From Deltaproteobacteria bacterium (GTDB lineage Bacteria; Desulfobacterota; DSM-4660; Desulfatiglandales; Desulfatiglandaceae), in the NCBI GenBank assembly GCA_019309145.1, contig JAFDGR010000007.1:1-39809 (forward strand): 39,809 nt of DNA, in the 5' to 3' direction. The position numbers and the translations under genes are program-made. The notes under the pieces were generated by a model. It was not told where the DNA came from, made no database searches, and worked only from the letters and a program-made list of their open reading frames with translations. Shown in pieces: positions 1 to 39,809 of this stretch. Within the stretch, counting starts at the first letter, position 1. Each line of letters opens with the position of its first letter.

Positions 1-1
1 G

Positions 2-931
2 ACCGGTGACACCGAGGCCCTTTCACCCACCATTAATAAAGACAAAATACCCTATGTGTCGGCTTCCTATTCCGCGCACCTGACCAATCCGGCCAAGACC
101 CGGTACAACCTCTTCTTTTCCTCTGACTATTCCACCAATGCGAGGGCGGCCATTACGGCCTGGTTTGACAAGAAATGGCCCGCCAAGTCGGATTACGGGA
201 AGCGGAAACCTCGGTTTGCCTGCTGCTACATGTTTGCCTCTCCGTACTGCAGTGCGCCCATCAAGGCGATCAAGGACCAGGCCAAGATGCTGGGCTTTGA
301 GATCGGTCCTGACCAGGATGTGTCCCTGTTCGCCCTGGATACCAAGAGCCAGATCATGGCGCTCAAAAAGTTTAAACCGGACCTCCTCTGGCACGGGAAC
401 ACCACCATGTCGGTTTCCGCTACCATCAGGGATGCCTATGCCCTCGGGCTCACCGCCGACTGGATTATCAACAACTGGGGATTTGACGAGAACCTCCCGC
501 GCCTGGCAGGCGATGCCGCAGAGGGTGTCATGGGAGCGACCCCCTGTGCGTTCTTCGGCCAGGACTACAAGAACATGGACATCGTGGTAAAAACAGCAAA
601 GAAATATAATCCCGGCGTGCCCTTGAAAAAGAGGCTCATTCGCACAATTCAGGCCTGGGGTGACGCATTAATCACCTGGGAGGCCATGAAACGGGCGGAC
701 AAGGCCGGCGACCTGAGCGGCCCCGGCATTATGACCAAGGGGTTTGAGACATTAAGGAATTTTGATATTGGTCTTGGTGCCTCGCCTATCACCTTTACCG
801 CGACAGATCACCGGCCTACAACCGGGTGCCTGATCCAGGAATGGAAGAACGGCAAGTTCCAGGAAGTTGAGCGGGTGGACCTCAAGAAACGCTGGCCTCA
901 GAAATGGGCCAAGGAATGGCTCGGATGGTGA
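2..931 (+). CDS. ABC transporter substrate-binding protein, branched-chain amino acid (Liv/Peripla_BP_6) type, 5' truncated
   Basis: The reading frame is open from base 2 with no start, so the N-terminus and its expected signal peptide lie outside the window; about 309 C-terminal residues are visible. Text such as TGDTEALSPTINKDKIPYVS resembles the first lobe of periplasmic Liv-type binding proteins, followed by the second lobe and a C-terminal block (ITFTATDHRPTTG, then IQEWKNGKFQEVE) typical of the family. It would capture a small carboxylate or amino acid in the periplasm for the ABC transporter whose ATPase follows 64 bases later. Family members in anaerobes often bind aromatic or fatty acids rather than leucine, and the neighbouring CoA ligase and thiolase make that plausible, but the ligand cannot be read from the sequence. 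Family call secure; substrate unknown. Confidence 0.88.
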   Translation, partial: TGDTEALSPTINKDKIPYVSASYSAHLTNPAKTRYNLFFSSDYSTNARAAITAWFDKKWPAKSDYGKRKPRFACCYMFASPYCSAPIKAIKDQAKMLGFEIGPDQDVSLFALDTKSQIMALKKFKPDLLWHGNTTMSVSATIRDAYALGLTADWIINNWGFDENLPRLAGDAAEGVMGATPCAFFGQDYKNMDIVVKTAKKYNPGVPLKKRLIRTIQAWGDALITWEAMKRADKAGDLSGPGIMTKGFETLRNFDIGLGASPITFTATDHRPTTGCLIQEWKNGKFQEVERVDLKKRWPQKWAKEWLGW

Positions 932-995
932 GATTCGCTTTCGTTTCAGTCATAGAAAACCTTTACACATCCCATCCCTTGGAGGTTTTTGAACC

Positions 996-1808
996 TTGGA
1001 AGCTGCAGAACCCATTTTGAAAATCAAGAACATCGAGGTCAGATATCATGAGGTGATCCTGGTCCTGAAAGGGGTTTCCATTGAGGTCCCTGCCGGCGGC
1101 ATCATTGCACTGCTCGGGGCCAATGGGGCAGGGAAGAGTACGACCCTGAAGGCCATATCAGGGCTCCTGAAGGTGGAGGACGGTGAGGTGACTGACGGCG
1201 CCATCGATTTTGAAGGGCGTCACATTCACCGTGAGAAGGCAGCCCGTATCGCCAAGATGGGGATCGTCCAGGTTATTGAGGGACGCCGCGTCTTTGAACA
1301 CCTGACCGTGGAGGAAAACCTGAAGGTGGGCGCTCATCTCAGGAAGACCGGCTCTGTACGAGAAGGACTGGAGATGGTGTATCACTATTTCCCGCGCTTG
1401 CGGGAGAAAAGGACCGAGACGGCCGGGTTTGTCAGCGGCGGTGAACAGCAGATGACTGTCGTGGGGAGGGCCCTCATGACCGAGCCAAAGCTGGTCCTGC
1501 TCGATGAACCCTCCATGGGTCTGGCCCCCATGCTCATTCACGAGATCTTTAACATCATCATGCAGCTCAATAAAGAACAGCATATTTCCATTCTCCTGGT
1601 GGAGCAGAACGCGAAGCTGGCTTTGAATGTGGCTCCCTATGCCTATGTGATGGAAACGGGGAGGATCGTCATGGATGATACTGCTGAAAAACTGAGCGAG
1701 AATGAAGATATTAAGGATTTCTATCTGGGTCTCAGTGACAAGAGTGGGAAGAGAAAGAGTTTTCGCGACGTGAAACACTACAAGCGAAGAAAGAGGTGGC
1801 TCGCCTGA
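996..1808 (+). CDS. livF: Branched-chain amino acid-type ABC transporter ATP-binding protein LivF
   Basis: Cytoplasmic ATPase of a Liv-type importer, 270 residues. Walker A GANGAGKS is at residues 41-48, the ABC signature SGGEQQ at 147-152 and Walker B LVLLDE at 166-171. The order of motifs and the phrase LLVEQNAKLAL are characteristic of LivF rather than LivG. The start is TTG at 996, chosen because GGAGG at 981-985 lies 10 bases upstream and no better ATG exists. It follows the binding-protein gene on the same strand; permease genes and livG must lie before the window. It is about 30 residues longer than the usual LivF: the extra tail (about 248-270) is highly basic and ends KRRKRWLA. The role in import is from family knowledge; the tail's function is unknown. 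Confidence 0.93.
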   Translation: MEAAEPILKIKNIEVRYHEVILVLKGVSIEVPAGGIIALLGANGAGKSTTLKAISGLLKVEDGEVTDGAIDFEGRHIHREKAARIAKMGIVQVIEGRRVFEHLTVEENLKVGAHLRKTGSVREGLEMVYHYFPRLREKRTETAGFVSGGEQQMTVVGRALMTEPKLVLLDEPSMGLAPMLIHEIFNIIMQLNKEQHISILLVEQNAKLALNVAPYAYVMETGRIVMDDTAEKLSENEDIKDFYLGLSDKSGKRKSFRDVKHYKRRKRWLA

Positions 1809-1839
1809 ACAGAAACATAATTCAAGTCGGAGGGACGAA

Positions 1840-1900
1840 GGCGGAATGCGGAATGTTCTTCTCTCTTGATTCCAAATTCCAAATTCCGACTTCCGAATTC
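1840..1900 (+). repeat. Heptanucleotide tandem repeats between livF and the LEA14-like gene
   Basis: Two copies of GCGGAAT stand at 1841-1854, then a pyrimidine-rich stretch, then about four and a half copies of the 7-base unit TTCCRAM at 1870-1900. The first block read on the opposite strand (ATTCCGC) resembles the second, so the two could pair imperfectly in RNA. The array ends just upstream of the ribosome binding site of the next gene. Such simple heptamer arrays are non-coding; no function is claimed. Confidence 0.7.
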
Positions 1901-1919
1901 AAAAGAGGGAGGTTCTATC

Positions 1920-2516
1920 ATGCATAAAAAACTGGTTCTTTTAACCGTGATGATTTTTGCCCTCGGAGTGGTGTTTGCATCCTGTGCAGGCATGCAGGTC
2001 AAGCCCACCGCCGCCAACTTCAAGAGTCCGGTGATCACGCTGGATTCTTTCGAAGTCCCCCAGTATGATGGATACTGGTATATTTCCTCAAAAGTGAAGC
2101 CCACAAAAGGAGATGCGGGAAATCGAGGCGCTCCGCTTCCCATGAGCTTTCTTTTCGACATCCAGAACCCGAACCCCTTTCCCGTGTTGCTGGAAGGGAT
2201 AAAATTCACGGTAGCATTTGATAACGATTTTCAGATAGTGACCGTGAACAATGATGATTCCTACTGGATCCCGGCGGGAAAGACAGACCAGGTACGGGTG
2301 AACACCCTGATCACGACCCGGTCTGCCCTGTTGAGCCTGCTGGTCACCGGAGGGTATAAGTTGAAGGATCGCGGATGGAGTCCCTGGAAGGCCCTGGAGA
2401 GATGGTGGCGGGGGGTCCCGGATTATTCAGTTCCCGTGAAGGTAACGGAAGGCGCGTTTACCTTCAAGGCTGACGGGCTCATCAAGGTTCTCCCCTTTGA
2501 AGGGGTGGTAAAATAA
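1920..2516 (+). CDS. LEA14-like (LEA_2) lipoprotein
   Basis: A 198-residue protein that begins with a lipoprotein signal: basic MHKK, a hydrophobic stretch LVLLTVMIFALGVVFA, then a lipobox-like FASC with the modified Cys near residue 21. The mature part has the pattern of the water-stress/hypersensitivity LEA_2 beta-sandwich: FLFDIQNPNPFPVLLEGIKF, then a turn and VPVKVTEGAF near the end. Exported LEA14-like lipoproteins are common in this phylum; their role is not well defined (periplasmic, possibly envelope stress). GGGAGG about 8 bases before ATG 1920 fixes the start and excludes the in-frame upstream ATG at 1866. The gene ends 14 bases before a strong terminator hairpin. Family call is from pattern recognition. 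Confidence 0.75.
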   Translation: MHKKLVLLTVMIFALGVVFASCAGMQVKPTAANFKSPVITLDSFEVPQYDGYWYISSKVKPTKGDAGNRGAPLPMSFLFDIQNPNPFPVLLEGIKFTVAFDNDFQIVTVNNDDSYWIPAGKTDQVRVNTLITTRSALLSLLVTGGYKLKDRGWSPWKALERWWRGVPDYSVPVKVTEGAFTFKADGLIKVLPFEGVVK

Positions 2517-2530
2517 CACCGGAAGTAAAG

Positions 2531-2573
2531 AGGGGTCGGGCTCGCTTGTCTGCAGAAGCCTGACCCCTTTTTT
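2531..2573 (+). terminator. Intrinsic terminator hairpin lying directly before the acyl-CoA ligase
   Basis: A 12-pair stem (AGGGGTCGGGCT at 2531-2542 with AGCCTGACCCCT at 2557-2568, one G-U pair) is followed by a six-T run at 2568-2573. It is well placed to end the transcript of the lipoprotein gene (stop at 2516). It leaves only 15 bases before the acyl-CoA ligase start at 2589, so that gene must be read through it or be controlled by it. Confidence 0.85.
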
Positions 2574-2588
2574 ATGAGGGAATCTATT

Positions 2589-4121
2589 ATGGGACTTTAC
2601 GATTTTACCTTTTATGACCTTATCAATCAAAATGCCGTTTCTTTCAAACAAAAGGACGCATGGTTCGAAGTTGATGACGGACGCACCCTGACCTTTTTGG
2701 AATACAAGAATAAGGTGGATCAGCTGGCTTTAGGTATTCGAAAATGTGGCATCAAAAAGGGTGACCGCATAGGCGTTTTAGGAAAGAACAGCCTTGAATT
2801 TTTTCTCCTTTATGGCGCGGCCGCTGGCTTGGGCGCCATTATGCTGCCTATCAATTGGAGGCTCGCAGCCGATGAAGTTGCATACAATCTGAATGATTGT
2901 GAACCCACGATTGTGTTCGTGGATAAGGAATTCCAGGAGGAGGTGGATGGGATAAAAGACAAGCTTCCATCTGTGAAGGAGTATTTCAATTTAAACAGCG
3001 AGGGAGGAACGTTTTCAGATTTTGGTTCTTTGATGAATCATGGGAATGATTTCGAACCGGCAGAGATATGCACGGATGACGGTTTTGTCATTATCCATAC
3101 AGCAGCCGTGGCAGGAAGGCCCAGGGGGGCCTTGCTGAGTCACGGCAATGTCCTCTGTGCTGACATGCATGTTGATTACCTTTGCAATCTCACACCGCGG
3201 GATGTCCATTTAAATATCCTTCCTCTTTTTCATGTTGGCGGGCTCTTTCTGGCCTCATCGGCATTTCATGCCGGGGCCTTGAACGTGAATGTGACCAAGT
3301 TTGACGCGGAAAAAGCCGTGGAACTTATTCGCGAAAAAAAAGTCTCCATACTGATCGAGTTCCCTCCCATCCTCGACTCAATTCTTGAACAACAGGAAAA
3401 AACCGGGGCGGATATCAGTTCATTGAAATCTGTGGCCGGTTTAGAAGCACCCGGGACTATTGAAAAATATCAGGAGGTGACCGGTGGCACATTTTATGTC
3501 CTGTATGGGCAGACAGAGACCTCATGCCTGGCGACCTTTGGTCCTTATAATGATCGACCGGGCGCTGCCGGAAGGACATTGCCCCTGGCAGAGGTAAGGC
3601 TTGTGGATGACTATGACCGTCCGGTCCCTGTTGGAGAGGTGGGCGAGATTACCATGAAAGGGCCCATGGTTTTTAAAGGCTATTGGAATCTTCCCGAAGA
3701 CAATGAGTACACATTCAGGAACGGCTGGCATCATACAGGTGACCTGGGTCGCTTTGATGAAGAGGGTTTCCTCTGGTATGCCGGGAGGAAAGCGGAGAAG
3801 GAACTGATCAAGCCGGGCGGTGAAAATGTGTATCCTGCCGAAGTTGAAAAAGCCATCCTGGAACACCCGGCGGTGGAAGAAACAGTGGTTTTCGGGGTCC
3901 CGGATCCCAAGTGGAAGGAAGGGATCAAGGCGGTCTGTCTTTTGAAGAAAGGAGAGCGTCTTGAGCGCCGGGAACTTATCGAATTTGTTGGAGAGCGTAT
4001 TGCCCGGTACAAGAAACCACAGTACGTGGAATTTGTGGATGAGTTTCCTCGCCTGGATGATGGAAACCCTGACCGAACGAAGATAAAAGAATTGTACGGA
4101 GGAGAACAGGAAGGGAGTTGA
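2589..4121 (+). CDS. Acyl-CoA synthetase (AMP-forming), ANL superfamily
   Basis: A 510-residue cytoplasmic ligase that would activate a carboxylic acid to its CoA thioester through an acyl-adenylate. Visible motifs: YGQTETS in the core (A5), WHHTGDLGRFDEEGFLWYAGR (A7/A8), GGENVYPAEVE at the hinge and a Lys-containing C-terminal tail (DRTKIKELYG) where the catalytic Lys is expected. The phosphate-binding loop, normally SSGTTGxPKG, is degenerate here: HTAAVAGRPRG at residues 170-180. The start at 2589 has GAGGG at 2576-2580 eight bases upstream; the in-frame ATG at 2574 overlaps the terminator T-run and has no ribosome site. The acid substrate cannot be told; a Liv transporter and a thiolase nearby suggest fatty or aromatic acid use. 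Confidence 0.88.
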   Translation: MGLYDFTFYDLINQNAVSFKQKDAWFEVDDGRTLTFLEYKNKVDQLALGIRKCGIKKGDRIGVLGKNSLEFFLLYGAAAGLGAIMLPINWRLAADEVAYNLNDCEPTIVFVDKEFQEEVDGIKDKLPSVKEYFNLNSEGGTFSDFGSLMNHGNDFEPAEICTDDGFVIIHTAAVAGRPRGALLSHGNVLCADMHVDYLCNLTPRDVHLNILPLFHVGGLFLASSAFHAGALNVNVTKFDAEKAVELIREKKVSILIEFPPILDSILEQQEKTGADISSLKSVAGLEAPGTIEKYQEVTGGTFYVLYGQTETSCLATFGPYNDRPGAAGRTLPLAEVRLVDDYDRPVPVGEVGEITMKGPMVFKGYWNLPEDNEYTFRNGWHHTGDLGRFDEEGFLWYAGRKAEKELIKPGGENVYPAEVEKAILEHPAVEETVVFGVPDPKWKEGIKAVCLLKKGERLERRELIEFVGERIARYKKPQYVEFVDEFPRLDDGNPDRTKIKELYGGEQEGS

Positions 4122-4129
4122 GTTGTGCA

Positions 4130-4873
4130 ATGAAAGCACACGTTTCACCTTCCATCATCCTGAGAATAAAAGAAATCGGGGAATCAGACCTGGTCGTCAC
4201 GTTTTTCAGTGCGGATCGGGGCCGATTGAGAGGTATTGCAAAGGGGGCGAGGAGGAGCCGCAGGCGATTCGTGAACTGCCTGGATCATTTTTGTCTCTCA
4301 ACGCTTGAATACACCGAAAAGCCGGGGCGTGATCTCTGTTTTCTCCAATCAGGAAAACTCCTGGAGAATTTCCCTTCCCTGAGATCAGATTACACGTTGC
4401 TTTCCCTGGCCAGTTACATGGTGGAGCTTGCCGAAATCCTTTTCCCTCTCCGGGTTGCTGATTCCGCCATGTTCGAACTCCTGAAGAAATGTCTTGGTGC
4501 GCTTCACGAGGGAAAAGAGAAGGAGACGCTTCGGGTTTTGTTTGAAGCGCGGGCAATGACACTTGGAGGGTATGGAATCCAGTTGCACGGTTGCAGTATC
4601 TGTAAGAGACCCTACGAAGGAGAGGGGCGGGCTGTTTTCAAATGCGAAAGGGGGGGGATTGCCTGCCTCAAATGCGCGCGGGAGACAGCCGATACACCTG
4701 GGATGAATCCCTTGAGCGTGGGAACGCTTGATAGATTACAGTCAGGTTGGTGGCCGGAACATGCATCACTTCATCTGGAAGAGGAGGTGATACAGGAACT
4801 CCGGCCAGTCCTCGCCAGGCACATCGAATACCGCATCGGGAGACGCTTGAAAACTTCCACCTCCCTCGGATGA
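4130..4873 (+). CDS. recO: DNA repair protein RecO
   Basis: A 247-residue protein with the RecO layout: an N-terminal OB fold (SIILRIKEIGESDLVVTFF, then GRLRGIAKGARRSRRRF) and a C-terminal helical part with a zinc-binding set at Cys155, Cys158, Cys172, Cys179 and Cys182. RecO loads RecA on SSB-coated single-stranded DNA with RecR in the RecFOR gap-repair pathway. ATG 4130 is preferred because GGGAG lies 12 bases upstream; an in-frame TTG at 4118 sits on top of that site. It begins 8 bases after the ligase stop and so is probably co-transcribed with it. It ends 15 bases from the convergent thiolase. Confidence 0.92.
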   Translation: MKAHVSPSIILRIKEIGESDLVVTFFSADRGRLRGIAKGARRSRRRFVNCLDHFCLSTLEYTEKPGRDLCFLQSGKLLENFPSLRSDYTLLSLASYMVELAEILFPLRVADSAMFELLKKCLGALHEGKEKETLRVLFEARAMTLGGYGIQLHGCSICKRPYEGEGRAVFKCERGGIACLKCARETADTPGMNPLSVGTLDRLQSGWWPEHASLHLEEEVIQELRPVLARHIEYRIGRRLKTSTSLG

Positions 4874-4888
4874 ACGCCTCCCGCAGGT

Positions 4889-6139
4889 CTAGATCATTTC
4901 AAGGGCGCACGCCATGGAAACCCCGCCGCCGCCGCAGAGGGTCGCGAGCCCGAAACTCTTTCCATGTTTTTTCATGGCATAAAGAAGAGTTACCATGATT
5001 CTGCACCCGGTTGAGCCCACCGGATGACCGAGACCGATCCCGGAACCATTGATGTTGGTGATTTCCCGGTTCAGGCCCAATTCCTTCTCGCATCCAAGAT
5101 ACTGGGCTGCGAAGGCTTCATTCACCTCAATGAGTTCGAAATCTTCCAGCTTAATATCCGGATTCCTTTCGAAGAGGTTTCTCACGGCAGGCACCGGGCT
5201 CAATCCCATGACCGAAGGATGGCAGGCTCCTCTTCCAATTGCCGTGATTTGCGCGATGGGCTGGATGCCCAGTTCCTTGGCCTTGTCGGCGGACATAATG
5301 ACCATTGCACTGGAACCGTCATTGATACCCGAAGAATTTCCCGCCGTAACTTTCCCTATTTTTGGTATGAAGGCGGGAGGAAGCTTCTTGAGGTCTTCGA
5401 GCGTGAGGCCAGGACGGAAATGTTCGTCCTTATCGAAAATGATGGGTGGCTTTTTCCTTTTCGGCACTTCAACAGGGACGATTTCGTCCTTGAAATCTCC
5501 TTCTTTCGTGGCCCTCTCCGCGTTGTTGTGGCTGCGAAGTGCTACCTCGTCCATTTCTTCCCGGCTGATATTATGGAGCTGGGCAATGAATTCAGCAGTG
5601 TGCCCCATAATATATGGCTTCCCTTTGAAAAGTTCGAGCGGCATGCCTTCTTTCACGGGGCCATCCTCAGGATGAGGGATGAGATGGGATCCACAATGGA
5701 GCGCGTGGATCATATTGTCCACGAACACGTGGTCCTGGAGTCGGCATCCCCAACGGGCATTTGGGACGGAGTAGGGCACACCGGACATGTGTTCCACACC
5801 GCCTGCCAGGATGATGTCCGCCATGCCCGCCTGAATCATGGCCATCCCTGATATGACGGCCTCCATGCCGGAAATACAGACACGGTTTACGGTCACCGCG
5901 GTCACGGTATCTGGAATCCCGGCCATCAGAGCGCAGACGCGTGCGACATTCAATGCATCTGCCGGCTCCACGCAGCAACCGAACCGCACATCGTCGATCA
6001 TGGAGGGTTCAATGCCTGCCCTTCGGATTGCCTCCTTCATGGCGACACTCCCGATAACGGCGGCATTCAAGTCGCGAAGGGTCCCTCCAAAGGCACCAAC
6101 GGCTGTTCTGCACGCAGAGACTATTACCACGTCTTTCAT
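4889..6139 (-). CDS. Thiolase (acetyl-CoA C-acyltransferase family)
   Basis: A 416-residue thiolase with the full catalytic set: Cys88 (NRVCISGMEAV), His372 (GHPVGSTG) and Cys402 (CGGGG), plus NEAFAAQ. It would cleave 3-ketoacyl-CoA with CoA in beta-oxidation, or condense two acetyl-CoA; sequence alone does not decide. The usual NxNGGAIA motif reads NINGSGIGLGH. Two adjacent ATGs exist (6142 and 6139); AAGGAG at 6148-6153 gives 8-base spacing to 6139, so that is chosen. The gene follows the 46-residue basic protein by 16 bases on the same strand, with its ribosome site just beyond that stop, so the two form an operon. The promoter and an attenuator-like hairpin lie upstream of the small gene. 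Confidence 0.92.
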   Translation of the reverse strand: MKDVVIVSACRTAVGAFGGTLRDLNAAVIGSVAMKEAIRRAGIEPSMIDDVRFGCCVEPADALNVARVCALMAGIPDTVTAVTVNRVCISGMEAVISGMAMIQAGMADIILAGGVEHMSGVPYSVPNARWGCRLQDHVFVDNMIHALHCGSHLIPHPEDGPVKEGMPLELFKGKPYIMGHTAEFIAQLHNISREEMDEVALRSHNNAERATKEGDFKDEIVPVEVPKRKKPPIIFDKDEHFRPGLTLEDLKKLPPAFIPKIGKVTAGNSSGINDGSSAMVIMSADKAKELGIQPIAQITAIGRGACHPSVMGLSPVPAVRNLFERNPDIKLEDFELIEVNEAFAAQYLGCEKELGLNREITNINGSGIGLGHPVGSTGCRIMVTLLYAMKKHGKSFGLATLCGGGGVSMACALEMI

Positions 6140-6155
6140 CATCGCTACTCCTTTT

Positions 6156-6296
6156 CTAGTCTTCCTTGTGTCCGGCAAGTGATCTCAGGATTTTCGTGTT
6201 TTCCTGGAGGCGCTTCATATCCGCCTTGAGGTTTTTTCTGTTGGGCCTGGCTTTTCTGGCCCTGATGAGTTTGGTTTTCTTGGAATTGGAAGCCAT
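6156..6296 (-). CDS. Small basic protein of unknown function (46 residues), upstream of the thiolase
   Basis: MASNSKKTKLIRARKARP begins a 46-residue, strongly basic, Cys-free product, predicted helical in its second half (KADMKRLQENTKILRSLAG). The evidence that it is translated is good: AAGGAG at 6305-6310 stands 8 bases from the ATG, and the stop (6156-6158) abuts the ribosome site of the thiolase. The charge pattern suggests nucleic acid or ribosome binding, but that is inference. I recognise no named family. It sits behind a sigma-70-like promoter (6389-6417) and a terminator-like hairpin (6313-6343). A longer in-frame version starting at 6344 lacks a ribosome site and would run through the hairpin. 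Confidence 0.72.
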   Translation of the reverse strand: MASNSKKTKLIRARKARPNRKNLKADMKRLQENTKILRSLAGHKED

Positions 6297-6312
6297 GGTT
6301 TGATCTCCTTCG

Positions 6313-6343
6313 AAAAAAATTGATGACCCTTTGAAAGTCATCA
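6313..6343 (-). terminator. Terminator-like hairpin in the leader of the small protein/thiolase operon (possible attenuator)
   Basis: On the minus strand TGATGAC pairs perfectly with GTCATCA; extending inward with two G-U pairs and one A-U gives a 10-pair stem with a 3-base loop, followed after one A by seven T. Three bases later comes the ribosome site AAGGAG. Since only 16 bases separate the T-run from the small gene's ATG, its promoter must lie upstream and the hairpin is transcribed. It could also simply end the purQ transcript. Confidence 0.7.
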
Positions 6344-6388
6344 TCCGCCCACGAGCGGGCAGTTGACGATTTCAGAAAATCGCAAGTA

Positions 6389-6417
6389 AGCATACTATCA
6401 TGAGAGAGGAGGGTCAA
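6389..6417 (-). promoter_or_regulatory. Sigma-70-type promoter for the small protein/thiolase operon
   Basis: On the minus strand TTGACC (6417-6412) and TATGCT (6394-6389) are separated by 17 bases. Predicted start near 6382 gives an 86-base leader. That leader can form CGATTT-TCTG-AAATCG at its 5' end, a GC hairpin around 6346-6360, and the terminator-like hairpin just before the ribosome site. Confidence 0.5.
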
Positions 6418-6433
6418 GGGGAAATGTGATGTG

Positions 6434-6464
6434 AGGCGTCAGGCATCAGGCGTAAGGCGTAGGG
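6434..6464 (+). repeat. Heptanucleotide tandem repeat (AGGCRTM) between purQ and the thiolase operon
   Basis: Four consecutive 7-base units, AGGCGTC, AGGCATC, AGGCGTA and AGGCGTA, followed by AGGG. The array lies in the non-coding gap after the purQ stop (minus strand) and just upstream of the promoter at 6389-6417. It has the same period as the array at 1870-1900 but a different unit. Confidence 0.7.
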
Positions 6465-6517
6465 TATTTAATGGTGAGGAGTATTTTTGGTTTTTCGTGA
6501 GCCTGAAGCCCTGCGCA

Positions 6518-7342
6518 TTAGCAATTTTCTCTCAGGTATTGGACCGCGTTCCTGAAGAGTTGAATACCTTTCCCTTCTTCGGTTTCCAGCGTCTTCCCTT
6601 CGCGAAGCAGGATTTCCTTGTCCCTTGTCCATGCGGGGTGATTTGTAAAATGGTTGTATGCCTCCGGGTGTGGCATGAGCCCCAGAATTCTGCCGCTCGG
6701 ATCGCAGATCCCCGCGATATCCCCCAGCGAGCCGTTTGGATTCCAGGGATAGCGCCCATTGGCTTGATTTCCTTCAGGATCCGCATACTGGAGTACAACC
6801 TGGTTTTGATGGAAAAGGTTGGCCAGGTCGCTCTCTGCGGCAAAAAATTTTCCCTCTCCATGGCGCACGGGGAGCTCTATGGAAGGCATTTCCCTGGTAA
6901 AAACGCAGGGTGATTCGCTGTTGATCTTTAATGTTACCCAGGTGTCCACAAAGTTCCCCGAATCATTATACGTGAGTGCAACACGCCGTTCATCGTACCT
7001 GCAGTTCAATGCGGGCAACAACCCAAGGTTTACGAGGCATTGAAATCCATTGCAGATCCCGAGGATAAGCCTGCCGGAGTCCACAAAACGAGCGATCTCG
7101 TCCCCCAGGCGCCGTTTTATTTTGGCCGCCATGATCACGCCTGCCCCGTGATCATCTCCCCAACTGAATCCCCCTCCGAAGACCAGGATATGATAATCTT
7201 CGAGCTGGAGCGTCTTGTCGAAGATGACCTGGTTTATATGGACCCGATCCGGTTCAGCTCCTGCCTGGGTAAGGGCGTATTGGGTTTCATAATCACAGTT
7301 CAGCCCATAGCCGGTGAATATCAATGCCCTTATTGGATTCAT
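6518..7342 (-). CDS. purQ: Phosphoribosylformylglycinamidine synthase, glutaminase subunit PurQ
   Basis: Class I glutamine amidotransferase, 274 residues, supplying ammonia from glutamine for the fourth step of purine synthesis (FGAR to FGAM). The nucleophile is Cys97 in GICNGFQ and the His-Glu pair is at about 225 and 227 in PHPEAYNH. It is longer than the compact PurQ of Bacillus (about 227 residues) and resembles the amidotransferase domain of large PurL proteins, here encoded separately. Its ATG (7342-7340) overlaps the PurL stop (7341-7339) by the classic 4-base arrangement, so translation is probably coupled and the subunits made in equal amounts. No clear terminator is seen right after it; the first candidate is at 6313-6343. 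Confidence 0.93.
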   Translation of the reverse strand: MNPIRALIFTGYGLNCDYETQYALTQAGAEPDRVHINQVIFDKTLQLEDYHILVFGGGFSWGDDHGAGVIMAAKIKRRLGDEIARFVDSGRLILGICNGFQCLVNLGLLPALNCRYDERRVALTYNDSGNFVDTWVTLKINSESPCVFTREMPSIELPVRHGEGKFFAAESDLANLFHQNQVVLQYADPEGNQANGRYPWNPNGSLGDIAGICDPSGRILGLMPHPEAYNHFTNHPAWTRDKEILLREGKTLETEEGKGIQLFRNAVQYLRENC

Positions 7343-10332
7343 ACGAGATCTCCAAACGGTTTTTGCCAGGATTGTTTCAGATCTGAAATATCCTCATCCA
7401 TCAAAGGAGCCCCCGGGGAACCCCTTACGATAAAGCGGGGAGAAGCAGTTACCATCCCGATCCGGGAGAGGTGCAATCCAGAAAACAGGGCCTCGAAGTC
7501 CTGTTTTCTGGAAGGATCTACGGTAACCACGAATCGTCCACAGGTCTCGGAGTAGAGGGCCGTGGTGGGGCTCATCCCGGCAGTCTTCGGGATGTCTTCC
7601 ACATGAAGGTCCATGCCCAGTTCGCCACCCATGGCAACCAGCGCCAGGTGCACGGCGAGTCCACCCCTTGCAACCGCGTGGCAGGACGTGACAAGCTTTG
7701 CACGCACCGCCTTTGCAAGGGCCTGGTACAGCGGGAGCACGGACCCAGCGTCTACCTTGGGCACGTTGAGGCCTGTTTCCCCCATCATCTGGTAGTATTC
7801 GCTTCCTCCCAGTTCATTGCGGGTCTCGCCAAGAACATAGACGAGATCACCCGGGAACTTAGCCTCCATGGTGACGCAGGTATGAATATCATCGATCACG
7901 CTGCTGACCGTGAAGAGAAGCGTGGGCAACCCTGAAACTTTCCTTCGCTCGCCAAAAGGTCCTTCCAGGTTTCCGTCAATATACATGCTGTCTTTTCCCG
8001 AAAGAAGCGGGATGCCGAAGGCCTTGCAGGAGTCACGCAAGGCCCAGTTCGCCCGAACGAGCTGGGCGGCCTTGTATTTGCCGTCGGGATTTTGGAGGGG
8101 ATGATATTGAATGGTTGGCCAGCAGAAGTTATCCACTCCCCCGAGATGTTCGGGAGATCCACCTACTGCCAGCACCTTCCGAACGGCCTCGTCAATGGTC
8201 GCGGCCACCATGTGATAGGTATCAATTTTTGAGTAAAACGGATTAACGGCCTGTGCGACTGCAATTCCTCTTCTGGATTGAAGAACCGGTCTTATCACGC
8301 ACGCATCACCAGGGAGATCCCGGCCTCTCCCCACGAGCGGTTTAAGGACACTGCCGCCCTGGACTTCATGGTCATATTGCCTGGTAATCCAGTTCCTGGA
8401 ACAGATATTCGGCCGTGATAACATTGCCTTCAATAAGGAACCCTGTTGGGATGGCTCGCTGAAAACAGGTTCTCTCAGCCCCCTGCGTTCAGGAGAGGTC
8501 CATTCCGCTTCAAATTCCCATTGGGGGAAATCGGACTCCAGCAGGTCCATCCGCACATAGGCGCAGGGTTTTCCCTTGTAATCCAGTTCAAGGATACCGG
8601 TGTCGTTATATTCCCCGATCACCGTGCTTTCCACTGCGTGCTTCGTGGAAAGCTCCATGAACCGGTCGATGTTTTTTGGATGAACCGCTATGGTCATTCT
8701 TTCCTGGGACTCTGATACCCAGATTTCCCATTGGTCCAGGCCTTCGTATTTCAGGGGAACCTTGTCCAGATCAACGCGGCATCCGTTACTGAATCGCGCG
8801 GATTCTCCAACAGACGAGGAGAGTCCTCCGCCGCCATTGTCCGTGATAAACTCGATCAACCCTTCATCCCGGGCCTCCATGAGGAAGTCGTGCATCTTTT
8901 TCTGGGTGTATGGGTCACCGATCTGCACATGCCCGGCAGGAGTATGCTCACTGAATGTTTCCGAAGCGGCCGTCACCCCGTGGATACCGTCTTTCCCGAC
9001 CCGGCCGCCTGACATGACGATCAGGTCACCCGGGTGTGTTTTTTTCTCGTGTGACGAGGTATCTCCCACCCTGGCAGGCATGAGGCCCAGGGCGGTGACA
9101 AAGACCAGGCATTTGCCGATATAGCTTTCATCAAACAGGAGAAGCCCATAGCCCGTTGGTATACCGCTTTTATTTCCTCCGTCCCGTACTCCCTCAATAA
9201 TACCGTCCAGGAGTCTCCGGGGGTGTAAATGGGGCTTCAGTTCCTTGTTGTAATCGCGTGGACCCACACAGTATCCATAGAGCCCCAGGATCAACTTCGC
9301 TCCTTTGCCCGTTCCCATAGGGTCCCGGTAAATCCCCACGATCCCTGTTATGGCACCACCGTAGGCCTCCATATTGGAAGGGCTGTTATGTGTCTCACCG
9401 GTGATGGCGTAGTAATGATCGTCATCAAATCGTGCCACTCCCGCATTGTCCCAGAGGACCGATATGACCCAGTCCTTTTCCGCCTGAATGTCGAGGGTAG
9501 GCTGTTCGATGCAGGTCTTGAAAAGATTGTCCACGGTTTCCCGCGAACCGGTGTCGAGGTCATGGTAGTGAAAAAGCCCTTTAAAGGTGTTGTGGTTGCA
9601 ATGGTCGCTTCTCGCCTGGGAGAGGTATTCCAATTCCACATCAGTGGGAAGATCAAGCCCCACCTTTTTCCTTTCCCGCCGGATATCTTCCCTGAGAAAG
9701 TAGTTTCTTATGACCGGGATATCCCGCTCATGGAGGGCCAGATTTCGTTCTTCAGAAAGCTTTCTGAGGGTTTCATCACTGTCAATGGATATGGTTGTTA
9801 CCTGCGGCTCATGGTCGAGGATGACCTTGGGCACTGGATACCCGATCCCGTCTTCTTGAGACCATTCTTTCTCCCCATATATTTTCCATTGCTGGATGAT
9901 CCCATTTGCCAGGAGTTCGTTGGCGATTGTCTCCGCGTCTTCTCGAGAAAGATTTCCCCTGATTTCATATAATTTTGAAGTGTAAACCGCTTCATCCTGG
10001 CCGAATTCGAGTTGCAGGAGGTCTTCAATGGCCTCTACCGCGGTGCTGCCGGCCGTGTCCCGAACGCCGGGGCGGAATCCGACCCAAATGAGCCAGTCAA
10101 AGTCCCCGGCCAGCGGTTTGTAGGAGGAGACTTCCGTAACCGGATTGGTAAACAGCGCGGTGCGAAGCCTTTCCAATTGTTCCCCGGTCAGAGATGTCTC
10201 CATGGTGAGGACCCGGATCACGCGGATATCTCTCACTTCCAGCGCAAAATATTCTTTTGCTTTTCGCCGGATTGATTCCCCTTCGGCGTCCATCAATTCC
10301 TGTTTGAGCCGTATCTCCAACCTTGAAAGCAT
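7339..10332 (-). CDS. purL: Phosphoribosylformylglycinamidine synthase with N-terminal PurS-like domains and PurL synthetase
   Basis: A 997-residue cytoplasmic enzyme that makes FGAM from FGAR, ATP and the ammonia delivered by PurQ. The N-terminus holds two PurS-like segments (about residues 3-70 and 79-150: the first ends LFTNPVTEV, the second contains VGFRPGVRDTAG and ANELLANGII). Then come the linker motif DHCNHNTF (243-250), the ATP site TGETHNSPS (311-319), GTGKGAK (340-346) and SGGRVGKDGIHG. There is no C-terminal glutaminase domain, unlike the 1295-residue E. coli PurL; that is PurQ next door. The start at 10332 is preferred over ATG 10353 because AAAGGCGG lies 8 bases before it and homologues begin near here. 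A sigma-70-like promoter lies about 165 bases upstream. Confidence 0.92.
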   Translation of the reverse strand: MLSRLEIRLKQELMDAEGESIRRKAKEYFALEVRDIRVIRVLTMETSLTGEQLERLRTALFTNPVTEVSSYKPLAGDFDWLIWVGFRPGVRDTAGSTAVEAIEDLLQLEFGQDEAVYTSKLYEIRGNLSREDAETIANELLANGIIQQWKIYGEKEWSQEDGIGYPVPKVILDHEPQVTTISIDSDETLRKLSEERNLALHERDIPVIRNYFLREDIRRERKKVGLDLPTDVELEYLSQARSDHCNHNTFKGLFHYHDLDTGSRETVDNLFKTCIEQPTLDIQAEKDWVISVLWDNAGVARFDDDHYYAITGETHNSPSNMEAYGGAITGIVGIYRDPMGTGKGAKLILGLYGYCVGPRDYNKELKPHLHPRRLLDGIIEGVRDGGNKSGIPTGYGLLLFDESYIGKCLVFVTALGLMPARVGDTSSHEKKTHPGDLIVMSGGRVGKDGIHGVTAASETFSEHTPAGHVQIGDPYTQKKMHDFLMEARDEGLIEFITDNGGGGLSSSVGESARFSNGCRVDLDKVPLKYEGLDQWEIWVSESQERMTIAVHPKNIDRFMELSTKHAVESTVIGEYNDTGILELDYKGKPCAYVRMDLLESDFPQWEFEAEWTSPERRGLREPVFSEPSQQGSLLKAMLSRPNICSRNWITRQYDHEVQGGSVLKPLVGRGRDLPGDACVIRPVLQSRRGIAVAQAVNPFYSKIDTYHMVAATIDEAVRKVLAVGGSPEHLGGVDNFCWPTIQYHPLQNPDGKYKAAQLVRANWALRDSCKAFGIPLLSGKDSMYIDGNLEGPFGERRKVSGLPTLLFTVSSVIDDIHTCVTMEAKFPGDLVYVLGETRNELGGSEYYQMMGETGLNVPKVDAGSVLPLYQALAKAVRAKLVTSCHAVARGGLAVHLALVAMGGELGMDLHVEDIPKTAGMSPTTALYSETCGRFVVTVDPSRKQDFEALFSGLHLSRIGMVTASPRFIVRGSPGAPLMDEDISDLKQSWQKPFGDLV

Positions 10333-10496
10333 TGCTCTGACCGCCTTTCTCATTGCTCAGGTAGATAACGTGAGCGCCTGCATTGTGCGATCGATTGACA
10401 GAAATGTTTCCCGGTCTTCAACGTGACCAGCCGGGAAGTTGTGAAATATGAAGAAATTGGGCGAAGCCAACCGTGAACCGTGTGGCAATTTGAATA

Positions 10497-10524
10497 GTTA
10501 TAATAAACCACTGGGATGAGTCAA
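10497..10524 (-). promoter_or_regulatory. Sigma-70-type promoter for purL-purQ
   Basis: On the minus strand TTGACT (10524-10519) and TATAAC (10502-10497) are spaced by 16 bases. The predicted start near 10490 gives a leader of about 158 bases before the chosen purL start. I see no recognisable purine riboswitch in that leader. The gap 10333-10688 otherwise holds only this site, a weak plus-strand promoter and one small open frame. Confidence 0.5.
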
Positions 10525-10555
10525 TAGAAATCCGGGCTAGATCCCTGAAGCACAC

Positions 10556-10696
10556 ATGAAGCTTGCATTACTGGAAGCCAGTGCCTATATTGAAAAGGGT
10601 GATTATGGAGCCGCAGATTCCCATACGCGAAAATCTGTGGCGAAATATTTGCAGGAACATAATATGATCTCTACGGAGAGGATAGACTATGGATGA
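10556..10696 (+). CDS. Possible small protein (46 residues) overlapping the ClpX-like gene
   Basis: ATG at 10556 opens a 46-residue frame beginning MKLALLEASAYIEKGDYGAA and ending RIDYG, with its stop 8 bases inside the next gene (overlap 10689-10696). The composition (EASAYIEKGDYGAADSHTRK) looks like real protein, reminiscent of a single TPR-like helix pair, and the overlap would allow translational coupling. Against it: no good ribosome site, an upstream in-frame stop only 18 bases away, and a promoter-like pair (10563-10591) inside it. No family recognised; treat as tentative. Confidence 0.35.
   Translation: MKLALLEASAYIEKGDYGAADSHTRKSVAKYLQEHNMISTERIDYG
10563..10591 (+). promoter_or_regulatory. 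Weak sigma-70-type promoter candidate for the ClpX-like/ahb operon
   Basis: TTGCAT (10563-10568) and TATATT (10586-10591) are 17 bases apart; the predicted start near 10598 leaves about 90 bases before the ClpX-like ATG. The -35 match is poor. It conflicts with the tentative small gene covering the same bases, so at most one of the two is likely to matter. Confidence 0.3.
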
Positions 10697-12509
10697 TGAA
10701 AAAAAAGAACTGGAGGGGAGCGAAGGACAAACCAAGATCCCGAACCAGAAAGAACTTGAAAAGGAATTGAGTGAATACCTCTCAAAGAAATACGGGAACA
10801 GGGTAAAAGTTATTTCTCCCTTTGTGGTCCCGCGTCCGGGTGAAGAAAGAATGGATGACGGCCAAAAGAGCAGGCACGGAGAGAAAGGTCCTGATTTTGA
10901 CCTGCTGCCCGAGGAATTGGAGGCATACCTGGATGGTTTTGTGGTCAAACAAAATGATGCAAAAGCAGTGCTGTCCACCAAAATTTGCACTCATTTCAAT
11001 CGGATCAAGTATTATAACAAAACGTCACAGGGCGCAAAAAAATCCAGTGTCGGCATGATTAAGAACAACATCCTCATGATTGGACCGACCGGGGTGGGGA
11101 AGACCTATATTATCAAGCTTATCGCCCATAAGCTCGGCGTCCCCTTTGTAAAGGGGGATGCCACGAAGTTCAGCGAGACCGGTTACGTGGGTGGGGATGT
11201 GGAGGATCTGGTCAGAGATCTGGTTTACGAGGCGAACGATGATATTGAACTGGCGGAAAACGGGATTATCTACATTGACGAAATAGACAAGATCGCCTCC
11301 GCCCACAATTTGATCGGGCATGATGTATCACGGACCGGGGTGCAACGGGCCCTTCTGAAACCCATGGAAGAAACGGAAGTTGATTTGAAGGTTCCCCATG
11401 ACCCTATTTCCCAGATTCAGGCAATCGAGCAGTACAGGAGAACGGGAAAAAGGGAAAAGCGCGTGGTCAATACCAGGAATATCCTGTTTATTGTGAGCGG
11501 GGCGTTCGGTGATCTGACTGAAATTATTCGAAAACGGCTGCAACAGCAGGGAATTGGGTTTGAGGCTGATGTGCGTTCGACTGAAGTCCCCTGGGAGATC
11601 CTGAAGGAAGTAAAGGCACAAGACTTGATCGAGTTCGGATTTGAATCGGAGTTCGTGGGACGGTTGCCCGTGGTCGTTGTTTTTGATGAGCTCAGGAAGG
11701 AAGATTTGCTGGAGATTCTGAATAATCCGAACAACCCGATCCTGATCAGCAAGAGGAGAGATTTCAGGGCGTACGGGATTGACATCCAGTTTGAAGAGGA
11801 GGCGCTGGACCAGATAGCTGAGATGGCCGCGGCCGAAAAGACAGGGGCAAGAGGATTGGTGAGCGCCATCGAGAAGGTGCTGATTCCCTTTGAAAAAACC
11901 CTGCCCTCGACGGATATCAAGTATTTCCTGGTAACTCCTGATGTGGTAAGAAACCCTGCCGGGGAACTGGAAAAACTCCTCGCGAACCCCGATGATCCTG
12001 CGCGTATCTCCAGGTTCCAGGACGCGAAAGAGAAGGAACTCAGGAATATTCAGGCCTATATCGCCGGAAGCGCAGAAAATTTTCGTAAGAATTCAGGCCT
12101 GGAAGTCGGGGAACGACGGATTGAACTCCTTTCCGCATTGTATTTGAAAAACATCTCTGATATTGATAGCGTTTTTGAAGATTTTAAGGCGATGTATCAG
12201 CAAATAAAGATCGAGGAGGCGTCTCTGCCGGAGAAACTGGAGGTGAGTGTTTCTTTCGAAGACAGCGCAATTGATGAAATCATTCACCAGGCCATAGAGA
12301 AGGATGAAGAGGCGGGCACCCTGGCGTATCAGCTCGCCAAGAAACTTGAATATGGTCTGAAGCTGGTTCGGGATCGTTCCGGGATTGAACATTTTTCGAT
12401 TAATGGCGAGGCAATCATTGACATGGAGAAATTCGTGAACGATTTGCTCAAGCAGTATTATCACGAAGAATATGGCGGACCAATACCCAATTTCAAAGTA
12501 CGCGACTGA
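10689..12509 (+). CDS. ClpX-like AAA+ unfoldase without the zinc-binding domain
   Basis: A 606-residue AAA+ protein clearly of the ClpX/HslU clade: Walker A GPTGVGKT (132-139), pore loop GYVG (165-168), Walker B IIYIDEID (193-200), FIVSGAFGDL (sensor region, 267-276), EFVGRLP with the probable arginine finger (321-327) and sensor-2 GARGL (386-390). The tripeptide IGF, which in ClpX docks on ClpP, is present at 289-291 in the equivalent loop, so partnership with ClpP is likely. Differences from ClpX (about 420 residues): the N-terminal Cys4 zinc domain is replaced by a charged segment, and a C-terminal extension of about 170 residues (435-606) is present. CGGAGAGG about 7 bases upstream supports the ATG. 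It ends 5 bases before ahbC, so it is in the heme operon. Substrate unknown. Confidence 0.85.
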   Translation: MDDEKKELEGSEGQTKIPNQKELEKELSEYLSKKYGNRVKVISPFVVPRPGEERMDDGQKSRHGEKGPDFDLLPEELEAYLDGFVVKQNDAKAVLSTKICTHFNRIKYYNKTSQGAKKSSVGMIKNNILMIGPTGVGKTYIIKLIAHKLGVPFVKGDATKFSETGYVGGDVEDLVRDLVYEANDDIELAENGIIYIDEIDKIASAHNLIGHDVSRTGVQRALLKPMEETEVDLKVPHDPISQIQAIEQYRRTGKREKRVVNTRNILFIVSGAFGDLTEIIRKRLQQQGIGFEADVRSTEVPWEILKEVKAQDLIEFGFESEFVGRLPVVVVFDELRKEDLLEILNNPNNPILISKRRDFRAYGIDIQFEEEALDQIAEMAAAEKTGARGLVSAIEKVLIPFEKTLPSTDIKYFLVTPDVVRNPAGELEKLLANPDDPARISRFQDAKEKELRNIQAYIAGSAENFRKNSGLEVGERRIELLSALYLKNISDIDSVFEDFKAMYQQIKIEEASLPEKLEVSVSFEDSAIDEIIHQAIEKDEEAGTLAYQLAKKLEYGLKLVRDRSGIEHFSINGEAIIDMEKFVNDLLKQYYHEEYGGPIPNFKVRD

Positions 12510-12514
12510 GAAAA

Positions 12515-13705
12515 ATGATTGGAATATCAAAGCTTTATTGTGGGACTGTCGAGCCATCTGACGCGCTTCGTTACGGGAGGCGTTCCGGGGATCTGCCTTC
12601 CCATCTCCTGCAGTTTTCAAAAGACAAGAAGCCTGTCGTGGTCTGGAATGTGACGCGTGCCTGTAACCTGCGTTGTGTGCACTGTTATGCAAGAGCCGTG
12701 GAAGAGACCAGGGAACGGGAGTTGAGCCACGAAGAGGGTCTTGCCCTCCTTGATGATCTGGCGGCCTTTGGAGTTCCCGTGGTATTGTTTTCCGGAGGCG
12801 AACCTCTCGTGCGGCCGGATCTCCTGGATCTTGCCAGGTACGCGGTACTGAAAGGAATGCGTGCGGTAATCTCAACGAACGGCACCCTCATTGACCGGGA
12901 AAAGGCCCGGAAACTGAAAGATATCGGTCTTTCTTATGTCGGGGTGAGCCTTGACGGTATGGAAGAGGTGAACGACCGGTTCCGCGGGAAGAAAGGCGCT
13001 TTTCAGAAAGCGATGGAGGGGATCAGGAATTGCCAGGAAGTGGGCCTGAAAGTGGGATTACGCTTCACCATGAACCGGATGAACGCCCAGGAAATTCCCA
13101 ATATTTTTGATCTCCTTGAAACCTATGACATCCCGAGGGTCTGTTTTTACCACCTGGTTTATGCAGGGCGGGGTTCGGAACTCGTGGAGCAGGATCTGAG
13201 CCACGAAGAAACCCGCCGGGCCGTGGATTTGATTATTGACCGCACAAAGGCACTCCATGAGCGTGGAAGCATGAAGGAGGTCCTGACCGTGGACAATCAT
13301 GCTGACGGGCCCTATGTGTATCTCCGGATGTTGAAAGAGAATGATCCGAGAGCTCCTGAGGTGTTGGAACTTCTTCAGATGAACGAGGGGAACAATTCGG
13401 GCAGGGGGTTCGGATGCGTGAGCTGGGATGGTTCAGTACACGCGGACCAGTTCTGGCGGCACTATTCCTTTGGGAATGTGCTCCAGAGACCCTTCAGCGA
13501 GATTTGGACGGATCTTTCCAATCCGTTGATGGCGCGGTTGAAAGAGAAGAAAAAGTATGTCAAAGGGCGTTGCGCGCAATGTCACTGGCTGGATATATGC
13601 GGAGGCAATTTTCGTGTTCGCGCCGAGGCAGTGAGCGGTGATCTCTGGGCTCCGGATCCTGCCTGCTACCTCACCGATGACGAAATTTCAGGCAAACTGG
13701 CATAA
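12515..13705 (+). CDS. ahbC: AhbC, 12,18-didecarboxysiroheme deacetylase (radical SAM)
   Basis: Radical SAM/SPASM enzyme of the alternative heme pathway, 396 residues; it converts 12,18-didecarboxysiroheme to iron-coproporphyrin III by removing two acetate side chains. The SAM-cluster motif is CxxxCxxC at Cys50, Cys54 and Cys57, followed by FSGGEPL and the C-terminal Cys set (GRCAQCHWLDICGGN, then a Cys in PACYL) for auxiliary iron-sulfur binding. The opening MIGISKLYCGTVEPSDALRY is a hallmark of this family as I know it. It is tightly linked to the ClpX-like gene (5-base gap) and followed by hemB and ahbD, which fixes the pathway. ATG 12515 is the only reasonable start. Oxygen-sensitive chemistry implies an anaerobe. 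Confidence 0.92.
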   Translation: MIGISKLYCGTVEPSDALRYGRRSGDLPSHLLQFSKDKKPVVVWNVTRACNLRCVHCYARAVEETRERELSHEEGLALLDDLAAFGVPVVLFSGGEPLVRPDLLDLARYAVLKGMRAVISTNGTLIDREKARKLKDIGLSYVGVSLDGMEEVNDRFRGKKGAFQKAMEGIRNCQEVGLKVGLRFTMNRMNAQEIPNIFDLLETYDIPRVCFYHLVYAGRGSELVEQDLSHEETRRAVDLIIDRTKALHERGSMKEVLTVDNHADGPYVYLRMLKENDPRAPEVLELLQMNEGNNSGRGFGCVSWDGSVHADQFWRHYSFGNVLQRPFSEIWTDLSNPLMARLKEKKKYVKGRCAQCHWLDICGGNFRVRAEAVSGDLWAPDPACYLTDDEISGKLA

Positions 13706-13865
13706 GTGGTTGTCATCCAGTTGAAGTGTTTTGGAACAGATGCAAGTTGAGCAGAGGTCCAGGATAGGCCCTGTGGCTACTTGAATGAAACTTTGAGCGT
13801 CAAAGAATGCAAGAATGGGAACCTGAGGCGTTAATGGAGAAGAAGGGTTTGCCTGGGAGGAAAGA

Positions 13866-14834
13866 ATGATTATTCGACCACGGAGGTTGAGAAGAACTCC
13901 CGCCATTCGGGACATGGTGCGGGAGACACACCTTTCAGTGAAGGATTTCATCGCACCGTTGTTTGTGAAACCCGGTGACGGCACAAGGGACCCTATCTCT
14001 TCCATGCCGGGGCAATACCAGTATTCAGTGGATACCCTTGTCAACGAGGTCAGGGAACTGGCAGGCCTCGGGATACCGTCCGTCATCCTGTTCGGTTTGC
14101 CGGACACCAAAGACCCCCTGGGCAGTCGGTCATGGGCGGATGACGGCATTGTTCAGCAAGCCGTCTCCGCAATCAAGTCCGCGGTGCCGGATATGGTTGT
14201 TATTACTGATGTCTGTTTTTGTGAATATACGGATCACGGCCACTGTGGTGTGATCAAGAACGGCGATGTGGATAATGATGCCACCCTTGCATTGCTCGCC
14301 CGACAGGCCCTGTCCCATGCAAAGGCGGGGGCGGATCTGGTCGCTCCTTCCGATATGATGGACGGGCGGGTTGCGGCCATCAGGGAGGCTCTTGACGGGG
14401 AAGGGTACCACCAGATAGGCATTCTGTCTTATGCGGTCAAATATGCCTCTGCCTTTTACGGCCCGTTTCGGGACGCGGCTGAGTCGGCCCCCCAATTCGG
14501 AGACCGTTCCAGCTACCAGATGGACCCGGCAAACGCCCTTGAGGCTCTCAAGGAAGCGGAGCTGGATCTATCGGAAGGGGCGGATATGATCATGGTAAAA
14601 CCAGCTCTTCCCTACCTTGACATTATTTCTCGTGTGCGGGAGATCTGCGCTGTGCCGCTTGCCGCCTATAACGTGAGCGGTGAATATGCAATGATCAAGG
14701 CGGCTGCATTAAATGGCTGGGTCGATGGGAAGCGAGTCATGATGGAATCATTGACCGCCATCAAGCGCGCAGGCGCTGATCTTATCCTGACCTATTTTGC
14801 AAAAGAGGCAGCTCACCTGTTGATGAGCACGTAG
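13866..14834 (+). CDS. hemB: Porphobilinogen synthase (delta-aminolevulinic acid dehydratase)
   Basis: A 322-residue enzyme condensing two 5-aminolevulinate to porphobilinogen, an early step shared by heme, siroheme and cobalamin. Schiff-base lysines are Lys192 ([13 protein letters not shown]) and Lys245 ([12 protein letters not shown]). The catalytic metal site has three cysteines (Cys117, Cys119, Cys127 in [14 protein letters not shown]), so this is a zinc-type enzyme rather than the Asp-rich magnesium type. GGGAGG about 7 bases before ATG 13866 supports the start. The 160-base gap after ahbC contains no gene or terminator I can support, so co-transcription with ahbC is likely. Length and motifs match the family. 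Confidence 0.95.
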
Positions 14835-14855
14835 CACTTCGAAAAAAACCCTGCT

Positions 14856-15923
14856 ATGGAAAAAAAATCCGAAAAAAGAAATCAGCTTCGGCTGGTCGCA
14901 TGGGAGATCACGCGCAGTTGTAACCTGAATTGTGTGCACTGCAGGGCGGCAGCAGAGAGGGGACCCTATCCCGGGGAGCTTTCTACTTCCAGATGCCTGA
15001 CGCTCCTGGAAGAAATCCGTGACGTTGGAAGTCCCATTGTGATCCTGACCGGAGGAGAACCCCTCTTGAGAGAGGACGTCTTTGAGCTCGCCCGCTATGG
15101 ATCAGATCTTGGCCTTCGTATGGTCATGGCGACGAACGGTACGCTGCTCAACCCTTTTGTTCTCCAAAAGATGAAAGCGTCAGGAATCAAGCGAGTGAGT
15201 ATCTCCCTTGACGGTCCGACCGCCCGGGAACATGATGCCTTCAGAAAGGTTCACGGGGCATTTGACGCGGCTATCGCGGGAATTACCCTCCTGAAGGAGC
15301 ACGGAATCGAGTTTCAGATCAATACCACTATTACGAGACATAACGCCCATCTTGCCGAACAGATATTGCAGTTGGCCGTGGATCTTGGCGCGGCGGCCCA
15401 TCATTTATTTCTTCTGGTCCCCACCGGTAGGGCCAGGGAGATGGTGAACCAGGAAATAGAGGCCGCTGAATATGAAAACCTGCTCCACTGGTTTTACCGG
15501 ATGAGAGATAAAGTAAAGATTCATCTAAAGGCAACATGTGCCCCTCATTATTATAGAATATTACGACAAGAAGCTCATGCAAAGGGGGAAAAGGTAACGT
15601 TTGACACCTATGGGCTTGATGCGGTAACCAGAGGATGCCTGGGAGGAACAGCCTTCTGTTTTATTTCTCATGACGGAATTGTTCAACCTTGCGGCTATCT
15701 GGAATTGAAGTGTGGAGACGTTGGGAAGGATACGTTCAAGGAAGTATGGGAACATTCGAATATTTTTAACAAACTGAGGGATTTCTCGCTGTACAAGGGC
15801 AAATGCGGGCGATGCGAATACATCAGGGTTTGTGGCGGCTGCCGGGCGCGCGCCTATGAGGCGACGGGGGATTTTCTCGCGGAAGAACCATTGTGTGTGT
15901 ATGAACCTTCCAAACAGGGATAA
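14856..15923 (+). CDS. ahbD: AhbD, heme b synthase (radical SAM)
   Basis: Radical SAM/SPASM protein, 355 residues, that performs the last step of the siroheme-dependent pathway: oxidative decarboxylation of two propionates of iron-coproporphyrin III to vinyls, giving heme b. Cluster motif Cys22-x3-Cys26-x2-Cys29 (SCNLNCVHC), then LTGGEPLL and a Cys-rich C-terminus (KCGRCEYIRVCGGCRARAYE) for the auxiliary cluster. It differs from ahbC in lacking the MIGISKLYCG opening. It lies 21 bases after hemB and 1 base before the decarboxylase-subunit gene, so all are one operon. The ribosome site before 14856 is weak. AhbD rather than a PqqE-like maturase is supported mainly by context. Confidence 0.88.
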   Translation: MEKKSEKRNQLRLVAWEITRSCNLNCVHCRAAAERGPYPGELSTSRCLTLLEEIRDVGSPIVILTGGEPLLREDVFELARYGSDLGLRMVMATNGTLLNPFVLQKMKASGIKRVSISLDGPTAREHDAFRKVHGAFDAAIAGITLLKEHGIEFQINTTITRHNAHLAEQILQLAVDLGAAAHHLFLLVPTGRAREMVNQEIEAAEYENLLHWFYRMRDKVKIHLKATCAPHYYRILRQEAHAKGEKVTFDTYGLDAVTRGCLGGTAFCFISHDGIVQPCGYLELKCGDVGKDTFKEVWEHSNIFNKLRDFSLYKGKCGRCEYIRVCGGCRARAYEATGDFLAEEPLCVYEPSKQG

Positions 15924-15924
15924 G

Positions 15925-16371
15925 ATGGATAGCTTGGATAAAGATATTCTCAACGAGATTCAATCAGACTTTCCCTTGGCACCACGTCCCTATGAGGAAC
16001 TGGGAAAAAGGGTCGGCCTTTCAGAAGAAGAGGTCCTTGAACGGGTAAGGAGGTTGAAAGCAACGGGTGTTATCAGGAGGATAGGGGGCAATTTTCATTC
16101 AAACCGCCTCAATTTCACCAGCACACTGTGCGCTGCCAAGGTTCCTGATGACAAACTGGAACTCTTTGTTGATGCGGTGAACGCCTACCCCGGCGTAACC
16201 CATAACTATCTGAGAAATCACTCCTATAATGTCTGGTTCACTTTTATCGCGGAAAATATGGAGTATATTCAGTCTGCCTTGACCAGGATAGCGGAGGAGA
16301 GCGGGGTGAAAGAGATCCTGAACCTTCCCGCGGTCAGGGTGTTTAAGATAAAGGTGGATTTTGAGGTTTAA
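15925..16371 (+). CDS. Siroheme decarboxylase subunit (AhbA/AhbB, Lrp/AsnC-like fold)
   Basis: A 148-residue protein with an AsnC/Lrp-like winged helix (LSEEEVLERVRRLKATGVIRRIG) followed by a ligand-binding domain carrying HNYLRNHSYNVWFTF, the block typical of AhbA/AhbB and NirD/L/G/H decarboxylases. With its partner it removes the C12 and C18 acetate carboxyls of siroheme, the first step of the Ahb pathway. ATG 15925 lies 1 base after the ahbD stop, with AGGGATAAG upstream serving as a modest ribosome site. Known enzymes are AhbA-AhbB heterodimers, yet only this one subunit is present in the window; I lean to the alpha subunit (AhbA) but cannot be sure. It overlaps the convergent small membrane protein gene by a few bases. 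Confidence 0.85.
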   Translation: MDSLDKDILNEIQSDFPLAPRPYEELGKRVGLSEEEVLERVRRLKATGVIRRIGGNFHSNRLNFTSTLCAAKVPDDKLELFVDAVNAYPGVTHNYLRNHSYNVWFTFIAENMEYIQSALTRIAEESGVKEILNLPAVRVFKIKVDFEV

Positions 16372-16661
16372 CGATCATCTTCCGTCTCTTCATACTGCTC
16401 GAGATACAGGTCACGCTCCTCTTCTTTCATCTTTCCTTCTTCAACCAGGAGATCAGCGATACCGTCTTCACGGAGATCATCGATCGCCATGATCTTTTGA
16501 TTCGGTTTTGACTGGACACTGAAGAAGGTGTAATTGAGTGTCAAGTGTGATTTTTTGAGGAGCCTGGGCTGTTTTCCGAAAAAGATGATGTGATAGCTGA
16601 GCAGGAAATAGGAGGCGCCCAATGCCAGTACCCAAAACAATATTTTTTTCTTAAATGTCAT
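16368..16661 (-). CDS. Small single-pass membrane protein of unknown function
   Basis: A 97-residue product: basic MTFKKK, one hydrophobic helix at about residues 8-28 (LFWVLALGASYFLLSYHIIFF), then a soluble tail that becomes very acidic (EEGKMKEEERDLYLEQYEETEDDR). With positive residues before the helix, the N-terminus is probably cytoplasmic and the tail periplasmic. Its stop overlaps the end of the siroheme decarboxylase gene on the other strand. GGAAGG lies too close to the ATG to be a strong ribosome site. It is followed by no gene on its strand. The frame is coding-like but no family is recognised. Confidence 0.6.
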   Translation of the reverse strand: MTFKKKILFWVLALGASYFLLSYHIIFFGKQPRLLKKSHLTLNYTFFSVQSKPNQKIMAIDDLREDGIADLLVEEGKMKEEERDLYLEQYEETEDDR

Positions 16662-16795
16662 GGCCTTCCACGAGAAAGCAGATGATAATATGTTTCCAGT
16701 TTTTCCAATGAATCTTTTGTTGTATTATCGGAATGTTTCTCTACAACCTGAAGAAAAATTTGCAGTGACCGATCACACGACCTCTTCAGAAGGCG

Positions 16796-18436
16796 CTAAA
16801 ATGCCCTTCTGCCCCTGGCAATGGGATATCTTCTGCCGTAGCCGAATGCCTTGGAGGTAATCTTGAGCCCCGGTGGGGCTTGGCGCCTTTTGTATTCATT
16901 CATGACCAGGCGGCGCATCACATCGTTGACCACGGCTGGGTCATGGCCCTTGGCTACAATTTCTTCGGGCCCGAGGTTCTTTTCAACAGCGGCCTCCAGT
17001 ATGTCGTCCAATATTTCATAAGGCGGCAGTGTGTCCTGATCCGTCTGGTTGGGTCTCAATTCCGCGGAGGGTGGCCTGATGATGATCCGGGCTGGGATGA
17101 TTTCTGCGTCCCTGTTTATATATTTTGCAACCCGGTAGCAAAGGGTCTTTGGAAGGTCCGAGATGACCGCCAGCCCACCGCTCATATCACCGTAAAGCGT
17201 GCAATACCCCATCGCCATTTCTGACTTGTTTCCGGTGGTCAGCAGAAGGGCGTTTAGCTTGTTGGAAAGTGCCATGAGGAGATTTCCCCTGATGCGGGCC
17301 TGTATGTTCTCTTCTGTTTCATCTTCAGGAAGGCCGGAGAATATCTCTCCCAAGGCATCTTTATAGCAGTCAAACAGGTTGCCGATGGGTATTTCTTCAA
17401 GACGGATGCCCAAGTTTTCGCAAAGGAGTCGAGCGTCTTCTTTGCTCATCCGGGAGGTGTATGGTGAGGGCATGCTGACTCCCAGGACATTGTCAGCGCC
17501 CAGGGCCTGCACGGCGATATACGCCACAAGGGATGAGTCGATTCCTCCGCTCAACCCGACCAGCACCTTTTTGAAACCGCATTTCATGGTATAGTCCCGG
17601 GTCCCCATGATCAAGCCCTGCAGTACTGCGCTTTCATCGGACAGCCATGGACGCTGAATTTCCGGGCTGCGGTGGTTGGTATCCCAGGTGATGATGTCGG
17701 GTTCGAATGGTTTCCCAAGAGCAACAAGCCTGCCATGAGCGTCGAGTACCATGCTGGAGCCGTCAAAGAGGAGGTCATCATTCCCGCCCACCTGGTTGCA
17801 ATAAATGGCGGGTATCCCGTGGGTGGTACACAGTTTCTTGAGGATCTTCAGCCTTAATTGTTCTTTTTTCAGAGAATAGGGGGACGCGGAAATATTGAGA
17901 AGGATATCAATTTGTTCTGAAACCAGTTCCGCTACCGGGTCCAGGGGATACCTTGGTATCCCGCTGACGTCATCGATATTCCAGATATCTTCACATATGG
18001 TAACCCCCCATTTTAATCCCCCCAGTTCAAAGATAAGACTTCCTCGGGCGGGTTCAAAATAACGGGTCTCATCAAACACATCATAGGTAGGGAGCAACCG
18101 TTTCCCACCGGACCCTGCGATTTTCCCATTTTTGAGCAGAGCAGCGCTGTTGATGAGCGATTTACCGGTGGGTCCGGGGTTGCGGTCCACATATCCTAAG
18201 AGGACAGGGATTCCCTCTATTCTCGAGGCGAGTTGCTTGAGCTGAAGAAGGTTTTCCCGGACAAAGGCCGGCTTTTCCAGGAGGTCCTTGGGCGGATAGC
18301 CGACAAGGCACATTTCAGGGAAGACAGCCAGGTCACATTTTGCCGTTTTTGCCTGGTGCGCCGCATCCAGAATCAAAGCGGTGTTATATTCAAAATCCCC
18401 GATAAGAGGATCTATCTGGCAGATAGCGATTTTCAT
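16796..18436 (-). CDS. nadE: Glutamine-dependent NAD+ synthetase
   Basis: A two-domain cytoplasmic enzyme of 546 residues making NAD+ from nicotinate adenine dinucleotide. The N-terminal nitrilase-type glutaminase has the triad Glu41 (FPEMCLVGYPP), Lys112 (GGKRLLPTYDVFDE) and Cys148 (TICEDIW). The C-terminal synthetase has the pyrophosphatase loop LSGGIDSS at 295-302 and TTGNKSEMAMGY further on. Length is normal for the glutamine-dependent bacterial form. GGGGAG five bases before the ATG fixes the start. It stands alone: the next minus-strand gene starts far upstream, and a 449-base gap with regulatory signals for the opposite strand lies before it. Confidence 0.95.
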   Translation of the reverse strand: MKIAICQIDPLIGDFEYNTALILDAAHQAKTAKCDLAVFPEMCLVGYPPKDLLEKPAFVRENLLQLKQLASRIEGIPVLLGYVDRNPGPTGKSLINSAALLKNGKIAGSGGKRLLPTYDVFDETRYFEPARGSLIFELGGLKWGVTICEDIWNIDDVSGIPRYPLDPVAELVSEQIDILLNISASPYSLKKEQLRLKILKKLCTTHGIPAIYCNQVGGNDDLLFDGSSMVLDAHGRLVALGKPFEPDIITWDTNHRSPEIQRPWLSDESAVLQGLIMGTRDYTMKCGFKKVLVGLSGGIDSSLVAYIAVQALGADNVLGVSMPSPYTSRMSKEDARLLCENLGIRLEEIPIGNLFDCYKDALGEIFSGLPEDETEENIQARIRGNLLMALSNKLNALLLTTGNKSEMAMGYCTLYGDMSGGLAVISDLPKTLCYRVAKYINRDAEIIPARIIIRPPSAELRPNQTDQDTLPPYEILDDILEAAVEKNLGPEEIVAKGHDPAVVNDVMRRLVMNEYKRRQAPPGLKITSKAFGYGRRYPIARGRRAF

Positions 18437-18640
18437 AAGTGCTCCCCAGAATGAAGGATCAATACAAGGAAATGATTAACGTAATATGCGAGACAGATCA
18501 AGGAGATTATTTTGGCACAAGCGACAAAACTCAGCTTCCAGCGGGGTCATTTGTGCCCTTTCATCGGCATTTTTTTCCCACTGAAAAGTGTGGAGAAGAC
18601 CACGGGCTTGCTCGTGAATGAATGCGCAAACAATTGTTGT

Positions 18641-18689
18641 GCTCCGGCGTGATGTCGCCCAAAGCTGAGGCGGATAACCGCGGCGGAGC
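18641..18689 (+). other. Possible three-way-junction structure in the 449-base gap
   Basis: GCTCC (18641-18645) pairs with GGAGC (18685-18689), enclosing two hairpins: GGCG-TGATGT-CGCC (18646-18659) and GCGG-ATAA-CCGC (18670-18681). The gap 18437-18885 also holds a small CACG/CGTG hairpin near 18601-18616, the sigma-54 site at 18744-18760 and no gene I can support. The structure precedes the predicted transcription start, so it is not in the leader made from that promoter; it may be DNA-level, part of another RNA, or chance. Confidence 0.3.
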
Positions 18690-18743
18690 CGAAGGCGAAG
18701 ACGGGTATTTTTGGGGGATCACGGGATTCCCCGTGGGGCCCCA

Positions 18744-18760
18744 TTGGCAGCATTTTTGCA
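18744..18760 (+). promoter_or_regulatory. Sigma-54 (RpoN) promoter upstream of the 158-residue unknown protein
   Basis: TTGGCAG, then five bases, then TTGCA: the invariant GG (18746-18747) and GC (18758-18759) are exactly ten bases apart, as sigma-54 requires. Predicted start near 18771 leaves a leader of about 115 bases before ATG 18886. CCATTGG (18741-18747) and CCAATGG (18781-18787) form an inverted repeat across the site. No other promoter type is evident here. Confidence 0.6.
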
Positions 18761-18885
18761 AAGAAAAGCAGAGACAAAGAACCAATGGAAATCCAGGGAG
18801 GGAACTGGCAACACATTCTTGCTTGAGCAGGTGACGGAAAACGGGAAGACCAGGTCCCCGGGAAGACCTCAAGAGGAGAAGAAAG

Positions 18886-19362
18886 ATGAAAATTTCCGAT
18901 GCAAATGGTTCAATGATGCCCGGGATAAACGGGCCAAGAGCGGGAAAATCGAAGGCGAAAGGCGCATTTCAGGAAGTAATGAGTCAGGTCATGGAACAAC
19001 GGGACGGGAAAACTGCAGAACCTGCTTCCGTAAATACAGCAGGAGCTTCTCCGAACATAGCGCCGACTCAATTGATCCGGAATGTCGAAGGACAAAACAG
19101 CATTCCCTCCGGCGCACAGGTCATGAAAGAGGTTGAAAGCGCATTGGATCTCGCCGGCTTTTACACGAAAAAACTCGAGAACCCTGCAATCAAAGCAGCG
19201 TCTCTTGAACCACTGGTCACCCATCTTGAGGAAAAAATGGAGGGGCTGCGTTTTCTCAAAGATCAAGGAAATATAGACGAAGAATTGAAAAAGATTGTTT
19301 TTGAATTGGATCTCGCGGTGGGCACGGAAGTAGCGAGATTCAGGCGTGGGGACTACTCATAG
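18886..19362 (+). CDS. Protein of unknown function (158 residues) behind a sigma-54 promoter
   Basis: The N-terminal half (to about residue 80) is low-complexity, rich in Gly, Ser, Lys and Asn, without a signal peptide or membrane segment, and looks disordered. The C-terminal half is compact and helical (GAQVMKEVESALDLAGFYTKKL, then LEEKMEGLRFLKDQGNIDEELKKIVFELDLAVGTEVARFRRGDY). GAGGAGAAG 6-7 bases before the ATG is a strong ribosome site. It ends 7 bases from the convergent kinase-like gene. I do not recognise the family. Its position beside c-di-GMP genes and its sigma-54 promoter suggest a role in motility or surface behaviour, which is inference only. Confidence 0.75.
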   Translation: MKISDANGSMMPGINGPRAGKSKAKGAFQEVMSQVMEQRDGKTAEPASVNTAGASPNIAPTQLIRNVEGQNSIPSGAQVMKEVESALDLAGFYTKKLENPAIKAASLEPLVTHLEEKMEGLRFLKDQGNIDEELKKIVFELDLAVGTEVARFRRGDYS

Positions 19363-19369
19363 GATCCTC

Positions 19370-20119
19370 CTACCCCATACCGTTTCCGCGGGGAAACAGG
19401 AGTTTTATGGACGTGCCCCGATCATTCATTTCTATTTCGAATTGGATTCCTGCGTTCCTTAACAGCAGCACAGAGATGAAGAGATGCATCTCTCCCGATA
19501 TCTCAGGGATTGGCGGGGGATTCTGGAGATCCATTTCCAGGATATCACGGAAAGGTTTGGAGAGTGCGGCATCATCTATCTGAACAGAGATAATAAGATG
19601 TCCCTCCTCCGTACCTGTACCAAGGGAGAGGGTGTTTCTCTTCAGTCTTTCGAGTTCTTCGGCCAATCTTTCGAGAAAGAGGCCCAGCGCAAGACTGGCG
19701 TGCGGTGGAGGTGGTGTTATTGCCTGGAGCGATGGGGACAACTCCAACGTGGTTTCCACGTTATGCTTGAAGTAGAGGTTTGTTTTCAGAAATTGCATCT
19801 CTTGATGAAGAAAATGATTGATGTCAAGCTTCTCCGGGGAAGATTCCATGAGGTCCGCCCGCATGCCCGCGATCCTGATCTGATTGTTCAAGTTTTCAAA
19901 TTCATTGTTCATTTGTGTAAGGCGCGCTGAGAGTTTCTCCGAAACATCATTGCTGATCTCGCTTTTCTTGAGGATGAAATGCTGCATGACGTCCATCTGC
20001 ATCCCCAGGCTGTGCAAAGGGCTGTTGAGATTATGGATGAGACCTCCGAGAAGTTTCCCAAGTGAAGCCAGGTGGCAGAGATGAGCGAGTTCGTTCAAGG
20101 ATACCTGGAGTGATTCCAT
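19370..20119 (-). CDS. Histidine kinase-like protein with degenerate ATPase domain
   Basis: A 249-residue soluble protein. The N-terminus carries a dimerisation/phosphoacceptor-like block (ASLGKLLGGLIHNLNSPLHSL, His29 with Pro34 in HNLNSPL) followed by a helical hairpin. The remaining 150 residues are where a HATPase domain should be, and the end (DRGTSIKLLFP) fits its last strand, but I see no N box (HExxxNA), no DxGxG and no GxGxG. It is therefore probably catalytically dead, or a phosphotransfer or scaffold protein. ATG follows the PilZ gene's TAA directly, with GGGGGAA before it: tight coupling. A partner of PilZ and the response regulators nearby is likely (inference). Confidence 0.7.
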   Translation of the reverse strand: MESLQVSLNELAHLCHLASLGKLLGGLIHNLNSPLHSLGMQMDVMQHFILKKSEISNDVSEKLSARLTQMNNEFENLNNQIRIAGMRADLMESSPEKLDINHFLHQEMQFLKTNLYFKHNVETTLELSPSLQAITPPPPHASLALGLFLERLAEELERLKRNTLSLGTGTEEGHLIISVQIDDAALSKPFRDILEMDLQNPPPIPEISGEMHLFISVLLLRNAGIQFEIEMNDRGTSIKLLFPRGNGMG

Positions 20120-20704
20120 TTATTCCCCCTTCCGCTCTTTTTCCTGCCTGATCAATTTTCTCTGTTTCCGGAATATGGTTTCAATAATAGCATCTCTCGC
20201 CTTTTCATCAATTTCAGTGAAATGAACGGCAACAGAAAAAAATCCGGCCCGGGCTTTTTTTGGGGGCTCCAATTTTTCTGTGCGGATAACTTTTGAGATC
20301 AGGGTTACCTTGAACTCAAATGTCCCGGGCATGATCAGGTCCATTTTTAGGGGGGTGCCTTCACGGTAGGGAGTTTCGCTCAGAAATTTGAGCCCTGATC
20401 CGCTGAGTTCTACAACATCATAGAGTTTCCTGCCGGGCTGGTCAGATGGCGTGGTCATCTGCTCGATAATGAAATTGAGCTTTTTGTCCATCATTTTTAA
20501 ACAGCGGTAGAGCGTCTCTTCTTTTGAGCCCGTCGGCACCTGATCGATGATTTCATCAATGGGACTGGAGAAGACGTTTCCCTCCAGGACACTGCTGACA
20601 TCTTCCTGTTCGAGCAGGGACAATTCTTCCTGACTCAAGGCACTCAATCGGGCGGATATAAGCACATCGGTTCGGAGATATTCACGCCGGTTTTCAGGAC
20701 TCAT
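20120..20704 (-). CDS. PilZ domain protein (probable c-di-GMP receptor)
   Basis: A 194-residue protein. The PilZ c-di-GMP motif parts are both visible though separated by a helical insert: RREYLR (6-11, giving RxxxR) and ELSGSG (99-104) at the place of D/NxSxxG, with Glu replacing Asp/Asn. Between them lie about 80 residues including MMDKKLNFIIEQM, probably a coiled coil as in YcgR-like or PilZ-like N-terminal modules. The end is basic (RKQRKLIRQEKERKG). ATG 20704 is favoured because AAGGGGG precedes it; ATG 20734 has no ribosome site. It is translated directly into the kinase-like gene. Likely role: c-di-GMP effector. Whether the Glu variant binds needs testing. Confidence 0.8.
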   Translation of the reverse strand: MSPENRREYLRTDVLISARLSALSQEELSLLEQEDVSSVLEGNVFSSPIDEIIDQVPTGSKEETLYRCLKMMDKKLNFIIEQMTTPSDQPGRKLYDVVELSGSGLKFLSETPYREGTPLKMDLIMPGTFEFKVTLISKVIRTEKLEPPKKARAGFFSVAVHFTEIDEKARDAIIETIFRKQRKLIRQEKERKGE

Positions 20705-20892
20705 CTTTTTCCCCCTTGAAACTGGCTCATCCACATATCAGAAACCAGAAAAGTTCGAATGGAGCCTGTCGCGGTCGACTGTTTGATCCTCATGCTGAAA
20801 AAAGCATAAATCAATGCCAATTGCAATAAAAATAGTAAGTAAGCACCAAGCAGAGAAGGATGGAAAAACGCATTGTACCCCTTCAGGAGTTC

Positions 20893-22455
20893 TCATTCGT
20901 GTGTATAGGGTTTGAGAACGCGCAGCGCCGCGTCAACCACCTCAGGGTCAAATTGCGCTCCCTTGTTCTTCACCAGTTCTTCCAGGCAGTGTTCAAAAGG
21001 AAGAGCCTTCCTGTAGGCCCTATCGGAGTTCATGGCATCAAAGGCATCCGCGACCGATAAAATCCGGGCGAGGAGCGGGATGTCTGTTCCTTTCAGTCCG
21101 TCCGGGTACCCCTTTCCGTCCCATCGCTCATGGTGGTTTCTGATGACGGCCAGTTCCTGCTCGTCCAGACCGAGGGGAGATACGATATGGACTCCAATAA
21201 GAGGATGGGCCTGGATATTTTTGAATTCCTCCTCTGTGAGACGGTCCGGCTTTTTCAGGATATGGTCATCAATGCCTATTTTGCCTATGTCGTGAAGAGG
21301 GCCGCTCGATTCGAGACGCCTGCAGTCCTCGAAGGGGCGGTCCATGGCCTGGGCAATGCGGAGTGCTACCTGTGTTACGCGCTGGGAGTGTTGCCGCGTG
21401 TAGGGATCACGTGCTTCTATGGCACTGACCAGGGCACCGAGTGTGGCAAAGAGATTTTCCTTCAGGCTGTCATAGAGGGCCAGGTTCTCGATATTCTGGG
21501 CGGTCCGCTCCGCAAGAAAATTCATGAGAAATTGATCTTCCTCCGAAAAGGCCCCGCCGTTGCCTTTGCCCCCGATGAGCATCACGCCAAAAAACTCCTG
21601 CCGGATACGAAAAGGGACGGAAAGGAGATCCGGCGAATATAATGGGCGATCGATCGAGACTTTTCCGATATGCTCCCCTTGAAAATGTGCTTTTACAAAA
21701 TCAGGGGCCATACACCTGTTCCCATGAGGATCAGGTTCAAGGGAAACCTGGTGGCCGGGGCGGACAGATTGCAGTCCCTTCTGGGAAAGGGCAATAAGGC
21801 CTGATCTCTCTTGATCGTAAAGAAAAAAACACGCCTTGGATGCATCGCAGACCTCCAGGGCTTTTTTCACGAGATATCCATACAGGTCATCAGATCTGTT
21901 GACCTTGGAGAGAGAATCAATGATGTCGTAGAGGAGCGTTTTTTCTCGTATTTTTACCTGAAGTTCCTGATTTAATTTTTCTACCTGGCGTTTCTGCTCA
22001 AGTTGCCTTTTCAGTATCCAGTTTTTTTTGGCCAGCCTGTGGAGACGATGGACCCTTTCCATTGAGATCTTCAGGTCCTGGAGACGAAAGGGCTTTATCA
22101 GAAAATCAGAGGCCCCGTTTCGCATGGCCTCGATCACTTTTTCCATGGAAGGAAACCCTGTCATGACAATGATGCTCATGGGCCGCCCGTTGCTGTCCAG
22201 GTTCTTGAGAAGCTCCATGCCATCCATTTCCGGCATCATGAGGTCCATGAAAAGGTAGTCATATTTTTCCGTATTCAGCGCTTCAAGGGCAATCTTTCCA
22301 TTTTGGGCAGTATGGACGGTTGGAATGCCGAGATGATAGAGATAGGACTGAAGGGCTTCCCGGATGCTGGTCTCGTCATCCACCACCAGGACCTTCAGCG
22401 ATCCAAGATCACCCCGAATTTCTACTTCTGATCTTGCAACAGCTTCGATTTGCAC
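20893..22455 (-). CDS. Response regulator with REC, GAF and HD-GYP domains (c-di-GMP phosphodiesterase)
   Basis: A 520-residue protein. REC: Asp26/Asp27, phosphoacceptor Asp71 (FMDLMMP) and Lys121 (LIKPF). A coiled coil (about 135-172) joins a GAF domain (about 180-325). HD-GYP: HDIGKIG at 388-394 and HHERWDGKGYPDG at 441-453, complete with HD 388-389 and GYP 449-451, so it should hydrolyse c-di-GMP. The start is GTG at 22455, inside the end of the preceding regulator gene (34-base overlap), with no strong ribosome site, so translation probably depends on the upstream gene. The PilZ gene follows after a 188-base gap, which has no gene. Phosphorylation would tune c-di-GMP turnover (inference). 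Confidence 0.92.
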   Translation of the reverse strand: MQIEAVARSEVEIRGDLGSLKVLVVDDETSIREALQSYLYHLGIPTVHTAQNGKIALEALNTEKYDYLFMDLMMPEMDGMELLKNLDSNGRPMSIIVMTGFPSMEKVIEAMRNGASDFLIKPFRLQDLKISMERVHRLHRLAKKNWILKRQLEQKRQVEKLNQELQVKIREKTLLYDIIDSLSKVNRSDDLYGYLVKKALEVCDASKACFFLYDQERSGLIALSQKGLQSVRPGHQVSLEPDPHGNRCMAPDFVKAHFQGEHIGKVSIDRPLYSPDLLSVPFRIRQEFFGVMLIGGKGNGGAFSEEDQFLMNFLAERTAQNIENLALYDSLKENLFATLGALVSAIEARDPYTRQHSQRVTQVALRIAQAMDRPFEDCRRLESSGPLHDIGKIGIDDHILKKPDRLTEEEFKNIQAHPLIGVHIVSPLGLDEQELAVIRNHHERWDGKGYPDGLKGTDIPLLARILSVADAFDAMNSDRAYRKALPFEHCLEELVKNKGAQFDPEVVDAALRVLKPYTHE

Positions 22456-23099
22456 AGGTCAAATTCCTTTTCAGACAGAAGTCCTTTTGCCTTTAAATGG
22501 GACAGACGCTCGAGATTTGAAATCAACGTGTGTTCACCCATCCCCTTTGTTCCTATCAAGTGGTGGGAAAGGACATCTCCACCAATAAGTGTTTTGCCGT
22601 GAGCAATCCCGGACGAGAGAGACGAATTCTTTGAGGCCAGGGCATTGTGGGAAGCCATGATCCTTTTGACAAAGTGGAGCTGTTGGTAAGCTTCCTCCAA
22701 TTCCAGCATCAGCCTCTTATTCTCCCGCAGCAGATGCACGTTCTCCAGGGCGTTTTTGACCGCAATCCGTATTTCTTCCAGCCTGAAGGGCTTGGTGATA
22801 TAATCGTATGCCCCCTCTCGAATGGCCCGGACCGCTGTTTCCAGGGAAGCAAAACCGGTGATCAAAATGACAAGAGTATTGGGATTGATCTTTTTTGCCG
22901 CACTGAGCACTTCAAGACCGGTGGCCCCAGGCATCATGATGTCTGTAATAATCAGATCATAGGCATTTGCCTTGCACTTCTCGATGGCGTCCAGGCCATT
23001 TGAAGAAATGGTAACATGGTAATTTTCTTCTCTAAATGAATTCCGCAGCACAGACAACAGGGCGGCGTCGTCATCAACGATGAGAATAGTGAATTCCAT
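22422..23099 (-). CDS. Response regulator with REC domain and C-terminal SHOCT-like segment
   Basis: A 225-residue protein from the chosen start. REC domain: Asp10/Asp11, phosphoacceptor Asp53 (IITDIMMPG), Thr81 and Lys103 (ITKPF), all present. A helical linker (ALENVHLLRENKRLMLELEE) leads to a C-terminal segment (LERLSHLKAKGLLSEKEFDL) matching the SHOCT pattern, a short module seen at protein ends. There is no DNA-binding or enzymatic domain. Start: ATG 23099 has AGGA nine bases before it; an in-frame ATG at 23165 adds 22 residues but its GAGGA abuts the codon. It overlaps the HD-GYP gene by 34 bases and probably works with it. Confidence 0.88.
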   Translation of the reverse strand: MEFTILIVDDDAALLSVLRNSFREENYHVTISSNGLDAIEKCKANAYDLIITDIMMPGATGLEVLSAAKKINPNTLVILITGFASLETAVRAIREGAYDYITKPFRLEEIRIAVKNALENVHLLRENKRLMLELEEAYQQLHFVKRIMASHNALASKNSSLSSGIAHGKTLIGGDVLSHHLIGTKGMGEHTLISNLERLSHLKAKGLLSEKEFDLCKSKLLQDQK

Positions 23100-23417
23100 T
23101 GGGCTGGATCCTGGCCCCCCTTTTTCCTTTACAGATGCCTTCAAAACACGAGCGTTCGTATCCATTCCTCACAAATGTTCATCGGAATGCCCCCTCTTGA
23201 ACTTGAGCAATTTCATCCCGTAGGAGCAAGAATTTGGGACTCGGATCCGGAACAAAGAATTTCGGGTTCATCCTGAAGCATGCTCTAGGCAAATGTGAGT
23301 TCCAGAGATACCGGGATATCCTGATCTGGCTTTCGTCATTTTTGCGCCAGAGAGCGCCGGGCTCAAACAGAAGGAAGGTTCTTGAGGAGAAAGGAATGCA
23401 AGAAGCGCGGAAGCGGG

Positions 23418-24068
23418 CTACGGTTTCCATCCATGAACGCCGATAAGATCAACAAATCTGCACCCGCCGAATTCTTTTCGAGTGAAGACCTCTTTTTCTT
23501 TGCGAGTGACTCGTATCATCTCCTGGCTGAAGCGATTTCCAACGGGAATGACAAGCCGACCTCCTTCAGCCAGCTGCTCGAGGAGGGGTTCGGGAATCTT
23601 GGGAGCTCCCGCGGTCACAATGATGGCATCGTATGGCGCGTATTCGTCCCAGCCGAGGGTCCCGTCAAAGGCCTTGAAAAGGATATTTGTATACCCGAGC
23701 TCAGCCAGAGTATTCCTGGCTGTTGTCATCAGTTGCCGTATCCTTTCAACCGTGAAAACTTTTTGGCTGAGTTCCGCCAGAATGGCGGTCTGGTAACCGC
23801 TTCCAGTGCCGATTTCCAGGGTCTTTTCGTTGCCGGACAGTTCAAGCGCCTCGGTCATGAGCGCCACGATATAGGGCTGGGAAATGGTCTGTTTCTGCCC
23901 TATGGGCAAAGGATGGTCATTGTATGCCTCTCTCCAAAGGGCTTCTTCAACAAAGCGGTGCCTGGGAACTTTTTTCATGGCCGCAAGGACCCGGCGGTCT
24001 TTGATTCCCCGGGGAATAAGTTGTGTCTTGACCATGCGTTCTCTTGCAACACTGAAATCAGCTTCCAT
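23418..24068 (-). CDS. pcm: Protein-L-isoaspartate O-methyltransferase
   Basis: A 216-residue cytosolic SAM methyltransferase that repairs isoaspartyl damage in old proteins. Motifs: [20 protein letters not shown], the SAM loop [28 protein letters not shown] and LVIPVG, in the right order. The reading frame is open further upstream (to 24176), but ATG 24068 gives the family length and has AAAGGGC six bases before it. It is divergent from glyQ across a 200-base gap. The 318 bases between its stop and the next minus-strand start (23100-23417) contain no gene, hairpin with T-run or promoter that I can support. Confidence 0.93.
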
Positions 24069-24166
24069 GCGGTGCCCTTTTGCGGTTATCAAAAGACAGG
24101 TCGACCTCGTAAAAAAGATTTTATCACAGACAAATGAGTGATGCAAACACGGGGTGACCCTCCAAC

Positions 24167-24195
24167 TTGACATCATTGTTTAGCGGTGTTAGTCT
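24167..24195 (+). promoter_or_regulatory. Sigma-70-type promoter candidate for glyQ-glyS
   Basis: A perfect -35 TTGACA (24167-24172) is followed 17 bases later by TAGTCT (24190-24195), a weak -10. The predicted start near 24202 gives a 65-base leader before glyQ. No T-box-like leader is visible. Confidence 0.35.
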
Positions 24196-24268
24196 CCACT
24201 TTTCTGAATCAGAATTCAGTCAAGAGCCGGGTTACGGCTTTGTTGAGTGCGATGAACTGGAGGCATCC

Positions 24269-25144
24269 ATGACCTTTCAAGAGCTTTTTTCATGTCTGCA
24301 AGCTTTTTGGGCGGAGAAAGGGTGTGTTATACAACAACCCTACGGCCTGGAAGTGGGAGCGGGCACCTTTAATCCGGCAACCCTGTTACGCGTTCTCGGC
24401 CCAGAACCATGGGCGGTAGCCTATGTGGAGCCGTCCCGGAGGCCCACAGACGGCAGGTACGGTGAAAACCCAAACCGTCTTTGTCACTACTACCAGTATC
24501 AGGTTATCATAAAACCATCTCCCCTGGAGATTCAGGATCTGTACCTGGACAGCCTGAAGGCGCTGGGCATAGACCCTCTTGACCATGATATCCGTTTTGT
24601 CGAGGATGATTGGGAATCTCCCACCCTGGGCGCCTCAGGCCTTGGCTGGGAAGTGTGGCTTGACGGGATGGAGATCACCCAGTTTACCTATTTTCAACAG
24701 GCTGGAAGTGTGCGCCTGGATCCCATTTCGGTAGAGCTTACCTACGGGCTTGAAAGAATCGCTATGTACTTACAGGGAAGGGAAAATGTGTATGACCTGG
24801 CGTGGAACGAACAAGTAACCTACGGGGATATTCACAGGAAAGGGGAATGGGAACTCTCGGTATACCATTTTGAGAAAGCGGACGTGGATATGCTCCTGGA
24901 GCTGTTCAATATGTACGAAGCCGAATCCACTCATTTGAGCGAGGAAGGCCTGGTTCTCCCTGCATATGACTACTGCCTGAAATGCTCCCATACCTTTAAT
25001 ATACTGGATGCAAGGGGAGCAATCAGTGTGACCGAGAGATCACAGTACATTGATCGGATCAGGCACCTTGCCAGACAGGTTGCGAGGAACTATCTGGCGC
25101 AAAGGGAAGAACTGGGGTACCCTTTGATGAAAAAGAGGAACTGA
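24269..25144 (+). CDS. glyQ: Glycyl-tRNA synthetase alpha subunit
   Basis: A 291-residue catalytic subunit of the bacterial alpha2-beta2 glycyl-tRNA synthetase, charging tRNA-Gly with glycine. The family signature runs from [19 protein letters not shown] through [19 protein letters not shown] and [22 protein letters not shown] 24269 is right because GGAGG is 5 bases upstream and the length equals that of known GlyQ; the longer frame from 24167 starts inside the promoter. glyS follows after 50 bases, so the two make an operon. The C-terminal half includes EYAESTHLS-like helices that bind the beta subunit. Confidence 0.96.
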
Positions 25145-25194
25145 ACGGGCATGATGAACGGTGAACAGCGTAGGAGCGGAAACAGGATAAAAAC

Positions 25195-27273
25195 ATGAAA
25201 GGCGAACTTTTACTGGAAATTGGAACAGAAGAAATACCGGCAGGGTATTTGGCAAACGGTTTGAACTCCTTCCTGAACTTGACGCTTGAAATGCTCAAAG
25301 AGAACAGGATTGAGATGCATACCCCACTTCATGCCTATGGCACTCCACGCCGGCTGATCCTCATGGGAAGGGGCCTGCCCCAAAAGCAGGAGGATATGAT
25401 CCAGGAAATTACCGGGCCTCCGAAGGCGGTCGCATATGATCAGGATGGACATCCTACAAAGGCCGCGGAAGGTTTTGCAAAAAAACAAGGTGTCTCCATT
25501 GACGAGCTTTCCACCACCACAACCCCAAAGGGGGAATATCTTTATATCAAACGACAGATTGCGGGAAAGGCAACAGCTCAGATCCTCGCCGAGAATTTGC
25601 CGAAGGTAGTAGAACGGATTCCGTGGCCCAAGACCATGCGATGGGGAAATAGAGGGTTTTCGTTTGTTCGTCCAATACACTGGATCCTGGCCTTGTTTGA
25701 TGGCGAGATAATCCCTTTTACCATAGCGGGTATCACGGCGGATACCTTGACCTTCGGACATCGCTTTCTGGCGCCGGATGCCGTCAGGGTTTCCGGCATC
25801 GATGATTATCTTCAGGCGATGAAAAAAGGCTTCGTCATCATTGATCAAAACGAACGCGAGAGACTCATTGAGGAAAAGATCGAGGCCGTTGCCCGGGAGG
25901 TTGGGGGAAAGCCGGGAGAAGACCCTGAGCTTTTGTCGACGGTAGCAAATCTGGTGGAGTATCCTTCAGCGGTTTGCGGTGGTTTTGACGAGGCATTTCT
26001 CCGTCTTCCTGCCCCGGTCCTGATAACACCCATGAAGGAGCACCAGAAATATTTTGCCGTCTACAACGACCAGGGAAGCTTGATGCCCAACTTCGTAGCG
26101 GTGAACAACACCCTGGCGAGAGATGAAAGGGTTGTGCGAACAGGGCACGAACGGGTTCTCAGGGCGAGGCTTTCAGATGCTGATTTCTTTTTTGAAGAGG
26201 ACAGGAAACGTCCGCTCGGGGACCGCCTCGATGATCTGAAGGGGGTCATATTCCAGGCTCAACTGGGGACATCATACGAGAAAGTCACCCGTTTTGCCAA
26301 GTTGGCAGAATATCTTGGAAAAAAGGTCCTCCCCGATCAAGTTGATGATATCAGGACGGTTGCGGAGCTTTGTAAATGTGACCTTGTCACCCAGATGGTG
26401 ACAGAATTTCCTTCACTCCAGGGCACAATGGGGAGAGAATACGCGAGATTGGAAGGATACCCGGAATGGATTTGCACGGCAATTCATGAACACTATCTCC
26501 CGGACAGGGCAGGCGGGAAGCTCCCGGATTCAAAGATTGGAGCGATTGTCGGTCTTGCGGACAGAATGGATACGATCTGCGGCTATTTTGTTCTTGGTAT
26601 GGAACCTTCAGGGACGGCTGACCCTTATGCTCTCCGGCGGCACGCTATCGCTATCCTCAGGCTTCTTGAAGCCTTTGCCTGGGATCTATCCCTGGTTGGA
26701 TTTATAATGGAGAGTCTCTCTCTTTTGAAGCGGAGCTTGACCTTTGAAATGGAGCCCATCGCCGACAAGGTGCTCCAGTTTTTCAGGGAACGATACAAGC
26801 AACTGATGCTCCGGAACGGGTACGAAAGCGAATACATTGACGCGGTGATATCAGCGGGATTCGATCACATCTCCCTTGTCAAACCGCGAATCGAGCAGGT
26901 CAGGAACTATGCCCGGGAGTCCGCGGGATTTGAAGCTCTCGCCTTTACATTCAAGCGAATCATCAATATGCTGAAACGAGAAAAGACGACCTATGAGGTA
27001 GACCCTGATCTCTTCCAGGAAGAGTGCGAAAGAGCGCTTTGGGAGCAATACCAGGAGGCGGATGAGTGCATGAAATCATCCGTTTCCAGCAACCGCTATG
27101 CCGAGGCAATGGACATCCTGGCCCGATTGAAGAGGCCGGTAGATGCATTTTTTGACGGGGTGGAAATTCTTACAAAGGACTCACCGGCTCTTCGACAAAA
27201 CCGTATCGGGCTGCTCCAGGGGCTGGCAGGACTTTTCTTGAAGATCGCTGACTTTTCCAAGCTCTCCATCTGA
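25195..27273 (+). CDS. glyS: Glycyl-tRNA synthetase beta subunit
   Basis: A 692-residue tRNA-binding subunit of glycyl-tRNA synthetase, matching the usual length of about 690. It opens with LLLEIGTEEIPAGYL and contains KTMRWGNRGFSFVRPIHWIL, VITPMKEHQKYFAV-like text (LITPMKEHQKYF) and a C-terminal anticodon-binding part ending RIGLLQGLAGLFLKIADFSKL. ATG 25195 is preceded by AGGATAAAAA, a modest ribosome site. It ends one base before the stop of the convergent mltA, leaving no room for a separate terminator. No anomalies seen. Confidence 0.96.
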   Translation: MKGELLLEIGTEEIPAGYLANGLNSFLNLTLEMLKENRIEMHTPLHAYGTPRRLILMGRGLPQKQEDMIQEITGPPKAVAYDQDGHPTKAAEGFAKKQGVSIDELSTTTTPKGEYLYIKRQIAGKATAQILAENLPKVVERIPWPKTMRWGNRGFSFVRPIHWILALFDGEIIPFTIAGITADTLTFGHRFLAPDAVRVSGIDDYLQAMKKGFVIIDQNERERLIEEKIEAVAREVGGKPGEDPELLSTVANLVEYPSAVCGGFDEAFLRLPAPVLITPMKEHQKYFAVYNDQGSLMPNFVAVNNTLARDERVVRTGHERVLRARLSDADFFFEEDRKRPLGDRLDDLKGVIFQAQLGTSYEKVTRFAKLAEYLGKKVLPDQVDDIRTVAELCKCDLVTQMVTEFPSLQGTMGREYARLEGYPEWICTAIHEHYLPDRAGGKLPDSKIGAIVGLADRMDTICGYFVLGMEPSGTADPYALRRHAIAILRLLEAFAWDLSLVGFIMESLSLLKRSLTFEMEPIADKVLQFFRERYKQLMLRNGYESEYIDAVISAGFDHISLVKPRIEQVRNYARESAGFEALAFTFKRIINMLKREKTTYEVDPDLFQEECERALWEQYQEADECMKSSVSSNRYAEAMDILARLKRPVDAFFDGVEILTKDSPALRQNRIGLLQGLAGLFLKIADFSKLSI

Positions 27274-27274
27274 G

Positions 27275-28522
27275 TCAGGGTTTCTTGATCAAGAAATAGA
27301 GTTCCCCTTCGTGTTTCAAATGACCGGCGGCAATTTCGGCATAGTGGCCGCTTCCCCAGAATATGTCAGCTCTCCCGGCACCACGTATAGCACCCCCCGT
27401 GTCCTGGTTCAGGACAAAGCGCGAAAACTTTTTCCATCCCACAATGGTATCGGTTTCATCGATCGTTGGCTTCTGGCAGGAGATGAAAGCCAGGGATCCC
27501 TTTGGAAACAATCTTGAATCAAGCGCAATGGACCGCCCGGGTGTCAAGGGGACACCGATATTTCCAAGGGGACCTTTCTCAAGGACCCTGAAAAAAACAT
27601 ATGATGGGTTGTAGTTCAGGATCTCCTGCACAAGGGATGGATGGGTCGCAAGAAAGCCCCGGATAGATTGCATGGACATTTGTTCTTTTTCAAGGAGGCC
27701 GTTGTCGAGGAGGTACCGCCCGATGCTCCGATAGGGTTGGCCATTTGAACTGCTGTAGCCTACGCAAATGCTCTTGCCCCCGGGGAGGATCAATCGACCG
27801 GAGCCTTGGATTTGCAGAAACGCAACATCCACGGGATCCTTGAGCCATGCGATTTCCAGGTTTCTTCCGCCGAGCACCTTCTGCGCTTCAATCTGGAGCC
27901 TGGTATAGTAAGGGACGATGGTATCGCCGGCAAGCCGGCCCACGATGCTCTCTCCTTTGTATTTTTTCCGAAAGCGGGACAGGTCTATCTTGATAAGGTC
28001 GTCTGGTTTCCGATAGAGGGGATACTTGAACGTCGCGTCGGGGATCAGCCTGGCCTCAAAAGTCGGCTCAAAATAACCGGTGAAAAGAACTTTGTTGTTG
28101 CCGGCGCGTCCAGTTGCCCTGTAGATCCAGAAAAGATTTCTGATGGCATTGTTCAGTTCACGCGCTTGTTTTCCCTGGGAAAGGAGATCGAGAAGCGCCC
28201 TCTGGCTTTCCATGACCTGTTTGCAGATGAACGTGGCAGAACCGTAGGAAAAAACCGTATCCTGCGGCAGGCGTTCCAGGTACAGGAGATTCCGGTCAAC
28301 GGCTGCGGCAAGGGAATCAAGATCCATATCGTCCGCGAAGTGCGGATAGAAAAAACGAACCCTGCTGAGGGCCTCTTCAGGCCTGCTCGCCTCTTTGGTC
28401 AGTGTTGGATGGCATCCGGAAAGCAGAGAAAGGGAAAGCAGGGCAATGCCGATCGTAAGAACCCACATGAGAGGGGGTGCGGGGAAAGGGAACCCCCTTT
28501 TCCCTGTATTGCATGAAAACAT
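27275..28522 (-). CDS. mltA: Membrane-bound lytic murein transglycosylase A (MltA)
   Basis: A 415-residue outer-membrane lipoprotein predicted to cleave peptidoglycan between MurNAc and GlcNAc with 1,6-anhydro ring formation. The N-terminus is basic then hydrophobic (MWVLTIGIALLSLSLL) ending in lipobox LLSGC at about residues 33-37. The MltA domain has FTGYFEPTFEARL and PLYRKPDDL, and the 3D-type end NQDTGGAIRGAGRADIFWGSG (Asp374 and Asp386 are candidate catalytic residues) closing with YFLIKK. AAAGGAG lies 13 bases before ATG 28522; a later ATG at residue 19 also heads a signal sequence. A sigma-70 promoter lies 40 bases upstream. Divergent from lpxC. Confidence 0.92.
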   Translation of the reverse strand: MFSCNTGKRGFPFPAPPLMWVLTIGIALLSLSLLSGCHPTLTKEASRPEEALSRVRFFYPHFADDMDLDSLAAAVDRNLLYLERLPQDTVFSYGSATFICKQVMESQRALLDLLSQGKQARELNNAIRNLFWIYRATGRAGNNKVLFTGYFEPTFEARLIPDATFKYPLYRKPDDLIKIDLSRFRKKYKGESIVGRLAGDTIVPYYTRLQIEAQKVLGGRNLEIAWLKDPVDVAFLQIQGSGRLILPGGKSICVGYSSSNGQPYRSIGRYLLDNGLLEKEQMSMQSIRGFLATHPSLVQEILNYNPSYVFFRVLEKGPLGNIGVPLTPGRSIALDSRLFPKGSLAFISCQKPTIDETDTIVGWKKFSRFVLNQDTGGAIRGAGRADIFWGSGHYAEIAAGHLKHEGELYFLIKKP

Positions 28523-28569
28523 CTCTGAAGACTAACTCCTTTGTATCGCTTTGCTATAGATTTGAAAGT

Positions 28570-28598
28570 AATATACCTGTTCTTGTTTTTCAAGCCAA
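28570..28598 (-). promoter_or_regulatory. Sigma-70-type promoter for mltA
   Basis: On the minus strand TTGGCT (28598-28593) and TATATT (28575-28570) are spaced by 17 bases; the predicted start near 28563 gives a 40-base leader before mltA. It shares the 313-base gap 28523-28835 with the lpxC control region. Confidence 0.5.
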
Positions 28599-28693
28599 GA
28601 GTTGTTGAAGGAAACAGGGAAAAAAGAGAGTTTTTTATAAAAGAGGCTGAAAACATGTGTTTATTTTGCCACAATACCTCGTATTGCTTTCTT

Positions 28694-28728
28694 TTTATGC
28701 AAAGGTAATGGGGCGTATTATGCATAAA
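28694..28728 (+). promoter_or_regulatory. Inverted repeat upstream of the lpxC sigma-54 promoter (candidate enhancer-binding site)
   Basis: TTTATGCA (28694-28701) and TGCATAAA (28721-28728) are exact reverse complements separated by 19 bases. The centre lies about 95 bases before the predicted lpxC transcription start, where sigma-54 activators usually bind. The role as an activator site is inference from position. Confidence 0.4.
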
Positions 28729-28778
28729 GATATCGAGAAATCAGCTACATAGCTTTGGTCAAAAAGGGATGGAAATGT

Positions 28779-28795
28779 TTGGCATGCTCCTTGCT
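28779..28795 (+). promoter_or_regulatory. Sigma-54 (RpoN) promoter of lpxC
   Basis: TTGGCATGCTCCTTGCT matches the sigma-54 consensus YTGGCAYGNNNNTTGCW almost completely; GG (28781-28782) and GC (28793-28794) are exactly ten bases apart. The predicted start near 28806 leaves a 30-base leader containing GAGGAG (28824-28829), the ribosome site for the GTG at 28836. This also rules out the in-frame ATG at 28755, which lies before the promoter. Confidence 0.75.
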
Positions 28796-28835
28796 TATGA
28801 GTCAGGTGTTGAGAAAAATAATTGAGGAGCACACC

Positions 28836-29765
28836 GTGGACTACAAACAGCGAACATTGAAAAAAGCAGTGGAATGCACCGGCATCGGTCTCCACTCCGG
28901 AGAGAAGAGCACGATTGTTCTCAGGCCGGCCCCCCCTAATACAGGAATTCAGTTCTGTCGGGCTGATATACCTGGGCTTCCCACAGTGAAGGCGCAGTTT
29001 GATCAGGTTGCAGATACGATGCTGGCTACCACCATTGGAATGAATGGCTGCAAGATAGGGACGGTGGAGCATCTGATGGCCGCTTTTTACGGCCTTGGTA
29101 TTGACAATGCCCTCGTGGAGGTGGATGGACCCGAAGTGCCGATCATGGATGGGAGTTCAGCCCCTTTTGTCTATTTAATAAAAAGCGCGGGAATCAATCA
29201 ACAGAAGGAACCGAAGCGATTCTTGGTGATCAGAAAACGTTTTGAACTAAAAGACGGAAACAGGTCTGTGTGTATTAAGCCGTCAAAAGAACTCAAAATA
29301 AGCTATTTTATTGATTTTCCCCATCCTCTGCTGCGAAGGCAGGAATATGAGCTCCGGTTCTCCGGCAGGGATTTTGTACGGGAAATCAGCACTGCGAGAA
29401 CATTCGGGTTTTTGAAAGACATCCAGATGTTGAAAGACAATGGCCTCGCACGCGGCGGGTCGCTTGACAACGCCATTGTGCTGGATGATTTTAAGATTTT
29501 GAACGAAGATGGGCTGCGGTTCAAAGATGAATTTGTCAGGCACAAGATCTTGGATTTTATCGGTGATCTCTCCATCATCGGGTATCCTGTGATCGGTCAT
29601 TTCGTGGTGAAAAGATCAGGCCACTTTTTAAATCACCAGATGTTCAAAAGTCTCATGCAGGAAACAAAGTACTGGGAGGTCGTCACGTTCGAGAACCCCG
29701 AGGACTGCACCAAGAATCAGGTAAAAATACCGGCTTTCGGGAGTCTGGACGCAATGCCTGCCTGA
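28836..29765 (+). CDS. lpxC: UDP-3-O-acyl-N-acetylglucosamine deacetylase LpxC
   Basis: Zinc amidase of 309 residues carrying out the committed step of lipid A synthesis in the cytoplasm. Zinc ligands are visible at His79 (VEHLMAAFYGLG), His236 and Asp240 (RHKILDFIGD), and the catalytic His267 lies in GHFLNH. The start is GTG at 28836, six bases after GAGGAG and just behind the sigma-54 promoter; this gives the normal family length of about 305. A strong terminator follows 25 bases after the stop, so lpxC appears to be a single-gene transcript, unusual because in many Proteobacteria it sits at the end of the division cluster with housekeeping promoters. Confidence 0.96.
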   Translation: MDYKQRTLKKAVECTGIGLHSGEKSTIVLRPAPPNTGIQFCRADIPGLPTVKAQFDQVADTMLATTIGMNGCKIGTVEHLMAAFYGLGIDNALVEVDGPEVPIMDGSSAPFVYLIKSAGINQQKEPKRFLVIRKRFELKDGNRSVCIKPSKELKISYFIDFPHPLLRRQEYELRFSGRDFVREISTARTFGFLKDIQMLKDNGLARGGSLDNAIVLDDFKILNEDGLRFKDEFVRHKILDFIGDLSIIGYPVIGHFVVKRSGHFLNHQMFKSLMQETKYWEVVTFENPEDCTKNQVKIPAFGSLDAMPA

Positions 29766-29790
29766 ACCCCATTCGCCGGCCAGTAGCTGA

Positions 29791-29832
29791 ACGGCAGACT
29801 TCATGAGAAGAAGTCTGCCGTTTTCTTTTTTT
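29791..29832 (+). terminator. Intrinsic terminator after lpxC
   Basis: A perfect 12-pair stem, ACGGCAGACTTC (29791-29802) with GAAGTCTGCCGT (29810-29821), a 7-base loop and a T-rich tail running to about 29832. It ends the lpxC transcript before the next operon's promoter. The 302 bases between lpxC and the next gene hold only this terminator and the promoter at 29891-29919. Confidence 0.92.
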
Positions 29833-29890
29833 CCCGTCATCTTTCATTTCCTTCCTGTTTCGGCTCCCCATTCCTTGGGGGAGTTACCGC

Positions 29891-29919
29891 TTGCAATTCA
29901 GTAGAGCGTTCACTATCAT
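29891..29919 (+). promoter_or_regulatory. Sigma-70-type promoter of the DUF4390/ntrY/waaA operon
   Basis: TTGCAA (29891-29896) and TATCAT (29914-29919) are 17 bases apart. The predicted start near 29926 leaves a leader of about 140 bases before 30068. Confidence 0.5.
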
Positions 29920-30067
29920 ACGTGCACATGCTTGCAAAAAAATCGCAGGAACATGTGACGAAATCATCACAATCCCGAAGGAAGAAACTCACCGCCTGCC
30001 ATTTCTCCGTCACTCAATCCCAAGGTCAAGTCCTGAGCAGCGGCTGTGAGGAGGATGCAACAGAAAG

Positions 30068-30652
30068 ATGACGATAATGCAGCGCCAGAAGAGAAAATTC
30101 GCATGGATCGCGCTCATCCTCTTTACCCTGTTGCCGGCATTGGAGATTCCTTTGTGGGCACAGGACGCCCATTTGGAAGATATCGTAGTGACCAATACAA
30201 GAGATGACTTGCTCGTTTACTTCAGCGTGAGAGATTGTTTCACTCCCCAAATGATAAAGGCTATTCAGAATGGAATTCCCACCACCTTTAATTTCTTTGT
30301 CCAGCTCTTTGAAGAAAAGGACTATGCCCTGGACAGGAAAATTGCCGATTTGAGAGTCAGTCATACTATTCGATATGACAACCTTAAGAAAACATACGTG
30401 GTCACCCTTGATGAAAAAAAGGGAAAAGCAATGTCGGTCAAGGATTTCGAAAAGGCCAAGAAATTGATGACAGAGATTGTGGGCTTGGACGTCACGAAGC
30501 TTTCAAGACTTGAAAAGAAAAAACGATACAGGGTGCGGATGATGGCCCAGCTCGACCGAATAGAATTACCGTTTCGCTTGCACTATGTCCTGTTTTTTCT
30601 CTCATTGTGGAATTTCGAGACCGACTGGTATACCGTTGAATTCGGTTATTGA
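30068..30652 (+). CDS. DUF4390 domain protein, probably exported
   Basis: A 194-residue protein with an N-terminal signal (basic QRQKRKF, then AWIALILFTLLPALEIPL and a WAQDA cleavage-like site at about residue 32) and a compact body. VRDCFTPQMIKAIQNGIPTTF and the ending LHYVLFFLSLWNFETDWYTVEF are typical of DUF4390 proteins, which commonly sit just upstream of NtrY-like kinases, as here. That linkage suggests a periplasmic partner of the kinase (inference). The start is uncertain: ATG 30068 or ATG 30077; GAGGAGG at 30048-30054 is rather far from either. A 177-base gap without a gene separates it from the kinase. Confidence 0.78.
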   Translation: MTIMQRQKRKFAWIALILFTLLPALEIPLWAQDAHLEDIVVTNTRDDLLVYFSVRDCFTPQMIKAIQNGIPTTFNFFVQLFEEKDYALDRKIADLRVSHTIRYDNLKKTYVVTLDEKKGKAMSVKDFEKAKKLMTEIVGLDVTKLSRLEKKKRYRVRMMAQLDRIELPFRLHYVLFFLSLWNFETDWYTVEFGY

Positions 30653-30829
30653 TTTTATTATTCATCGAAAAACCTGTTCCTCAGGGCCAGGTCAGAGGGC
30701 AAACGCTCTGCCGCAGCATAAATCATGATTGTAGTGAGCTACCGTTTGGAGTGAACGAACATCGAACGTTGCATTGGAAATGATGCAGTCACAGAGATGG
30801 GGTGTGGAGGCAGGTTGTAGCATAGGGCG

Positions 30830-33073
30830 ATGAAGAATTACCAGGAAGCAGAGAAACGGGATCAGGAAAGGAGACGCCGGGAAAGATATCTCATCGTTCT
30901 CCTGGCTGGAGTGGTCTCCCTGTTGACCTATGCGGGGACCCGGGTTTTCGACCTTGGGCTCGAACTCCCTTTTTCCAGCAATATCTTGATCTTCGCTCTC
31001 ATTAACGTGAATGTTATCTTGCTCCTCTTGCTCCTGTTCCTCTCGGTGAGAAACCTGGTCAAACTGTTTTTCGAAAGAAAAAAAGGCATCATGGGTGCAA
31101 AGCTCAGGACAAAACTCGTCCTGGCCTTTATTACCCTGTCGCTGCTTCCTACCGTTATTCTCTTTTTTGTATCGGTGCAGTTCATATCAACCTCCATCGA
31201 GTACTGGTTTCATCTTCAGATCGAACAGTCTCTGAAGAATTCTCTTGAAGTTGGTCGTGATTACTACAAGAGGATGACGGATGACATCTTCGCGCTTGGG
31301 AACAACATAAGCCGGGTCATAACCTATGAAGGGTACATGCTGGTTTCAAAGCAGGGGGAACTGGAAAAATTCGTTCAGGAAAAGAGAAAAGAGTATCATC
31401 TGGCGTCCTTAAAAGTTTTTTCAGGAAAGCTCAAGCTTCGTTGCGGTTCTGAAAACAGATCGGTCGATCTGAGTACGTTCCGGGGGCCCGGTGTGGACCT
31501 CCTCCGGAAGACGGTTGAGAAAGGGAATGAGGCGCCCTACATTGAATCCTCAACCCACGGAGATCTGGTCACCGGGATTGTTCCCATATTTTCCAGGACG
31601 GAATCAAAGGCTGTTGTGGGGCTTGTCTTTGCATCGAAGTTCGTTCCAGGCGTATTTGTGAACCGTCTCAAGGCTATATCCAGAGGGCTCCAAGAGTATC
31701 GACAACTCAAGATGCTCAAACGGCCAATCAAGATCAGTCACATGATCACCCTTTCGATCGTTACCCTTCTGATTATTTTCTCATCAATATGGTTTGGTTT
31801 TTATCTCTCGCAGGAGATAACCGTTCCCATAAAAGAACTGGCTGAAGGGACGAACCGCATTGCATCAGGAGATTATGACTTCTCCATTGACATCGTTTCC
31901 AAGGATGAAATGGGAATCCTGGTCCAATCTTTTAACAAAATGACCCTGGATCTCAAAACGGGAAAAGAGCGGCTGGAACGGGCGCACCGGGAGCTCGTGA
32001 AGAGCAACGTTGAACTGGAACAGAGAAGGCTTTACATGGAGATCGTGCTCGCGAATATCGGGGCCGGCGTCGTTTCAGCGGATCCGGAGGGAAGGATTCT
32101 CACCATTAATAAATCAGCCGAACAAATGCTCAATATTCGAGCCCGTGATATCATTGGGAAACATTACCAGGAGGTGCTGACAGGCGAGTATATTCGAATC
32201 ATTGAACAATTCGTTACGGAAAAGAAACTTTTCCGGAAAGGATTCCTGAGAAAGGAAATCCGGTTGCGGGCCGGGGGGACAAGCCTGCCTCTTCTCGTGT
32301 CTTTGAATGTACTGCGGGATGATCGGAGGAATTATCTGGGTCTCGTTGCTGTTTTTGAAGATTTAAGCGAGATTCAAAGGGCACAGAGGATGGCGGCGTG
32401 GCGGGAGGTGGCCAGGCGCATCGCGCATGAGGTGAAAAATCCGCTGACGCCCATCCAGTTATCTGCCCAGCGCCTCAACAAGCGGTATGGGGCCCGGCTG
32501 GAGAAAGACGACGGCAAGATTTTCCGGGAATGTACAGAGATGATTATCAAGCAGGTGGAAGAAATAAAGGCCCTTGTAAATGAATTTTCCACCTTCGCGA
32601 GGATGCCCACGTCTAAGCTTCTGCCAGGAGATATTCGGGAAATTATTCGCGAGGTCGTCAGCCTCTACAGTGAGGCACACAAGGGGGTACGTATTCAATT
32701 TCAAGACGCGAAAGGAATCCCGGTGCTCCATTTGGACAGGGAACAGATGAAGCGTGTCCTGATTAATCTTCTCGATAATGCCATTGCCGCCATCGAAAAA
32801 GCGGGGGAGATTGTGATCAAGCTGTCTTTTGATCAGGAGCTCCAAATGGTGAAGATAGAGTTTGCTGATAACGGCAAGGGAATCCCCGCTGCGCACAAGC
32901 CCCGTCTCTTTGAACCGTATTTTTCAACAAAAAAACAGGGAACCGGGCTGGGTCTGGCCATCGTGAGTAGCATCATTTCCGAGCATAATGGTTTTATTCG
33001 CGTGGAAGACAATATCCCGCAAGGGACAAAATTTATCATTGAGCTTCCCGTGGGGAGAACAGCGAAGGCCTGA
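30830..33073 (+). CDS. NtrY-like sensor histidine kinase (TM, HAMP, PAS, HisKA, HATPase)
   Basis: A 747-residue inner-membrane kinase. Membrane helices at about residues 21-41, 49-73, 94-118 and 303-326 frame a periplasmic region (about 119-300). Then HAMP (EITVPIKELAEGTNRIASGDYDF), PAS (IVLANIGAGVVSADPEGRI), phosphoacceptor His533 (IAHEVKNPLTPIQLSAQRL), N box (LLDNAIAAI), D-box Asp680 (DNGKGIP) and GTGLGLAIV: fully active-looking. This architecture is that of NtrY, which usually pairs with the sigma-54 activator NtrX; no regulator gene follows here. waaA starts 1 base after its stop, so kinase and lipopolysaccharide genes are co-transcribed. AGGGCG before the ATG is a weak ribosome site. Confidence 0.9.
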   Translation: MKNYQEAEKRDQERRRRERYLIVLLAGVVSLLTYAGTRVFDLGLELPFSSNILIFALINVNVILLLLLLFLSVRNLVKLFFERKKGIMGAKLRTKLVLAFITLSLLPTVILFFVSVQFISTSIEYWFHLQIEQSLKNSLEVGRDYYKRMTDDIFALGNNISRVITYEGYMLVSKQGELEKFVQEKRKEYHLASLKVFSGKLKLRCGSENRSVDLSTFRGPGVDLLRKTVEKGNEAPYIESSTHGDLVTGIVPIFSRTESKAVVGLVFASKFVPGVFVNRLKAISRGLQEYRQLKMLKRPIKISHMITLSIVTLLIIFSSIWFGFYLSQEITVPIKELAEGTNRIASGDYDFSIDIVSKDEMGILVQSFNKMTLDLKTGKERLERAHRELVKSNVELEQRRLYMEIVLANIGAGVVSADPEGRILTINKSAEQMLNIRARDIIGKHYQEVLTGEYIRIIEQFVTEKKLFRKGFLRKEIRLRAGGTSLPLLVSLNVLRDDRRNYLGLVAVFEDLSEIQRAQRMAAWREVARRIAHEVKNPLTPIQLSAQRLNKRYGARLEKDDGKIFRECTEMIIKQVEEIKALVNEFSTFARMPTSKLLPGDIREIIREVVSLYSEAHKGVRIQFQDAKGIPVLHLDREQMKRVLINLLDNAIAAIEKAGEIVIKLSFDQELQMVKIEFADNGKGIPAAHKPRLFEPYFSTKKQGTGLGLAIVSSIISEHNGFIRVEDNIPQGTKFIIELPVGRTAKA

Positions 33074-33074
33074 G

Positions 33075-34391
33075 ATGAGGATGCGTATACCTGGGGTGAC
33101 CATTCTTCTGTTTTTCTACCATATCGTTTTTTCGTGCGTTGTACTGGTGTTGATTCCTTTGTTCCCTTTCATGCGGGGCAAGAGGATCAAGGAGAAGCTG
33201 GGCCTCGGCTTGAAGGGCGGTGCTCCTTTTCGGGCACCCGTCTGGGTGCACGCGCTCTCTGTTGGCGAGGTTTTGTCAGCAATTCCATTGCTAGATGTCC
33301 TCAAGGAAAAATACCCCGAAAATGACCTCATTTTTTCAGCAACGACCCGCCAGGGTATTGCTCTTGCAAGAGAAAAAGTGGGGGACAAGGTAAAGGCCCT
33401 GATCCCCATGCCGATGGATTTCTGGTGGTCCGTTCGTCGAGCGCTTCACGCTATCAATCCTGCTGTTTTTGTCCTGATTGAGACAGATATCTGGCCGGGT
33501 TTCCTGTCAGCCGCGCGGAAAAAGAAGGTAAAGTGCCTCCTGGTAAACGGGCGGATATCCCCCAAGACGTATTCATTTTATAAAAAATGCTCATTCCTGG
33601 TTCGGAAGATGTTTGGGGTTTTTGACAGGTGCTTGATGCAAACAGACCTGGATCGGGACCGTCTTTTAGCAATTGGTGTTGATAGAGAAAAGGTACAAGC
33701 AGTCGGGAACATCAAGTTTGACTGCCCATGGGCTCCGATGGAGGATACAGAGCGGGCGCGGTGGATGGCGGAAATGGGGATACGAAAAGGGAACAGCGTG
33801 ATTGTGGGGGGGAGCACACATCCGGGCGAAGAGGTGATCATCCTGCGTGTCTATAAGCGGGTTCTTGAAAAATTTCCCGAGTTGCGCCTGCTTCTTGCTC
33901 CTCGAAAGATTGAGCGTGCCGATGATATTCTGAAGCTTGCACAAGACAAAGGGTTTGTTGCCATGCTCAAGACGAAAATGGCAAACAATCCCGGGGAGTA
34001 CGACGTGCTGATTGTGGATACCCTGGGGGAGCTGGGCCGAATCTATGGCCTCGCGCGAATCAGCTTCGTGGGAGGAAGCCTGGTCCCTTTTGGTGGACAT
34101 AATTTGCTGGAACCGGCGAGCTTCGGATGCCCTGTTCTTTTCGGAGCGCACACGGAGAATTTTGTGCGCATGTCTGAGGAACTCATTCGCGCGGGAGGAG
34201 GATGGAGAGTGCAGGATGAAGAGCAATTGGAGGAAGCGGTTCTAAGCCTGTTACAGGACCGAGACCTTTGCAGGGACATGGGAGAACGTGCGCGGGAATT
34301 TGTTCTCGGGAACAAAGGGGCCCTGACGCGCGTGGTGGCTGAAATTGATCAATTTCTGATACAGAAGAGAGAGGAATCCCGTTGGGGGTGA
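33075..34391 (+). CDS. waaA: 3-deoxy-D-manno-octulosonic acid (Kdo) transferase
   Basis: A 438-residue membrane-associated glycosyltransferase that adds Kdo to lipid A precursor. One N-terminal membrane helix (about 8-30), then SVGE (62-65) with the family's catalytic Glu65, GGSTHPGEE (His249) and VGGSLVPFGGHNLLEPA, all typical of WaaA. The start is ATG 33075, one base after the ntrY-like stop and with GAAGG 8 bases upstream; a further upstream frame start would lie inside the kinase. Its end overlaps lpxK by ten bases. Number of Kdo residues added cannot be told from sequence. Confidence 0.95.
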   Translation: MRMRIPGVTILLFFYHIVFSCVVLVLIPLFPFMRGKRIKEKLGLGLKGGAPFRAPVWVHALSVGEVLSAIPLLDVLKEKYPENDLIFSATTRQGIALAREKVGDKVKALIPMPMDFWWSVRRALHAINPAVFVLIETDIWPGFLSAARKKKVKCLLVNGRISPKTYSFYKKCSFLVRKMFGVFDRCLMQTDLDRDRLLAIGVDREKVQAVGNIKFDCPWAPMEDTERARWMAEMGIRKGNSVIVGGSTHPGEEVIILRVYKRVLEKFPELRLLLAPRKIERADDILKLAQDKGFVAMLKTKMANNPGEYDVLIVDTLGELGRIYGLARISFVGGSLVPFGGHNLLEPASFGCPVLFGAHTENFVRMSEELIRAGGGWRVQDEEQLEEAVLSLLQDRDLCRDMGERAREFVLGNKGALTRVVAEIDQFLIQKREESRWG

Positions 34392-35503
34392 AAGGATACG
34401 ACTGGTCCGGTTTACAGCACGATAGCCGAAAAGACCCTTTCAGGTTGTTCCTGGCCTTTCTTTCCCTGCTTTATGGAATGGGGGTGCGGATCCGGCTTCT
34501 TGCGTATCGTTTGGGCATTTTCAGGCCTCGCCGGCTTCCCGCATTCGTTCTGAGCATCGGGAACCTGACCGCGGGCGGAACGGGAAAGACCCCGGCCGTG
34601 GAAATGATCGCCAGGTGGGCGTTGCAACAGGGGCATCGGCCGGCAGTCCTGTCAAGGGGATATGGGGGGCATTTCAAGGGGAAAGTCCTGGTTGTATCTG
34701 ATGGCAAAGAGGTGAAATCTGATCCTATTACCAGCGGTGATGAACCGTATTTCCTGGCACAGCGTCTTTCTCAGATTCCGGTCATCATTTCAAAAACAAG
34801 GTATGCAGGAGGACTCCTTGCCTGCGAAGAATTGGGCTCAGATTTCCTTATCCTCGATGATGGCTTTCAGCACATGGAACTCAAACGGGATCTGGATATT
34901 GTCTTGTTGGATGGCGCAAGCCCTTTCGGGAACAACTATCTGCTTCCAAGGGGCCCTTTGCGGGAACCGGTCGGAAGCCTCAAAAGGGCGGACGCGTTGA
35001 TCTTGACCAGGTGCGGTGTGGGAGAGAAAGGCGAGAGGGCCCGAAACCATCTTTCACGGGCGTTTCCCCGGATGCCCGTGTTTTCGAGCAGTCACATTCC
35101 ATCACATGCAGTCTTTCCTGAAAAGGAGAAGGGCAAAAGAGTGCCGGTCAGGGACCTGAAGGGCAAGCGTGTTCTCGCGTTCGCGGGCATTGCGCACCCG
35201 GAATATTTTCGTTCGACCCTCGAGGACCTCGAAATGGAAATAGTGGCCTTTGAATCCTTCAAGGATCATCACCGCTACACTCCCCAGGAAATACGTACGC
35301 TCCTGGAGAGAAAAGAGCGTCTCCATGCACACTATCTTCTGATGACCGGAAAAGATTGGGTGAAGGTAGAGAAAACAGCGGTCGTGTCCCAGGAAATGGG
35401 GTATGTGGACATCCAGTTTAAAGTGCTGGATAGGGAAGATACGTTTTTCAGTCTGGTGCATGATGCGTTTGAAAAGAACGGCGCCCTCTCACCAGTCACT
35501 TGA
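34382..35503 (+). CDS. lpxK: Tetraacyldisaccharide 4'-kinase LpxK
   Basis: A 373-residue membrane-bound kinase phosphorylating the 4' position of the lipid A disaccharide. It has an N-terminal membrane-associating helix (FRLFLAFLSLLYGMGVRI), a P-loop GNLTAGGTGKTP at 60-71 and the family block ILDDGFQHMEL. The start is TTG at 34382 with GAGAGGA 7 bases upstream, overlapping waaA by 10 bases; GTG 34388 is an alternative that overlaps the waaA stop. Logically it acts just before WaaA, so the two are coupled. Length and motifs are normal. Confidence 0.94.
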   Translation: MGVKGYDWSGLQHDSRKDPFRLFLAFLSLLYGMGVRIRLLAYRLGIFRPRRLPAFVLSIGNLTAGGTGKTPAVEMIARWALQQGHRPAVLSRGYGGHFKGKVLVVSDGKEVKSDPITSGDEPYFLAQRLSQIPVIISKTRYAGGLLACEELGSDFLILDDGFQHMELKRDLDIVLLDGASPFGNNYLLPRGPLREPVGSLKRADALILTRCGVGEKGERARNHLSRAFPRMPVFSSSHIPSHAVFPEKEKGKRVPVRDLKGKRVLAFAGIAHPEYFRSTLEDLEMEIVAFESFKDHHRYTPQEIRTLLERKERLHAHYLLMTGKDWVKVEKTAVVSQEMGYVDIQFKVLDREDTFFSLVHDAFEKNGALSPVT

Positions 35504-35541
35504 AAAAAGGCTTTCCCCCCTTTGAAAGAGGAGTATGATGT

Positions 35542-35558
35542 CTCCCGATTTTCGGGAG
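35542..35558 (+). other. Short perfect hairpin between lpxK and gmhB
   Basis: CTCCCGA-TTT-TCGGGAG, 7 pairs and a 3-base loop, lies 38 bases after the lpxK stop and shortly before the gmhB ribosome site. It has no T-run so is not an intrinsic terminator; it could be an mRNA stability or processing element. No more can be said. Confidence 0.4.
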
Positions 35559-35580
35559 GAGATTACAGGAAGGAGAGAAA

Positions 35581-36159
35581 ATGAGCAGGCCTGCTGTTTT
35601 TATTGATCGTGACGGGACCATTAATGAGCAAATGGGCTATATCAATCACCCGAGCCGGTTCACCTTGCTCCCGCGCGCGGCAGAAGCGATCAAGGCCCTC
35701 AACCAAAGCGGCTTCGCAAGCATTGTTGTTTCCAACCAGTCCGGGGTGGCCCGGGGGTACTTTCCCCTGGATCTGGTCCATGAAGTGCATGGCCTCATGG
35801 GAAAACTTTTGTCAAAGGAAGGGGCCCGGCTTGACGGGGTGTTCTTTTGTCCTCACCATCCACAGGGTATCGTCCCTGAATACGCGATTTCCTGCGATTG
35901 CAGGAAACCAGGTACGGGGCTTTTGGAGCAGGCAAGAAACGAGCTTGACCTGGATATGGGCGAGTCATATGTGATCGGAGATCGCTGCCAGGACCTGGAA
36001 ATGGCTCGGAGAGCAGGTCTTGAAGGTGTGCTTGTCCTCACGGGATATGGCAGGGGAGAAAGAGAGTACATCCTTCCCCGGGAGACGGTCAGGCCCGCGT
36101 ATATTGCTGAGGACCTCCTGGATGCTGTCAGATGGATCATCGATTCCAAAAAACAGTAG
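35581..36159 (+). CDS. gmhB: D-glycero-D-manno-heptose 1,7-bisphosphate 7-phosphatase
   Basis: A 192-residue HAD-family phosphatase for making the ADP-heptose used in the lipopolysaccharide core. Asp9 and Asp11 in FIDRDGT are the nucleophile and acid, SNQSG (51-55) is HAD motif II, CRKP gives the Lys and GDRCQD motif IV. The GmhB-specific zinc loop is present: Cys90, His92, Cys105 and Cys107 (FCPHH and CDC). GGAAGGAG about 6 bases upstream gives the start. It is the last gene of the waaA-lpxK operon. Anomer specificity (alpha or beta) cannot be decided. Confidence 0.93.
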   Translation: MSRPAVFIDRDGTINEQMGYINHPSRFTLLPRAAEAIKALNQSGFASIVVSNQSGVARGYFPLDLVHEVHGLMGKLLSKEGARLDGVFFCPHHPQGIVPEYAISCDCRKPGTGLLEQARNELDLDMGESYVIGDRCQDLEMARRAGLEGVLVLTGYGRGEREYILPRETVRPAYIAEDLLDAVRWIIDSKKQ

Positions 36160-36243
36160 ACAGGATAACAGGATAGGCAGGATCAAAAAAAAGAGAAGAA
36201 TGCAGAGCAGACAAAACATCTGGTCAATCCTGTAAATCCTGCT
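36160..36243. repeat. Imperfect inverted repeat of CAGGAT/ATCCTG units between convergent genes
   Basis: Three CAGGAT units at 36161, 36169 and 36178 (8-9 base period) face two ATCCTG units at 36227 and 36236 across 43 bases. This A/T-linked pattern resembles a dispersed intergenic element I have seen in genomes of this group. Its place between two stops (gmhB and the sulfotransferase) would suit a bidirectional transcription end. Confidence 0.65.
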
Positions 36244-36267
36244 AAATGATTTGAAGTAAGTGCGATG

Positions 36268-36921
36268 TCAGAAAGTGTAGCCGAACATTTCTATGTCCCG
36301 CTTGAAGTGTCTCGCGATGAGTTCCGCGGTCTCGTCGGTGTAATATTTCTGGTACGTGGTACGATCGCTGGCCTGCCTCTTGTGCGGCAGCTTGGGAGTT
36401 CTTATGCCGATCCTTGTGCATGCCTCCTGGAAGTCTTCCTCGAGGCGTTCATACCTCCCGATAAAATCCACGATAACGTTTCCGTTCAGGTCTATGAGGT
36501 AGTCGGATTGCAACTCGATTGAAGTGTCAATGATGTACTGGTACGACCTGCGGGAAGGATCAAGCTTCCAGCGAAGAAAATCCTCAAAATTTTCGATATC
36601 TTTAAGGAGATGGGGCCTTTCCCGCTGAATGTGGTGATAGGAGCTTACCTGCAGGTCCCAGGGGTTCCTGACAAACGCGAATTTGAAAAGTTCGTTGAAC
36701 AGTTCCCTCGGGAGCATTTCGTATGCCGCGATGGCCTTGGCATGGCGGGGAAGCTTGCATGCAAGACGATGGTGCGTGAGGGCACTGATGCGGCTGCACA
36801 GGAACAGGGGGATTCGGTAGGGATCTTTCCATTTATACGGGCTCAGGGCCGCTCGAATGCTTGTGCCGCCTGTTTTGGCAATATGGACAAAAAGAAATTT
36901 ATAGCGAAGAGATAGAAGCAT
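36268..36921 (-). CDS. Sulfotransferase family protein
   Basis: A 217-residue protein of the Sulfotransfer_2 type. The PAPS 5'-phosphosulfate loop is HIAKTGGTS at residues 13-21 and the 3'-phosphate block is FAFVRNPWDLQVSSY. Such enzymes transfer sulfate from PAPS to hydroxyls of glycans. No membrane segment or signal: it acts in the cytoplasm, so it would modify a lipid-linked or nucleotide-linked sugar before export. It is the last gene of the minus-strand polysaccharide operon, 9 bases after a GT4 enzyme. ATG 36921 is the only good start. The acceptor sugar is unknown. Confidence 0.85.
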   Translation of the reverse strand: MLLSLRYKFLFVHIAKTGGTSIRAALSPYKWKDPYRIPLFLCSRISALTHHRLACKLPRHAKAIAAYEMLPRELFNELFKFAFVRNPWDLQVSSYHHIQRERPHLLKDIENFEDFLRWKLDPSRRSYQYIIDTSIELQSDYLIDLNGNVIVDFIGRYERLEEDFQEACTRIGIRTPKLPHKRQASDRTTYQKYYTDETAELIARHFKRDIEMFGYTF

Positions 36922-36930
36922 ATGGAGGTC

Positions 36931-38049
36931 TCAAAAATCGTTCCCAAGCAACACCTTGAGATACTTTTTGCTGCTTTCTTCCACAGTATATGCCCGCACG
37001 GCGCTTTTTAAAAGTGATTTTTCAAGAGGGGCATCCAGGGTAGTAAGAATAGCATTGGCCAGGGCCGCGGGATTTCCCATTGGCACGAGCGGGCCGAAAC
37101 GGCCGTAGTCCAGGATCTCTTCAGGTCCGCTTGGACAATCCGTGGAAACAACCGGGATGCCGAGGGCAAGAGCTTCGGTCAGGACATTAGGGGAGCCTTC
37201 CCACCGTGAAGAAAGAACGAACAGGGCGGCTTTGCTCATATAAGCATACGGGTTTTCCATAAATCCGGGCATGGCAAGATCGTCCTGTATCCCGAGTTGC
37301 TTTGCCAAGGATTCAAGAGCCGCTCGGTCACGTCCTTCTCCAAGAATAATGATGCGGCAAGGGCGGTTTTTTCTGACCAATGCGAACGCCCGCAAAAGGG
37401 TGGGGAAATCTTTCTGCCGGGTCAGCCTGCCCACCGCCAGGAGTACCGGCACTGCGTCTTCCCGAAACCATGGATGATCCAGTGGCTCTTCGGACATTGA
37501 AAGGAGTTTGGGAGTAATCACCGGGTTTGGAATAACCCTCAAAAGAGCGGGGGACAGCCCGGCATTCCTTTCCAGGTCCTTCGCTACCCCTCTTGAGACC
37601 GCTATTACCGTGTCTGCTGACGGATACAGCATTCTCATACGAAGGTACCAAACGCGTTTTTTGAGGGGATGTGTTCCAGCCATGGCCGCGGAGACGGTAG
37701 TTCCCATGCGCAAGACAAGACGAGTGGGAGTTCCGGACAGGCGACGGGCCAGGACAGCGGTGGTGTTTGCCCGGTCCTTGGCCGCCAGGAGCGCGTCGGG
37801 TTGCTCTGATCTCAAATAGCGGATAAGGGCGGGGAGACAGCCCAGGGTATGGGATGACCCGAATTTTATTATCCGTACGGACGGTGGCAGTTCCTCGAGA
37901 TGCACGCTCTCTGTCCTGACCGGGATCATATCGATGCTTGCCCCGAGACCTCCAAGACCTTTTGCAAGGTTCACCACCATCCTTTCAACGCCTCCCGTTC
38001 CGGAGAAGGAGACAAAAATAGCTATCCGAGGGGTGATATCACGTTTCAT
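36931..38049 (-). CDS. Glycosyltransferase family 4 protein (copy 1)
   Basis: A 372-residue retaining GT-B enzyme. It has GTGGVERMVVNLAKGL near the N-terminus, AVGRLTRQKDFPTLLRAFA in the middle and the family EX7E motif in EGSPNVLTEALALGIPVVS, which binds the nucleotide sugar. Its ATG overlaps the stop of the preceding glycosyltransferase by one base (TAATG), so translation is coupled. It is clearly paralogous to that gene. Probable role: adding a hexose-type sugar to the outer core or O-chain; donor and acceptor cannot be told. The sulfotransferase follows 9 bases later. Confidence 0.88.
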   Translation of the reverse strand: MKRDITPRIAIFVSFSGTGGVERMVVNLAKGLGGLGASIDMIPVRTESVHLEELPPSVRIIKFGSSHTLGCLPALIRYLRSEQPDALLAAKDRANTTAVLARRLSGTPTRLVLRMGTTVSAAMAGTHPLKKRVWYLRMRMLYPSADTVIAVSRGVAKDLERNAGLSPALLRVIPNPVITPKLLSMSEEPLDHPWFREDAVPVLLAVGRLTRQKDFPTLLRAFALVRKNRPCRIIILGEGRDRAALESLAKQLGIQDDLAMPGFMENPYAYMSKAALFVLSSRWEGSPNVLTEALALGIPVVSTDCPSGPEEILDYGRFGPLVPMGNPAALANAILTTLDAPLEKSLLKSAVRAYTVEESSKKYLKVLLGNDF

Positions 38050-39191
38050 TATACAATGGGCCCTTCATCATTGTTGCAAAGCAGTCCCATTGCGTCCATG
38101 TAGGCCAAGGTGCTCTGTTTCACATGGTATGGTGAGGCGGCGTGTCTCAGCACCGAGGCAGGTGGTGGATTGGCAAGGGTCTTCAAAATAGCTGCTGCAA
38201 GCGCGGAGGAATCTCTTGGCGGAACCAGATATCCGTAGCGGCCATTTTGCAGTATTTCTCGTGGACCGCTCGGGCAATCTGTAGAAACAACCGGCGTACC
38301 TAATGCCAAAGCTTCTATGAGCGCCCCGGGCAAGCCTTCCCATATTGAGGATAGAACAAAAATATCAGCTTTCGCAAAAAAAGGATAAGGGTTGGGGGCA
38401 TAACCGGGGAGCGAAACGTGTTCCCTTATTCCCAAATCTCTTGCTGTTCTCTCGATGCGGGATCTCTGTCTGCCTTCTCCAAGAATCAAAAGCTTCGCAT
38501 TCACTCTCTTTTTTTTCACTTTCGCAAACGCATGAATCAAATTGGGGAAGTCTTTTGCTCTGGAAAATCTCCCCACTCCAAGGATAGTACATTTTTGTTC
38601 GCGACTCGAGAACCACTGATGTTCAATCGTCTCGTTCGCCTGGGCTATCATCTGATCTGTAACAACCGGGTTAGGAATTATGGAAATTACCTGTTGGGAT
38701 ACGTTGGTTATTTTTGATACGTCTTCGGCTACGCCCTTGGAGACAGCAATAAGCAGATCCGCTTTTTTATAAAGCTTTTGAATCTGAAGAAGCTTGATCC
38801 ATCTTTTTGGAAAGACATAGGTCTTTATCCTCTCAGAGTGTGTGGTTGCGACACGGAAGGCAAGGCGAGAATGGCAGGCAGCTTTTTGTTTGGCTGCATA
38901 TGCAATTTTGTTGGCCCCGTCTTTTGATGACAGGATCCAAGAGGGCCTTTGCTCGGAAAGGTATTTTGCAAGAATATTGGTCAGGTCTTTGCGTTGCACC
39001 CCTTTGAGGCTTTTGATAACCCCTTGAGACAGCAAGGAATTGAGATAATGGGATTCCGGGTTATCTGTCAGGAAATGGACTGCAATTCCTTGTGAACAAA
39101 GGCCTGCAGCTAAATTGGCGAGCATGCGCTCTACGCCACCCTCGTCGAAAGAGGGTGCAAATATGCACAGGAGTTTGCGTTGGCTTTTCAC
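38049..39191 (-). CDS. Glycosyltransferase family 4 protein (copy 2)
   Basis: A 380-residue GT4 protein. It contains FDEGGVERMLANLAAGL, GVGRFSRAKDFPNLIHAFAK and EX7E in EGLPGALIEALALGTPVVS, with DCPSGPREIL just after. The paralogue downstream shares nearly every motif (for example STDCPSGPxEIL), so the two look like a tandem duplication that has diverged. Start is GTG at 39191; the ribosome site is weak. The ligase-like gene before it ends 21 bases upstream. Both copies probably extend the same surface glycan. The exact sugars are unknown. Confidence 0.87.
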   Translation of the reverse strand: MKSQRKLLCIFAPSFDEGGVERMLANLAAGLCSQGIAVHFLTDNPESHYLNSLLSQGVIKSLKGVQRKDLTNILAKYLSEQRPSWILSSKDGANKIAYAAKQKAACHSRLAFRVATTHSERIKTYVFPKRWIKLLQIQKLYKKADLLIAVSKGVAEDVSKITNVSQQVISIIPNPVVTDQMIAQANETIEHQWFSSREQKCTILGVGRFSRAKDFPNLIHAFAKVKKKRVNAKLLILGEGRQRSRIERTARDLGIREHVSLPGYAPNPYPFFAKADIFVLSSIWEGLPGALIEALALGTPVVSTDCPSGPREILQNGRYGYLVPPRDSSALAAAILKTLANPPPASVLRHAASPYHVKQSTLAYMDAMGLLCNNDEGPIV

Positions 39192-39212
39192 GGTAACCCG
39201 CTTTGTGTAATG

Positions 39213-39809
39213 TTATTCAATTCGTCCTGCCGCCTTGGAGACACTGCTTTCTCTTTTTTCGAGCTTCAGGAATTCACTCTTTTCAGGGAAGCTTTCGTTT
39301 TCTTTCAGTTCATCTGAGCGAAGGCAAAACGAGTAGGCCATGGAGCCGAATAGAATGCAATAACAGCGGAAGTACGTAGGCATCCTGAAGTTTCCCGCAC
39401 ACCATACAACAACAATAGCCAAAGTTCCTAAAAAGAAGAGAAGCAGATCAGGGGGAATGCGTCGAGTTACATAGGCCTTGTTCAATGATCTCAAGAAAAG
39501 CCATGCCCCCGCGATAAAAAAGAACATTCCCACAATACCGAAACGGTTGAGAATTTCGAGATAGGTGCTGTGCATATGAGCGAGTGATTTTTGCGGCCTT
39601 TCAGGCAGCTTCGCCACTTCCACCCCCGTGCCCCAGCCGAACAGAGGCCGCTCAAGCCATTTGTTGATCCCGTACCGGTATGTCCAGAGTCGAACGCCGA
39701 TACCGCCGGTAAAGGGGATGTTATCAAAATCCAGGGAGCCTATAGCCTCGACGACCTTTTTCTGAGAGGCGAGCCTTTTTCGAATGGTGCCGGCGTTCCT
39801 ATCCAGCAG
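39213..39809 (-). CDS. O-antigen ligase-like (Wzy/WaaL family) membrane protein, 5' truncated
   Basis: The frame stays open to the window edge, so about 198 C-terminal residues are seen and the start is missing. Typical features: LFGWGTG, then HMHSTYLEILNRFGIVG, the periplasmic loop with conserved His of the O-antigen ligase family, and two hydrophobic helices (MFFFIAGAWLFLRSL and LLLFFLGTLAIVVVWCAG). The tail after the last helix is charged (LRSDELKENESFPEKSEF). It would ligate or polymerise O-chain on the periplasmic side of the inner membrane; ligase versus polymerase cannot be decided. Position upstream of two glycosyltransferases and a sulfotransferase supports a surface polysaccharide role. 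Confidence 0.82.
   Translation of the reverse strand: MLDRNAGTIRKRLASQKKVVEAIGSLDFDNIPFTGGIGVRLWTYRYGINKWLERPLFGWGTGVEVAKLPERPQKSLAHMHSTYLEILNRFGIVGMFFFIAGAWLFLRSLNKAYVTRRIPPDLLLFFLGTLAIVVVWCAGNFRMPTYFRCYCILFGSMAYSFCLRSDELKENESFPEKSEFLKLEKRESSVSKAAGRIE

Follow-up and report, generated by a model that had tools for sequence, protein, structure and literature searches.

A structured 5' leader with a weak terminator-like hairpin before a small-protein/thiolase unit in an uncultured relative of sulfate-reducing bacteria

Introduction

Leader transcription attenuators, whether of the trp/pyr type, riboswitches or protein-controlled leaders, use an intrinsic terminator. Hairpins in 5' untranslated regions are also known as stability or translation-enhancer elements, for example in the leader of phage T7 gene 10. 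The locus described here lies on the minus strand of a 39,809-nt stretch of DNA (the window, numbered from its first letter). It shares with intrinsic-terminator attenuators a promoter, a short leader, a hairpin with a U-run before the first gene and, in the window's species, an alternative pairing. It differs from them in its weak terminator, in an antiterminator that is not conserved and in having no Rfam match, and neither a ligand nor a leader peptide or binding protein was found. The stem-loop, the U-rich spacer and the strong AAGGAG are shared with leaders of the T7 gene 10 type, but the U-run is long enough here to resemble a terminator, and the element is known from its sequence. A published report (PMC7815308) describes premature 3' ends in 5' untranslated regions as common in E. 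coli, which was counted in favor of an attenuator; the likeness is a possible 3' end between promoter and start codon, although the E. coli ends were mapped and the one considered here is predicted. A literature search for the small-ORF/thiolase locus returned nothing relevant.

Promoter and gene order

A TTGACC-17-TATGCT promoter on the minus strand is followed in order by the hairpin-bearing leader, a run of seven T, an AAGGAG, an ORF of 46 codons and a thiolase gene. The features of the locus are listed below.

6518-7342, minus strand: purQ, the upstream neighbor, on the same strand
6389-6417, minus strand: sigma-70-type promoter, with -35 TTGACC (6417-6412), a 17-nt spacer and -10 TATGCT (6394-6389); both hexamers are the same in the genus sister, G001
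6297-6382, minus strand: 5' leader, about 86 nt long if transcription starts some 7 nt past the -10 box, as inferred
6363-6385, minus strand: hairpin 1 of the predicted terminator state, or 5' arm of a possible antiterminator (CGTCA at 6368-6364), from folding; its sequence, including CGTCA, differs in G001
6345-6362, minus strand: hairpin 2, CTGCCC-GCTCGT-GGGCGG; G001 keeps the GCCC/GGGC arms unchanged around another loop, and GCCC...GGG is aligned in G018
6321-6343, minus strand: terminator-like hairpin TGATGAC-TTTCAAAGG-GTCATCA (whole, TGATGACTTTCAAAGGGTCATCA); both 7-nt arms are identical in G001, and G018 lacks the hairpin
6313-6319, minus strand: U-tract, T7 in the window and TTCTTTTT in G001, read in both
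6305-6310, minus strand: Shine-Dalgarno AAGGAG, read in the window and compared with G001
6156-6296, minus strand: basic 46-aa protein of a conserved family without a name, from the orthologue distribution; ATG at 6296
4889-6142, minus strand: thiolase, an acetyl-CoA C-acyltransferase of fat breakdown, encoded as the unit's second gene; TIGR01930, 428 bits, and adjacent in relatives

The thiolase start at 6142 lies 13 bases past the stop codon of the 46-aa ORF. Both purQ and purL are upstream of the promoter and on the minus strand, like the small ORF, and no terminator-like site is listed between the purQ stop codon and the promoter. The same gap holds imperfect heptamer repeats (ACGCCTT ACGCCTG ATGCCTG ACGCCTC; 6433-6460, minus strand), which are absent from the sister genome.

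The preliminary description had reported a good promoter, an 86-base leader with hairpins and a terminator-like stem followed by seven T; all are present on the minus strand, at coordinates that proved correct. Comparison of orthologues supports the predicted promoter well as a real one, conserved in position. Of 29 orthologous small ORFs, 24 carry TTGAC in the 160 nt upstream, against 14% in shuffles; a 17-nt spacer and a -10-like hexamer follow in most. The putative promoter of the small-protein/thiolase unit is conserved across the order. The window, G001 and G018 (from the nearest other genus) share a distance of 92 nt from the -10 box to the ATG, which is mostly 36-43 nt in other genera.

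The small protein

Orthologues of the small ORF were found in 42 of 61 relatives. Within the class 51 of 85 genomes have one and, across the phylum, 15 of 198 sampled, almost always as a single copy and often between purQ and thiolase. The 46-aa sequence, MASNSKKTKLIRARKARPNRKNLKADMKRLQENTKILRSLAGHKED, is basic and matched neither Pfam nor NCBIfam. Two helices are predicted (pLDDT 88), and a fold search with the model gave no PDB match. Two further coding possibilities were rejected. A leader peptide, LRFSEIVNCPLVGG (TTG start, 6385-6341), lacks a Shine-Dalgarno sequence and meets a TAA after six codons in G001, and an N-terminal extension to the ATG at 6344, which would give 62 aa, keeps the frame in the window but not in G001, and the orthologues have MASN-like starts. 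Elsewhere in the window, positions 10689-12509 (plus strand) encode a 606-aa AAA protein with a ClpX-like core; its best NCBIfam match, NF003745, covers residues 72-423 with 325 bits, below the cut-off of 359, and the last 180 residues fall outside the ClpX models.

Folding of the leader

The terminator-like hairpin (6343-6321) has 10 pairs and a predicted energy of -9.1 kcal/mol. The 72 nt of leader up to the U-run fold at -26.7 kcal/mol (z -3.7), better than all except 1 of 200 dinucleotide shuffles, and under a strict pattern a comparable stem plus T-run arose in 29 of 4000 shuffled leaders. Five loose hairpin-plus-T patterns occur in the whole window and 0-8 in its shuffles, so that the pattern alone is weak evidence, and the weight for the reality of the leader rests on its position and conservation. 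The distance of 16 bases given in the preliminary description between the T-run and the ATG was confirmed by count; that from the T-run to AAGGAG is two bases, not three. That the hairpin and U-run would be transcribed, as the same description held, is supported along with the upstream promoter. Searches with Rfam 15 at family gathering scores gave no riboswitch, T-box or ribosomal-protein leader match in the whole window. An RNA thermometer was rejected, as the predicted terminator probability in the window falls smoothly from 0.49 to 0.09 over 4 to 70°C with no sharp transition.

A mutually exclusive antiterminator had been proposed in which CGTCA pairs with TGATG of the terminator 5' arm. 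This pairing exists in the window, where it extends into a large antiterminator-like fold of -26.7 kcal/mol, nearly balanced with the three-hairpin terminator state of -25.5 kcal/mol, and the terminator stem has a probability of 0.4. G001 has TTTTA in place of CGTCA and a different hairpin 1 sequence; no long antiterminator forms there and the terminator hairpin wins outright, with a probability of 1.0. A shared two-state mechanism is thus not supported, and the switch was rejected as a general mechanism, although it could still work in the window's species, since the two folds are nearly balanced there. Because the proposed switch is not common to the nearest relative, the leader is regarded as a plausible, fairly ordinary gene-control element.

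Conservation and distribution

When the window is compared with G001, hairpin 2 and the terminator match at 22 of 22 stem-arm positions, and the rest of the leader at 34 of 53 (Fisher P = 0.0004). Identity at 4-fold sites of the same genomes is 55% in thiolase, 43% in purQ and 62% in recO. From purQ to the promoter the two sequences align no better than shuffled DNA, whereas the promoter and leader do align. Wholly identical arms, set against 43-62% at 4-fold sites, indicate that the half of the leader with hairpin 2 and the terminator is under selection, a constraint that falls short of proof of RNA structure. G001 keeps the hairpin, the spacing and a U-rich tract, with the U-run broken by a C. 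The covariation check suggested earlier yields nothing, because the two sequences compared, both from one genus, agree in all 12 stem pairs and show no compensatory change.

The hairpins and T-run might be functionless, their likeness to the sister being residual ancestry. This would suit loose hairpin-plus-T patterns whose number in the window does not exceed that in shuffles, and a leader absent from all other genera searched; it is made unlikely by arms that stay fully identical while 4-fold sites are at about 50%, and by intergenic DNA just upstream that does not align.

Invariant arms around a variable center could instead mark TGATGAC-N9-GTCATCA as a DNA operator, at which a dimeric repressor would block transcription downstream of the promoter, with the RNA hairpin incidental; a purely structural stem might show compensatory changes at this divergence. 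Yet hairpin 2, outside the palindrome, is conserved too, and no DNA-binding regulator was seen among the immediate neighbors. An operator regulon was rejected after a search for exact copies in G000 and G001, as the palindrome is not repeated upstream of other genes: G000 has a single further copy, which falls within a TPR-like coding sequence, and in G001 there is none besides that of the leader. A search allowing two mismatches gave similar counts in all family genomes and is therefore uninformative. An operator is considered quite unlikely.

Searches by DNA sequence across 46 family genomes and by covariance model across 99 genomes found the leader only in the window's genome and in G001. 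The remaining covariance-model matches (E at least 0.07) were treated as chance, as were short DNA matches in G023 and G068, the latter by reading inside a UvrA-like coding sequence. The thiolase loci of named genomes added no further member of the genus. The leader of G018 has the same length and a GCCC...GGG hairpin, without the U-run or the terminator stem; its fold does not outdo those of shuffled sequences (z -0.8) and is predicted to pair GAGGA of the ribosome-binding site. Judged from these searches, the leader appears lineage-specific and belongs to the genus.

Terminator strength and interpretation

By the d'Aubenton-Carafa formula, the terminator-like hairpin of the window has a d score of -32.6 and that of G001 one of -50.2. 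An A separates the stem from the U-run; when this A is ignored the scores are -1.9 and -27.3, respectively. Two strong canonical terminators of the window reach +21.4 (2532-2567) and +26.5 (29792-29820). By this measure the hairpin is a weak predicted intrinsic terminator in both species, and any termination at the leader is expected to be partial.

Weak d scores also fit a 5' untranslated element for stability or translation, in which a stem-loop with a U-rich stretch directly ahead of the Shine-Dalgarno sequence would protect the mRNA, help ribosome loading or form a site for an RNA-binding protein, with no termination. The spacing between hairpin and AAGGAG is exactly 10 nt in the window and in G001 even though the intervening bases differ, and the equal-length leader of G018, which pairs part of its ribosome-binding site and has no U-run, points the same way, but its fold does not exceed chance. 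Synonymous sites of the small ORF (6156-6296, minus strand, against L002 792-929) are unusually conserved, at 33 of 40, compared with 338 of 574 in neighboring genes (P = 0.002) and 574 of 874 in ribosomal-protein genes of the same genome pair (P = 0.017). G000 encodes CsrA and the leader carries GGA motifs, but the draft genome of the sister yielded no CsrA. Folding predicts weak pairing of the ribosome-binding site itself in the window and the sister, and an unbroken T7 beside a perfect stem exceeds the needs of such an element. These points leave a stability or translation element as a serious possibility, at about one chance in three.

Partial attenuation is favored by a modest margin over a hairpin for mRNA stability or translation, which follows closely. 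The order-wide promoter would drive the small-protein/thiolase unit and, within the genus, the structured leader would end in the weak terminator-like hairpin directly before the ribosome-binding site. Part of the transcripts would stop near 6313 and others read through, and the hairpin would thereby work as a leaky promoter-proximal attenuator, perhaps tuned by some factor. This reading is tentative, its probability lying somewhat below one half. A much more speculative extension, considered very improbable, is an autogenous circuit in which the basic, helical 46-aa protein would bind its own leader and set termination or translation, also controlling thiolase.

Significance

Attenuation in a 5' leader is an ordinary mechanism, and the element is of an ordinary kind with a lineage-specific leader. 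The more durable points are the order-wide promoter predicted before an unnamed 46-aa protein and the frequent place of that protein between purQ and thiolase. RNA regulation in uncultured relatives of sulfate reducers is little studied; if termination does occur, a thiolase gene in these organisms would be under an RNA control specific to the lineage.
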